NCBI RefSeq assembly: GCF_019649055.1
Contig: NW_026570306.1
Span: 186,001 to 250,000 of the forward strand
Reading direction: 5' to 3'
DNA length: 64,000 nt
DNA from: Paramacrobiotus metropolitanus
Taxonomy: Eukaryota; Tardigrada; Eutardigrada; Parachela; Macrobiotidae
This document shows, piece by piece, positions 1 through 64,000 of this stretch (positions are counted from its first letter, which is position 1; each line of letters begins with the position of its first letter). The notes beneath the pieces were generated by a model. It saw nothing but the letters and a program-made list of their open reading frames with translations, was not told the origin of the DNA and made no database searches. Position numbers and translations under genes: made by a program.

Positions 1-27
1 AAGGTTCATCAAAAGTCTTAATTACAG

Positions 28-1719
28 CGATTTCCGAAGACCCTATGGATCTTCCGTGTATCATTGCAGCGGAAATCTTTGCGAATGTGGACGCCGTGAC
101 CCAGAAAGATCTTCACCGGTAATTTGAACATCCATTAAAAACTCGGTTTTGATACTGTGGAACGGAAAAAGTCAGTTTACTTCGTCTCTCAGTTCAGTTA
201 ATTAACATTCTATTCAATCAGTTCTTCCCCGTCAGTCAAGGGCATCTTTTAGGCGTTTCGATCGAAAATATTACGTACGTATTGTAGTGGTATTTTACGT
301 ACGACCGATAAAGCCACCCAGTTATGATTCATTATTTCATTGCGTTGCGAATTTCTGTCCATTTCACTCCTTGTCTACAATTCCTAGAATTCAGTCTGTA
401 CTCGCTTGCTGCTTGCATCAACTTGTTCCTCTTGTTCAAACCCTAACTTACAACCTTGCTCCATTTCTTGCATTCTCTTGTCATTTAACATGCCCTTATT
501 AACGCTGTTGCGTTTGACCATTTGGGATGAACTGCTATAGCGTCAACCAAATCGGAGCCACTGAAAATAACTGTTCAGTTAAGAGCGTCCACGACCGCAT
601 CATTGCCGTTCGTGTCAACCTTTCATCCCAGCAGCCGCAAAATCGTGGTAAAGGCTGATCGCCACCCCGCTAGAACAGCAGCCAGATAGGCTGCTGTTAC
701 AGTATTTTTAATTTTATACAAATGATGGTATCACACCGGAGATAAAAAAGTGCGGTACTGCAGTACATAATATACCATTCTAATTGCAGTGTATGCCATA
801 CGTGGTATTACATCTTAACCAGAAGGCAGTACAGTCGGAAGATCATCCTGTATTGTCCTGACCTCCAGCATGTAGCACGCGACGACCTGTCATTGTACCT
901 TGCCAATGCGTTGTTATCCTGCGCTAGTTCCTGTACGGACACGTTATTGCTGGACCAGTTCTACAACACGCACCATCTCACGGCTCTGTTGACAGCACGC
1001 CATCTATCGCTGCCACTGCGCTACTACTTATCCTACCGCTCTTCCTCCCACGCGCATATTGCGATGGACTGGGAACTGGAAATGTATGCCGACGTCACCA
1101 ATATGCACATTTTCTGTACTATGAAGATGAAAGACTCCAGCTGGAAAACATTAGGTACGAGTACGAGTACAAAGGTGAAGCAAATACGGGACATGCACTG
1201 GTAGTCCTTATAGAAAAGCTTTCCTTGCTGAGTCCTTACGAGAACAGTAATTACCGCTAGCTGTTAATTTCAGAATTTCTAACGGTAAGTGCAACTGAAG
1301 CCAAACACATCATGAAAATCTCAGACCGGAAATGGATGTACTGTTTTACAATGGATACGGTTGCCGACGCAGCAAGCGCTATTCCGACTTTACTGGACGG
1401 TTTGAACGAGATTTGCCATGCCCGAAATGAACTGCTGTCGGGGACTACCAATGAGAATCTGCTTGAAGAAGAAGCCGGGGAAACCTTGAACGATTTTTAC
1501 AAACAAACCCCAGTTGACCAAAGAGCGAAGGATTTCTTGACGGAGATTTTTCTGAGATTCGAACCAACGAGCTACCACTACGGACCGGTTTGGATGCGTC
1601 ACTTGCGTCCCCCAACTAAAATGTTCTGTCCGTATGTGTTAAAAGTTTTAATTCGCAACCCGCTTAATACGACGCCAGCCAAAGATTCGCGGGTCGAAAC
1701 TTGGTTGCGATTTTCTTAG
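28..1719 (+). CDS. Probable F-box protein, 3' part (exons 28-118, 835-1154, 1274-1719)
   Basis: Three exons are inferred. The exon at 28-118 follows an acceptor (ttacag) and encodes DLPCIIAAEIFANVDAVTQ, which resembles the F-box core (LP..vl.eIF..lD..tq); F-box proteins recruit substrates to SCF ubiquitin ligases. It ends at a GTAATT donor in phase 2. The exon at 835 supplies the missing base and is open to a donor at 1155; a 119-nt intron (1155-1273) ends in tttcag, and the last exon continues in frame (phase 1) to the stop at 1719. The last two exons are well joined by phase. The link from 118 to 835 is weaker, and another exon could lie between. The rest of the protein, rich in aromatic and Leu residues, is not recognised. 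The gene is cut by the left window edge, so its start is unseen. An AAAGGT... tail and poly(A) signal were not resolved. Confidence 0.5.
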
Positions 1720-3096
1720 CACATGTTGTGCATCAATGTTTCTTGAAACTGCCAAAAGCTAATTCTTCCTGCGTATGAAAGGTCATCGTGTAACTGTTTT
1801 CTTTTGTTCATTGACCATTGTCATGTCATTCGTTGCATCAACAGATATTCCGAAGCTACTTTTCGCAGCAACATGAGAAATTTTTAGTTTTACAGATTTG
1901 AGTTTATTTTGTGGTTTCTGTAGAACCTAAAAATTTAGTTTTATTTTTAGTTTAGTTTATTTTTAGTCTCTATTTCTGTGTACTATCAATCGATGCCAAT
2001 GCTATGCTGAATTTCATATGCCAATGATCGAAATATACTGGTCGTCAAACATGTTCATAAAGGAATGGGTTTGCTAATTTTCTGCTTAAATGTGTGATTT
2101 TCATTTGCGAAAATGTCGAACAAATATTTAAAGTTACGCTGGGTTTTGTTATAGCTGAATACTGTTGTCTCCCTGTTTTCAAGGTCCTCGCCTGTGTTAG
2201 AATAAGTACATACTGTCTGAAGCCTAAAGGAGGCAAACGCCTCGTTGGTGTTTATTTGTTTGCTTTAAGTGTTTATTTGTTTGCTTTCAAACTCGTGTTC
2301 TCAAACAGGCGTCCGGCAGCAGTGTTTTATCGTAGTCGCCGATATACTGTATACTGTAAAACATCACATATACAGGAAAGTAAAGTTGGAAAACGCACCA
2401 CAACACGATACTGCACGACCACACATCGTGTAAAATGTGTTTAATTCTAAGAATGGGCTATCCGCCAGTGCCCCGTTTTGGGAAGTTACAAATATGTTGA
2501 CAATCAGATTTTACTTAATTGTTGCATGCGTCCATATATGCCTAAAAGCTTTAAACCAGCCTTTGTGACTTGCTCATCGTCAAGTTTCTCATTACTCAGT
2601 GCTTACTGGGTTACCTGCTACCGAGATGAAACTATTAAATACTGCCATTCCAAACCGCTGTTCCAACGGAAAGAACTTTGTATCTTCAGTGTACTGTACC
2701 GTAGTACGTTCAATGAAACAGTGTGCTACAAACTTACCAACTGTCGGTAGTTTATACAGTCTATGGTTCGGTGTACAGTTTCACTTTTGTTAGTCTTCAT
2801 AAATTGATCTCAAATTAACTAGGCAAACACATGATTTGCGATAATCGGACAATAAGCACATCCTCGCTGGGTAACAACATACGAGACCTATCAGGTAAAG
2901 GACTTATAAGTAGAGAGCAAGAACTTCAAGAGCAAAAGTAAGAAGAATGATTAGAAATCTCTTAAAATTTAAAGAGTCTATGGTAAAGCTATAATCCATG
3001 TAATCGTGAATAACCATAACCATAAATAAGCTCCTGAAACGAATACGCATTCGCATTGCAGGCTGTATCGAATTTTGCCGGCTACAGTATGCTGCT
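1720..3096. other. Intergenic, no gene seen
   Basis: This is AT-rich sequence between the converging F-box and GTPase genes. Short open frames on both strands have no recognisable domain, poor starts and overlap one another. I see no structured repeat here apart from a short TTTGTTTGCTTT direct duplication near 2256-2288. Confidence 0.5.
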
Positions 3097-6000
3097 TTAC
3101 TGGCACTGGCCGCCAAACAATTCTTCCAACCAGCCGTCCTTGCGTTTCAGTATGTTTTTAGGGTCATGGCGACCGCCAACTTGCCGAGCTTTCTCAATAA
3201 ATATGGCCTTTTTCTTGGCTTCTTCTAACGCTGCAATGCGCTGCATAAAATTCGGCCGCTTTTCCGATTTTTCGGTTTCTATGAGAATTTCCACATACTG
3301 CGCCGTGGCCATGACGTTTGGCCGCAATGCAATCTGGTCCAGACGATTCAGACAGTCGTTGCACGTGAAGAGATTTTCGATGACCTTCTTAGTCACTTGC
3401 TGCAGGTGCTCCTCCATCCGCTTAAGAAGGGTTACGCTGGTGACTTTCTCGCCCTTCGCCTGCGTGTACGCTTTCTTAATCTCTTCCATGGTCCGGATGA
3501 TCTTCTTTGTTCCGGTATCAAAACGAAACTGATTGTTGCAGTGCTTATCCCACGGGCATCCCTTCGGGCACACTACGCACTGGCCGTTGGTCATGGCCGA
3601 GCAGTGCACTTTGTCTTCGTCGTTGGCGTAGCGACAAGGAAAATGGCAGGTCATATTGCAGACCATACAATTGGTAACGTACTGTCCAGGATCTAAAGTC
3701 ACTTTAATAATGTACGGTTCATCCACCTCAACGCTGAAATCTTTGTTATCCTCAATTTTGCGTTCATGTTGTTTGACCACTTCCTACAATTATAGGACAG
3801 ATACTATACATAGACGGTTATACATCTAGTCTGATGACGTGCGATGATTCTGACAATATCTCAGTGTACCTGAAGTTGACGAATTTCCTCCATCTTTCCC
3901 AGACCGTAATTAATGCGTGGCTGCAGATCGCTGACCGCCGCTTCCAGTTGCGCTCGCTCCTTCAGGACTTCCCGTGTCAATGACAGGCTTTGCGGTTTTA
4001 CCTGTACCAGAGACGCCAGAAACTTCTGCACACTCTCCGTGCCCATGTCCCAGTACAGCTTGCTAGGGGTCTTCGCGTTGGGATCGTTGTCGGCGTACAG
4101 AGCACTGTTGTTAAACGGGAACCAATCGAGATACGGCACGTCGGCTGCTTTAACGCCGGCTAGCACCGGTGGAGTGGCGCCATCGGCGAACGTACACAGG
4201 AGGAAAATGTTCTTTGCAATATTCTTTCCGAAGATGGAGAGGATGCTGTCGAATATGAAGCGCTGCGTCGGTGTCAGCCGTGCCAGGGCGCTCTGCACGA
4301 CAATACACACGGCGTCGATGTGATCCAGTCCGACAAAGTTGGTATTATTAGTCGTGAAGAGACTTTTCAATTGCTGCACAATTTCCCTGTCCCGGGTCAG
4401 TCCTGCGGTGTCGCCGAATCCGGGAGTGTCGACGATGGTGAGTGAGTACGGACTGGGTGAATCAAACTGCTGCACCGCTTCATAGCAGCTGACCCATTTG
4501 GTTACGCTGTGAGCTTGCTCGGCTTCGCCTTCTTCCACGATAACCTGGAAAAGAAATTCTATTCTACGCCTGTACATGAATTTTTTTGAGTGCGGAGTTT
4601 TCTGTTTTATTAAGCAGAATTATTAGTTTGGATAATATGAGCACGGTAAAAGAATTCTTGACTTACCTTTAGCCGAGCGCTATCAGTCCATTTTACTCCA
4701 AAGAAATAATTGAACAGCCCGTTTATCAGGGTGGTTTTACCGGCGCCCGTCGACCCCACCACCAGTATGACCTTCGAACCGGCATGGGGCTGCGGAGCCG
4801 TTCCTACGGTGAATTTGCGCAGCATATGGGTTTTATCCTCGGCCACAAGATGCAATGCCGCTTGATAGATCTCGGGTGGGCCGGCCGTGATCCGTTGACT
4901 TTCGGCTAGGATGCGGTCCAGGTACCGAACCGTCGGTGCTGAGGGTGCCTGCTCGGTGCCGGTCTCCGTCTTCAGCACTGTCGTTTGTGGTTCTTCTGGC
5001 GACAACACACCGTTTCCCGATGGTTGCTCAGTCGCGGCTGTGGTCACGTTGGGGAGGACCTCCTCTTGTTCCACGATGAGGATACGTAGACGACCGCAAA
5101 ATCTGGAATCCGACTGGCTCGGTGATAGTTCCACAGTGCCGAGAGACGCTGATTTGCGTAGTTTGGACACTGTAATTTGCACCAGATCCATGGGCTTCGG
5201 CACGAATTCCTGTCCATTCCATTCCGTATATTTTCTTGCGTCGGGCATGAGTGACGCTAATTCGCTGTCATTGTCCGCAGCGTCCTTGTCTTTCAATTTA
5301 TTCCGCGTGGTTACAGGACTTTTAAACCATTTCTGTATATCTGCCTTCTTAGCCTCGTCACTCTCGCCTAATATCTGATTCAGCTTCTGCGCCAGTTCAT
5401 CCGGTCGGAGCGTACTGTTGGACCAGTACAGTACGTCCCACAGATCACGGACAAAGTCCTCCTTTTTCAGTGGTTGGACCTCCAAAGCGGCTTCGAGAAA
5501 TTTCACTAGCGGTGTCAGGTCAATGTTCTTCAAATCGTTCGACTCAGCCTGTCTTAGTGTACCGGACATTTTGTTAACCAGCGCCTTGGCATCGTCGGGT
5601 GTCAGGTAGATGCTGTCTTGATCTGGAAACTGCTCCAACATCGTGGCCAACATGTCGTTGTCCTTCAGTTTATCCGCCTCCACCGCGATGGACTTTGTAA
5701 CGGTGCTATGACCTTTGGGCATGTAGCGCACCATCACCGTGTCCAGGAAAGAATCCGTGTCTTCATGAATGATGCTGCACAGTTCCCGGGCGCTGGCTTC
5801 ATCGGCACACTTGAGCGTAAACTGAACGGTTTCTTGCATAGTGAAGGGCAACCATTTCGTGTCGGCTTCATACCACTGTTTGTCGGTGACTTCCAAGCGA
5901 ATTCGTTCGATAGGCAGCGGTTGAATGGTGGCATTACTGGCGTCCATTCCAGTGGCATTCGTAATGGCATCTCGGACAATAGAGGTAAACTTCGGATCCC

Positions 6001-7158
6001 ACATTAAGACGCTAAAGGTCGCCTGCCATACTCGCTGAATACGGTTCTGGGTGGGTTTGACGGTGTTTCGTTGGAGGATCAGGAGCGGAGAGTAAAAGTA
6101 CTCAGCCGGTGCACTGCCATTGTCCTTCTCAAACACGGGAACACCGATGCCGTGATACGGCACGGTCATCAGTTCTTTCATGTCAGCGTTAGGCTGCGAT
6201 CCTGTGAAAGCAAATTAGCCAAGATAATTTGGAGAGCCACAAAATGTCTTTAGATTCTGCTTGAGGGATTTGGCCCGGTGCATGGTACCAAATTCGTGTA
6301 CATGCACGAAAACTTTTACTTTCGCACACTACGAAAAACTTCTTTGTTTTGTTTTATGATATTCTGTAGCCAGATGAATTGTATCAGGTGTTTACTATAG
6401 TGTGAGAGCTATAGTAAGTTCTTGTTTGTATACATAGGCGTAAAAATCGTTTGCGCGCGCAACATTCGCTTTGGGAGTTATGGCTGTTAGAAAATTCAAA
6501 AAAGTTTAAAATTTAATGCATTCAGGTGTACCAAAAGTCTTGTTATCAACCGATTTCCTTTAAAGTTTGCACACAAATGCACGTAAGTGGAAGATTGTTT
6601 TTAAACCGAACCAGAATGGACGCCATTTTTTTCAAATTTTAAAATGAATTTCAGAAATTGTGTAATTTATTTTAAAATTTGGAAAAACAATGCTAGAACC
6701 GTGGTTCGGTGTAATAACGCTCTTTATACCTCTGTGCGTTTCCATGCAAAATTTAAATGAGATCGGTTAATAACGAGACATTTGCAACACCTGATGCATT
6801 TCAAGTTTTCTGGAATTTTCTTAATGCCATAACTCCCGAACCCAATACTGCGCGCACACACGGTTTTTACGCTTATATATACAAACCATCTATGTAGCTA
6901 CAGAATATCATTAAAAACAAAACAAAGGAGTGTTTCGGAGTGCGCGAAAGCAAAAGTTGTCGTGCATGTACACGAATTTGATACCATGTACCGAGCAAAA
7001 TTCCTTAAGCTGATGACTGTTTCGTAACCCCACGACTGTTGTCAGTTCGGCTGTTGTCATCCTAATGCATTGTACGATACTGTGCAATACGGTGTAATAT
7101 TCTTGCTTAACCGGGTCGAAATTTATTTGTGCTTACCTGAAGACTGCGTTCGTGACAT
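3097..7158 (-). CDS. Large AIG1/septin-like P-loop GTPase with Cys-rich C-terminal part (exons 7158-7137, 6201-4667, 4544-3870, 3783-3097)
   Basis: Four exons splice in phase into about 972 residues. The first exon is only 22 nt (MSRTQSS plus one base) with a GTAAGC donor; its intron (6202-7136) holds a foldback repeat. Exon 2 supplies a long N-terminal region with no family I know and, near residue 493, the P-loop GSTGAGKTT followed by LING. Exon 3 begins after ttttccag and carries the G3 motif VDTPGFGD near residue 556. The region where TKxD would be expected reads TFADG, so G4 is degenerate. Exon 4 carries a Cys/His cluster (CMVCNMTC, then C-x2-C and H-x2-C spacings, residues about 783-825) and a helical tail. 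This layout occurs in uncharacterised animal AIG1-like GTPases; a GTP-binding, possibly membrane-remodelling or immune role is inference. No transmembrane segment is visible. Confidence 0.85.
6262..7015. repeat. Foldback (long imperfect inverted repeat) in intron 1 of the GTPase gene
   Basis: The left arm (about 6262-6545) and the right arm (about 6775-7015) are imperfect reverse complements. Paired landmarks include ggtaccaaattcgtgtacatg with its partner near 6968-6990, the cataactcccgaa/gggagttatgg pair near 6833 and 6474, and tgcattcaggtg near 6519 with cacctgatgca near 6788. Between the arms a shorter paired stretch continues towards a centre near 6650. No coding capacity is seen. The structure fits a non-autonomous foldback or MITE-type DNA element; a target duplication was not identified. 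Confidence 0.7.
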
Positions 7159-8397
7159 CTTGAAACGATGATGAGGAAGTAAGAAGGCTTACTGGGATGC
7201 ACACTTCACTGGAAACAGACGATTCAGGCAATCTAAAAAAAGGTTATGGTAATACACGAGCCAGTTACAACATGACTGTAAGCTTCACAATGCAGTCGCA
7301 AAAATTAACGATTTTTGTGCAAATAGAAGCGAACCATCACTTTTATAGCAGTCAACAAACGGCAAACCCAAACTGTGTGGATGACGTGGGTGTCTGCCAC
7401 TGTCTGGTTCTGCTGACATCACTGATGACCGGCATGCTTTGTCTGACATAAGACTTGAAGTGATCAAAAGACGAGAAATGTCCAAATAATCATCGTACCT
7501 TTTTAGTTACAACTCAAAATTAGTCATCATACCTACACAGTTACGACGCTCTGAGACCGGACGCCTTGGGTGACTGACGACAAATGCAGGCAACAATTAT
7601 TCATCTACTTTATAGTCCGCTACGTTTGAGCCCACCGTCGTCATTCATTGCAATTACAGACTGCGAGGCGAGATTGTCGGTGCTGATAGGCGTTCCCGTT
7701 TTGCAGTGCTGTGCCTCAACCTTTCCCCAAATAGTTGACCGTGTACTCATGGTGTAGCGCCTTTTCATGGGCAGGAAATGCTCATTTCGACTTCTGCATG
7801 CCAATAAACCGGGTCGAGCCGGTTGCAACCGCGGTTAAGCCAGTTCGGCATACATATCTGCAGCGCTGATATCACCACCGGTAGTAAAGTAGGCGATAAT
7901 TTCAGTTGTCTTGAAGAGTGACCGAAACCGGTATCGGATTTACTTTTCCTTGATTTTTCTTCTAAACTGTGAATATTGTGGACAAGCTTTTCTTCGCATG
8001 TCGGTGTTCGTATTCTCCATTTTTGTGTTTCATCTTGCGGATTAAAATTTGATAGAACGAAAGCATACATCTCTGGCTGCAATTTTTTAAGGCTAATTTT
8101 AGAAGCTTGGTTGTTTTGCGGTACTAATTGCTGCTTTCCCAATGACTACGCAATAATAGTTATGCAGAATTTCTCGTTATTTCACAAAACCTGCTATGAT
8201 ATGGTATGTACGAAGATGATCTTATGCGTAAAACCCGTCGAAAGGCGAAACAACCGGTGTTGACCGCGCTTAAAGTTAAGATTGGGATACTGGAGTTCCA
8301 GGAAGGACATGTCAATCAGAGTGAACGGTGTGATGCGCATCATAATTGACCGGAGCGAAGCGAAGGTCTTCCTAATTCAGCTCCAGTGCTTAGCTTC
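7159..8397. other. Intergenic, no convincing gene
   Basis: The minus frame at 7765-8142 is open for 125 codons but starts at TTG, has no domain I recognise and lacks clear splice context. It could be an old gene fragment. Nothing else coding is visible. Confidence 0.35.
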
Positions 8398-8666
8398 ACT
8401 TGTGTCCGTTACGGAAGTCTAGCTATGACGTCATCCTGGATAAGTCAGATGACGTCACGGCTCTATACAGTAGTTTTGCAGTGCTCACTTGTGTCCGTTA
8501 CGGAAGTCTAGCTATGACGTCATCCTGGATAAGTCAGATGACGTCACGGCTCTGTACAGTACTTTTGCAGTGCTTAACTTGTGTCCGTTACGAAAGTCCC
8601 AAATATGACTTTACCGCGGACTAGCCCGATAACGCCATGAGACTGTAGAACAGTTTTGCACTGCTT
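8398..8666. repeat. Tandem repeat (about 89 bp x 3) with four perfect CRE palindromes
   Basis: Units start at 8398, 8487 and 8577 with acttgtgtccgtta. The first two are almost identical; the third is degenerate. Each good unit holds two copies of TGACGTCA (for example tatgacgtcatcc and gatgacgtcacgg), arranged about an internal inverted repeat. TGACGTCA is the full consensus for CREB/ATF bZIP factors. Whether the array acts on a gene is unknown; the nearest genes are more than 1 kb away. Confidence 0.8.
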
Positions 8667-9326
8667 ATCTTGTCATGTCTGTTGGGGAAGCACCGTTGAT
8701 GGTAACGTGGTGTTTCCTGTATGCTTAAAACGCTAATGAAGAACACAGTGGCACTTCAAATAGCAACCTTTCCCAATGTCGCATTCGAATAAAACGTGCC
8801 TAACTTATAGAAGAAGCTCGACAAGTAAGGGCACCCTGGCTTAGATAATGAAGACCCGTGCCAACCCTGGCTTAGGCAGTTGTAAGAAGCAACTGGGGGT
8901 GATCACCAATTTTAACAGTGCCGGCAATAATTCAAAAAGGTCACCCAGAGCTTGGTTAAAATTGACTGGCAAATAGACACTCCATTGTTTGCGTAAAATT
9001 CCGTTGTTTGTTAAAACATTTATTTAGAGAAGCGGGCTTATGATACCTAAACGGTTTCTAAACTAATTACCTTCAACTCTGGCAACAACTAAAAACGAAT
9101 TTTTAATGGGAGGAGGTGCTTTAGGGACCCTGGGTTGAACTGCTTCAACCCGGCAACGTCTGCTAGGTGGAAAAACCACCAGTATAGTTCGCCAGTTTTT
9201 ACAACACCAGGACTATTGTTATTGCCTGGGTCACATATGCGTTAGATTAGATAGAGCAAAGATAGTGTATTTTAGTTGCATACTGTATTTTAGTACCTTA
9301 AAAAACCTACATGGCTTAAAACCCAC

Positions 9327-9850
9327 TGAAAAAATAACGTAAAGTACTACGAAGTGTATCTAAATCGGCTCTTATGGTAATAATTTGGGATTAAATTGGT
9401 GATAACTCCATATGAGTATCTCACAATTTCAGTATTACACAAAAGTCTGCAGCTCTTTTGAAAAAACTGTGAATTTACACTGAAAAAAAACACTGAAAAA
9501 CAGAAAACACTCAAAAAATAACGCAAAGTTCTACGAAGTGTATCTAAATCGGCTGTTATGGTAAAAATTTGGGATTAAATTGGTGATAACTCCATATGAG
9601 TATCTCACAATTTCAGTATTACACAAAAGTCTGCAGCTCTTTTGAAAAAACTGTGAATTTACACTGAAAAAAAAAACACTAAAAAACAGAAAACACTCAA
9701 AAAATAACGCAAAGTTCTACGAAGTGTATCTAAATCGGCTGTTATGGTAAAAATTTGGGATTAAATTGGTGATAACTTCATATGAGTATCTCACAATTTC
9801 AGTATCCCACAAAAGTCTGCAGCTCTTCTGTAAAAAACTGTGAATTTTCA
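9327..9850. repeat. Satellite-like tandem repeat, about 185 bp x 3
   Basis: The landmark gaagtgtatctaaatcggct starts at 9351, 9535 and 9721, giving periods of 184 and 186 bp. The units are nearly identical and include the AT-rich string gggattaaattggtgataac and a run of A after acactg that differs in length between units. No coding potential is seen. This is a short local satellite. Confidence 0.85.
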
Positions 9851-11572
9851 AAAACAGCTGGTGGAAATTCCACCGCTTGGGCATTGTCGTAGGACAGTAA
9901 CATGCTGCCTGAACAGGCACAATAACCAGAGCCGCACACTTCATATGATTCAGCCGTTGCGTACTAAGAGAGTAGCCAAACCATAACACTGTCAGCAAAC
10001 TGATCAAAATATCAAACAAATAAGGACATCTCAGTGCTTTTATAATAGCATAAATGCTAATAAAACATTTTTCTTATCATATCACAATATTTTCTTCGAC
10101 TGCAATAGGAAAAAGAACAATAGAACGACGTTGTGATCGAAGCAGCCAACAATAAATATGGCTGGCTATGATCAGTGTTATGCTCATGTAAACTGGCGCA
10201 GCCCACCATGACCCTGTTGCATACTGACCGGAATTCAAACATTTTTTTGAGTATAAATTCAACCATGAACCTTTTCATGATGAATTAAATTGCACAAGCT
10301 AACTATTATAAAGTGTAAGCAGCTACCACAGCCAGGTTGATTCGAGTAGATCAAGTAGCCACAATGTTGTGTACAACGGAATTTGTGTGGTGTCGCACCG
10401 GCAACCACCGTGCCCACTGCCCACACCGCCCGTATTGTATATCGTTAATGCCCAAGCGGTGCCACCTACCCACCTACCCACCTACCCTTCAAATTCTAAA
10501 CTACTGCAGCAAAAATTTTGAAAAACATAGTTCAGGGTTATTTATTGTTATTCTATGGTATGAATTTCAACTTCGACAAAAAAATTCCTTGATACCTCGG
10601 GCATTGCCGGGTTAAGCAAATTTGCCGTAGTTTTAATTTCGCTGTAATCACGGTTTAGTGTCAGAAATAACTTCAAAATACTCGCAAAAGATACTGGACA
10701 TACGGTAATAACTTAAAAATGATCAATTTGTATTTGTTGACGGGTGATATGTGGCAAATTCTGGGAACAACGGCTCTAAGCTTGCTTAACTACAAAGTGA
10801 GAAAACTAAAACTGAAAGAAGAAAGAAAGAACAGAAATGACAGAAGAACGGTGGCAAAAAAGTTTAGTCTGGTTTTCAGTTTTTCCTACATGTTGTCCGA
10901 GAATGATTTACAAAAAATTTCAATGAATTTTTGTCGGCGGGCCATGCAACAAAGCTTCTTGACCAAGCTGTGAAATCGCTTCGCTCCGGTCTGCTAAGGC
11001 ACGCCAACGTGCATTTTTCTAGTAATATTATTACTTACATTCATTTTTCATTCATCTACCCTTTGCATAAGCATGCAGAATGAAAGTCGATACTTCTAGC
11101 AAATTGTTCACAGGCTCACGGTTAACAAATGCACAAGCAATGAGAGTGCAATTTTTTCGGTGTGTTTGATAATTTGTCATTAGTTACGGACGCTATCGTC
11201 TCCGCTGTAAGTAAGCCGGAAAAACACGGCCACTGTTGCAAGTGTAATTCAGCGGCAACGTTTATATTTATCAGTCGTACTGTACAAGCCGCATGGACTT
11301 AAACGTTCCGCTCCACTAGCGGCACACAGATTTACACAGATTGATTTAACGCTTCATAACACGGTGCATCGGACACTAAACGCGACCAGACGGTACATAG
11401 CACACCGCCCGCGGCTGTTGATGAAATCTCACACTCCGATCAGCACCGTTTCACTCGCACTTTCCTATCAAAAAATAAATCTGCCATGCGGCTCTTGTCT
11501 GCAGTTTATATTACGAGACAGAGTTAACGCATCGTCGTCTTAGACAACCGGAAATCGGAATGTATAGGCAAA
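9851..11572. other. Intergenic, upstream of the glycosyltransferase gene
   Basis: No supported gene. There is a short cacctacc triplication near 10469-10490. A 14-bp motif gcttcgctccggtc at 10978-10991 is the reverse complement of a motif at 8349-8362. Short frames on both strands show no domain. Confidence 0.4.
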
Positions 11573-14112
11573 ATGCCGTATCTTCATCCCACAGAATGGA
11601 TCGACAAGGGTCTCTCCATTGTGGGCCGTCGGACAGGGGTCATTGCGCTGTTGTTTGTGGGGACGGTGTTATTGAGTGTCGTCATCTTTATTAGTCCCTC
11701 CCATCCGAAGTCAGTGTACCGTTTTGATAATAATGGGAAAACTGCGACAGCCAGCGGAATCGTTTTGAATTTTACATCGGATCGGCTATATTCCATTCAG
11801 CCCAACGTGTGTTCACAAAATGGTAGGTCTTTTCCAAAGTTAAATTGCATCTGCAATTTTTTAAGTGAAATAGTAAAATTGTAGCTATACGCGCATGCCA
11901 GTTATGTTTTACCAATAATTTCCTAGGAGTGTCGAAAATCACCATGGAATAAGGTGCGGGAAGTAAAAATAACAATAAGGAAGAGAAAATAACAGTAAGG
12001 AAGACTTCAAAAATTATACGACAGTAAATTACAGTAACTTTTATGTATTAATGCTACTGTCGATTTACGGGGCATTTAAATAAACAGCAGTACTTGACTT
12101 ATTATATACAGAAATGCGTCAGAATTAGCACTGTCTAAATACGTAATACGTTTACACAATATAAAGCTATACAATAACGTTTTTGGAAGTGCGGTGAATA
12201 CGAAAGATGCGCCGTGCAAGAACATGTGCTCGTACTCGCAATTTGTATGGTCATCCCATGTTCCGTGTCACCTCCCTCTTAATGTTAACATTAAATACTG
12301 TATCAATAATTTAACTTATGCTCATTTCCCTTGTTTCTCCCACCACAAATTCTTTCCGTACTCCACGCACTGATTTATAAAAGCGGTTACGTTAATACTA
12401 AGCAATGTTAGTCTCTTAATTTTTATTTATTTTTCATTCCGCGCATTTCTTTCTGGTTAGGTGGAAAAGCATTTTAAAATATTTATTTGCGACTCCCGTT
12501 TCGGCAAAATGCAGTAAATTAAAAATATGCTCGCTTTGGAAACTTTAGCTTTAAAAATTCATATAACATACGTGATTATTAAAAATGTTGTTCGTGCACG
12601 GCATACGGCATATCGCCAACGGTACAACAAATAAAACTTGACTGGCAAATCATGTAAAGTCATGCAAAACTTGACTGATATGATAAGGGACTGCAATTGT
12701 TTGGTTGCAGGCCGGCATCCGCACCTCGTGCTCTTCATCCCCTCACGTCCGGGCAACACAGAGGACCGCGCAGCCATACGGGAAACCTGGGGTATGCACG
12801 CCCGTCTCTGCAACGTCCGCATCGTCTTCGGCTTCGGCCGCATCGACTCCACAGAGACGCAGCATGAAGTGTACGTAGAAAACAGCGTCTACGGGGATCT
12901 CCTGCAGGTGGCCGACGTCCCGGATGCGTACCGCAGCCAGACCAAGCTTGTGCTGGCGTTTCTAGAATGGGGCGCGGCCAACTGCCCGGGTGCCCGGTTT
13001 ATCGGTAAAGCCGACGAGGATACGTGGATCAATCTGCATGAAGTGATGCGGTACTTGGAGATGCCGCAGGCGGCGTACTCCATCACCGGGCATTTCATTA
13101 TCAACGGGACGGTGTTCCGGAAACCGGAAGAGAAATGGTAGGCTTTAATTCGCTAAACCGTACATCAATCGCTGGAATAGCACATCAATTTATTGTTATT
13201 ACGGGGTACATCGGTTAACTGCTGGGTTCTATTCGAAGAAAACTTTCCTCTTTGGCAATGGCTCATAACTAGAGAGTCAGAACTGCGCCGTTCCAGGCAG
13301 TATACGACGTCCGTCATGGTAATTGCTTCAAACGTAACGAAGTGATTCTGTATTCATAGAAATGTACTCATGTGAGAGGCAATAGTGTGCCGGAAAAACG
13401 AATTTTCCGAGAGAAGACCGAAAAACCAGTTTTTTTTATTGCTTACAAAGTAGACGTCGCCTTTATGATTTGATCGCTGAAATTTTAGTGGGCTGGTCTA
13501 TTGATTTGACGACCCGAGGGAAAGGAAATACTCGTAATTTCCTAAATTTATTACCAACTCTAAACGATTTATAAATAGAATTCTACCGGCCTAATTAATC
13601 GTTTTTGCCGGTTGGTTAGCTTCCGACGCAGCTGACTACGTAATTTTATAGCGCTCCGATGGCTGGTTGATTAAACGTTTTAACAGCATGACGTATTCAT
13701 ACGTTGCAGGTACTTGACCGTTGAAGAGTACCCCAACGACACGTACCCGCCCTTCCCGCTCGGCCAGTTATACGTCTTTCCCAATGATCTCCTGCCTAGT
13801 GTCCTCTCCGCATCCCAGCGTCTGTCCATGCACTGGTTGGACGATGTATTCATTGGTGGACAAATCCCTGCACTGTTGCGCATCCCGCACCTTCACATTG
13901 CGACACGCGCCCAATTAAGTGAAGCCAAGAACCTGATGAAAAACTGCACGAACTCCGGAGGAGCGAATGCCGTACGTTTCAACTGTGATTGCGTCGGGCG
14001 CGATTGGGTGATCATCCACGAGACACCGGCGGCGGCCAAGCGCGAGATCTTTTATGATCCCTGCATGAAGATTTATCGGCAATACACGTGTTCAGTGCTT
14101 TCGGAACAGTAA
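11573..14112 (+). CDS. Beta-1,3-galactosyltransferase-like protein, GT31 family (exons 11573-11822, 12711-13137, 13710-14112)
   Basis: Three exons in matching phases encode about 359 residues. The N-terminus is a short cytoplasmic tail and one hydrophobic anchor (residues about 22-42, GVIALLFVGTVLLSVVIFI), the type II topology of Golgi glycosyltransferases. Exon 2 starts after ttggttgcag and carries the GT31 signature region RAAIRETWG and the DxD-type metal/UDP-sugar site KADEDTW near residue 187. Exon 3 carries LDDVFIGG near residue 270, matching the EDVyvG motif. Conserved cysteines in the last 60 residues fit the lumenal fold. It probably transfers Gal or GlcNAc from UDP-sugar to an acceptor glycan; the acceptor cannot be told from sequence. 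The stop lies 43 bp before an inserted mobile element, which may therefore sit in the 3' UTR. Confidence 0.9.
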
Positions 14113-14155
14113 ATCATTGTATTTTTTGTATTCCGTAGCATTAGATCTGTAGTTC

Positions 14156-14347
14156 TGTAGTGTATGTAGTACTCGTACAAAGATTGTACGAGTATCTCGT
14201 GAAATGGGATAATGGCCTATGGCTAATGTGCCGTAGCAACGGTATTGTTGTTGTCCGTTATTGTTGCCATGTCTAGTGTTTAGTTGGTTGTTTGCTGCTG
14301 TCCCGAGCGGACATAATAAAAGATTATGCCGTTCGTTCAATACATGA
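14156..14347 (+). repeat. Left 192-bp inverted end of the 14.2-15.6 kb element
   Basis: Matches 15414-15605 in reverse complement, 191 of 192 positions by eye. It contains the hairpin near 14171-14193 and an AATAAA-like string near 14315. Confidence 0.88.
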
Positions 14348-15413
14348 CAATGGCGTGATAAGGATGTAGCTTTGTGTCAGAGGGGCGTATGTGCCCAGAG
14401 TGACGACACCACGAGCGGAACGACAGCGAAGGATGCAGACCACTCCATCCGAAACAGCGGATGTCAAATATGCTGGAAAGAAGGCCAGAAAGAGGAAAGG
14501 TCAGAAGGACGATCCTAAAGACCGAGTGAATCCCGTGATGGAAGCCAGAGTAATGAATGGCCAGTGCCATCCGGAGGAAGCAATGGAGGAGAGAGTTATC
14601 CTCAAAGTGAAGCCAGAGATGGAACCGAGAAGAGAGCGGTTGTCCATCCGAAGGGCGAGAAGAGTGACATGGAGTTATCCCGACAGGATGCCAGTAAAGG
14701 GCGTGACCTGCGGAGTGAAAATGAGTCGTCCGACAGGAAGCCAATGGAGTATGGCGTGGCCTGCGGAAGTGCCTCCATGAAAGCAAGAAAGGAAGGAGAG
14801 TGCCAGGAACTGCCGAAGGGCGTTGCCTGTGAAGGACGCAGTGGCGTACCGTACGAGAGCGCAGTGGCGAACTTTTCGGAAGGACCAGCAAAAGGTTGCT
14901 AGGGAAGTACGAAAGTTTAATTGCAGTGACAAGTTGTGGAAGATTCCTTTGGAATCTGTTTATTATTTTGAGAATGTCAGTGAGCCAACCGGCTGCCGCT
15001 GTCCCCGATTGTTGTTTCCTCCCACCCTCCCGTCTTCGGATTATTGTGGATGGTGGATGTCTGCATAGCTTTTTCTAGAATGTTCCTTGTGCTACTGTGC
15101 TAATTTTATGTTTTTAGTACAACATGCTGTTTTAAGATGACCTTGCGGCCCGTCTGATTGGATTGCCGCATTCTGTTAGCATATTGTGCTTATTTTGGTC
15201 AGAGCCTCAGCCCGACTGGTAGAAGCTTTCTGCCCATGGTTTAGCTTTTATTGAATAAACCTAACCCCCCATGCATGTGTCGCATTATTGCATACTTTCC
15301 GACTGCATCGATAAAATAATACGTACTAACATGTGTTTGCATAATGATGATGCGCCTGAGGCATGAATACGTACGTACAAAGTGAATGAAGTGTTTGTAC
15401 TTTTGGTTTTCAA

Positions 15414-15605
15414 TCATGTATTGAACGAACGGCATAATCTTTTATTATGTCCGCTCGGGACAGCAGCAAACAACCAACTAAACACTAGACATGGCAACAA
15501 TAACGGACAACAACAATACCGTTGCTACGGCACATTAGCCATAGGCCACTATCCCATTTCACGAGATACTCGTACAATCTTTGTACGAGTACTACATACA
15601 CTACA
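15414..15605 (-). repeat. Right 192-bp inverted end of the 14.2-15.6 kb element
   Basis: Reverse-complement partner of 14156-14347. It ends in cactaca, immediately followed by the AGTTC target copy. Confidence 0.88.
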
Positions 15606-15610
15606 AGTTC

Positions 15611-16262
15611 TTACTAGGCTGCATCAGAAATGTATGTTTAAGATTTAAAACGAAGTAAAGTTTCCTGGTTACCTTGAAACAGGGTTGAATCGAGTGCGGC
15701 ATCATGCCGGCACGATTATTTTCTGCAAGGACGAATTCAAAACAAAACTCATGTGAATCAGTTCTGTACACGGTGGATCTTAAGGTGGTGTCAGTTTTGT
15801 TTAAAATGCTATGGTTAGCGTTTTAGCGAGATCTCAAAACCATGGGAAGGCCCCGCGTATTATAGATATTTTCCTTATTATACGAGTACTAATGTGCAGC
15901 GGCGCCTGCACATGCCCGGAAGCTGGGTATTAAATCAGAGCGACCAGTTTCCTGCGCAATCAAAGGCCCTCTTTATTGAGCAAAGTAAAATGATTAACAT
16001 ACAAGTTTTGAAGTTATTGAGCAAAAGGAAATAACCAACACAGAAGGGCAGCCGGCAGAAGGATCTTCAACGTAGCAATGCACAGATGGCAGCTAAACCG
16101 AGTCGAAACTAAGCATCGTTCGAGAAAAGGTGACATCGCTAGCGGCTCACAAGGAAACAATAGAGAACCAGGACGGGCAGGTCTTTCAGCAACAGCTAAT
16201 AACAATCAACACTCTATGCTGATTTATACTTAATGACTTGTAGCGGGAAACAGTGAACACGG
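15611..16262. other. Intergenic between the mobile element and the fusion gene 3' end
   Basis: No supported gene or repeat was seen. Short frames here are probably chance. Confidence 0.4.
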
Positions 16263-19200
16263 TCACAGTTTTATTGCACTGTAGAAAGAGAACTGTTTAT
16301 TTTCGTAGTCAGGTGCCGGGATAGCGAATTCCGACCATTTATCACTTTCCGGATCGTATATTTCCCCTGAACAGGCTGCATTTTGATTTGTCAGTAGACT
16401 CAGTACCTCCGCATCTGACAGGGTTTCTTCCGCAGAATGTCGTCCACCTAGCACATATATGCAATGATTTAGGACAAATGCAGAATGTCCAAACCTTGGT
16501 CGACACAGATCCGAAATTTCCTCCCATTTCCCGGAAAGCAAGTTGAGGCGTACACAGGACGACAGAGGCAGCTTCGAAGACGAAGAGAATCCACCCAGTA
16601 CGTAAATATTATCGTGCAACACGGAGACCGCATAGCTACGCCGGCGAATTGTTTCAGGTAGCTCTGGGAAAGCCGTTTCCCAGCCGTTGGTCAGAGTGTT
16701 AAAGCAGATTAGCACTAATCCGGTAAACCCTGTATGATCGAATCGCCGACTGCCTGTGTACACTATTTTGTGACCCAATCGTGCACCACAATCTATTCGC
16801 CAGATCCTGCAACGAAAACATTTCAGAAATTAAATTCTACAATACTACAGCTCAGGATCGTTTAAAGACTTTGTCACATATCTTCGCATAAAGCACGAAT
16901 AAACACAACCTACTCTTTTGCATGCGGTATGAGTGCCATCTCAGCGATAGTCTGAGTCTTGAAATCAACAGCTTTTAGCAATAGACGCCCATCGGCCTGG
17001 CAGGAACTATCCCAGAAAAAAATTTTGTCTTTCACAGCCACAGGAACAGACATGTACCCCAGCGAGTCTTGAAGGCACACCGAACGCCAGGAATGTCTAT
17101 TTGTATCCCATACAATTATTTCAAGTTTTCCACTTTTTGAATTTTGTAATTGACAGGCTATTTTACTGTCATATATCGATATAAACGAACAGAAAGACTC
17201 TTTCCGCAGTTCCTCTGGCAATGGAAATTGTTGGAGGATTTTTTGAGAATGATTAAACATAAACGGGTAGACCAAGCGCACTGAGTATGGCTTGCACGAC
17301 AATATACTCGTATCTCCTGTGACTGGAATATGGCTCTCCAAGGATTCGACTTCAAAATACAATATCAGAAGCTTCTCCGCCGTTAGCAAATCAACTAGTT
17401 CTTCGGCAGAAGCCCTATTTCCACTGACATGACACAGGCTTTTTTGAACACACTGTATTAGCTTTTCCGGAAACGATTTTATAATTAACGGAGCGTAGCC
17501 ATCAAGTATCAGGGTACAGTACTGCCAATTAGAGAGTTTATCGCCGGATTCAACTAGTTCATCCGCACTGGAACGCTGTAACCATTTCTTGTATTCGCGA
17601 GTAACAGAGCTGCCTAAATCCAGCATGATACAGCCTAAACTCCAGACATCGGTTTTTCGGCCAGGAGACACGGTCGGCCATCCCAAGTAATTCTTGAGCA
17701 TCTCAGGTGACATATACCGTATTGTGCCACGGGTGTGTGTCATATCGCCGGAACAGGTCACACTGCGTTGCATAGGGACGAGGTCATCGAAATCGCTAAT
17801 CAAAAGCTTTTTTCGTCCTGATTTTGAACGCTTCACGAGCACATTTTCTGTTTTCAAATCTCCATGAATAATCCCTTTTTTATGCAAAAAATCCAGTCCG
17901 AGGGAAATTTCGAGTGCGAACCGGATTGCTGAGCTTGGGTCAAGCGAAGAATGGTTTGACTTTATTGTTTCCAATAAAGCGGCCATGTCTCCTTCTGTTG
18001 ACAAGTAAGACAGGAGTATTTGATATGGTTTCGTCTTTATGATGGATGTTTGTGGTACTTATCGTACTTGTATTCTGGGAAAATGCACGCTGGCGGTTGG
18101 CGTGTATTCGCTGACCGGAGCGTAGCATTTTGTCGTGCAATCTGCTTTTCATATAAAACAACGAAATAATTTACGAGAGTGTTATTACATAGCATTCTAA
18201 CATACCATGGTTAGAAACTTATTATGGCTTCATAGTTTCTTATTCAAAAGCAACAATAACATAATCGGAGGCTTTTGGTGCCACATCACAATGCCGTCTG
18301 AATTTTCAGGCAACCCGGCAATATGAATGTTGCGGAAGCCTAGCAAGTTGACTGCTAGTTTGTTGCGAAAATGCGCTCATGACGCCATGAGGGGTGTTCT
18401 TCCTACTATGGCTATAGCGGAGATGTTGAAATTTAGACATCTCTTCAGATTCATAACAAACCAGTAATAAGCGCTGGCTTCCACTAAAGACGACCAGACT
18501 TGGGTGGCGTCAGCCGGCGTTTTGCATATAGTCGCCTCCCTTTGTAACAAACAAGCAGCAATACTCACTGGCTATTCACTTTAGATGACCTTTAAACGCC
18601 ACCCTTTAACTGATGCAATAAACCAACGTCCTTTTTTGTGTTTTAGCTGAATTTGAAGGCCTCTGTCAGTCGCTACGCTCCGGTCACGTATTAGTGCAAA
18701 GCCGAATATGTTATTATGATGAAAGCGTTATTTGCATCACTTTCTGAAGTACAACCGCTTTTATGAATGCATAGTGCACAGTAATGTAATATAATGTGCT
18801 GTATTTTTACAAGTTTAAGGAACATGGTGGGGGCGTGGCCGGACCGTCGGTTTCTTTTGATCGCAAAGGGGCCGACAACCCGGCCCCCGGAGCGTTCCTT
18901 AAACTTGTGAAAATACAGTACCATGTGACTTTCCCTATTACTTACCGGGATAATAATCCATCAATAGCTCCACGAACGATCCTCCATCCGAATTGCGCAC
19001 GGTGATCTTGTGATAGGCCGCCAAATTCTTGTGCTTTAGGTGAACCAGAATACTGAATTGCCGTTGAAGTTTTTTATAGCGTTCGGGGTTCACCACCAGT
19101 TCCGCTTCCTTGTGCAAATGAGTGACTTTGACGGCCAGTAAATTCTGCTTAGTGCTTCGGTTTCGTAAGAATTCTTTTGTTGAGCTTGCGGTGGTTATTT

Positions 19201-22200
19201 TGGCTTTATAAACAATGCCAAAAGCGCCTCGGCCAATATAATCGCTTTGGCGGTAACTGTACTGCCAACTGCAACCAAATGTTTCAGTGATATTGCTACC
19301 GGGTTGTATTAAACCGCGAATTTTTGTTAGAACACTTCCTTTGAAAGCCGAAAACGATTTGCTGCTCCGTAGGTTTGAGGCAGGTGACTGCCGCGAAAAT
19401 GACTGCAGACTTTGCAAATCCCGGTGTGATGGTTTCTGGACAACCGCACTGTTTTCCACCGTATCTAGTTTATCTTCCGTCTCGGTAGACGGCTTTTCAG
19501 GCAAATATTTTGATGATTCGGCTTTCACCGAAACGTCCTTCGTTTTGAATACCTTTGCTACGGCTTCGGTTATCCGTTTTACCCATTCCGTTTGTTCGGA
19601 CGCTGTGGCCGCAAGCATTTCATACATTTTAGCATCTGCTTGAGTCACATTGATCAATAAAAAGAAGGCTAAGCTATCCAAAGCGTTGCTTTTCACGTGA
19701 ATACTGTCAAGCGACAAAACAGGATTCCAGGTTTCAGCCGGTAAACTGCGTCGAAAGCTTTTATTGTATCCAGATCTCGATGGAGAATGGAATTTCAGGA
19801 CCAGTTTTCCATCGACTTTGGTAACAAGCCAAATCATGCTGTCCAAAAGCAGCACATGCAAGTTGACAATCTTGCTCGGCAAGCGCCAGGTTAGATCTCC
19901 ACTAAACAGCAGGCAACGGTCCTGAAGGTTTGATAGCTACAAAAGTGACTCAGCATCATGATTGATGGACAAAAAATCAATGCAAAATACTAATTCTATT
20001 TTGGAGTACCTGAGACAAATTTAGTTTCTTGCAACGTTCTATGAATGGCGCTGTATCCATTTTTGCCAATACATGCTTTAATCGACTCTGGTTCCAAGTT
20101 TCATCCATACTGTTAAGGGGCTGCTGCACACTGGAAAGAATTGTCTCACACTCCGTCAACGCACAAGAAAATCTTTCCTTTTCAAGGGTATCATGCACTG
20201 CAAATGCCAAAAACGTGCTTTCGTCAAAACATTATTAGTTGTTTCATTTGACATCTTGGTTTCTAGGCTCTGTTGCTTGCGGCCTGACGTGTACGGGTGT
20301 ACCTGCACCGTACCCATCGTACTACTCTATTACTTCTATTGCCCCTTCTCACGATTTTATATTAGTACGGCTACTCGAGTCATGACCCCGTGTCCGAGCC
20401 GTGCCTTCTGAGAAATCCCCAGCAAGGAGCTTTGACCGCGACTGTGCACTTCGACGTGACCGCGTGTCCACTGACGTAGCTTTAGCCTTTACATATTGTT
20501 CTCTGTTGTTCATATTGATGATTTTAACGTCAGTGGAGCGGTAAGCACTCTGCTCTCGTCGGACTCTGTAGCTGGCAGTATCCCGATTGTGATAGAATCA
20601 ATGAAGCTTAAACACCCTGCTGCCCCGTTACCCATACCGCCGCCCGACCCCCCAGCCTCTAGTTTTGCCCCTCTTACCCCCGCTGAGGTTTTATCTGTCA
20701 TAGAGGCGATGCCACGTGGCAGCGCAGGAGGCCTGGATTATCTGCGTCCCCAACATTTGCTGGATCTGATTGGCGCAAGAATGGATGACGCCGCATCTAG
20801 TTTGTGTGGTGCCCTGACGGACTTGCTCAACCTTATCCTAGCGGGCAAAGCTCCTCCTGAGGTGGTTCCACTCTTGTTTGGCGATCGACTCGCTGCCTTA
20901 CGTAAAAGAGGATGTGGGCTTTCGCCCAATCGCCGCAGGAAATACATACCGCCGCATTGCTGCCAAGGCGGTGGATATCCGAATAAGGCCTGTCACAGCG
21001 AAGATCCTATAGCCACATCAACTAGGCTCCGGAGTAAAGAGAGGAGTCGAAGGAATTATCCACGCAGCTAGAGATTTTCTGCTCCAATACAGCAGCGGCG
21101 TTAAAGCTCTTCTAAAAATAGATTTCACTAACGCCTTCAACTGCGTGTCACGCGAGGAAGTACTGCGGATAACGGCTGAAGTCATACCGAAATATTACGC
21201 CTTTGTGAAAATGTTCTACGGTTCATATTCGTCGCTGTTCTTAGATGAAACAATAATTGCCTCCCAGTCTGGCGTGCAGCAAGGGGATCCTCTTGGTCCG
21301 GTCTTCTTTTGTTTGGTATGCAGTTCGTCATCGACAAACTAAGCGCTTACCTGAACGCGTGGTACATGGATGAAGGGACATTAGGAAGAACATCATCGGA
21401 AGTGATCCGCAACTTCCTACTGGTGATAGGAAGTTCCTACTGCTGATAGTGGAAGCTAAGAAGGTCGGCCTGGAAGCCAACATCGCGAAGTGCAAACTGT
21501 TTTTGTGTGGGGTACCGAAGCACATTGTTCATCGGCCGCTAACGAGTTCACCAGTTTATTCCCTGAATAGCTATAGTAGCAGCGGATAAACTAAATCTGC
21601 TCGGATTCCCTCTTCTATCAGCCGCCGTAATCCCGATGGTCAACGAAAAAATTAACCAGTTGGGAATTATGTGCGGCCGCTTGCAGTTTATCCCTAAACA
21701 TCAAGCGCTGTTCCTGTTGAAGAATTGCCTAGGGGTGCCAACAATTGTGCATATCTTGCGCACTTCCCTCGCATGGATATTTCAACAAGAGCTGTACAGA
21801 CTGGACCAGGTATTTCGCGAGACAATTGAGACCATCACCAATGAAAGGATGGACCGCCCAGACGGCCCATTGTAACATCACAAGTTGTAATTCCAACAAG
21901 ATTAGAGACTTGGCCTCGATGTGATTAACTTCACGATTTTGCTCTGTTATTCTCGTATCGCTGTGAGGGCTTCGCTACCAGACCTCTTGGTCACTCACCT
22001 ACGTTTGTGGTTCTCCTTCATGTTACTGGCGTGCACTATTCAAGTCAGGTAGTCTTGCAATAAGATAGGTGACCTTTAGCTCTCATTTGCATCCCTTCAC
22101 CTTTGGTCTCTTCATGCCCAGTATCGCCTGGTTGATGGATATTGCTTTCACCGCTTCTGCTAACATGTAGCGTGAGGTCAGGTAAGTACACTCGTATATT

Positions 22201-25200
22201 TGTGTATATTCTCGTGTTTGCAGCAGGGATTCCTGAGTTCCAGCAGTTCCTGTCTTGTACCTGATCTTCTTCATAGTAAAGCCGTCCCATTTTCCCAACA
22301 GTCTGAGATAAGAGTCGGTTTTACCGATTGTGTCGTGGTCGTTATGTGTTACAGTAAACTCTGCGAGACTGAACAACCGCGAATATTGAACGCTCGGCTA
22401 GGAACCGCAGCGTCTTTTAGACTGCGAATGCTACTGCGAATATTGAACAGTTGCTTAAACAACGCTTTTGAAGGAACCGCGGGTGTTCAAATTACACAGG
22501 TTTTACTGTAGTGCTGAACGGATAAGCAACGTCTTTCTTTCAACTATCACGACAGGCTCAAGCAAAACAAATTAAATGCTTTCTGTTAGTGCCAATTGCT
22601 GATGTAGTTAAACAGTTTAATATGCAGCCAATATGCAAGTCCTTGCACCCATAGATACTCTAGATGATGTCACTCCAGATTTAGTGGCATGGACAAGTAA
22701 TGCACGCCTCCTTTCTGACACCTTTTGGGTCGCGCAGTGCAGTGCTCCCTGCATAACCTTTCATTCGGCATAAAACCTTTTACACTACAATCTATTCGGT
22801 GCGCTAGCTCTCAATATCACAGGGTACCGACCATGCGGTATCATAGTATAATTCCGAAATCGGACCGATTTTACCGTAAACTGCTATTTTGCGCAGTTGT
22901 TTGGGACGGTTCTGGTGCTTCAGTACATACCTTCTAGAGCGTGTATCATTATACTCCCTGTACATCAGGGTATCCCACCGCCTCGAACCGCAGCGGCAAT
23001 TTTGAGTTACGTACTTACGCTTGTTAAAAAGCTGGTCGGAGACGACCTTTTGCTCAAAATCATTGTTTAATAAAATTTTGTATTCTCGCGAATTAAAAGA
23101 CGATTTATAATTTCAAATCCGCTTCGCGAAACGACGCCATTGATATCCAAAGAGCCACAAAGTCGCTGCCCAGATATCTCGCCTAAATATCGTGTCTTCA
23201 TTTTACGTCCTTGCAACTTCATGTTGCATTTACATTAAATTTTACTTCCTGTTGTACTTGTTTCTAAGTGAGTCGTTCTGCTGGCCAGTCACTGTTGCAA
23301 CATAGAGTTCTCTTATAGTGGACCTGTGTTATACCTGTGCAGATCGACGATGACCTTTGTGTGTTACCTACCTGTACTTATAACACTAGGTAACGCCCCC
23401 GTACGATTGTGACCTTTATTCAATAAACAAAATACTATGCCCATTATAACAATGCTATGCTAGGTGGCAGTTGTAGACTGATAGTCGACTGGCAGACTGC
23501 TGTAAGACTACTGTCTGGTACGGTGGGGAGGGTGGCTTATATTATTATAGTTCTGGTATGGATCGGCTCGGCTGGCATGGGTGGGGCTGGTGCGGCGACA
23601 AACCAATGACGGGATGCCTAACGGTGTGTAATAGGCCGTCTTGCCGATGTAATATGTGATGCCATATGACCGGGCTGGAATACGCGTGCGTAACTGCTTG
23701 TCAGCTTCCGGAGGCTAACGGTGGTGTGACTGATGCTGACTGATTTATCATGTTGTATTATTAAAGTTACCCATTTTTGCGCGGGAGACTAATGGACTTC
23801 TAATAAATATCGCATAAAAGTGCAAAGTGCAAGCTATAAAGTATATGTAGGACAGCCGCTATCTATCCAAATTTAACGGGGAAACGCGATATGTGTTATG
23901 GGTATAATCCCCGAGAATCGAAGAAGTGTTTATGTTATGAATTTGTTTTAGTACTCAGTGTGTACTTACTTATTAAAAGTTACAGTAAATCCACTGAAAA
24001 TATATCATTACGCGTACTTATATCTGTACTTACTTCACAATGCCCCTAGCAAGTTATAAACGTTAATTGCTCCGTGACTTACCATTACAATATTTCATCA
24101 GTTTCTTTATAAAAATTGAATACTTGGCCAATATCTTGACTTCGACTGAAGTGATGTCTTCTAATGTCAGGTTCCAACATAGCAAACGCTCAGCGCAAAT
24201 TTGCAATTGACGTGTTAACACGGTGGACGTGTTGCGATCGTCCGTTAAAGATGCGAATCCTTTACGCTGGTGCTGACAAAATGCAGAAACTGCTCGTTGA
24301 AACTCTTTACCGTTTTGGCCATTGAATCGGGAAGCCAGTGCATCTCCAGCCGTTAACGAAGCAATATCCGTTGCGCTTTTTTGCAGATTCCGACTAAATT
24401 CAGCATGCAGAAAAATAATTTCCTCAATATTTGGAAATATTTGGTTCAGAATATCCAGAGGAACTAGTTGGCAGCTTAGTATTGGCTGGTAAAAATTTTC
24501 TCTTAACGCAGTTAAATGCTCAACGTGAGACTTTTCCGCTTGAATTAATTTGGCCAAATATGTTTCGTGTTTACGTGCCCGGTAGTCAACTTTCTTTAAC
24601 ACCTGTGGCTTCAAATTCACTGATGAGTATTTCGCTGTACACTGCGACGTCTTCGGAAAACTAGATGGTGCAAGTGTTACACCATCTATCTCAAAGTTTA
24701 AATCGCTCTCGTCGAAGCATAGAAATCCACCTAATTCTGCTGCTCCTACTGCGACAACTTGGCATGGATCAATCGTCATAAGCAATTTTGCACAAGGAAA
24801 GTGATGCTCTAACAACTCCTTCACCTTAGGAATTCGACTGCCGCCGCCAACAACAATTATGTTCGAAATATCCGTGCTCTGTAAGCCCGACGTCGTCAGA
24901 GCCCTCTGCACTGGATGTATGATGCGGCCAAACAAAGAAGAACACAAAGTTTCTAGTTCCTGACGAGTAAAATTAGATATTAAATCGTGGTCTTCGGCGA
25001 TTTCTTTCAGCATGAGTAATTTCTTACTAGTGAAACTCAGGTTTTTTTTAATGGATTCACACTCGTTTCTGAGTCGAAACAGCGCTTTCGCATTGGTGCT
25101 AACGTCAGTATAGTATGAATCTTTAATAACCTGCACAAGGTGTTGAACCAAGCAAAGGTCAATGTCGTCACCGCCAAGATGCTGGTTACAAGCTGTCGCG

Positions 25201-25880
25201 CGGATGCGAAATTCTCTGGACTCGTCAACTTCGACAACTGACGCGTACAATGTTTGTGCTCCGAAATCGAAAACCAGGACATTTCGTGTGTCCCGAATAT
25301 CTCTCCAGTAGCCCAGCGCAGCGGCAAGCGGTTCGTTTAAGATTTGGATGACTGTCAGTCCTGCTAACTCTGCGGCTTTTTTCATCGCTTGGCGCTGTGC
25401 GATGCTAAAATTTGCTGGAACAGTTACTACAACGCCAAAAATCTTTGCCGAGAATGTCTTTTCCGCAATATGCTTCAGGTACGACAACATAATTCCGATG
25501 ATCTCTTCTGGAGAATAATAAACTGGTGCGCCGTTCTCTTCGATTTGAACGACAGGAGAGCCGTTTTTGTTGAGAATCGTGTAATACACGGAATTTTTCT
25601 GATCTGCCACATCTGCATGATGGTAAGATTTTCCAAGGATACGTTTGATATTGTATACACAATTTTTCGGTTCGATTGATTGGTGTGCTTTTGCCGCACT
25701 GCCATAAAGCAATTTTCCCACCGTATTCGTTTGATCAAATGCGATGCAGTTAGGTATTACCTGTAAGCCGCTGCTGGGTTCCGAGACTGCGGTGATGCGG
25801 CCACTGCGGCGATCATACACCGCTAAAGTACAGCTAGATGCCCCAAGATGAATGCCAGCCACAAGGTCTCTCGATCCCAT
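16263..25880 (-). CDS. Hsp70-RhoGEF(DH-PH)-protein kinase-Kelch fusion protein (exons 25880-24083, 20197-20010, 19936-18946, 17994-16914, 16806-16263)
   Basis: Five exons join in one frame (4602 nt, about 1533 residues). Residues 5-385 are an Hsp70-type ATPase domain (VVVTVPANF, LNEPLAAALGY, IIVVGGGSRIPKV). From about 438 a DH domain begins (YLAKLIQAEKSHVEHL, then IFPNIEEII and LHAEF), filling the place of the Hsp70 substrate-binding domain. Exon 1 ends AATG|GTAAGT in phase 1 within the last DH helices, and exon 2 (tttgcag|TG) completes them. Exon 3 opens with a PH domain (about 665-790) and, near 895, the kinase glycine loop IGRGAFGIVYKAK and VAIK-like lysine (LLAVKV). Exon 4 gives HGDLKTENVL (about 1036), a DFD in place of DFG, MSPEML, then the first Kelch-like blades; exon 5 completes the Kelch repeats (YVLGG twice). 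DH-PH modules activate Rho GTPases. The fused function is unknown. Intron 1 (20198-24082) carries LINE debris. Confidence 0.85.
18111..18686. repeat. Short inverted pair bounding 576 bp in intron 3 of the fusion gene
   Basis: tgaccggagcgtagc at 18111-18125 is the exact reverse complement of gctacgctccggtca at 18672-18686. Close relatives lie at 8348-8362 (-) and 10978-10991 (+). It may mark the ends of a small mobile element; no target duplication was found. Confidence 0.5.
18797..18921. repeat. GC-rich foldback hairpin in intron 3 of the fusion gene
   Basis: Outer arms ctgtatttttacaagttta and its partner (taaacttgtgaaaatacag) pair around a GC-rich stem built from ggtgggggcgtggccgg and cccggcccccgg. 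The loop is about 20 nt near 18853-18872. The hairpin is about 125 nt long and would be a strong structure in the pre-mRNA. It is probably a miniature foldback element. Confidence 0.75.
20260..21880 (+). pseudogene. Decayed LINE-type (non-LTR) reverse transcriptase in intron 1 of the fusion gene
   Basis: Segments in different frames line up as one reverse transcriptase. They are MPRGSAGGLDYLRPQHLLDL near 20708, then a frameshift after about 20910, then the finger/palm segment ALLKIDFTNAFNCV (21106-21147), SGVQQGDPLGPVFF (21272-21313), another frameshift, and the catalytic box reading YMDEG at 21363-21377 where YMDDG is expected. A thumb-like segment follows at 21636-21860. At least two frameshifts, one in-frame stop and the altered catalytic box show that it is dead. 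It runs antisense to the host gene. The first 240 bp (20260-20500) have a diverged inverted relative at about 39500-39720. Confidence 0.8.
21881..24082. other. Remainder of fusion-gene intron 1
   Basis: No supported gene. A minus frame at 22083-22376 is open for 97 codons and looks mildly protein-like, but no splice pair in the right phase was needed or found: exon 1 and exon 2 of the fusion gene already join within the DH domain. The rest is AT-rich with no obvious repeat. Confidence 0.45.
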
Positions 25881-27191
25881 CTTGCCGAAACCCTTGCGTG
25901 TAAATCTTACGTTTCATGAGGGTCTACTAGAAAACAAATCGTGCAGTTATTGAACTGCTGAATAATAACAGCCTGCTGGCTTATTTACTTGCAGGACTGC
26001 CGGAAACTGTGAATGTCTGTGACAGAAACGAATGCAATGAAAACCGTGTTGTGGCAGCTGTATAACAATCTAATTCTAAGCGAGGCGAGTTAGCGAGAAA
26101 TTAATAACGCCCGCCTAGTGATAAGATGTATTCGGTTTGCCGAAAAGCCATAAACTCTGCTTCCTTAGATAAGATTAAATTAGAACTTTAAAAGTTGTTT
26201 GTTTAGTTTGCTTGTTGTTAACGTACAAACAGACACTGTATATACTATCCATACAAGGTTTGGCAGCCATATGCATAACAAGTATCCTTATTTTCACGTT
26301 TAAAAGCCGTGTTTTTAACGATTTTCAAATTGAAATGGAACGCAAGTTTAGCCAGTAGCAGCGCGTTGGAAACTTTGAGACAAACTCCATAAGACTATTC
26401 TACAGATTGTTTGTCTCTAATGGAATACATATACTGCAATACGTAAACTTATGTTAATTGTTACATCAGTCAGAAGTCTACAACCAAACCAATATTTTAC
26501 AACCAAAAATAAGGTATATCTGTACCGTGTACGTAGATAGTTACAGCAGGTATGATGAACAAAGTGGCCGACTCCTGTGCCATATTTTCGCCGGTAACAA
26601 CCACACCTTCGAAATCGCAGCCTCGGCTAGCGATTAGGCATTCACAATGATCGGTGTACGGTACTGCGGCGTTTGGTACTCGTATAGCCATCAGGAGACT
26701 CGTTTTCATTATGCGGTGGTCTTTAAAGGTTTAGCTCAACAAAAATTGACAGCTCTATTAATCTTGGCCGCCGAAATGCATAGTTATGTTGTTAGAAATG
26801 CTGGTTGAGACCATGAACAGTCTGATGATCGACAGATGACAAGCATTATGCGTCTGCATGTCTGTCTTATCGCAAATCGCCACCGCCTACACAAGCGACT
26901 TCAGCAAAAAATTAAGCACTTCACAAACGAATGAAATTAACCGCAGAATGATTAGACTGACAAATACGAGCCCATAGGTTAACGATGCACAATGAAACGG
27001 TTAATGTAAAGCCATCAGCTTCGTGTCATATGACGTATTTTGCACAGTCACGATGCTCAGAAGGATCAGGGGGAAGTAGGATTTAATTCTAAGGCGTGTT
27101 TTCGAAGATCGATTGTAAAAAATTTGATAATTGTTGGCTGCATTATTAAGGAACGGCATCGATGATTCGTGTTTTATGCGACCGTCGAAAC
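25881..27191. other. Intergenic between the fusion gene and the cysteine-rich peptide cluster
   Basis: No supported gene. The stretch near 26835-26930 (gacaagcattatgcgtctgc and following) resembles 29303-29410, upstream of the second peptide gene. This suggests that the peptide genes were duplicated together with their upstream DNA. Confidence 0.45.
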
Positions 27192-28123
27192 ATGATCTAT
27201 TTGTTGGTTACGATCAGCGCTCTGATTGGTCCTTTGGTGAAGGTTCACGCTACAACCATTAAAAGCCCGCTTGCTTATATCTTGGGCCAGAACAATGGTA
27301 CCACTGGAAATGAAGCACTCAGGAAGGCCGAAGTGAATGCCGTGGTGTCGTTGCTGCGCCAACTGAGACCGGGCTCGCTGCTTGGATTACCACCGGTAAC
27401 GACGACGATCCAAGAAATCATTGCGACAACGAAATCCCCGACGGCTTATGCCGTTAACCAGAGTGCGAGCAGCGATGGAACACAGCACCTTACGAGAGAC
27501 GAATTAAGTGCCATAATGGCGTTGCTGGGGGTGTCGCTACGTGAATCGTCCAGTGCTGCCACATCGGAGCCAGATACCGGCATCAAGATTACAAAGTCGC
27601 CTGCAGCCGCAAAATGTAAGCGAAAGAATGAAAAATCCTATTAGCTACTGATACACATCCCGATATTGTACGGTATAAGACTGCCACACCGGAATCTCGT
27701 ATCGAAAGCGATTATTACCTGTAAATTGTTAGCAACGGATGTATCAACTATCAACAGAGCGAAACACCATCCAATGGCATTTTGCATTACCACCTGTTTT
27801 AGAAAAAGATATTGTCGCGCCAATGTGTCAGCAGTAATCTGTATGTGTGTATTATGCTAACGAAAACGTTCTGTTTTACAGCAACGGCAAGATACGGCAC
27901 CGCCTCGAAATTTACTGTTGCGCCCCGGGTTGCTGGAAAAAGTTCTGTACCCTTCTTGGCAAAAGCGGGTTACAGAAGCACAGCGCCACCACCGACCTGC
28001 GAAATCGGTACCCTGTGCAACGAGTACGAACGCTGCATCTGGCCGTGTTCATGTAGCAATGTTATGAACCGGAGAATCAACGGTCGATGCGGCAAAATCG
28101 TTAGCTGGGTTCCCTTTGGCTAG
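27192..28123 (+). CDS. Secreted six-cysteine (knottin-like) protein, copy 1 (exons 27192-27615, 27882-28123)
   Basis: Two exons joined in phase 1 encode about 221 residues. I start at the second ATG (27192) because MIYLLVTISALIGPLVKVHA is a good signal peptide and aligns with the start of the paralogues; the upstream ATG at 27162 adds ten polar residues. Exon 1 then gives a Thr/Ser-rich spacer with two related helical segments (NEALRKAEVNAVVSLL and HLTRDELSAIMALL). The donor is T|GTAAGC and the acceptor gttttacag. Exon 2 carries a six-cysteine module, CEIGTLC...CIWPCSC...GRCGK, spaced C-x5-C-x5-C-x3-C-x-C-x10-C, and a short tail. The spacing fits the inhibitor cystine knot pattern found in defence and venom peptides, but no named family was recognised. 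It is probably exported; the target is unknown. Confidence 0.8.
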
Positions 28124-29695
28124 GCGGCAGTTGTTTCGTCGCACTTTGGGTGACATGACGATACGTTATCCGTTCTATATCCGCAAGAATTTTATGGTCA
28201 TCATCACCTTGGTCTTAGCTTATCTGATGCTGATGGTTCATCTCTGAAATAATGTCCGGTGCAGATTTTCCATAACATGGCTAACCAGTATTACTGTATA
28301 TACTAAACTACCTTTCGTACTACTCTTTGTGAACGATCTTTTCTTTACCATCTTCTACGTATTCCTACGCATTCCTCCGAAGCGCTTGGTCTCTATTCCG
28401 TATCAAGCATCCACCTGCACCGTTTTTTGGCATTTTCCATGGAGTACGCAACTGTGCAACGAATTGCTTAATTTGTGCACCCATATCTTTACACTTCTGT
28501 GCAAAACGACCCCAACCCACTTTACACATTTCTGCAGAATTATCGTTTATTTATTGATGCATCTTGTTCCGTCTGATCAAAACCGCAGGTGCCCACGAAA
28601 TGGTATCTTAGCGATGCCGAGCTATTATGGCATGGTGAAAATTAAAATTCGGCAAGTGTTTTAGAGTCGGAGTGAGTTCAACGGTGCTATTTCAATAAAA
28701 CACACAGTAAAACCGCTGTCAACCTATGCCTTATTTAAAAACTTTCTACGTGTGCCTATTGTCATGGGCCGACTCACAGCTGAAAAAATTGTCAGTACTA
28801 CACCTGTGCTTTATGATCAACGCGGATAAAGGAGGCGTTCCAGTGCCGGATGTTGTCTGTCGCCTGTCAATAGCCGGTCTAGACTGCACTTCCAGTGATT
28901 TTGACATTTCCTATGGAGTAGCACAACTATACAACGAATTGATTAATTTTGAAACCATATCTTTACGCTGCAACTTGACGCATCACAACTTACACATTAC
29001 TGCAAAAAAATCGTTTATTTATGCAGGCATCTCAGTAGAACACTCAATAAAAGCGCTTTTAGTAATACACATATTTCTGCACAAAAAAGCGTTTTTTTTT
29101 GTTTATGCATCTCATTTGTCAGTAAGACCCATAGTAAATGCGCTTTCAGCTTACAGCTCATTTGCAAAACATTCTAGTAGAGTCTCATTGTCATGGCTGA
29201 AAAACAATGCCTGCGACTGTGTTTTTTTATCAATCCGTCAACGTGCATAAAGAAGGCGTTACAGGACCGGATGTGCCTGTCAATATCCGGTCTTTTCGAC
29301 AGGTGACGAGCATTATGCGCCTGTACGCGTACTTGCAGTTTTTGGCAAACCAACCTATTAAAAACAGTCCGGTTAAAAAATTCGCCAGCTTGTCATATGC
29401 ATAAAATTAAGCACGTATTAGACAACTTTAATGTACTAGGGTAGCTCTGGAACTAGTACTCGTATTTTTAACCGCACGCAGTGCAGAAGCAGTACATAAA
29501 TCACGCAGCAGACAGAGGATCGGTGTCACTTGGTTTACAGCATTTCACAATATCCTGATTAGGAGTCTATGTATTAAGGCTGTATTACGAAAGAAAGATG
29601 GCATACTGAAAAAGTTATAGCAATATTACAGCCGCTGTTGGCTGCATTTTCCAAAGCGTCATAGATTAATCGTAATTTTTGCTATTATCAGAAAT
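28124..29695. repeat. Diverged tandem duplication in the peptide-cluster spacer
   Basis: The segment near 28425-28590 recurs, diverged, near 28895-29060 (shared landmarks ttttccatggagta / tttcctatggagta, acaacgaatt, and atcgtttattta followed by tgcatct). A second pair is ggaggcgttccagtgccgga (28830) and gaaggcgttacaggaccgga (29250). Open frames across this stretch follow the repeat and look non-coding. It records local duplication alongside the gene copies. Confidence 0.5.
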
Positions 29696-31013
29696 ATGTT
29701 GCAGTTGTTAGCTGTGCTCAGCGCGGTGATGGGTCCCATAGCGCCGGTACATGCAGCCACCACTAGTCAGTTCAATATCGCGGCACTGACAAATCTAACC
29801 CAGGTACTGGTGAAAGCACTGGACACCCTCAATGCGCTAAACGACATTGCTAAGCCGAACAATGAAAGTCCAAATATCGCTACCAGCTTCGCGCCTACCA
29901 CTTCATCGACGACCACGACGTCAAGGACCACCAAAGCCCCGCTGAACTTCGTGTTTAACCCAAACAACGGTGCCTAGGGGAATGGGAATGAATCGCTCAA
30001 CAGGGCCGAAGTGAATGCCGTGTTAGCGTTGCTAGGACAATTAGGACTGGGATCGCTGCTGGGATACAGAACGTCACCACCCCGCGCCCAGTGACCGATG
30101 CGTCTACAACAGTGGAAACAGACTGTAAGTAAAAGGAAGAGAATATGCCGTACTTACCGTATTTATCGAATTAGAAGCCCAGGGTTACAAATATTTCAAA
30201 TGACCCACGGGGTGGGCTCTAATTACGGGCATGGGCTTGTATTTTGGGGGGGGGGGCTTCAATTTTTCAAACCAGCTTTTTGGCATTTTTTAATATGGGC
30301 TTTACGGTATTTAATTAAGCCCATGGGCTTCTATTTCGGGGGGGGGGGCTTATAACTTTCAAACGACCTTAGGGGTGGGCTCTAATTACGGGGGGGCTTG
30401 TATTGGGGGGGGGCCTAATTACGGGGGCTTGTATTGGGGGGGGCTTCAAATTCGATAATTACCGTAATTATGTCGGGCTAAACTACAGCATGAAAACATG
30501 AAATCGCAGTTCGCTTAACATCATCTATGTAAATTCGAAAGTGGTTGTTATCCGCTTGCAACGAATGCATCAATAGGAGCAAATACCATAAGTATCTTTG
30601 CGTATTCACGCGTTTTGTAAAAATTGCTTTGCTATCGCGATAATGTTAAGGTTATCTGTATTGCTGCGTGCCGAAACATCGTTTATTCTGCAGCAACTGC
30701 GAACATTGACACAGTCGTGGGGTTCACGGATGCACCCAGGGTTTCCAGATGGGGCCATGAAAATGTTCTAGCAACATTGGCTAAAACAAACCCAGCGCCA
30801 GCGCCAACTTGCGAAATTGGCGCCGTTTGCAACATGTACCAACGCTGCATCTGGCCGTGCACATGTAGCAACGTGATGAATCGGAGGATGAGCGGTCGAT
30901 GCGGCAAAACAGCCAGCCAGCCTCCTCGTCCATGGGTCTACGTGGGGTTTATTCCGTTGAACATTAGAGGGCACGGCAGTACGCCAGCTCCACCACAGCT
31001 ACAAGAGATTTAG
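29696..31013 (+). pseudogene. Secreted six-cysteine protein, copy 2, with broken first exon (29696-30124, 30694-31013)
   Basis: It has the same two-exon plan as copy 1: signal peptide MLQLLAVLSAVMGPIAPVHA, Thr-rich spacer, a helical NESLNRAEVNAVLALL segment, donor T|GTAAGT at 30125, acceptor attctgcag at 30693, then the six-cysteine module (CEIGAVC...CIWPCTC...GRCGK) and a longer Pro-rich tail. Exon 1 has an in-frame TAG at 29975-29977 and, further on, needs a one-base shift near 30066 to reach the donor in phase. Exon 2 is fully open. It is either a recent pseudogene, an exon 1 with an unrecognised splice around the lesions, or a sequence error. The intron (30125-30693) holds a G-rich repeat. 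Confidence 0.65.
30236..30446 (+). repeat. G-tract minisatellite in the intron of copy 2
   Basis: Repeated strings of the form gggcttgtatt followed by 8-12 G occur near 30246, 30338, 30385, 30405 and 30435, mixed with tctaattacggg. Closely spaced runs of more than three G on the + (coding) strand could form G-quadruplexes in DNA or pre-mRNA. Assembly in such runs is error-prone. Confidence 0.75.
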
Positions 31014-33070
31014 GGTCACGAATGTCAGGCGTTTTATCTACATGTTTAGATGGGCTGCTTGTCATCCGATGATTTCTCCCCATGATAATTTCCGATACCT
31101 GCTTTTTGTGGCATTATAAGCACGAGCACCACTTAACAATACTGTAACTGTCGGTAATCACTTTTTCGTATTAACAGTTGCAAAAAGAGGAATTTGACGT
31201 CATTGTCTGAATCCGGGGATTCATGATTGGTAGAAAAAAAGAAGCCGTAAACGACGTTTTTTTATGACTCGCACTTTGTACATGGGATGCGATGACGTTC
31301 ACTTGGTGCCTTTTCTCTATCGCAAAATTAATGTGTTATTAATGGGAACGAGAAGACTAGCTTGATGTTCGCAACGTTCGTCATACCAAAAAACCCTCAA
31401 TGAAAACAAAATGTTTAATTCAATACTTACACAGTATGAATTTTGTAAGTAAATTATCCACGGCACGGCACTTACGGACACGCAAATCTCTCGTGTTTTA
31501 GCGAATGCACAAGTTCGGTCATCATTAAGGTAAACTGCTATAGTAATTTCAGCACGCGCCAGCTTAATGGAAGCGATCTGGAGAGATCTCCACATTTAGG
31601 TATGTTGGTTATTTTTGTGATTAAACAATCACTAATACGTTACTAATTAATATAACTTCCTTATGTTTTGTACAGTATTACGTTGCTTCGTTCTTCCCGC
31701 GCCGCTATGAAAATGATAGTACCGGCTTGCGCGCACCTCCCGGTGGGAAAAGGGCCGCTATCACACATAAAAGCGCTTCAGTGGTCGACGCCTTTAACAA
31801 CATCCTGTGTCTCGACAAGTGACGAATTTTGTGCTTTACGCGCATCGTGTGATGTCCGCTTTTCAACAAAAAATTCTAAGCCTGTCAATTCCAACGAACG
31901 CGGCAGACAATCAAGTAGCATACCGACCAATAAATCACCGGTTTGACCACATACTGATTGACAGCTCAGCATAGTCAACAGAGGAATTTTTTGTAATTAC
32001 CGGATACGGTTTGACAATGTTTGCAAGACAACTGTCAAACCGTTTTTCACCCTATTGTGCTCACCAGCATCAAGATTCAGTAGCGTAACTACCGACGCAG
32101 TTATTCAACGTAACTACCGACCGAGGCTGGGGCGCGCCGTAGGGGTAAAAATGGTGCGACAGCGATCAAAAACAAAACACAGAAACCATTACGGGGAGTG
32201 CGTTGACAGCTTGTAAAATCTATGCATACAAACAAGTGACGTAGGGACCGCTCAGAAATGGGCTTGTATATATGGCTCACAACGTGTTTGAGCGACCGGG
32301 TGTGCGGAGGTGCCAGCCACCTGGCAGGTACACATACAAGTAGCCGATCGGCCCGATCTGACTGCCAGTTGATCTCCAAAATTTGGAAAACTCATCTTTC
32401 GTTTACATCTCAACGGATCTTCCCAGTCGATATATCAGAAGATGTAGAATCAAATTTCAAACTTTTTGATATCTAGCGGGTGGCTATTTATGGCAAATCA
32501 AGAAAGTTATGGCTGTTTTAGTTTCTCGTAGACACAGCATAAGCCCGAGCGAGGAGGCGTTGCTTGCATCGTATGTTAAGTCTACGAGAAACCAAAACAG
32601 TCATAACTATGTCGATTCGTCATAAATATGCACTCGTTAGGTATCAAAAAGTTTGAAATTTAATTTTACATCTTCTGATATGTCGACTGAAAATATCCGT
32701 TGAGAAGAAAATGAAAGACGAGCGTTTGAAATTTCGAGATCAACTGGCAGTTGGTTCAGCTACTTGTTTGTATGCGTGCAAAGGGGTGGAGTTACATGCA
32801 TACACGTAAGGGCCTTACGTGGATGGATCTTTGGCACCGCCTTCATACACGCATACATCTACTTTGCGCGGCAGCGAATCGCTGCCTCGTGGGTTCGGCC
32901 GTGACGTCACGTGTTTGTATGTAGAGATTCCGTGTATAGATGAAGTTTGCAAACGCTAACCCACTATTAATTTTTACATGGCAATAAAAGGTTTGAACAA
33001 CATGTTCGTTTATATCTTGACAATTTATTTTAAAACCTTCTATTTAATAAGAGTATATTATTATCGAAAT
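31014..33070. other. Spacer between peptide copies 2 and 3
   Basis: No supported gene. The only structure is the foldback at 32215-32937, listed separately. Frames at 31317-31595, 31668-31946 and 32101-32476 have no domain and partly lie in that foldback. Confidence 0.45.
32215..32937. repeat. Foldback element, about 720 bp, between peptide copies 2 and 3
   Basis: Reverse-complement landmarks pair around a centre near 32545. Outer: atgcatacaaacaagtgacg (32221) with acgtcacgtgtttgtatgta (32903). Middle: ctgccagttgatctc (32360) with gagatcaactggcag (32734). Inner: tagtttctcgtagac (32519) with gtctacgagaaacca (32580). The outer arms are more diverged than the inner ones. No transposase frame is present. 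It is a non-autonomous foldback-type element. Confidence 0.78.
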
Positions 33071-34557
33071 ATGTTTTCCCTGTTCATTGTCGTGAGTGTT
33101 GTAGCCGAGTCCGGTGCACGCTGCGGTGAAGGAAATTGCCAAGCCGAACACTGAAGACCGGGTAAGCACTGGCATTCCCTCGACGACATCTAAAAGTGCC
33201 CTGCTGGCGCATATCCGCGACCATATCAACCAGAGCGCCGCAAATGAAACATTTAACAAGTCAGAAGTGAGTGCCGTGATAGCGCTGCTGCAACAACTGG
33301 CATCCGCGGCGCCGGGTGGATCTCCCATTGCTACGACACCTGAACCAAGTGTCACCGTCTCTACCACATTGGAAACCAACGTCTCAGATTGTAAGTAAGA
33401 AGCAAAGATTATTCTCTCCGTGTGAAAAATCGGTCATGCAGAAGTTGACTAACCATAAACACAATCCTGGTGATAAGCTGCCGCAGTCTTGACTTTCTAA
33501 TTTCGGTATGGGTTTTGAATGTTAACGACACTGTCCAGAGTATATTGACTTTTGGTACTTTCAGGTACAACTCCGTAAAGGTGACCGAAAATGTCTGACT
33601 GTTTTGATGGTGCTAAGTGCTAACAAATACCGAAATCCCGGGACTTTCAGTTATCGCAAGCGTACAACTTGGGGAATTGATACCCTAACTGCAATCTGAC
33701 CATGAGTGTCGAAAATCTAAATCTGCATCGGGTTATAGCAGTCGAAGGTAGGTAAATAACTTTTGCTAGACCAAAATACCGGCACCAAAAGTCTGGATTT
33801 CAGGTAGGACACATTTCACCGAAAGTCGGCGCACTTTCTTCAGTACTACAGTTCTCTGCGTCGCTCCTCATTTACAAGCTTGCATAAAAACAGTATGTAA
33901 TAATTATGACATAATCGATTTTTGTCATGTGGAACAACGCAGGGAATACCGCATCTTGGTTTCCGTTACGCGGATCCTGAATGTGAAAAATGTCCGGAAT
34001 GCAAAAAACGTTGATGTAGTTATCGAAAGCCGGACATTAACCGAACGTCCGGACATTGCAATAAACTGCAGCAACGCTTTACCAAATCCCGTTCGCAAAC
34101 TAAGCATTTTGCGCCAGCGGTCTCCTTATAAATTTAGGCTGTTCAGACGCATTTTATATGTATAACACGGTGATTTAACACCCAAGAACAACATCAACCA
34201 TATAATAACCCACTTTCGCCTCTTCTGCAGCAACTGTGAGCGACAGTACAATCGTAGGTGCAAACGGATTTCCCCAGCTTTTCCAAAGGAGCCCCTGCAG
34301 ATTTCGTAACAACCGTGACTAATGAAACCACAACCCCAGCACCCCTGACCTGCCAAATCGGGGCCATCTGTAACATGAAAAAACCGTGTATGGCGAGGGG
34401 CATGTGTAGCAACGTCATGGACTGGAGAGCCAACGGCAGTTGCGGCCGAAGAGTCAGCCAAATGAGTCGCTCTCCCTACGTCTATTGGAACAACGGGTTT
34501 GGTTTTGGCGTTCTGTTGCTTCGTCAAACTCGTGGGAGTATGACCACCGATATGTAA
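33071..34557 (+). pseudogene. Secreted six-cysteine protein, copy 3, frameshifted (33071-33390, 34231-34557)
   Basis: The ATG at 33071 opens a signal-like start (MFSLFIVVSVV), but that frame runs into a stop soon after. The paralogue-like spacer (EIAKPNTEDRVSTG and the helical FNKSEVSAVIALL segment) continues one frame away from about 33102 and reaches a perfect GTAAGT donor at 33391 in phase 1. The acceptor cttctgcag at 34230 is conserved, yet the six-cysteine part of exon 2 is open only in another frame, from about 34258. Its cysteine pattern has changed: the CIWPC block of the others reads CMARGMC, which shifts one cysteine. Two frameshifts and this change suggest decay. Alternative splicing or assembly error is possible. 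Confidence 0.6.
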
Positions 34558-36213
34558 AAAATCTACCGCAACCACAAGAGATTTATGTTTTCACGGCTGT
34601 TTACTCTCGTGGTACGAGTATTCACTTTTCTGTTGGATAGCCGAGGTACAGTATTACGACATTCTGCTGCCACAAAATCTCTGATAAATAAATTTCTTGG
34701 TTTATAACAATCCAGTTACGTATTGTATCACACATTAATCATAAGCAATTAACAATTTGGGCTATTATTACCGCGGCTACCGGATCTATTTCTGCAGTTA
34801 TTTACTCGTGCACTCGAATCGATGCATAACCTTTATGCATAATCAGCCTAGCGCCATTTATTCATGCACGCAGAGGGTTGGTTTGTGCTTTCGGTTTTTG
34901 CCTTGTTTTTGTGTACTAAAAATATGACGCGACAGTATTACAATGATCAGATTTAAATGATTGTTTGCAGTATCATATAACAAGTGAACGGCTCAAATGA
35001 GTAAAGTTATTACAGTTACTACACGACATCTGCAAAAGTCTGCAAGGGTTGTTTTCAAAGTTTGTAGTTAGTAATCCCAGTTTTTGCACCTTTACAACTA
35101 CGAGCTACATTTTAAGTTGCATATTGGTACAGGCACAGCACCATGGAACAATTATTCGTCAGGAAAGAGCGCCAGCTCTTTTACCGCAATACGTCTCGAT
35201 GCCGGAAATCGTTATCAACAGACAACAAACTGTCTTTTAGTACAGGGCGAGCATGATATCAGCGTACGTGTACTCTTCTTCGTTGTCAATCGCAAATCAC
35301 GCATGCCTATTCAACCAACCGTTGTAAAACAATGAACCGGTTCGTCAAAATTAATACAGAAAGGAGAGGCCCATTAATTGACAATCGTTCTTGCGGAAGG
35401 AACACAAGCATTCTTGTTGATGAAACGGATGACAGCAAAATAACACGAGTACATAATTATTTCCCACATGTTCAGTGTAAACCAAATTAGCCAGTGCATG
35501 TGGGCTGTCACTGCGTAGCCGGCAACACATTTCAGAACGTCTTGGACAAACAAAACACTTTCATCTTAGCCACCGTCAAGTCCGAAACGACAGTCTAGCA
35601 TGCCTACATTACGTATAAATGAAACGTGATAAATTCCGGATACCGCCGTCAACATCCGGTTTCGGGACAGCGCAACAAATAAATAAAATCCTTCGACCAC
35701 ACAACGCTCTGCGTGACCAAACCACCGTGATAAACAATACTTATTACGCCACATAAAAAAATTAGCCGCGTGGGAATCAACAAACAGTTAAATTCGCCGG
35801 AAGGAATGTTTACGTTTCTTTAACTTGCCGGGCGGAAGCAGCATCCGCTGTAATTTAAGTAACTGGAAATTTCTTATAATCAGAGAAGCGTTTCCCAAAT
35901 ATGTAATGATTCGGCGCCATTTATTTGTTGATTTGATGACAGGTTTTTGTGATTTTTCAACCAATTGTCGACAGCAACGCTCTGAGGTTCTCAACTTACG
36001 TTCACCGATGCGTTTTAAAACCGCTTTGTTGACCCTTAATTTTCTATAAAGCTTACCATTAGTTAACGGACAGAGAATTTTTTTTTCACGACTTCCAGTG
36101 AACAAATGCTGTTTTGCCAGTTGTAATCCCATACTATGAAGTGTGCCAAGCTCGCTAGAAATGGATTACTCCCTCTAATTGCAATTAAATTAAATTGAAT
36201 TGTCATTATTATC
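34558..36213. other. Spacer between peptide copies 3 and 4
   Basis: No supported gene. A Lys/Arg-rich minus frame at 35788-36132 (ATG at 36132, 114 residues) is the longest, with no domain recognised; I would not call it a gene on this evidence. The string ccgtcaacatccggtttcgggaca near 35650 resembles repeats at 28850 and 29280. Confidence 0.4.
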
Positions 36214-36525
36214 ATGTTTCGCTTGTTAATTGTCATTAGCGCCGTGATTGGGTCGTCCGCGGTGATCGTGCGTGCTGCCGAATCGTGTGCACCAGTCGCG
36301 TCCAGTAATTCTGAAGGACTTTCTCCAGAATTCAAGACCACACCAGGCCCACCACCGACATGCCGCATCGGCGCCGTCTGCAACGTGTATCAGCCTTGTA
36401 TCTTGCCGTGCACATGCAGTAATATCATGGATCCGAAACTGAACGGACGATGCGGCAAAAACGCCGGTCAGCGGCCGTTTGACTATTTAGCAGTTATTCG
36501 ACAAAACAATTTCTGGTGGCTTTAG
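36214..36525 (+). CDS. Secreted six-cysteine (knottin-like) protein, copy 4, single exon
   Basis: An open frame of 103 codons starts MFRLLIVISAVIGSSAVIV, a signal peptide aligned with the other copies, then a short linker and the six-cysteine module CRIGAVC...CILPCTC...GRCGK with the same C-x5-C-x5-C-x3-C-x-C-x10-C spacing, ending in an aromatic tail (FWWL). It lacks both the Thr-rich spacer and the intron of copies 1-3, so it is the compact form. It arose either by deletion across the exon junction or by retrocopying; the signal and mature module are fused directly. An extra cysteine just after the signal (AAESCAP) is unpaired in this scheme. It is probably exported; the function is unknown. 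Confidence 0.8.
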   Translation: MFRLLIVISAVIGSSAVIVRAAESCAPVASSNSEGLSPEFKTTPGPPPTCRIGAVCNVYQPCILPCTCSNIMDPKLNGRCGKNAGQRPFDYLAVIRQNNFWWL

Positions 36526-36856
36526 AGTTTAACAGCATTGCATTAATGTGGTCTCTGTCCTAGATCACTGTATCGCCATGTTTTTTTTAACCATGGTTAT
36601 GATACCTAATCTCTTTCTGGTGAGCTGCCCTTTAAAGGATTGTTTGCGACTACTGTAGATAACCAGGCTCAGCTCTTGTTTAGTTCTCGTCCGACGAAAA
36701 TTGCGTTTGCAATGGTTCAATTTCCATCACCAACCAAGAGCCAATTCATATAATAATTGGTTAATTTTAAAAGCAATAAAAGTGAAGTAAAAAACAGAAC
36801 GATATGAACAGCACAAAAGCATATACTTCCGAGTTTGGAGTTTAGACATCACACAC

Positions 36857-37690
36857 TTATGGGACACAAATATAAATATGCAAACCAAGAAAAGCACTTT
36901 TGTTCACGTCACAACGACCTCCCCTTTACGGCAGTTGGTCCATATTGCGTGACACAGATATGCAGAACTTGCATATCCCGCCCAGAATAAGCAAATAAAG
37001 AAACTACTCAGGAGTAGTTTTTTTGAAATGGCAACTCAAATAAGCAGCTTATTTCAACGTACATCGTACAGAAATGTATTACGATCAGGAGGCTTATCAG
37101 CAGGTTCCTCAGCTTTCCCTGATGTTTCTCTCGCATACTAGTGATGTTATGTTTGAAATAGTTTTATTTAGCACCTAACGACTGTAGTCTGTAACTCCAT
37201 ATTGTTTCTGAACTAATCATGTTCTGCTCTTCGTCTCCGAACCATCAGTACCTGAGCCTGTGCCTATTCCTACGGTGATCACAGTTCGGTCTCAAGAAAA
37301 TACAGGAACTGGTCGAAACATGAAGAGCAAGTTTTAGTTAAATGGCTGGCAGAGCAGCTGATTCTGGTAGATGGAAGTAATTCAAATTTGGTAAACATCA
37401 CGAGGCAGGGATTGGTTCTAAAAGCAACAGAGAGAAACACACTGCCGTGGCCCGCATAATTGCTAAAATTTGAGATTATGACAAACGAAAAAACTGAAAT
37501 AGTTACAGACTGCAGTAATATCACTAATATGCTTACAGTAAAATGCAGTTTTGAAAAAGGAACACAAAGCTAGAAAGTGCGCGTAAATTACGCAACGAAG
37601 ATGGGCAACGGTTTATTGGCTAATTCCGTTTTGCCTGTGACGTGAACAAAAGTGCTTTTCTTGGTTTGCATATTTATATTTGTATCCCAT
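36857..37690. mobile_element. Small element with about 58-bp inverted ends
   Basis: The left end (about 36857-36916, ttatgggacacaaatataaa onward) is the near-exact reverse complement of about 37633-37690. The shared core covers aatatgcaaaccaagaaaag and cacttttgttcacgtcaca. The interior of about 715 bp has no transposase frame. No clear target duplication was found. It is probably a non-autonomous DNA transposon. Confidence 0.65.
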
Positions 37691-38066
37691 AACTGTCTCG
37701 TTTTATGTGCAGCTAGTCGCTGGCAAAAAAACTCGTGAAAGCGAGATTCGCCTGACGTTATTACTAACTTGCTGGCACTGTCGTGTGTGCTGAAAGTAGT
37801 TGTGGAAACAAAAAATTTTAGTGCTGTTTGACACATGCAGTCTTTGCAATTTACTTGGCTACACCAAGCCGCTGCCGATACTTGTCAAACAATCATGACA
37901 ATTAATTATGGATTCATTACAATACAATAGGTAAATAAACGAAGATGTGTAGGAAGAAACCGCAAAAAGATGAAGGAATATCATACCAATATATACATAT
38001 GTTTGCATGAGACAGAATGTAGATCAGAATATATCTTTTTTTTCAGAGTTTTAATTCAAAAATACA

Positions 38067-38102
38067 CAAGTAACAATAACAAAGATTCGTTATTGTTACT
38101 TG
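38067..38102. repeat. Perfect 14-bp hairpin upstream of the small peptide gene
   Basis: CAAGTAACAATAAC (38067-38080), an 8-nt loop, then GTTATTGTTACTTG (38089-38102). It lies about 245 bp before the ATG at 38346, just upstream of a TATA-like string near 38133. It could be a palindromic regulatory site or a small foldback remnant. Confidence 0.7.
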
Positions 38103-38345
38103 CGTGTGGGTATTGCGAAGTGCCTGTGACAGCTTATATAAGTGTGTGACAAACTTTCTTTCGATCAGAAACCGGAAGCGCCACAGTGCTCCGAGCAATC
38201 GAAAAAAGCTCAGAGCGTATAAAACTGTGAGGTTTATCGCTTTGCTAAAGCCACTTTATAAGTCTCCAATCCAGCGTATAGTATATCTCATAAATTTTAG
38301 TGTGCAGGCACCCAGTTACAGTAATAGTAACAGCGTAAATTCAAA

Positions 38346-38558
38346 ATGTTCGGTGTCGTAATTCTCTTGCTTGTTCTTGGAGTTGCGGTGGACAACGCTC
38401 TTGGGGGTGGCCATCGATCGGCACTTAACCTAAATGCACCACTGGTGCGAATACCAATCGCGAATACCACATCAAATACTGGTAATTCGACTGCGGGGTC
38501 AATTAACCAGAAAAGCCTCATGTCTTCGGCTGGAGGTGCATCTAAACCTGGTGCTTAA
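38346..38558 (+). CDS. Small secreted peptide, 70 residues
   Basis: The ATG at 38346 follows an A-rich leader. The first 20 residues (MFGVVILLLVLGVAVDNALG) are a clear signal peptide. The mature part is about 50 residues, rich in Gly, Ser, Asn and Ala with no cysteine, so it is unrelated to the neighbouring six-cysteine family. No domain is recognised. It may be an intact single-exon gene for a secreted or structural peptide; the alternative is a first exon of something longer, but no strong donor interrupts the frame before the TAA at 38556. Confidence 0.55.
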   Translation: MFGVVILLLVLGVAVDNALGGGHRSALNLNAPLVRIPIANTTSNTGNSTAGSINQKSLMSSAGGASKPGA

Positions 38559-38706
38559 TGACAACGCGGAGTACGCCACTCTATCCAACTTGTGGAGGAG
38601 ATAAAGAACATTGGAGCTTCACTTTATTTAGGTATGCTTTTACGGCAAAGACAGCTGCCCATAGGACAAAATTAATTACTGTCGTGCAATAGAGAATAAG
38701 TAAAAA

Positions 38707-38745
38707 TAAAAATATGGCCCCCCGGTGGGCGCCATGTCGTGCAAT
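38707..38745 (-). other. LTR-end/primer-binding-site-like junction (minus strand)
   Basis: Read on the minus strand, ccttattgcacgaca is followed at once by TGGCGCCCACCGGGGGGCC. A CA terminus abutting TGGCGCC is the usual arrangement of an LTR 3' end and a tRNA primer-binding site. A second tattgcacgaca occurs just downstream (near 38683). No matching second LTR was found, so the call is tentative. Confidence 0.45.
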
Positions 38746-39336
38746 AAGGAATAATAAAATAAAATGAAGGGGTTGTGCGGTGGAAATATGCACTTCCCAG
38801 ACCACGACCAGTCGGAGGAATAGAGCGACTCTTAATCTCAACTTCTTATGTATTTCATGGAGCGAAAGTTCAAGGATGTTGATGTACAAGTATGAGATGA
38901 TATGCAAGGATGAAGAAGAGGATCCGGAACTCGAAAGCCTGCTGAAAGAGAAGACACGAAAGGAAACACAAGGAATGCGTGAAGTTATACGTTACCTGTC
39001 CGACGCTAGATGGTAGCCGAAGCGTATGAGTATGACAAATCCATCAACCTGGCGCTACAGGGCATGAAGATCGAAGGGACCGAAAGGTCAAGGCAAACAA
39101 GTGGGATCAAGTGGGTAGCCTGTTACGTTACGAGACTATCCGAAGATGATAATGCACGTCGACGAAGTAGAGGAATGACCCCTGACAATAGGTGAAAGGT
39201 CACCCAGAGGTCAGTTTGAACAGCCTCACTTGGAAAGAGAAGACCAGAGCAAAAGCCTGAAGTTAATCAGATCGAGTAACAAGACTCTACTTTTGTTGGG
39301 ATTACAACTCTTGACATTTGTGTGGGCGACGAGCGC

Positions 39337-39344
39337 CTTATATA
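39337..39344 (-). promoter_or_regulatory. TATA-like box in the LTR-like segment
   Basis: The minus strand reads gggctatataaggcgctcg. It lies about 610 bp upstream of the primer-site-like junction at 38727 and downstream of the repeat shared with 20.3 kb. This is consistent with a retroelement promoter. Confidence 0.4.
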
Positions 39345-39499
39345 GCCCTGGGCACCGCAAGTGCTGGCTCTTCGTACGCGCAGGTACGGGTCTGAGAACA
39401 ATAGGGATATAAACTCTAGCCAATAAGAGACATCTGAGGACACGTGGACTAATCACACCGCTGCATCACTACACGTGGACTAATGAGAACATCAGGTCA

Positions 39500-39720
39500 A
39501 CTAATACACTAGAACAATAGGTTGAGCTACGTCATCGAAGCGCGGTCACGTCGAAATGGCAAGTCGCGGTCAAAGTTCTCTGCTGGGGATTTCTGAGAAG
39601 TCGACACTCGGAGTCGCGGTCATGACTCGCGTAGGAGTTGTAGTAAAGCCTAAGCCTTAGTTGTAGGGGTAGAAGTAGTAAAGTAGTACCGATGTGTACT
39701 AAGGGACACCAGTACACGTC
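39500..39720 (-). repeat. Diverged inverted copy of the 20260-20500 segment
   Basis: The minus strand contains gagtcatgaccgcgactccg, cagaaatccccagc, aactttgaccgcgact and tttcgacgtgaccgcg in the same order and spacing as 20378-20480 (+). The match ends near gacgtagc in both. At 20.3 kb it precedes the dead LINE reverse transcriptase; here no reverse transcriptase follows. It is probably the 5' region of a shared element family. Confidence 0.7.
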
Positions 39721-40129
39721 ACCCCCGCAAACGAGATTTCTCTGGATCGTAGTGGAACAAAAGTGAAGCTCTGCGGAACGACGTGGAACGAAGAGGAAGG
39801 AACATAGGGACATAGGAAAAAGTAACATCTGCTCCATCCGCATAGTGCGTGCAACATCTAGCACTATCGCCAAATTCCATCCCGACTATCCGGTGCCATC
39901 AAAAGGTAAGTAACATCGTTTGATCCGGTAAGTTGTTAGTGAATTTGAGTGTTATAGGTCATCGGATCCTGGAGCGTAACTGGCAATCCGGAAGTCCAAG
40001 GAAGTGGAAAGGCGGAGAGCAGGAACGTCCATGAGATCCAAGGTGTTATCGTATTAAAAAGATGTTGAAAAAGATGTTGTTTATAGCATTAAGTGCTTTA
40101 AGACTGAACATTTAAATGTTATTCCGTAT

Positions 40130-43100
40130 TATCCGACTGGCAACAGCACGAAAGTATTCGTCTACTAAAACCACTGCACTACGAACAACTAATAAAAATT
40201 AAAGGATTAAAAGACTAACTGCAACAAGGAAAGTTATACCTGCGCTAAGCCGTGAAACGTGGTAGAAAGCGAACCATCCAACATTATACTACGAAAGCTA
40301 GTTAAAAAGAAAAAAGCTAGAAATCATACTGCACTGATAAGGAAATACTAAGTTCAGACGATACGCAATGCAAAACGCTTAGACTGACAACATACTACGA
40401 AAATTAACAAAAACTGAGAGTTCTAAAGTTGCTGACTCTGATAAAATGTAAGATCTGTGCATCATTCTATTCTACAACGCACTCTACAACGCACTATGCT
40501 GGAATGGGAACTGAGACACTACACTACGACTGTTAACAAAAATAAAAACTCTACTGCACATGCTGCGAAAGCTTATCTGCTAATTCACTGCTGTCTGTAC
40601 GTGAAAGCAGAGCCTGAAAGTCATAATACTACGAAAATTAACAAAAACTGAAGCCAACTGCTATACTGCTACTGAAAATGAAGAGTAAATCTGTACTTAA
40701 GATGCAAAGATCTACAAGCGATTAAAGCCGAAACACTACGATAAGCCACAAAGTTAGAGACTGCTGAAAATCATACTGCAAAGGTAATATCGAGAAACAA
40801 GGTAAAAAGTTCAAAATTTAAACGCAACAAAGTTATTACAAATAATAGACGATATAGATACTGTCTGGATTTGCTGGATCTTAAGCCGTCTAACTACGAG
40901 CATTCAACGAAAAAGGGAGTTTTACCGCTACATGCACCAAAATCTGAGTCTTATAAGCTTATAACTGGATGATGAGAAACACACACTAAAGCCGAAATTC
41001 TACGCTGATTCACAAAAATAAAGTTCTACCGCCGACATACTGCAAATACACTGGTTTTAACTGCTACAGAAGATTAAGAAGACATCGAAATGGATATAAA
41101 GACCGCTAAGCTACGAAATTCGACAAAAACACTGAAATTCGACTACATACTGCACAGACTGAATTTTTAGAAAAGGCGCTAATTAATCCTGCAACACTGC
41201 CGTCATAAAGCTCATATACTACGAAATCTTGACAAAAAGATAATTCCTACGAAACTGGCCATCTGCATTAGCTCTAACGCACTGTTGGTTAAAGAAAACC
41301 GTTACACGTCGCGCTGACTCAACATGCCGATAAACTACAAGAATTTACTAAAAATACTACTGAGACTCAGAATACCGCAAGTAAGGATTTATATAAAACT
41401 TTCCACACATCCATCTGTATAGACAACACAAAGCCGATCAACTACGAACTATCGATACCGAAAATATTAACCATACACATACCGCATCTATAATTATCTG
41501 AAGGTGTTAAAAGTTTTAAGGGCCACGGGGGGCGTCAAGACTTATTATGGTTTTAAGATGTTGTTAAGATATATAAGATGTTATTATGGTGTTACAAAAA
41601 AAGGAAATTTGAACTACTGCATATTAATATTTAAGGAATCTTGCTCGATGCTCAATTTTATCTACACCAACAAGCCGAACTACTACGAAGTACTGCAAAA
41701 ACTAAAATCGAAATTCACACACCCCATAAAGTTATTAGGAAAGGTTCTGGTACGATTTCCTTGCATATGCGAACACTACTCTACGATACTCCGATACTGC
41801 TAAAAGTTACTACTAACACGCCGCAAAAGGTAAAAAGGTACTGAAAATTCTGCATTTATAATTATTAAAGCGAATATCACATATGCTGGAGTAAGCTTTT
41901 AATGACCGCCGATACAGTGATATAAAACCATTACTCTACAAAGTTCAACAAAAATTAATACCGAAAATCACATGCTGCACTGCTAATAACGCTTCCTTGA
42001 TTAAACTGGTTGATATTCCATTTGAAACACTGGACTACAAGTTACCGATACCGAAATGAAAATTACTGCACAAAGCGCTGAATATCAAAATTCGAAAACT
42101 GACAGATTGTTAAAACAAATGCAAAAGAATAGTGCAGATTGGTGACATTGGAGGACGCCAACAGTATCACCGCATATGGATGTTATGAAGAAAACATACT
42201 GAGTTATTACCACAAAAAGGAATTTCAAAATTCTACTGACAAAACTCTATTTTTGAGCTTATTAGAACAAGCGCGTAATACTGGAAACAACTGTTGATTT
42301 AAACCGCTGCAACCGGAGGAGCACCGTTCTCATAGAGCCATTCTACTACGAACAATCACGAAAAATACTACTACCAATTTCATGCTGCATCCATAATTAT
42401 TTCTGAAACGGGATTGGGAGGGTGGGAACGCACAAAAATACTACACCGCTATCAATTTTTGAGAAAAAGGAAAATTCAACTGCTTACTGATATTATTCAC
42501 AAAGCTGGAACAAATTCATTGGTCAAAATCACCTACGTTCAGACCGTACATCACACTACGAATTCCTACACTGACAAGGTTAACACTGCTCATACTGCAA
42601 AAATAATACTAAAAACTGAAGTTTTACCGATTATTCTGCAAGCAATACTATTTGCTGCTCAATACACTCAAAATGACCACTTGTGTGTTATAAGCTATCG
42701 CTCACACTACGATATCACCGCACAAATACAAGTTCAAAATTCCACACCGCAAACCGATACTGCGTAAGCTCATAATGCAAAAAGGTTAATTCTGAAACAA
42801 TGATCACTAACTGCATTTTATCTGACAGATCACACTGAATATCCATACTGCCATAATACTACATAATTTAACAAAAATTTAATTTCAAAACCGCATATCG
42901 CATATTATTGTTAAGTAATCTCTTAGCTAGAGTGAGTCAATTGATGAACTACAAGGCTAGAATGCCGCTACTACATCTGCCGAAAATACTACAAGGCCGA
43001 CACACTACGAAATTCCACGAAAAATAAAACTCTAATTCTCATACCGCAATATTATGAAATCTATAGCACACCCAAAATTGACAGAAGAGTGTAAATGCCG

Positions 43101-43480
43101 ACCGCTATCGAAACATTCTTAGTCTTACTAGCCGTAATTCTACGAAAATCCACAAAAAATTAAAGTTCAAACTACACACCGCAAAATCATATGTCTGAGA
43201 TAGTACTGTAATACTTCAACACGCTGACGTATATACACTGCTAGACTATACCGAACTCATACCAATACTCAACTGCCCATTTACTACGAAGTTATACGAA
43301 AAATAAAATCTCGAATTACATACTGCAAAATGATATTTCACAAGCTATAGTAATACTGAGTAATAGCACCCGTTAATACCGCTAACATTGCCCATAAACT
43401 GTGATCACTGAGCCAATGCACTACGAAATTCTACATTGCCTAAAATCTTACCATATCATACCGCACAGTTAAAATACGAT
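40130..43480 (-). repeat. Array of degenerate tRNA-like units, block 1
   Basis: On the + strand, ctacga or close variants recur about every 90-170 bp (near 40185, 40304, 40398, 40518, 40616, 40733, 40903, 41105, 41223, 41443, 41682, 42343, 42550, 42711, 43008, 43138, 43281 and 43423). These are usually followed by aatt...acaaaaat...aaagttc. Read on the minus strand, each is a gaactttatttttgt...aattCGTAGT sequence, meaning a unit that starts GTAGT, ends in a GAAC-type T-arm remnant and is followed by a T-run. The better copies in block 2 show tRNA A and B boxes; here they are more decayed. No protein gene is supported: frames at 41504-41844 and 42414-42767 follow the repeats. Confidence 0.55.
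41519..41537 (-). other. Primer-binding-site-like sequence (minus strand)
   Basis: The minus strand reads TGACGCCCCCCGTGGCCC, preceded by ccataataagtct. It resembles the TGGCGCC-type sites at 38.7, 46.3, 49.4, 49.5 and 50.7 kb. Confidence 0.3.
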
Positions 43481-43729
43481 GGAAAATGTCCTATAACTCC
43501 AAAATTACTGCTCCAATTACTTCCGCTACTTCCATCTTCACACTTCCATACTTCATACTTCATCCATACACCGAACGTTTATTGAACACACGACTGAACT
43601 GAGAACTTGACTTACTTTCGCAAACGTATATACAGCAAAAATTGAGAACATATAAACGCGAAAAGAAATTCACAATACACCGCAAAATCATGACAAAAAT
43701 GCCAACACAGAGAGTTACAAACCATGACA

Positions 43730-44653
43730 TCACTGAGGTTTACAGGCTGACTGCAAAGAATTATCAACAGAATTATTACGACGATGAGCTCTAGGATCAG
43801 GAGCGACAAGATTATCTGAAGACTGAACACGAAGACGACTGCGCTGCACATCAGGATATGAGGAACGAGATTGCAAACCGGACAAATCATTACGTTTAGC
43901 ATCCGCCGCCATACGAACTCGCTCTGCCGACTGTTTACGACGTTCTTCCTCTGCGTTACGCTGAAAAATATCCGAGGGATTGATTGAAGGATATTGAGGT
44001 CTTCCGTCACCATTCATAGGAACATACGCAATACCAGGAACCACAACTGAAGGTTCATTCACCACAACATTCTGAGAAGGTTCTGCCGCAACATTTCCGC
44101 CATTCATCGCATTCTGGACATTGTTAGCAACTTGAGCCACAACTTCAGGATTCACCACATTGCCAACCGCCACAGGATTCTGATCGTTCGCAACAACAAC
44201 ACCGTTAGCATTACCGACATTCTGACCTTGCTGCTGAGGAATAATGTTCTCTTCGTTAATGTCCATTTCCTCATTCGCCACAGCCTGATTCAACTGCAAA
44301 GCCGCCATGTTCTGCTGGACAACTTCCGCATTCTGAGCTTGCCAACCAGGATTATTTACAACAGGCATAACCGCTCCAACAATAGGTACATTCTCCGGTA
44401 CAACCAACTGAACACCGTTAACACCGTTTCCGCCATTATTTGCCAAAGGATACTGAGGATTGCGCTGCCACTGCTGAGCATTATTCTGATATCCGTTATA
44501 ACCTCTTCCACGATAACCACCACGAGAATAAGGACGATAGTAATTCATACGCCGATTATTACCACGACCACGATAATTTCCGCGACTACCATACTGATGA
44601 CCGTTACTACACAAAGCATCTACCATATAATTAAAAGCTGCATTAAGATCCAT
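43730..44653 (-). CDS. RGG- and Asn/Gln-rich protein, probable retroelement-associated ORF
   Basis: I start at ATG 44653 (MDLNAAFNYMVDALC) because the open frame upstream of it is hydrophobic and overlaps low-complexity DNA. The product is about 307 residues. Residues about 20-60 are a run of RG/RGG and Tyr (NYRGRGNNRR, SRGGYRGRGYNGY), typical of RNA-binding, phase-separating proteins. Then follows a long Asn, Val and Gln-rich stretch, and a basic C-terminus with an AEEERRKQSAERVRMAA helix. The RGG style matches the RGG region of the large Gag ORF on the same strand (56710-64000). A nucleic-acid-binding role in the same element is inference. No catalytic domain is present. Confidence 0.55.
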   Translation of the reverse strand: MDLNAAFNYMVDALCSNGHQYGSRGNYRGRGNNRRMNYYRPYSRGGYRGRGYNGYQNNAQQWQRNPQYPLANNGGNGVNGVQLVVPENVPIVGAVMPVVNNPGWQAQNAEVVQQNMAALQLNQAVANEEMDINEENIIPQQQGQNVGNANGVVVANDQNPVAVGNVVNPEVVAQVANNVQNAMNGGNVAAEPSQNVVVNEPSVVVPGIAYVPMNGDGRPQYPSINPSDIFQRNAEEERRKQSAERVRMAADAKRNDLSGLQSRSSYPDVQRSRLRVQSSDNLVAPDPRAHRRNNSVDNSLQSACKPQ

Positions 44654-45159
44654 AACTACCAAGCAAAAATAACCAGGAAATAAAAGCAAAAGGTCGCAAT
44701 AAAATCTCCGAATAAAAATAAAAAGCGAATTCAAAGTTCTCAAACCACACACTGAATTCTGACTGCGAAACTCCAACCGCATTAGCGCTAACACGCTCAC
44801 GAATTTTAATGACTGAACAACCATACATCCGCAATTCGTACTTGCATCACACAGATTACACTGATCAAAGAATAAAAAAGTGAAATACGTCATAGTACAC
44901 CGATCCGTACGACCAGAGTAAAAAACTAGAAAATACCGCGAAAAGCACTGACACAAAAATACTACCATTCCGTACAACGACTGCATAACAAAGACAATTT
45001 CCGCGTAGTTACCGTAATACTACACACCATTCCAAGTAAAAACACAACAAATACAGAACCGACAACAAAAGAGTTCAAAAGTTCGTTGCTTCTTACGCGA
45101 CTGGACAGGGATTTCAGGAGAAGATTCACGCCAACACAACTGAAGGAATTTCAACAATT

Positions 45160-46059
45160 TCAGGACTCATTTCCGCCTCTTCCGCACTGCTGCTGGGAAG
45201 GTTTATCAACATGCTGCGAATGCAATAACCCGCCATTGTACATCATTCGCGTGGGAAAGTCGACGACGCTGTCATTTCTCCGATGCAACTGCGCAATCAA
45301 GTTCAAACTCTCAATCGAATCAGGATGAGCAAATAAATACTGGGTTTTAAGATATCGATTCCGTTCTTTGGACATATTACGCACAAAATGGTTAAACTTC
45401 TTCACACTGATAAGTTTTCCGGCATGGTACAACTTGCCATTCAAAAACAAACGAGTTCCAGGATGAAGGACTATGTTACCTTTGTCATCACGTTTCGGAG
45501 GAGTTTTCTCGTGATACACCATGGGTTGCTCTTCAAATTCCGAACTGCGATCTGACTCAACTTCAACATTCATCCACAAATTAGCTAATCTCTCCGCTGT
45601 ATTAGGTAAAGGACCAGTTGAACACGACGCACATTCATCTTCGTCATCATACGTTTCGCTGGGAGTAGACATCAAGGTCGTAAAACTCTCAGTATCAGTC
45701 GTAGAGATCACCTTATAACGTTTCCCGTCTTCTTGAAAACAATCGAACATTTCCGCTGGTTTCTCGAGACCTGCACTGGAGTTGCCGCTGTGCACACTCT
45801 CAACATCTGCTACGTCACTGCGATTACCAATTTCAGGATCAGGTTCTCTCACAATATAATCAACTGCGTAAGGATCAACATCTGCCAAAAATCTCTGAGT
45901 TTCCGTCACGTCTGACTCATTCGAAGGAATACTGGAGATCGAAATGAAGGACACTTCCGATTCATCAGCAAAGTTAACACTACTCGAACTGCTACTACTG
46001 AAAGAAGAAGAAGAAGAAGAGCTCTCTTCCCGTTTACGCTTAATCGCTTTAGGAGGCAT
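45160..46059 (-). CDS. Ser-rich, acidic protein with basic N-terminus; unrecognised
   Basis: ATG 46059 (MPPKAIKRKREESSSSS) is preferred over the upstream start because it begins with a nuclear-localisation-like KRKR and lies about 240 bp after the primer-site-like junction at 46312 on the same strand. About 299 residues: a Ser-rich run, an acidic middle (PETYDDEDECASC), and a more folded-looking C-terminal part (LFLNGKLYHAGKLISVKKF to RMMYNGGLL). No family was recognised. Its position suggests that it is the first ORF of a minus-strand LTR element, but it is unlike Gag. The poly-Ser stretch is written by gaagaagaag repeats on the + strand. Confidence 0.5.
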   Translation of the reverse strand: MPPKAIKRKREESSSSSSSFSSSSSSSVNFADESEVSFISISSIPSNESDVTETQRFLADVDPYAVDYIVREPDPEIGNRSDVADVESVHSGNSSAGLEKPAEMFDCFQEDGKRYKVISTTDTESFTTLMSTPSETYDDEDECASCSTGPLPNTAERLANLWMNVEVESDRSSEFEEQPMVYHEKTPPKRDDKGNIVLHPGTRLFLNGKLYHAGKLISVKKFNHFVRNMSKERNRYLKTQYLFAHPDSIESLNLIAQLHRRNDSVVDFPTRMMYNGGLLHSQHVDKPSQQQCGRGGNES

Positions 46060-46291
46060 GATTACCGAAAATATCAAAAATCGAAAAACCACAACAAAAG
46101 AGTTCACTGCTCTGACGAAACCACAACACTGTCGGTATCTCTTGAAGTTAGAGACCGCAACAAATCTGCACTATCATCACTCTCAAGAGTCTGCCATACG
46201 TAACTGCCATACCACGGAGGTTAACCATACGCTACTAATTACACTGAAATTACCGCAAAGTTGACTTTTCCACAAACTGAAGGTTATTTCC

Positions 46292-46328
46292 GCATATTTG
46301 AACCACGTTTGGGCGCAAGTCGTGCAAT
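46292..46328 (-). other. LTR-end/primer-binding-site-like junction (minus strand)
   Basis: The minus strand reads ccttattgcacgact, then TGCGCCCAAACGTGGTTC. The first part repeats the junction at 38.73 kb (ccttattgcacgaca); the second resembles a TGGCGCCCAACGTGG-type primer site with small changes. The ORF at 46059-45160 follows. Confidence 0.45.
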
Positions 46329-46565
46329 AAGGAAAAAGATATCCTACTATTTAAAATCTGATAATCTGAAAATCTGACCGCAAAAACTAACAATTCCATA
46401 ATTCTAAGAAGTAAAACTGTACATCTGCACTGAAATACGCGCTAAAGTACTGAGGCGTACAATACATGAGAAGAACATACGTACTACGGGTTGCACTGAC
46501 ATACTGCCATACAAGGGCGATACACACATACACACATACAACTGCACAATTTCCTGCTACAAGCC

Positions 46566-46572
46566 TATAAAA
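46566..46572 (+). promoter_or_regulatory. TATA box for the spliced gene at 46683
   Basis: TATAAAA within gcctataaaagtcatc, 111 bp before the ATG at 46683. No other good match lies nearer. Confidence 0.45.
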
Positions 46573-46682
46573 GTCATCACCGCTTCCGAAAAATTTTCAG
46601 TTCTGTTTCCTCATATGTTTTCCTACCAGAATTATTACTGAGACGTTATATTTTCCTTAAAGCGTGACCTATAGTTACTGAA

Positions 46683-47977
46683 ATGTCCGCTATGCTAAAC
46701 GCTATTGCTTCCTTATCTACTGCTCCTGCTGGACTGCATGTTGGTATCGAACAGATTTTCGATCGTGACACTACGAGTTTTTACACGCGAAAAATGCGAC
46801 TGTACGAAGCTTTTCAGTTCGCCGTCCGAACCATCATTGGACATCACACCGATTCTGGATTTTACGTGGATGTTGATTATCTAAAGGCTACACTGCACAT
46901 CGCACATCATGAATTTACCATGCTGAACATCGACAAGTACATTGAGACTGCTGTAACTTCTGGGTTCCTACGCAAAAGAGTGAAAGAAGGACGTTGTTTC
47001 CTGGAAGTATCGTCACGAATTCAGCGAGATCGCAACGAGGAAATTACCACGCGACTGCAACTGCGAAATGCTGTACTGACTGTGCTGGAGGCAGGAGGAT
47101 ACGCCATGACGAAATTCGAAATTCAACGCGTCATCCGAACAACATACACTGTCTGCTTACACAACTGGATCAAGTACTACCACAAGGAAAGAAACTTCTT
47201 ACTGGAAATCGGATGCCTAACGTCTATCGGAGGAGACAAGTTCGTGAGTGCGATTGTATACTGCGAAATGACAGATCGACGAGCTCAAGGACTGTCGGAC
47301 GAATTAGTACGAGGAGTCGGTAAGATCAAACACATACAATTTCACCGTTTACTAAATCTCTTTATCTCCGCATCAATAATTACTGCATAATTTCCTATAG
47401 TTTACTGCGAGTATTCCCTACTAATTACCACAATAAATCTACATACTTTTCATTTCCGCTTAAATATTTACAAAATTAATTGCTATATATTTCCGCTAAT
47501 TAAACCGCAATTTCTGACTATTAATACTGAATTTCACGACTACAATTTCTGTATAAATTTCCCTACTGATTTACTATCATTACAGGAATGTTGGTTCAGG
47601 AGCATAATCGTGGCTGTGATCGCTGTGCTCGCGAAGGAACTACTATCGAAGTACGAATTCCCTATCTCGGAACTGAGGCACAAAGTATTCTGCGTCAAAC
47701 TGCTATGAAAATCGATGCTGCTGCGATGCACGGACCGATGCCTCTGTGTGGACTCTTGGCCGCAAATCCTATTCCGCTACTGCCAAAAACTGAGACTGCT
47801 GAGGACACGCTTTCTCTGCTGCGCGATCCAACTTCTGTGATTGCTGAGCGTCCTAACGCACCAGGAACTGAAACACGTGGAGATATGCCAAAATCATTTG
47901 CTATGGTTTTCTCACGTAAACCTGATGGATCTCTGCATCTGAAAACCCCTGCTGCCAAGCGTTTCAAGAAGAACTGA
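46683..47977 (+). CDS. Two-exon protein of unknown function, possible winged-helix repeats (exons 46683-47319, 47586-47977)
   Basis: Exon 1 ends at a GTAAGA donor (47320) in phase 1. Exon 2 starts after actatcattacag (47585) and continues in the same frame to the TGA at 47975. The spliced product is about 342 residues. Exon 1 contains two loosely similar segments of about 65 residues (FAVRTIIGHHTDSG... and LRNAVLTVLEAGGYA...), each helix-helix-strand-like, which could be winged-helix units. Exon 2 brings CDRCAREG, a CxxC zinc-ribbon-like pair, and ends in a basic nuclear-signal-like tail (PAAKRFKKN). It is the only well-supported + strand gene in the minus-strand retroelement block. It may be a regulator encoded by the element or a captured host gene; no named family was recognised. 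Confidence 0.65.
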
Positions 47978-48500
47978 ATTACGAAGTCTTTTACCGTGTC
48001 TGCTGTATTGATTTTATTTCTTTTATCTTTTCTTTTAGGTCTTGTATATTTACGTTCAATTTTATTCCAATCGCCTTTTGCGATTTTATTCTGTATATTC
48101 TGCACAAATTCCCGAGTGAATACTGTTCAACTGCGATGAACACTGATGATAAAGTTCTATTTTGATTTTATTTTTCTGGCGTATTCTGACACTGCCGCAA
48201 TGTTCAATACGAAGTACAATTTCTGTGTTTTACGAAATCCAATAAAAGTATGAAGTAAAACTACTGACAATATTGCTACTGCTAAAGTCGCTAATAATTT
48301 CACTGAGTAATACGAAGTATGGAAAACTTATCCGCATAAATACCACAAACACAAGCTTCAACATTTCACACATAGTTTCGCCATAAATACTAATAAGAAT
48401 AATTACTGAACACTGACCACATCACAACAGAACCAAAGTTTTGCAAAAAGTTCGCCCTTAAGGGGAAATCGAACAAGTGCTACGGAAGTAAAGCCGTTTA
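47978..48500. other. 3' flank of the spliced gene
   Basis: AT-rich, with poly(A)-signal-like aataaaagt near 48241. No gene is supported. The minus frame at 47695-48105 is antisense to exon 2 of the gene above. Confidence 0.4.
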
Positions 48501-48999
48501 AAATCTGACTCAGCTTAACATATGCTAATCAATGGACCCGCTGCACTACTACGAATTTTCACGATAAATGCCGTAAATTACCACGCCCTAAACTGTTACT
48601 GGATGACTGACTATAATAATTCCGTAAATATTACCGCAACCATTCTCCATATACTCTGTCATAAAAGTTCTCTGATTTCTGATTATTTCATAATTCATAA
48701 TACTATTCCTACTATGATCTGAAAAACATGTACCCTGCGCCACTACGCAAATTACTAAAATTACAACACCACAACACCGCTAATACTGAAAAATTACTGT
48801 TATAAATGCCCTACTGAGTTTTACCACAAAGTTTCTAGAATTCCAAAAACATAATTCTGCAAAAATTTACTCTACTTGCAAACTGGAACTGAATGCCTTA
48901 GAGTTATCTGTGTAGTGCACCTTACCGCATAACAACTCGGACACTACACCCTATTCATAATTACTGCAAAAATACACACTCCGAAATACAAAAATTTCA

Positions 49000-49089
49000 A
49001 CTTGCTCGGGTTTCGAACTACGGCTATACTGCTACCGATGACAATGTCCAGATCTGTAGCGCCACTTCATGACCACTCGACTACTACGG
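49000..49089 (-). tRNA. tRNA-like unit (degenerate)
   Basis: Minus strand: the A-box-like TAGTCGAGTGGT follows a GTAG start, and the B-box-like TAGTTCGAAACCC lies about 60 nt later. Stem pairing is poor by eye, so it is probably a pseudo-tRNA or tRNA-derived repeat. Confidence 0.35.
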
Positions 49090-49140
49090 AATTCGATAAT
49101 TCTACTAGAAATAAACACGCTACGAAACAAAAAAATTACA

Positions 49141-49223
49141 AGTCAGGAGTTGAACTCGGATCATCGCTGTTACTATTCGTCTTGAATAACTACTGCGAGA
49201 TCTCTCAGCCACTAGGCCACTAC
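49141..49223 (-). tRNA. tRNA-like unit (degenerate)
   Basis: Minus strand starts GTAGTGGCCTAGTGGC (a good A box) and has CCGAGTTCAACTCC as the B box. The T-arm can pair as GAG/CTC. The acceptor strands do not match well. Confidence 0.35.
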
Positions 49224-49414
49224 GAATTTCACCGAAATAAAAATACTACGATTCACTGCAAAAGCTAAAGTTTCCACTACTACTCGTTATTAAAGGTAGG
49301 CTAAACCGACAAGTGGATACAGCACCTCACGCCACTATACTACAAATTTCAATATTACAATATTACTGCTTTTACATGCCGCAAAGCACATTTCCTACAT
49401 CCAAGTTTACAAGG

Positions 49415-49445
49415 AACAAACGGTTACGCGCCATTGACGTGCAAT
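49415..49445 (-). other. LTR-end/primer-binding-site-like junction (minus strand)
   Basis: The minus strand reads attattgcacgtcaa then TGGCGCGTAACCG, like the junctions at 38.7 and 46.3 kb but more diverged. Confidence 0.35.
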
Positions 49446-49537
49446 AATAACTACTCATACTCTATAATTCTACTTTTTCTCCTGTGTTTACTGGATTTTT
49501 GGTGTTACAGACGGCGAGTGAATGGTGAGGTTTGCTG

Positions 49538-49555
49538 GTACCGGGGGGGCGCCAA
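49538..49555 (-). other. Primer-binding-site-like sequence (minus strand)
   Basis: The minus strand reads TGGCGCCCCCCCGGTACC, with ccataataac upstream as at 41.5 kb. Confidence 0.35.
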
Positions 49556-49972
49556 CACCACTACTGCCGCTGTTATTATGGTGACACACTGCTATATACT
49601 GACAAGCAAACAAAATCACTGCAAAATCACCGCTTTAATCCGCAAACAAACAATAAGAGACCCGAAGTAAAGCTTTAATAAATCCTCTGAATAAATCTAC
49701 AACTAAATACTTAACAAAAACGCCGATACATCCGCAAATAAAATATCTGAAATGCTGAGAAATACTGCTCCACAAACACAAGGGAATCTCTCTAAAATCT
49801 CTGAATAAAAGCTATAATCACCGATAAGTCAAGGTACTAAGTGAGAACAATTCCATAAAATCGAAAACATGTCCATTACCAACCATGAGGAAAATGAGGA
49901 TCAATTCTCGGCTGCGGAAGATTGTAGGGACGATAATACTTGCGAAAGAAGAACTCTTTGTCCGCTTCTTCC

Positions 49973-50260
49973 TTACTCATAGCTGACTGCTGAGACCCGC
50001 TGGTCAGTTCTCTGCTTCTTTCGGAACTTCACGAGACTGCACTGGAGTCTCAACATTGCTTTCTCCACCACTTTCGCCGCATTAGGTTCGTTCTTCAAGT
50101 CGTCTTTCACATGCCAATCGAGAACCTTGGAAGAGAGATCTTCCATCACACGCTCTCTCACACTGTCTGCCATTTTCACGCGATCATCGAATGCATTCTC
50201 AGGAAATACAAGAGCTCGAGCACCACTGTGCTGCTTAATAATCTCACCACGCTTAGACAT
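49973..50260 (-). CDS. Small ORF, 95 residues, unrecognised
   Basis: The ATG at 50260 gives MSKRGEIIKQHSGARALVF and a charged, helical-looking protein (KMADSVRERVMEDLSSK) with a basic tail. There is no low-complexity or repeat signature, unlike most frames in this block, and no domain was recognised. It lies between tRNA-like arrays on the strand used by the Gag ORF, so it is plausibly an accessory protein of the same element. Confidence 0.4.
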   Translation of the reverse strand: MSKRGEIIKQHSGARALVFPENAFDDRVKMADSVRERVMEDLSSKVLDWHVKDDLKNEPNAAKVVEKAMLRLQCSLVKFRKKQRTDQRVSAVSYE

Positions 50261-50739
50261 GATAACGCGAAATTCTCAACAAAAGGAAATAATTCAAACG
50301 CCGCTATCAGATCAAGTATCTGCCACTGAAAATCTCGGACTGAAACACTGAAGAATTCTACCGCTCAAAAACACACAAGACTGACTGTCGTACTGAAATC
50401 TAACTGGCTCATACCATAGACCATACGGAAGCATATAAACGTCATAACTACCGCTACTCAATTACAACACAATTTTGATAAATTCTGAAATCCGCATTTT
50501 CATCCCAAAAATAATTTCCTACTGATTTTTCGATAAAAGGAATTTCCAAATCATGCTGTATAGTTTTTCACTTGAACATACATTATAACGCTGCTGTACA
50601 GATTTATCCTATAGCCGCTGCACTACTACTTCTGCCTATAGTAATTACTAAAATTCACATACTCCACCGTCAATAAAGCAAAAATCTGCCATGCTCATTT
50701 GAAAATATAATTGGATTAGCTAGTAACTGATGTGGAGAG

Positions 50740-50761
50740 ATGACACCGGGGGGCGCCACAT
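50740..50761 (-). other. Primer-binding-site-like sequence (minus strand)
   Basis: The minus strand reads TGTGGCGCCCCCCGGTGTCA. It shares the GGCGCCCCCCGG core with the 49.54 kb site. Confidence 0.35.
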
Positions 50762-51114
50762 CAGTACTACTATAGTTTTGATGTTCTGTGATTTACGCGA
50801 CACAAACTGCTATTCGCAAAAATACTACAAAACACTCGTTACTGCTTCTCAAAAGAAAAAGAAATTTCTGCTACATGTTCAGCTCTGCTATACGTAAGAT
50901 TTCTCAGCGTACTCCTGATGCGTTCGTTCAATAGAGCCACTGCTCTACAACTTTTACATACCGCGAAAATCGAAGTTTACATATACCGCCAAAATAAAAA
51001 CTGATTTCCTATAAATTACTAATATTATAGCTAAATAATAACATTCTGGCTTTTCAGCGACTTAATAATTGCAAGATTCATCCACTGAAAAATAATACTC
51101 GCCAAAAATTATTT

Positions 51115-51189
51115 TGAAGAGTTGATACCAGTTTCTCTTGGTGTGCAATGCGAAAATATCACGAAGGTCGCACTCACTGCGCCCACTAC
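51115..51189 (-). tRNA. tRNA-like unit (degenerate)
   Basis: The minus strand has GTAGTGGGCGCAGTGAGTG (A-box-like) and TGGTATCAACTC (B-box-like), about 75 nt long in all. Confidence 0.35.
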
Positions 51190-51307
51190 GAAGTTACTAA
51201 AAGTACAACTCCAAATACCGCTGATAATTGACGATAAATACTGCCGTATATTTACAAATATAAATCCTACTGAAATTCATATAAAAATTACCAAAAATTA
51301 TGACTGT

Positions 51308-51400
51308 GCTGAGTATCGAACTCCAGAACACATGAACAAATGCTGCTTTTGAAGGCTTCCCATGCCTGATGCTATATAGTTACTATCCATAAGACACTAC
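51308..51400 (-). tRNA. tRNA-like unit (degenerate)
   Basis: The minus strand carries GGAGTTCGATACTC, a B box whose GAGT/ACTC arms pair perfectly, and a weaker A-box-like TGTCTTATGGATAG after GTAG. Confidence 0.38.
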
Positions 51401-51800
51401 AAATCTTGCTAAAAATAAGGATAAAAAGTTGCCTACAAGCGCTATCCTGATTTTGAAGGATCAACCATATGTATGCCGACAGGATATCAACTACTCAAAA
51501 GGACTAAACTTAATGTTGTCCGTGGCTTCAACCACTACGCTAATGAGGCTTTACTAAAATTTACTAAAAATTCATACTGCTAAAAGTGAAAATACATCCC
51601 TATGCTAAATTACAAAAAGGTGAAATTTTCCTATGATTTTACCGCTCTTAACATCTGTTATCGTTTTTTATTGTTTTCACTTCGGGTCCTTGTAGAATTG
51701 TCTGCTGAAACCCTACACTACGATTTCTGATGCAATTTGTAATTTCCATTCACGTGCTGCAACATACTGCTACTTCCGAATAAATACTAAAAATAAAATT

Positions 51801-51885
51801 TCAGCAGGGACTCGATCCCAGTTACACAGAGTTTTACTGATTTCGGCGTCACCATAGATCTCTGCACTAAGCTATCTATAATTCA
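51801..51885 (-). tRNA. tRNA-like unit
   Basis: The minus strand has TAGCTTAGTGCAG (A-box-like) and CTGGGATCGAGTCCCTG, a T-arm with a GGG/CCC stem and loop ATCGAGT. The two boxes lie about 50 nt apart, near the class I distance. This is among the most tRNA-like units in the array. Confidence 0.42.
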
Positions 51886-51910
51886 CTAAGTAAACTACAA
51901 AAAAAAATAA

Positions 51911-51990
51911 TCGTTTGGGATTGATACCCGTGACTGTGGTTTTAAGTGCTCGACTTCACTGAAGATCGTAACCACCACGCTATCTACCAA
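51911..51990 (-). tRNA. tRNA-like unit
   Basis: The minus strand has TAGATAGCGTGGTGGTTA and GGGTATCAATCCC, with a T-arm stem GGG/CCC, followed downstream by a TTTTTT run that could end Pol III transcription. Confidence 0.42.
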
Positions 51991-52090
51991 TTCCTATAAT
52001 TTCTTATTTTCCTATACGCTAATAAGTTTTGATCTTTTATGCTACTTTACTTATCACTTCCTGCAAAAATAACTCCCAAAAATATTGTCC

Positions 52091-52175
52091 TACACTGGCC
52101 TCGAACTCGTAACGTTCAATTGTTAATTTAACCGGTGATTCACCCAGAGGCATTCGCTAACCACTCGGCCACTAC
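52091..52175 (-). tRNA. tRNA-like unit, Ser/Leu-like 5' half
   Basis: The minus strand starts GTAGTGGCCGAGTGGTTAGC, a textbook class II A box, and has GAGTTCGAGGCC as the B box. A long variable region lies between. The anticodon stem is not clear, so no identity is assigned. Confidence 0.45.
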
Positions 52176-52497
52176 GAAATTCCTATAAATTTGATTTATT
52201 TTACTGCATTAAACTGACAATTTACTGAAACTGTGTTTATACACTGGCTCTACCAACTGCCGCATCGATAATTTGACCACAAATTTATTCACACGCTGTA
52301 CAATTTCCACGACTATTTATTCAAAGTAATGCCGCATCGACACACATAACAGAAGAGATCACTATACAAATTCAACAAAATAAAACAATCATACCGTAAT
52401 CATACCGGAATCATTACCGTACACATCGAAATGCTCATTTCTCAAAAGGCTTTTTCCAAAAACAAACACCATAATCCGCCACAGTTACAAAACTGTT

Positions 52498-52749
52498 TCA
52501 CTGACGATCCTTAGGGAACGTATACCACCGAAAGTGCTGCATCGGACGATTTCTCACTTTCGCCGACCATCGCCACGGAACCGTGTAAGTGGGACCCAAA
52601 ATCCGCACAATCCGACCATTCTGCCAAACGCGACGAATCTTCAATCTGTGCTCGTTTAGTTTCCGCACCAGCTCGTTCACCAGGGCTGTTTCTCCTTTCA
52701 AATGCATGGTCGTATTCTCGATCGCGACTTTGGTTCGACGGAATACCAT
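52498..52749 (-). CDS. Small basic ORF, 83 residues, unrecognised
   Basis: ATG 52749 (MVFRRTKVAIENTTMHLKG) to the stop at 52498. The product is rich in Arg, Lys and Trp (VWQNGRIVRILGPTYTVPWRW), suggesting a compact beta-rich, nucleic-acid-binding-like fold; this is inference. It follows the ORF at 53060-52764 on the same strand; in its extended (GTG) form the two overlap by 4 nt. Confidence 0.4.
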   Translation of the reverse strand: MVFRRTKVAIENTTMHLKGETALVNELVRKLNEHRLKIRRVWQNGRIVRILGPTYTVPWRWSAKVRNRPMQHFRWYTFPKDRQ

Positions 52750-52763
52750 AAATCCCGAACGTT

Positions 52764-53060
52764 TCACACCAACTTAACTGAAATTCCAGTGACTGCTTCG
52801 CGCTTCTTCGCTGCTTTCTTTTCCTCGTTAAGATCGAGCTTTTCCAACGCTCTCTCCAGGCCACTAATATCAGGTCGTCGTTTCAAATCGCACGGGCGAC
52901 ATGCCACAGGCCGCTGCGAATCAGCAGGTTCGCCATCCGCTCGCAAAACAACAACATTCTCCGCATCAGAACTCTCTACTGGCTCAACATGTCTGATACG
53001 ACAAGTAACAGGAACGATCAACTCCTGTCCGCTCTTATCCGCACGAAAAGCTGCTGCCAT
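52764..53060 (-). CDS. Small ORF with CxxC pair, 98 residues, unrecognised
   Basis: ATG 53060 gives MAAAFRADKSGQELIVPV. A CRPCDLKRRP motif in the middle could bind zinc with the earlier Cys/His (CRIRHVE). The C-terminus is Lys/Glu-rich and probably helical. It is followed at once by the ORF at 52749-52498, possibly as a pair of reading frames or as two parts of one protein split by a frameshift. Confidence 0.4.
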   Translation of the reverse strand: MAAAFRADKSGQELIVPVTCRIRHVEPVESSDAENVVVLRADGEPADSQRPVACRPCDLKRRPDISGLERALEKLDLNEEKKAAKKREAVTGISVKLV

Positions 53061-53282
53061 TATTACAATCAATACACTCGCACAATGAAGTATAAACTTT
53101 CAAGAATCTGACGAGCAAACTGCTCCAACCATGATGAAGATCTCGAAGGAATAGAAGAGTTAAAGTTTCAACAATTTCGAAGTTCGAAAACCACCACATT
53201 GCGATTGTGCCATCGCCACACAGCTGATTTATTGAGCCTACGCTCGCTACACCACTGACTTCTGCAAAACTACTCTTTCTCA

Positions 53283-53770
53283 CTGAAACACTACCAATCT
53301 CTTCTTCCTTTTTGTTTAGAATGATAGAGAATTAAGTTCTCTACCTTAAATTCACAACTGACAGACGGAAATACTCGTTTGGAGTTTACCAAACACATCC
53401 CCAGACGACTGGGTTCTTCACAGTACACTTACACCCTACCGTACTCTTCGTTACGCTACAATACAGGATTCTGTGTTTTGCTGTGTCATACTGCACAAAA
53501 GTGCTCGGAAGTCCTTTTTCTTCCCAAATACTTAGAATTTACGATTCGGAAGTGTGCACATTTATTCATCACACTGATTTTGCATTTTACGGAGCATTTC
53601 CATACACTTAAACTTTTTTCTACAAGTTTTGTCAGCAATATCCCCACTGGAATACATCCAGTACGTAGTACTGTACAACAACCGGAACACACCGTCGATG
53701 TCAAGTTTATTGACAATCCACGAACACTTTTAATTCGGAAGTGTTCAAAACAAAAGTGAAAAGAGGAACG
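53283..53770. other. Upstream region of the 53060 ORF, without tRNA-like units
   Basis: This roughly 490-bp stretch lacks the ctacga repeats that fill its surroundings. It has a short palindrome gagaattaagttctc near 53328 and three spaced copies of cggaagt (53505, 53550, 53737). It may be regulatory DNA or part of an LTR. The + frame at 53379-53759 starts at TTG and has no domain. Confidence 0.35.
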
Positions 53771-54039
53771 AATTCTCTAACAAAATTCATATATTCGCAA
53801 TCCATCAACGCAATAGGTAATTTCTGCAAACAAATACCGCCAAATCGCATTCAGACTGCTATTTTACTGCGCTTACACCATTGAGTTCTCCCAACCGTGT
53901 AACATCACAAAATTAAAGCTTTAGATCCGTAAATCTCACAAAAATAAAGATTTCAAAAATAGGCAGGCTTTCACTGAAAGCTCAAATAACAGAATACCGA
54001 AAAGACAATTCCGCGCACTTCCTCCATACGTTTCACTGG

Positions 54040-54342
54040 TCAATTCTGACCCGCATTCTCTTGCTGCGCAGTTTTCTGCAACTGCTCGTCCACCAGACTG
54101 TGAACTTTCACCCAAAACTCCGAGTTCTCCGCCTCCGGTCCGTCCTCGACCGTAGTCACAAACACGCTCTTCTCGTCATTTTCACGATTGTACTGGCGGA
54201 CGAAGATCGTCTTCGTACCGCTGCGAATCAAACCTTCCGCATCAGGTTTAATCAACGCTGGCATTTCGACAGACTTCTCAGAACTAAACTTATCAAAGTG
54301 CTGAGCTAGAATATCCAGTCTTCCAATACGAGAGGGATTCAT
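54040..54342 (-). CDS. Small ORF, 100 residues, unrecognised
   Basis: ATG 54342 (MNPSRIGRLDILAQHFDKF) to the stop at 54040. The product is charged, with a Gln/Asn-rich C-terminus (LQKTAQQENAGQN). No repeat-derived composition is seen, and no domain was recognised. It is on the same strand as the Gag ORF and may be an accessory ORF of the element. Confidence 0.4.
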   Translation of the reverse strand: MNPSRIGRLDILAQHFDKFSSEKSVEMPALIKPDAEGLIRSGTKTIFVRQYNRENDEKSVFVTTVEDGPEAENSEFWVKVHSLVDEQLQKTAQQENAGQN

Positions 54343-54719
54343 AATTCACCATCAAAATTAATGGACAAGTTCTACACCGCGCAAAAACTACACTGTTTGA
54401 ACACGAAACTCCGCGACCCACAAAGCACGCTACTGCTGACCGCTCATCTGGCACGTGCTGAGCATTACGTCATCAAACTGCTTTTGCGTGACTCGCAACC
54501 CGTTTCTCGTCAAAAATACACATACTCCATAAGTATTTCGATTTTCTTACATTATCTGCATTTTTACGAAAAACTTAATCTTCTCTTATTATTATCACGA
54601 AAAATGAACTTTTCCCTTTATTTTACTAGCTGCTTATTGACAACAATAGCATAGAAGAACTGCAGCTGTCATTACACTACACTTTCCCACATTTGCTAAT
54701 ACCAATTTTCACATACTGC

Positions 54720-56690
54720 ATTGGCTTTGAGACGGCCACTCCGTGCTCTGCCGCAATTCTACAAACTCGCGATAAAAATAAATTTCAATAATCGTTTGCT
54801 CGAATTTCAAAGTGAAGAATGCGTACCGTTTCGAGACCAGCAGATACTGAACCTTAACGCCAGTATTCTACAAGATTTCATATTTACTACCAATGAATTA
54901 CACATGCCGCGATATACAATTTTCATAACCGCATCCAAAACTATTCCTTCGCACTTCATTTGATGCTTTCCGCTTCAGAACAAAATCTCCTTATGTAAAA
55001 ACATATTCTCCAAATCAAAAAGTTAAATTCTGACATTTTCACTTTTAATCTGAACGTGCGCACTTTGACGCGTACTTTTAAGGACTTAGTGCCGTGGATG
55101 GCTTGCTGCTCTCCAAGCCTTAATACTACGTAAATCCGCAAAAACTTAAATTTCAAGCCACCTTAGCGCTGGCTAAATCCGCTACCATACTGACTGATCT
55201 GGTTCTTTAAACGGATATCGGATTGGGTTTCAACCCCTGTACTACGATTCGCTACTGTTTCTAACTTTACTCGAAATCATGTTGCAATATTCAAATACTT
55301 GCTATACTTCTAGCAGATACCGATTCATGATCTCCCATTCTCCTAATTCCTTTTTATTCAGTAATTCAAAAATTTACCAACATCTTTTGTGCAAAAACTA
55401 TTTTGTGTATAAAAGCTTAACTTTCTTTAACCGCCTTGTACTGGTTAGATCCACATTTACATCAATTACTGATTCAAACAACAATATATGGAATTTCCTG
55501 CGTTTTAGCCATAACACTACGGCTCACCACATCTGTACTCGAAATCTGAATCATACTGCGAAATAGCATGTCCGCTATTTATGGAAAAACTATCCTACAT
55601 TATTCCTCATTTCGATATTTCACAAAAAGGAAGGATAAATCCTGAATTTTCATTAACCATTGTTTTCCTTGTTAAGCTAACGCTATGTTCAACGGGAATC
55701 TGCCAAACACTCACTTCACTACGTTTATACGCAAGAATAAAATTTTAAGTCGCCGAAGCGCCGACTCGATCTGTCATTCAAGTTCACCTGAGCTGTTAAA
55801 ACATTACTCGAATGGATTTGAAATGCTTATAACCATTTCACTACAACTTTCATATTTACTCCTATTATTTAAAATCATACTGCAACCGAATTATGCTGTT
55901 ACGATTTCATAAAAACTATGCCGTGATTCTAAAAAATTGTTTAAATTTGCAAATTCACACGCAATCAACCAGGATATTCTTTGTTAGTACTTTGCATCTA
56001 TCACCATCCACACTGGACCAATACACTACGAAATTTCAGTAAAAGAAAATTCTCTTAGCTAGCCTGCTGCTGACTAACATCGTTCATAGTTACACATTTA
56101 GTGTGATGAGCGCTTTGAACGACATGCAGTACTTCGTTAGCCTTTAAGCTACAATTTCTCACAACACCGAACTCTGATTTCCACATACCGCAAAACAATA
56201 ATAACTCATACGGCCTTAATTTCCTCTGCTTACAAGTATATTGTACCATATGTTTCTAAGTAAAAAGGAAAAATTTAAAGTTTCCATTTAAATGCTGCAT
56301 AAGACTTCAATTAACCGCTGTGTCTCTTAAATTGACTGGACTTTCAGTGAACTCAAGCCAACTGTCCCTATGTATTTGCCTATGCACTACAATATTCGAC
56401 AAAAATTTATTTCAAAATTCACCATTGCTCTGACTTCATACAGCTCTATTAATCTTTAATTAAGCATAATGCTGACAGCATTGTGGAAGTGCTCTTAAGC
56501 CATCGCGCTACAATTAACCACGCTTTCCCATACTAAAAATTTCACCCTGCTATACACTACATCAGATTTCTCAATTTTAAAGCACTGCCTACTGATTATG
56601 CAACTATAGGCGCTATATGACAGAATTGCAGCTCCTACGTACGCCGCTTCACTACGTCATTTCCTATCTACTGAAATTAACAACACTTAT
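54720..56690 (-). repeat. Array of tRNA-like units, block 3 (most decayed)
   Basis: ctacg-type starts recur near 55126, 55239, 55520, 55712, 56028, 56388 and 56648, with aaaaat or taaaat spacers as in blocks 1 and 2. Boxes are weak. No protein gene is supported here; frames at 54721-54963, 55279-55566 and 56617-56883 follow the repeats. The block directly abuts the stop of the large Gag ORF (56710). Confidence 0.5.
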
Positions 56691-56709
56691 ACTGCAATGT
56701 ACAGTTTCC

Positions 56710-59700
56710 TCAACTCGTACCCCATTTTTTCTTAAAAATATGACCAGGGAGTTTGCTTTCAAACTTTTCAATTTCTTCTCTCATATTAGGCCAATAATAT
56801 TTTTTAACTTCATACAGACACTTGAATATTGTCATATCTGGACCGAATTCTTTCTCATAATTAACCCGTTTATTCGTAGCTAACATAAGCTTCTCACGCC
56901 ATTGGAAAGGGATAAAAATATGCGAATTATACCGCTCACTACCTGGCGTTTTATGACGTACAAGTTCATTATTTTCAACCAACAACGAATTAATTTCCGC
57001 TCGTACTGCCTCAGAATCTACATTCTTCGGATTCTTATAAAAATTGCGCCATGACTGAATATCTACACACCTCTGTTGTTGTTCCAACCAAAAAGCTTTA
57101 CTATCCCATTCGGCATTAGACGGAAAATAAAATTCATCACCGTCATTCGTCTTTGGTCTACTCCATTTAGGCAAACTATTAGATTTTCCTGACCGCTTAC
57201 TTTTCACTTTAGATTCGTCATTCTTAGCGACTTCTATACACTGAGCTTCCGCTTTCTGAGTTACTTCTTGCGGTGGTACATATTTACCACGCAACTCTAC
57301 TGGTACTTCCGCATAACCCGTTACATTTACTGGTACTACAGACTCTACCACTACTTTCTGTTGTGCTGCTACAGGACTAACTTCCGGTTCAACTCGCTTA
57401 TGTGCGACCGTAGATTTCTCAACGGTACATGCATCAACATGCTGTACTTGACTGCCGCTACTAACTACTCCGTCGAAAATAATTTCTGGACTCGCATTAA
57501 CTGCAACTGCTTGCTTCGGCAAATAACAATAAAAATCCTCATTAGTTAATTTCCTAATATCATCCGCTACTTTATGTATTCCCTTACTATCCCTAACAAT
57601 ACAAACTGACTTTCCATTATTGCAAAAAGCATTTGACGTCTTAATGCAAATACTATTAGCACCATTTCTTTCATTAAAAATATTAACTGCGTTACACTCA
57701 CATGCCTGTAACTTTTTACAAACAACATCGTGAAAATCATCTTCATAATAGTTTTCGCCTTCTGAATAGATTTCTTCAACCGGAACAACATTTCCCAAAT
57801 AAAAATTTTCAGATAAATCTATCGAATCATCCGAATTATTCACAACAATTATACCGCAATAACCATTTTCATCAAACTTAACAATACCGTCACAAAACAA
57901 TAATAGACCGCAGTTTTTACCTTCATACTCGAAATTCTGCTCTAATAATCCGCCCTTAATTAATTCTGCTAGTTCACTTCCGAATTTGTTAATACGCGCA
58001 CGTATAACTCCCCTATTTCTCGGCTGAATTTCAATCGGATACTGAGGTACTAACCCTAATTTACTAAAATCAGCTAACCGTTTCATCGTTGCTGTATTAA
58101 TTTCTACTGATTTCTGACTTTGTATTGCCGGTACTGAAACAACTTCCTTAGCTGTCTGCACTGCCGGAATCGGCACAGTTTCTTCGACCTTTTGTCTTCC
58201 CAGGACTACTATATTTAGTTCTGATTCGGGCACACTCTCGAACATGCCTTCAATACTAATATCGACTTGCTGCGTACTGTTCTGAATTTCGGGGACACTA
58301 CTATCCTTCTCTGTTTCCGAACTAACAACCTTCCTTGTTTCCATAGTGGCTACCTGACACTCTCGCTTCGGTAAGTCTTTTATCCTATGCGATAATTTCC
58401 GCCAATCGTCAGTTAGACTTACTGACCCGTTACTCCTCTGAACAATAACCGCTGGAGTTCCAAAAGTAGAATCCGACACCAAATGCTTAGACTCGAGTTT
58501 ACTGACCATTTCCTCCGTATCTCGGTCAATATTATCGGCACCTACTTTCCTATTAACGAGTTTTTTCGCCCAACACTCGCAATTTTTGGCAATAGTACAA
58601 ACTGCATCATGAAAATTATCGTTGAATTTATCCGAACCGACCGCATAAATTTCGTCAATAGGCTCTAATTCACCCAGAAATAGATTACCGCCAATTTGCA
58701 CAGTTTTATCCGACAGATTCATCACAGGAATACGTAAACACCCATTTTCATTAACATCAATCACACCGTCAAACAGAAGCAAATTGCCAAACCGTTTACC
58801 TTCATACTCAAAGTTTTGCTCAACCAAACCATTTCTCACCAATTCAGCAATTTCAGATTCAGACTTATTTATACGTGCACGAATCACTCCTTTAGACCGA
58901 GGTTTAATATCAACCGCAAATTGAGGAAAAACTTCCATAGTACAAAAATCAACTGCCGGTTTATTCTGCTTCGTTGCCGCTTCATTCACCAGACGTGCCG
59001 TTTCATTGCTCACCACAGGTACTTCTTTGTTCAACTCAAATATAGGCTCATTCCGAAAAGCAGACTCATTCCGAGGAACAGACCCATTCCGAAGATTTCT
59101 CTTCTCAACATTCGACTGTCTAACGTTTTGCTTAACATTCGACTGAACAGGTGGAACTGACCACTCATCATCTTCTGCCGGAGCTATTCCTGAAAATGTC
59201 ACTTTCTTACCGTTTTTCTTAGCCTTCGTCGGCTTATCACTCTTCTTATACGCCGCATCTACTCTATTCCGCTTAATCGGATCCAACAGACTACTCGGTA
59301 ACGGATCACGTATTACTCCTGGTCTATTTACCTGAATAGGACCGTCAAAATCCACTCGAGAAATAGCTCTCGCCATAGCACGCTGGTCTACCGCTGAGAC
59401 TGGTGCCTTACCAAGGTCAACATCATAATTGCCTTCAGCCGGTACAAATTTTCCATCGACAAAATCTCCAGTTTCTCCTTGCAATACCGCGAACTTATTC
59501 GTGTATTTCGGATCGACCCAAGTTGCCACTTCATCTTTCGACAAATCTGACTGCAAGTACTCATTACTTGCCGGATCTGGATGTCTCGGAGGACGAGTAT
59601 CCCGATGCTCAGGATAACAGAACTTACAATTAGACTCGACATGATCAATTTCAACTAGCATATTCGGCCAATAAAATTTTTCAACCAAAAGACGATAAGT

Positions 59701-62700
59701 CGTAGTATCTTTCAAAATTTTCTCGTGCTTAACTGCCGCATGTACTGCTAAAATCAATTTAACACGCCAGTGATACGGTACAAAAATACGTGGTTTAGCG
59801 CCTCGCGCCTCATTCTTATGACACAAAACTCCATCGTAAATCGTAAACCAGTTAATCTCTTCCTTAATGAAATTCGTATCTGCCTTATGAGGATTTAAAT
59901 GCAAATGATACCAACACTTAGCGTCACCCTGCGCTCTCTGCTGTGCTCGCCAAAACGTGACCTTATTGAAATCCACAAGACTCGGTTTCATCTCACGTGT
60001 TTCCGGATCAAGTCTCGGTATCATCCAACGTTTCCAATCCGATTCAAATTTATACTGTGCACTTTTAACAGGCACTCTCTTACCGTTATTCTGTTCAACT
60101 GGAACTACGTTCAATTTCTTACCCGCAATCGTCAAAGATTTGCCGTTATTAACCGCTTTATCGCCATTAACTGCTGGCTGATTAATTCCTTTCTCCATCA
60201 AATGCTGATTACGTTTAACCATATTCGAATCAGGAAAAGTACGTCGCTGCACAATACTCTTATTCTGAGAATTATTCTGAAGGGTTTGGGCGGGTGGGAC
60301 CGCATAACTACGCACATTCTCATCATTACCTTTACCCCCGCAAACTTGCTTAATACTGCTATCGGCTGGGAAAGAGTTACCCCCGCAAACTTGCTGAGAC
60401 ACACCCCCGCAAACTTGCTGTTCACCTGAATTCGTACTACTGAAAACTTCTTCCTCAAAAATTCTGCCATTATTTTGTCCGCGGAAATTCTGATTATTCA
60501 CAATTACCGGTTCATCAACATGACCAAGTAATTTATCATATCGCTTACGAACATCCGCTAAGTCTGAATCCCTTACACTACGATTTACTGCCGTATCGTT
60601 CGTAACTTCTCTCTGCTGGGTGGTGGATTGAGATACACCCCCGCAAACTTGCTTACCGCCACCTGCTTGCTGATTATTACTCAACTGAGATTCCGAATTA
60701 TCTACGTCTGCGTAACAAATCGAATCTGAAACTCTCGGCCATTTTCTCACCGCATAATCCATCTCCATCTGACAAATATCGACTGGTGCACCGATGTACA
60801 CATTATGCGCTGTTTTGTACGGAAGAAATTCTGCATACGGAGCAAAACCCAACATGTTCGCCTGCATTAAAGCCGGAATCGACTTACCATAATACGTATG
60901 CACTGGAGCTAACTCGACGAAATTATGCTCTCTGACAATCTCATCCATATCGCAAGTCTTTCTTAATGCATTCTCATGAAGTTTTGCTAACGAATTCTGA
61001 CGAATCATACGCCAGGTCATAGAACTGAAGTCCAAAATAAAAGGCTTCGTGACGAAAAAGTCCATTCCCAAAATAATATGATCGCGATCGCAATTTGTGC
61101 TTACCAAACACGTATGCTCAAATGCCGTACCAAATTCATGAATAGTAATTAAAGTCGACAAAGGTTCAACTGCATGCTGACCATTATATGCCGTATTTAC
61201 CAACATACCCTTAACATGACTCGGACATTGAAAAATATGCAAATCCAACTTCTTCGCTAACCGAAAGGGAATTATCGAAATACTCGAACCTGTATCAATC
61301 ATGACCTTAACCTGTTTGTAATTCACATCAATCGTACAATACCACGCCTGCGCGTCTAACGTCGGCTTATGAATTACCAATTCTGACGCTGGATACTTCG
61401 ACATATCAATTACTTCCGTCGTATTACACTGCGCCGGTTTCTTCTGCCATACGTATTCGAACTCAATCACATTTACCTGCGCACCATAACGTCGCAACAT
61501 TTCTATGGTGGGCTCAATCAGACGAGGATACGCTAAGGGTCGCTGACATGCTGACGCTGCATGCAAATCATGACACTTATAGCAAATTTCCCTACCATTC
61601 GACAATCTCCACTTGTCTCTCTGAATTTGACTCTCATTAAACTGACCACTATTCTGCTGCTGATCGTTTCGAATATCATTCGAAAAATTTCCGCCATTAT
61701 TTCCAAAATTACTACCACCGTTACCGAAATTATTATTACCGTTAAACCGAGGACGAAAATTTCCATTACCATTATTCCCATTAAAACCGCCGCGATTAAA
61801 ATTATTACCGTTCTGAAATCTCGGTCTAAAATTATTCTGTCCGCGAAAATTATTCATAGGCGCCATTTGCCTAAAATTACCCTGATTCTGAAAATTCTGT
61901 GCATTCATCATATTCTGATTATTCTGTAAAGGCTGAAAATTCTGAATTGGCTGACCGCTATTCACCGGAGCCATCGCCATGCTACCTGGCTGTTGCGCTA
62001 TCTGAACGAAAGACTGCTGATCTGACATCTGCACTGGATTCGACATCTGTACTGGAGCATACACTGGTTGCTGTACTGAAGACAACACAGGCTGCTGCAA
62101 AACTACCGGATTCTGATAAACTGGTGGGACCATCTGAACAGGCTGACCACTCCAGTTACCGCCGTTACTGTTTCCAAAATTACTATACTGACGTGTATAA
62201 TTTCCACGCCCTGAATACTGGCCACGGAAGGAATTACCTCTCGCTGAATAATTACCGCGACTTCCATAATTTCCACGGCCACCTCTGAAAGTGCCGCTAA
62301 ATCCGCTGAAACCATTGTTACCGCCTGCACTTACACGCTGAGTTTCAGGAGACTTTTTCTCACCACCGAGAATATTCTGAAGTTTTTCCAACTCTCTCAT
62401 ATGCTTAATCAATTCGTACGGATCAGTAATATTCATGATAAATAAATGCCTATACCAATCTGGCTTATTACTTTTCAATCCTTCAAGCAAAATGCTAGTT
62501 TTCTCAATATCGCCTAATTCCAAATCGTTAAACCACTTAATGAAACTATCCGCATAGTTATCAACTGTATCTTCGTCTCGAAAAATTCTTGCCGTCATTT
62601 CCCTACGTATATCTGCTGGAGACGTCGCAATATTAAAATGTTCAAGAATTTCTTTCTTATAAAAATTTTCCCAATCGCGATTTGGTTTATCGCGAAGTAA

Positions 62701-64000
62701 ACCTTGGAACCATAATACTGCGTTACCTTTCAATGCACCGACAACTTGCCTGCACGTATCGTTGTCGCTCCATCCATTCGACAATCGACACTGATCAACT
62801 TGCGTGAGCCAATGTTCAATCGAACCTGACTTCCGCTTACCTTCGTACGGTTGTAATTTCATCACATTACTCGGCTTACTGGAATTTGCATTCTTCATCG
62901 CCTCCGCCATAATTTTAATCACACCAAGCCAATCTGGATTCGCATTCTGCTGAGCAGCAAAACCACCTGCCGGCGCTGCATTCACGTCTTCCATGTCGAC
63001 ATTACCGTCATCATCGATACCGTTATTTACCGGTATTTCAACATTAACCAAGGGAACATGCCCTACGTTAACCGCCTGCGTATGCCGCCTATCTTGCGAC
63101 TGATGCCTAACACGAGATGCTGCCGAACGAGGCTGATCTGATCTCGGTTCGTTTAACTGACCACTGTCATTACGCGAAACTAAGGGAACTCGGAGAGAGC
63201 TTTCACCCCCGCAAACTTGATTGCTGCTGCTACCGACTGAATTACCCGCGTTAAACTGACTGCTTCCGCTAGCATAATTATTCACGATACCGCTCGGTAC
63301 AAAACCCTGAGACTGACCTGACATATGCGATATATTAGTGTGAGCCGGTGGCTGATTAAAAGCCAAGTTATCCGTGCCTACACGAACTTCAGGTTCAAAA
63401 TTCCACTCTCTTTCATGCGAAATCTGATTGCCCTTCAATTCTTCTGCTTCTACTCGCAATTTTTCCATACGCTGCATTAAATCAAGAATTTCGGAATCTT
63501 TACCGTCAATTCTGACACCAACTGAATGAATTAATTTCTTTTTCTCTTCAAGCGTTGCATTAAGCTTGCGTTCCCTGCTCAAGGCTGATTTTAAATCTTT
63601 TTCCGCAACAATTTTTGCATTACATTCCAGTTTACAATTAACTTTTAACTGCTCAATTTCCAAAAGTAATTTCTTCTCATTTTCTTTGAAAACAGCTAAA
63701 GCCTGCAAATTACTCGAACCAAGCGATTTCGACGCTTCTGCCTTGATTTTCTGCAACTGTTCATTTACTGACCGCAACTGAGCACTAAGCTCCTGATTTT
63801 CCAAAATTAATTTCGACGACTGAGAATCTTCCTCCTCAAGATCGCGAATACGTTTTTCATTCACCTGACACTTACTCGAAAGTGCACGAACATTTTTCTC
63901 ATGTTCTGCATTACTTGCCTGAACTGCCGCTAACTGCTGCCTTAACGCCGAAATATCACTGTGCAGTTTATTTTTCAGTTTATCGTCTTTAGACAAAATT
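56710..64000 (-). CDS. Giant Gag-protease polyprotein with duplicated truncated pol segments; open at the window edge
   Basis: An uninterrupted frame of at least 2428 codons. In order: a long coiled coil (residues 1-200 of the visible part), a Ser/Gln-rich linker, a Ty3/gypsy-type Gag domain (about 380-540, YEGKRKSGSIEHWLTQ), an RGG and Asn/Gln-rich stretch, a zinc-knuckle variant CYKCHDLHAASAC (about 803), a retropepsin with VMIDTGSSISIIP (about 899) and HIILGMDFF, and an H2C2-type zinc module (HAAVKH...NCKFC, about 1419-1457). Then come two copies of a post-protease beta domain (GVIRARINK near 1700 and 2000), each followed by only the first strands of a reverse transcriptase (TPAVIVQRSNGS; SVCIVRDSKG), and a last H2C2-like module without its His/Cys ligands. 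There is no YxDD box and no integrase core. The start lies beyond 64000 or at the Met at 63996. Confidence 0.85.
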   Translation of the reverse strand, partial: ILSKDDKLKNKLHSDISALRQQLAAVQASNAEHEKNVRALSSKCQVNEKRIRDLEEEDSQSSKLILENQELSAQLRSVNEQLQKIKAEASKSLGSSNLQALAVFKENEKKLLLEIEQLKVNCKLECNAKIVAEKDLKSALSRERKLNATLEEKKKLIHSVGVRIDGKDSEILDLMQRMEKLRVEAEELKGNQISHEREWNFEPEVRVGTDNLAFNQPPAHTNISHMSGQSQGFVPSGIVNNYASGSSQFNAGNSVGSSSNQVCGGESSLRVPLVSRNDSGQLNEPRSDQPRSAASRVRHQSQDRRHTQAVNVGHVPLVNVEIPVNNGIDDDGNVDMEDVNAAPAGGFAAQQNANPDWLGVIKIMAEAMKNANSSKPSNVMKLQPYEGKRKSGSIEHWLTQVDQCRLSNGWSDNDTCRQVVGALKGNAVLWFQGLLRDKPNRDWENFYKKEILEHFNIATSPADIRREMTARIFRDEDTVDNYADSFIKWFNDLELGDIEKTSILLEGLKSNKPDWYRHLFIMNITDPYELIKHMRELEKLQNILGGEKKSPETQRVSAGGNNGFSGFSGTFRGGRGNYGSRGNYSARGNSFRGQYSGRGNYTRQYSNFGNSNGGNWSGQPVQMVPPVYQNPVVLQQPVLSSVQQPVYAPVQMSNPVQMSDQQSFVQIAQQPGSMAMAPVNSGQPIQNFQPLQNNQNMMNAQNFQNQGNFRQMAPMNNFRGQNNFRPRFQNGNNFNRGGFNGNNGNGNFRPRFNGNNNFGNGGSNFGNNGGNFSNDIRNDQQQNSGQFNESQIQRDKWRLSNGREICYKCHDLHAASACQRPLAYPRLIEPTIEMLRRYGAQVNVIEFEYVWQKKPAQCNTTEVIDMSKYPASELVIHKPTLDAQAWYCTIDVNYKQVKVMIDTGSSISIIPFRLAKKLDLHIFQCPSHVKGMLVNTAYNGQHAVEPLSTLITIHEFGTAFEHTCLVSTNCDRDHIILGMDFFVTKPFILDFSSMTWRMIRQNSLAKLHENALRKTCDMDEIVREHNFVELAPVHTYYGKSIPALMQANMLGFAPYAEFLPYKTAHNVYIGAPVDICQMEMDYAVRKWPRVSDSICYADVDNSESQLSNNQQAGGGKQVCGGVSQSTTQQREVTNDTAVNRSVRDSDLADVRKRYDKLLGHVDEPVIVNNQNFRGQNNGRIFEEEVFSSTNSGEQQVCGGVSQQVCGGNSFPADSSIKQVCGGKGNDENVRSYAVPPAQTLQNNSQNKSIVQRRTFPDSNMVKRNQHLMEKGINQPAVNGDKAVNNGKSLTIAGKKLNVVPVEQNNGKRVPVKSAQYKFESDWKRWMIPRLDPETREMKPSLVDFNKVTFWRAQQRAQGDAKCWYHLHLNPHKADTNFIKEEINWFTIYDGVLCHKNEARGAKPRIFVPYHWRVKLILAVHAAVKHEKILKDTTTYRLLVEKFYWPNMLVEIDHVESNCKFCYPEHRDTRPPRHPDPASNEYLQSDLSKDEVATWVDPKYTNKFAVLQGETGDFVDGKFVPAEGNYDVDLGKAPVSAVDQRAMARAISRVDFDGPIQVNRPGVIRDPLPSSLLDPIKRNRVDAAYKKSDKPTKAKKNGKKVTFSGIAPAEDDEWSVPPVQSNVKQNVRQSNVEKRNLRNGSVPRNESAFRNEPIFELNKEVPVVSNETARLVNEAATKQNKPAVDFCTMEVFPQFAVDIKPRSKGVIRARINKSESEIAELVRNGLVEQNFEYEGKRFGNLLLFDGVIDVNENGCLRIPVMNLSDKTVQIGGNLFLGELEPIDEIYAVGSDKFNDNFHDAVCTIAKNCECWAKKLVNRKVGADNIDRDTEEMVSKLESKHLVSDSTFGTPAVIVQRSNGSVSLTDDWRKLSHRIKDLPKRECQVATMETRKVVSSETEKDSSVPEIQNSTQQVDISIEGMFESVPESELNIVVLGRQKVEETVPIPAVQTAKEVVSVPAIQSQKSVEINTATMKRLADFSKLGLVPQYPIEIQPRNRGVIRARINKFGSELAELIKGGLLEQNFEYEGKNCGLLLFCDGIVKFDENGYCGIIVVNNSDDSIDLSENFYLGNVVPVEEIYSEGENYYEDDFHDVVCKKLQACECNAVNIFNERNGANSICIKTSNAFCNNGKSVCIVRDSKGIHKVADDIRKLTNEDFYCYLPKQAVAVNASPEIIFDGVVSSGSQVQHVDACTVEKSTVAHKRVEPEVSPVAAQQKVVVESVVPVNVTGYAEVPVELRGKYVPPQEVTQKAEAQCIEVAKNDESKVKSKRSGKSNSLPKWSRPKTNDGDEFYFPSNAEWDSKAFWLEQQQRCVDIQSWRNFYKNPKNVDSEAVRAEINSLLVENNELVRHKTPGSERYNSHIFIPFQWREKLMLATNKRVNYEKEFGPDMTIFKCLYEVKKYYWPNMREEIEKFESKLPGHIFKKKWGTS
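60334..60652 (-). repeat. In-frame QVCGG repeats (GCAAGTTTGCGGGGGT), main cluster
   Basis: GCAAGTTTGCGGGGGT on the minus strand occurs at 60334-60349, 60379-60394, 60403-60418 and 60637-60652, always translated QVCGG, with a fifth near-copy at 63205-63220. The stem GCAA/TTGC around GT and the G-run are shared. A partial copy, acccccgcaaac, lies at 39721-39732 outside the ORF. Confidence 0.85.

Follow-up and report, generated by a model that had tools for sequence, protein, structure and literature searches.

We found that an Hsp70 nucleotide-binding domain (NBD), a RhoGEF DH-PH tandem, a protein kinase and Kelch repeats are encoded together on the minus strand of the tardigrade Paramacrobiotus metropolitanus. 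Because key catalytic residues of the Hsp70 and RhoGEF parts are altered, the protein resembles, as judged from its residues, a scaffold for signalling rather than an enzyme that can be switched. The reading we favour, with somewhat better than even confidence, is that of one five-exon fusion gene whose 1533-aa product is a scaffold: its Hsp70 and GEF modules would be pseudoenzymes, and the kinase would be the only domain that may still be active. This reading and its rivals overlap, and the probabilities given to them need not sum to one.

The five exons were rebuilt from the window, that is, the whole 64-kb stretch of DNA that was analysed. They added up to 4602 nt (1798 + 188 + 991 + 1081 + 544) and 1533 residues in one frame, with cumulative phases 1, 0, 1 and 2 and a single stop, at the end, exactly as the sequence-only reading had proposed. 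GT/AG borders were present in all four introns; in intron order, the donors were GTAAGT, GTACTC, GTAAGT and GTAGGT and the acceptors ended in GCAG, GTAG, ACAG and GCAG. A script comparison showed that the spliced model was identical, over 1533/1533 residues, to the public "uncharacterized protein LOC129596103" (Paramacrobiotus metropolitanus, NCBI), the entry that a protein search with aa 395-1533 had returned at 100% identity over that region. Pfam recognised all five announced modules in the one protein (HSP70, RhoGEF, PH_16, Pkinase and Kelch). The features, in the direction of transcription, were as follows.

24083..25880, minus strand: exon 1, with the start ATG, the Hsp70 NBD (aa 7-390), a 53-aa linker and the first DH part in one open frame (Pfam matches to both HSP70 and RhoGEF)
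24711..25862, minus strand: Hsp70 NBD, aa 7-390, with an altered pocket (H11 for D10, A14 for T13, Y212 for D206) and no substrate-binding domain behind
24552..24710, minus strand: linker between Hsp70 NBD and DH, aa 391-443, without intron (Pfam borders)
24083..24551, minus strand: first part of the DH (RhoGEF) domain, aa 444-599, with K444 at the position of ARHGEF1 E423
20198..24082, minus strand: intron 1, 3885 nt, within the DH domain (splice model)
20010..20197, minus strand: exon 2, end of DH (to aa 623) and DH-PH connection, with Q624 at the position of ARHGEF1 N603
18946..19936, minus strand: exon 3, PH_16 (aa 664-788), a 101-aa linker and the kinase N-lobe from aa 890 (Pfam)
16914..17994, minus strand: exon 4, kinase C-lobe, followed by what look by eye like degenerate propeller blades
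17858-17866 and 17786-17794, minus strand: kinase motifs HGD and DFD, respectively, in exon 4
16263..16806, minus strand: exon 5, with the stop codon and the Kelch repeats (Pfam Kelch_1, best at 1407-1453; Kelch_2 at 1456-1512)
15972..15977, minus strand: AATAAA, candidate poly(A) signal, 286 nt past the end of the stop codon

A possibility was that the annotation had merged two or more neighbouring genes: exon 1 (Hsp70-DH) could be a gene distinct from the other four exons, or the Kelch exon 5 could stand alone. One study describes the majority of helminth-specific fusions in helminth annotations as likely artefacts, the species-specific ones being worse (PMC12964723). A second record of our protein was absent among the matches listed. 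Moreover, intron 1 is long and contains two AATAAA hexamers (at 23420 and 21560), and therefore a short Hsp70-DH transcript could exist. Intron 4 has no homology bridge: the exon 4-5 join falls outside the Kelch profile matches (Pfam), and its support consists of the phase and the identical public model. Several observations nevertheless spoke against a false join. The most surprising junction, between Hsp70 and most of the DH, lies inside a single exon, with an interdomain stretch of 159 nt (53 codons) uninterrupted by an intron, and PH and the kinase N-lobe share another exon. Splicing raised the RhoGEF score from 62.2 to 66.7 bits and its profile coverage from 4-155 to 4-179, which bore out the earlier claim that the exon 1-exon 2 join lies inside the DH and restores it; likewise, the Pkinase score rose from 11.8 bits for exon 3 alone to 108.6 (Pfam). 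A tblastn search of the window with human ARHGEF1 (E up to 1) gave 2 same-strand matches in collinear order, one in each of exons 1 and 3. The modelled intron 1 acceptor ranked first among 491 AG acceptors against the ARHGEF1 DH C-terminus, by a modest margin (45 vs 37). The ARHGEF1 alignment spans introns 1 and 2, and the ASK1 alignment spans intron 3. Since domains share exons and homology bridges introns 1-3 (not intron 4), and with an identical public model, a false fusion is highly improbable, and we regard the locus as very probably one real five-exon gene, in which the Hsp70 and PH-kinase-Kelch parts belong together as the sequence-only reading had argued. Where introns fall within domains thus helps to decide whether a species-specific fusion is genuine or an artefact of annotation. 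Between 15300 and 26000, AATAAA occurs eight times (two in intron 1, four in exons 3-5, two downstream); since each of exons 3, 4 and 5 has the hexamer as well, and so does intron 1, the candidate signal at 15972 carries little weight.

Of Hsp70, the NBD alone was present. Pfam HSP70 matched aa 7-390 (E 1.7e-93) from position 1 to 378 of the 599 in the profile, and the DH comes next in the same exon, so that the substrate-binding domain and the lid are absent. Between HSPA1A and the tardigrade NBD, 139 of the 379 aligned residues were identical (36.7%). PMC9438496 gives Asp10, Lys71, Glu175, Asp199, Thr204 and Asp206 as the catalytic residues of Hsp70. Four of these six are kept in the alignment (K71, E175, D199, T204), and D10 and D206 are replaced by H11 and Y212. 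Further pocket changes are T13A (A14), G202A and G203Q; the adenosine-pocket residues checked are all kept (E268, K271, S275, G338, G339, R342). R171, which we take to be the J-protein docking Arg of Hsc70, is a Gln. Thus, the protein has the NBD in common with the Hsp70 family (HSPA1A, Kar2/BiP), but differs from it by the missing substrate-binding domain, by D10H, T13A, D206Y and R171Q, and by its fusion to a RhoGEF. Since four of the six catalytic residues and the checked adenosine-pocket residues are kept, there is room for a slow ATPase; from these residues, the NBD may bind nucleotide without turnover, or turn it over slowly. The NCBIfam matches were to families of DnaK/HscA, actin-like (MreB and others) and kinase type; among those listed, none exceeded its cut-off, and none of the best 25 of 26 families concerned the DH-PH or Kelch parts.

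The DH-PH module was assigned by Pfam RhoGEF (aa 444-623, E 3.8e-18) and PH_16 (aa 664-788, E 2.9e-24). Its best PDB matches were ARHGEF1 (1e-41), to which it is ~30% identical, ARHGEF11 (2.1e-38) and ARHGEF12 (8.4e-33). With ARHGEF1 (p115-RhoGEF), ARHGEF11 and ARHGEF12 (LARG) it shares the tandem DH-PH, a PH_16-type PH and the TXS(D/E) motif, kept in the PH helix as T773-A-S-E776. In contrast to these RGS-RhoGEFs, it has an Hsp70 NBD in front, a kinase and Kelch repeats behind, and no match to PF09128 (Pfam, E up to 1). PF09128, presumably the RGS-like domain N-terminal to DH-PH in ARHGEF1-type proteins, was carried by 119/119 other relatives among the matches listed (best 120 of 188). The tardigrade DH also differs from that of ARHGEF1 in the alignment at E419, E423 and N603; these residues are replaced by T440, K444 and Q624. 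As described in PMC4232260, the TXS(D/E) motif of the PH helix contacts RhoA in ARHGEF1/11/12, E790 and E794 of LARG are the DH glutamates contacting RhoA Tyr34 in switch I, and LARG E790G keeps 15-20% activity. We equated E790/E794 with ARHGEF1 E419/E423 from a residue count (21 from the GEF-switch Trp, which is W398 in ARHGEF1) and not from a LARG alignment; on this count, both glutamates contacting Tyr34 are replaced, by Thr and Lys. No Trp that could be the GEF-switch residue occurs in aa 392-445 of the tardigrade protein. E439 is one residue off the LARG E790 position, so that a shift of the helix might restore a contact. It is conceivable that the DH has an altered choice of GTPase.

The sequence-only reading had pictured a lineage-specific RhoGEF whose exchange is switched on and off by an Hsp70 module that runs on ATP and replaces the usual regulatory region. 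As to position, this description stands, the Hsp70 part preceding DH-PH at the place of the presumed RGS-like region of ARHGEF1-type proteins. The single frame holding all modules, the kept K71, E175, D199, T204 and checked adenosine-pocket residues, and the TXS(D/E) of the PH are also in line with it. The ATP-switched chaperone itself, however, was not supported by the comparison: it would have to work without a substrate-binding domain, with D10H, T13A, D206Y and the Gln at R171, and on a DH that lacks both switch-I glutamates and the GEF-switch Trp. We consider such a switch unlikely.

Pfam Pkinase covered aa 890-1193 (E 4.8e-31). Active kinases are recognised by the VAIK Lys, the alpha-C Glu, HRD, Asn and DFG. 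The corresponding motifs were GRGAFG at 897, the K in AVKV at 930, Q955, HGD at 1036, the N in KTEN and DFD at 1060. The VAIK Lys, the HRD Asp, the Asn, the DFG Asp and the glycine loop are thus kept, and the changes are alpha-C Glu to Gln (Q955), HRD to HGD and DFG to DFD. By profile it is a protein kinase like its best PDB match, MAP3K5/ASK1 (E 4.9e-17), but HGD, DFD and the alpha-C Gln set it apart from ASK1 and other Ser/Thr kinases, and the match is weak, with no clear subfamily. Being off consensus in three motifs, the kinase may therefore be dead too. Together with the NBD and DH changes, this would make the protein a scaffold in which all three enzyme-like domains are dead. Yet the kinase retains its ATP-binding Lys, catalytic Asp, Asn, metal Asp and glycine loop, and we hold complete loss of activity to be rather doubtful.

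At the C-terminus, Kelch_1 matched three stretches (E 3.3e-19, best aa 1407-1453) and Kelch_2 aa 1456-1512 (Pfam), so that at least three Kelch motifs are present; further propeller blades in aa 1205-1405 were read by eye only. The propeller profiles of KLHDC2/KLHL20 and LZTR1 matched the full protein below their cut-offs. The three Kelch_1 stretches are a likeness to propellers of the KLHL and LZTR1 type; unlike in those, no BTB/BACK domain was found in the full protein (Pfam, E up to 1), and the repeats are placed C-terminal to a kinase.

Relatives were sought with queries other than the Hsp70 part, 8000 candidates being scored in each search among proteins of about 843-2683 aa or about 276-877 aa; Hsp70 fused to other partners lies outside the scope of these queries. 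One search gave 188 passing matches, and its figures rest on the best 120 of them. Among the matches listed, none had the same Hsp70-DH-PH-kinase-Kelch architecture, in agreement with the initial remark that no protein with all five modules was known. Literature searches returned nothing on LOC129596103, nor on RhoGEF, HSP70 domain and Kelch together, and for a RhoGEF/Hsp70 fusion architecture only work that looked unrelated by its title and the start of its abstract. The lack of a same-architecture relative among the matches listed and the changed catalytic residues would also fit a recent fusion decaying as a pseudogene. The 1533 codons without internal stop or frameshift, and the strong profile score of each of the five domains, make such decay very improbable.

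For the scaffold that we favour, the gene structure, domains and residues are those observed above, and each functional step that follows is one that we infer. The gene would have arisen by joining further domains to a DH-PH core of ARHGEF1/11/12 type: an Hsp70 NBD would have taken the N-terminal place that an RGS-like region usually occupies, and a kinase and Kelch propeller would have been added behind the PH. The NBD is probably a fixed fold holding nucleotide or a partner, without the Hsp70 ATPase cycle, and the DH probably catalyses exchange poorly or not at all. The PH with its TXS(D/E) could still dock on Rho or membrane, and the Kelch propeller would have actin or a client as its ligand. 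If active, the kinase would be carried to Rho sites by PH/Kelch docking.

Tardigrades are a phylum known for surviving drying. A more speculative version, which we find improbable, is that the degenerate Hsp70 replaced a G-alpha-sensing RGS domain, senses ADP/ATP or stress clients, and steers the Rho-docked kinase during drying or heat. If true, a chaperone-derived nucleotide or stress sensor would be directly wired to Rho signalling in tardigrades. An Hsp70 NBD-RhoGEF fusion would link proteostasis to the cytoskeleton in an unusual way, and the altered catalytic residues make the protein a clear example, open to test, of how enzyme domains can be put to use as a scaffold.

GC3 ranged from 0.367 to 0.488 across seven gene segments, and no domain was marked as foreign by codon composition. 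Rfam gave 0 matches at gathering scores within the 64-kb window. Incidentally, we noticed that intron 1 holds a reverse-transcriptase remnant on the plus strand.

Splicing LOC129596103 (minus strand) in the single frame proposed for its five exons by the sequence-only reading yielded 4602 nt, with phases 1, 0, 1 and 2, that is, 1533 residues and a single terminal stop. The public entry holds the same 1533 residues. LOC names are issued by the NCBI eukaryotic annotation pipeline, and RNA-seq may be among its inputs. In this protein of P. metropolitanus, a eutardigrade, a Pfam profile search found all five modules that had been claimed from the DNA:

aa 7-390, HSP70
aa 444-623, RhoGEF (DH)
aa 664-788, PH_16
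aa 890-1193, Pkinase
best aa 1407-1453, Kelch_1 (three stretches)
aa 1456-1512, Kelch_2

Of the 599 positions of the HSP70 profile, 1-378 are matched, and thus the Hsp70 part is limited to the nucleotide-binding domain (NBD). By eye, aa 1205-1405 resemble extra degenerate propeller blades; most of this stretch has no profile match.

We are highly confident that LOC129596103 is one gene rather than an annotation artefact. The Hsp70 part and most of the DH, 53 residues apart, lie in a single uninterrupted exon; the PH and the kinase N-lobe share another, and a third holds the kinase C-lobe together with the beginning of the last region. Introns 1, 2 and 3 interrupt homologous units, the first two being spanned by ARHGEF1 alignments and the third by an ASK1 alignment; no homology bridges intron 4 (after aa 1352), upstream of the Kelch profile matches. 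On splicing, the kinase profile score rose from 11.8 bits with exon 3 alone to 108.6, and the join of exons 1 and 2 did restore the DH, its profile match then ending at 179 instead of 155 of 180. With E values up to 1 allowed, human ARHGEF1 matched the window at only two places, one in exon 1 and one in exon 3, collinearly. The intron 1 acceptor of the model ranked first among 491 candidates, by a modest margin (45 vs 37). An artefact would agree with PMC12964723, where most helminth-specific fusions in annotations are judged likely artefacts, and with the length of intron 1 (3885 nt), which contains a reverse-transcriptase remnant and two AATAAA hexamers; such hexamers, however, are also found within exons 3, 4 and 5. 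In the same source, interdomain length averaged 180 bp in conserved two-domain proteins vs 691 bp in species-specific ones; the Hsp70-DH interval here is 159 nt.

The remnant (20475-21339, plus strand, opposite to the gene) is read as a decayed retrotransposon. Its RVT_1 match at 21013-21339 (3.2e-6) scored 27.4 bits vs a cut-off of 29.6, and 20475-21068 (plus strand) had no Pfam match.

Aligned with HSPA1A, the NBD was identical at 139 of 379 positions. It keeps K71, E175, D199 and T204, as well as every adenosine-pocket residue checked (E268, K271, S275, G338, G339 and R342). Changes include D10H, T13A, T14S, Y15S, Y149N, R171Q, G202A, G203Q, D206Y, S340G and D366C. In PMC9438496, Asp10, Asp199 and Asp206 are named as important for catalysis, and Asp10 is shown on a metal ion next to the beta-phosphate. 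Since D10 and D206 are both altered, ATP turnover is probably crippled; nucleotide binding may be retained.

The best solved-structure match of the DH-PH was ARHGEF1, followed by ARHGEF11 and ARHGEF12 (LARG), with AKAP13, Vav and intersectin far weaker. T440, K444 and Q624 stand at the positions of ARHGEF1 E419, E423 and N603, and KI takes the place of QR in the QRLTKYP stretch. A 21-residue count from the GEF-switch Trp (W398 in ARHGEF1) equates E419 and E423 with LARG E790 and E794. As described in PMC4232260, LARG Glu790 and Glu794, with their counterparts in AKAP-Lbc, contact RhoA Tyr34; E790G cuts activity to 15-20%, as does loss of the GEF-switch Trp769. In the tardigrade protein, aa 392-445 contain no Trp. 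Judging from these residue changes and the missing Trp, exchange is probably weak. E439 directly precedes T440, and a register shift there could soften the loss of the switch-contacting glutamate. The PH retains T773-A-S-E, a TXS(D/E) motif, which according to the same paper contacts RhoA Glu97, so that docking on Rho is still plausible.

The kinase had no close subfamily, its best solved-structure match being ASK1 (4.9e-17). It retains the GRGAFG glycine loop, the AVKV Lys, the catalytic Asp, the Asn and the metal Asp, and departs at the alpha-C Glu (Q955), HRD (HGD) and DFG (DFD). These residues would fit an active, a weak or a dead enzyme.

A search for other Hsp70-RhoGEF proteins, as the sequence-only reading had suggested, found no second case among the matches listed. 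Residues 395-1533 gave 21 matches, LOC129596103 included; neither PF00012 (HSP70) nor PF00621 (RhoGEF) was shown in the 20 others, one with an incomplete domain list. The DH-PH gave 188 matches among long proteins; all 119 others among the 120 listed carried PF17838, PF00621 and PF09128 (RGS-like) and lacked PF00012, as did 12 of 12 matches among shorter proteins. No further tardigrade protein appeared among those listed matches that bear a name; many bear none. These searches rely on shared five-residue words with 8000 candidates scored, and a diverged or split-model orthologue could escape them.

The best-supported reading is a Rho-docked scaffold that reuses the Hsp70 and DH folds without their enzyme cycles; it would carry a possible kinase, with the Kelch part as client arm. 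The ATP-switched RhoGEF proposed earlier is less likely: its modules do stand in one gene, but key residues of Hsp70 and DH are changed. Two leads from PMC6652013 bear on the biology: putative HSP70 genes number 69 in Hypsibius exemplaris, and in the tardigrade Richtersius cf. coronifer the ten genes with the highest expression include one for a "rhogef domain containing protein".

Elsewhere in the window, adjoining ORFs at 3100-6214 (minus strand) have P-loop and AIG1 matches below threshold, the third (3100-3783) having no such match; they are perhaps a single GTPase-like gene with its N-terminal region unmatched. Intron 3 holds an inverted repeat (18796-18834 and 18883-18921) whose 39-nt arms are 82% complementary and separated by 48 nt; it may be a small foldback element. 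At 15973-16046, probably in the 3' region of the gene, a 33-nt stretch stands in two direct copies (spacing 41 nt, 76% alike), both with TTATTGAGCAAA. Two ORFs at 12635-14109 (plus strand) match consecutive Galactosyl_T segments (profile 2-132 and 132-193) and constitute a neighbouring galactosyltransferase gene.
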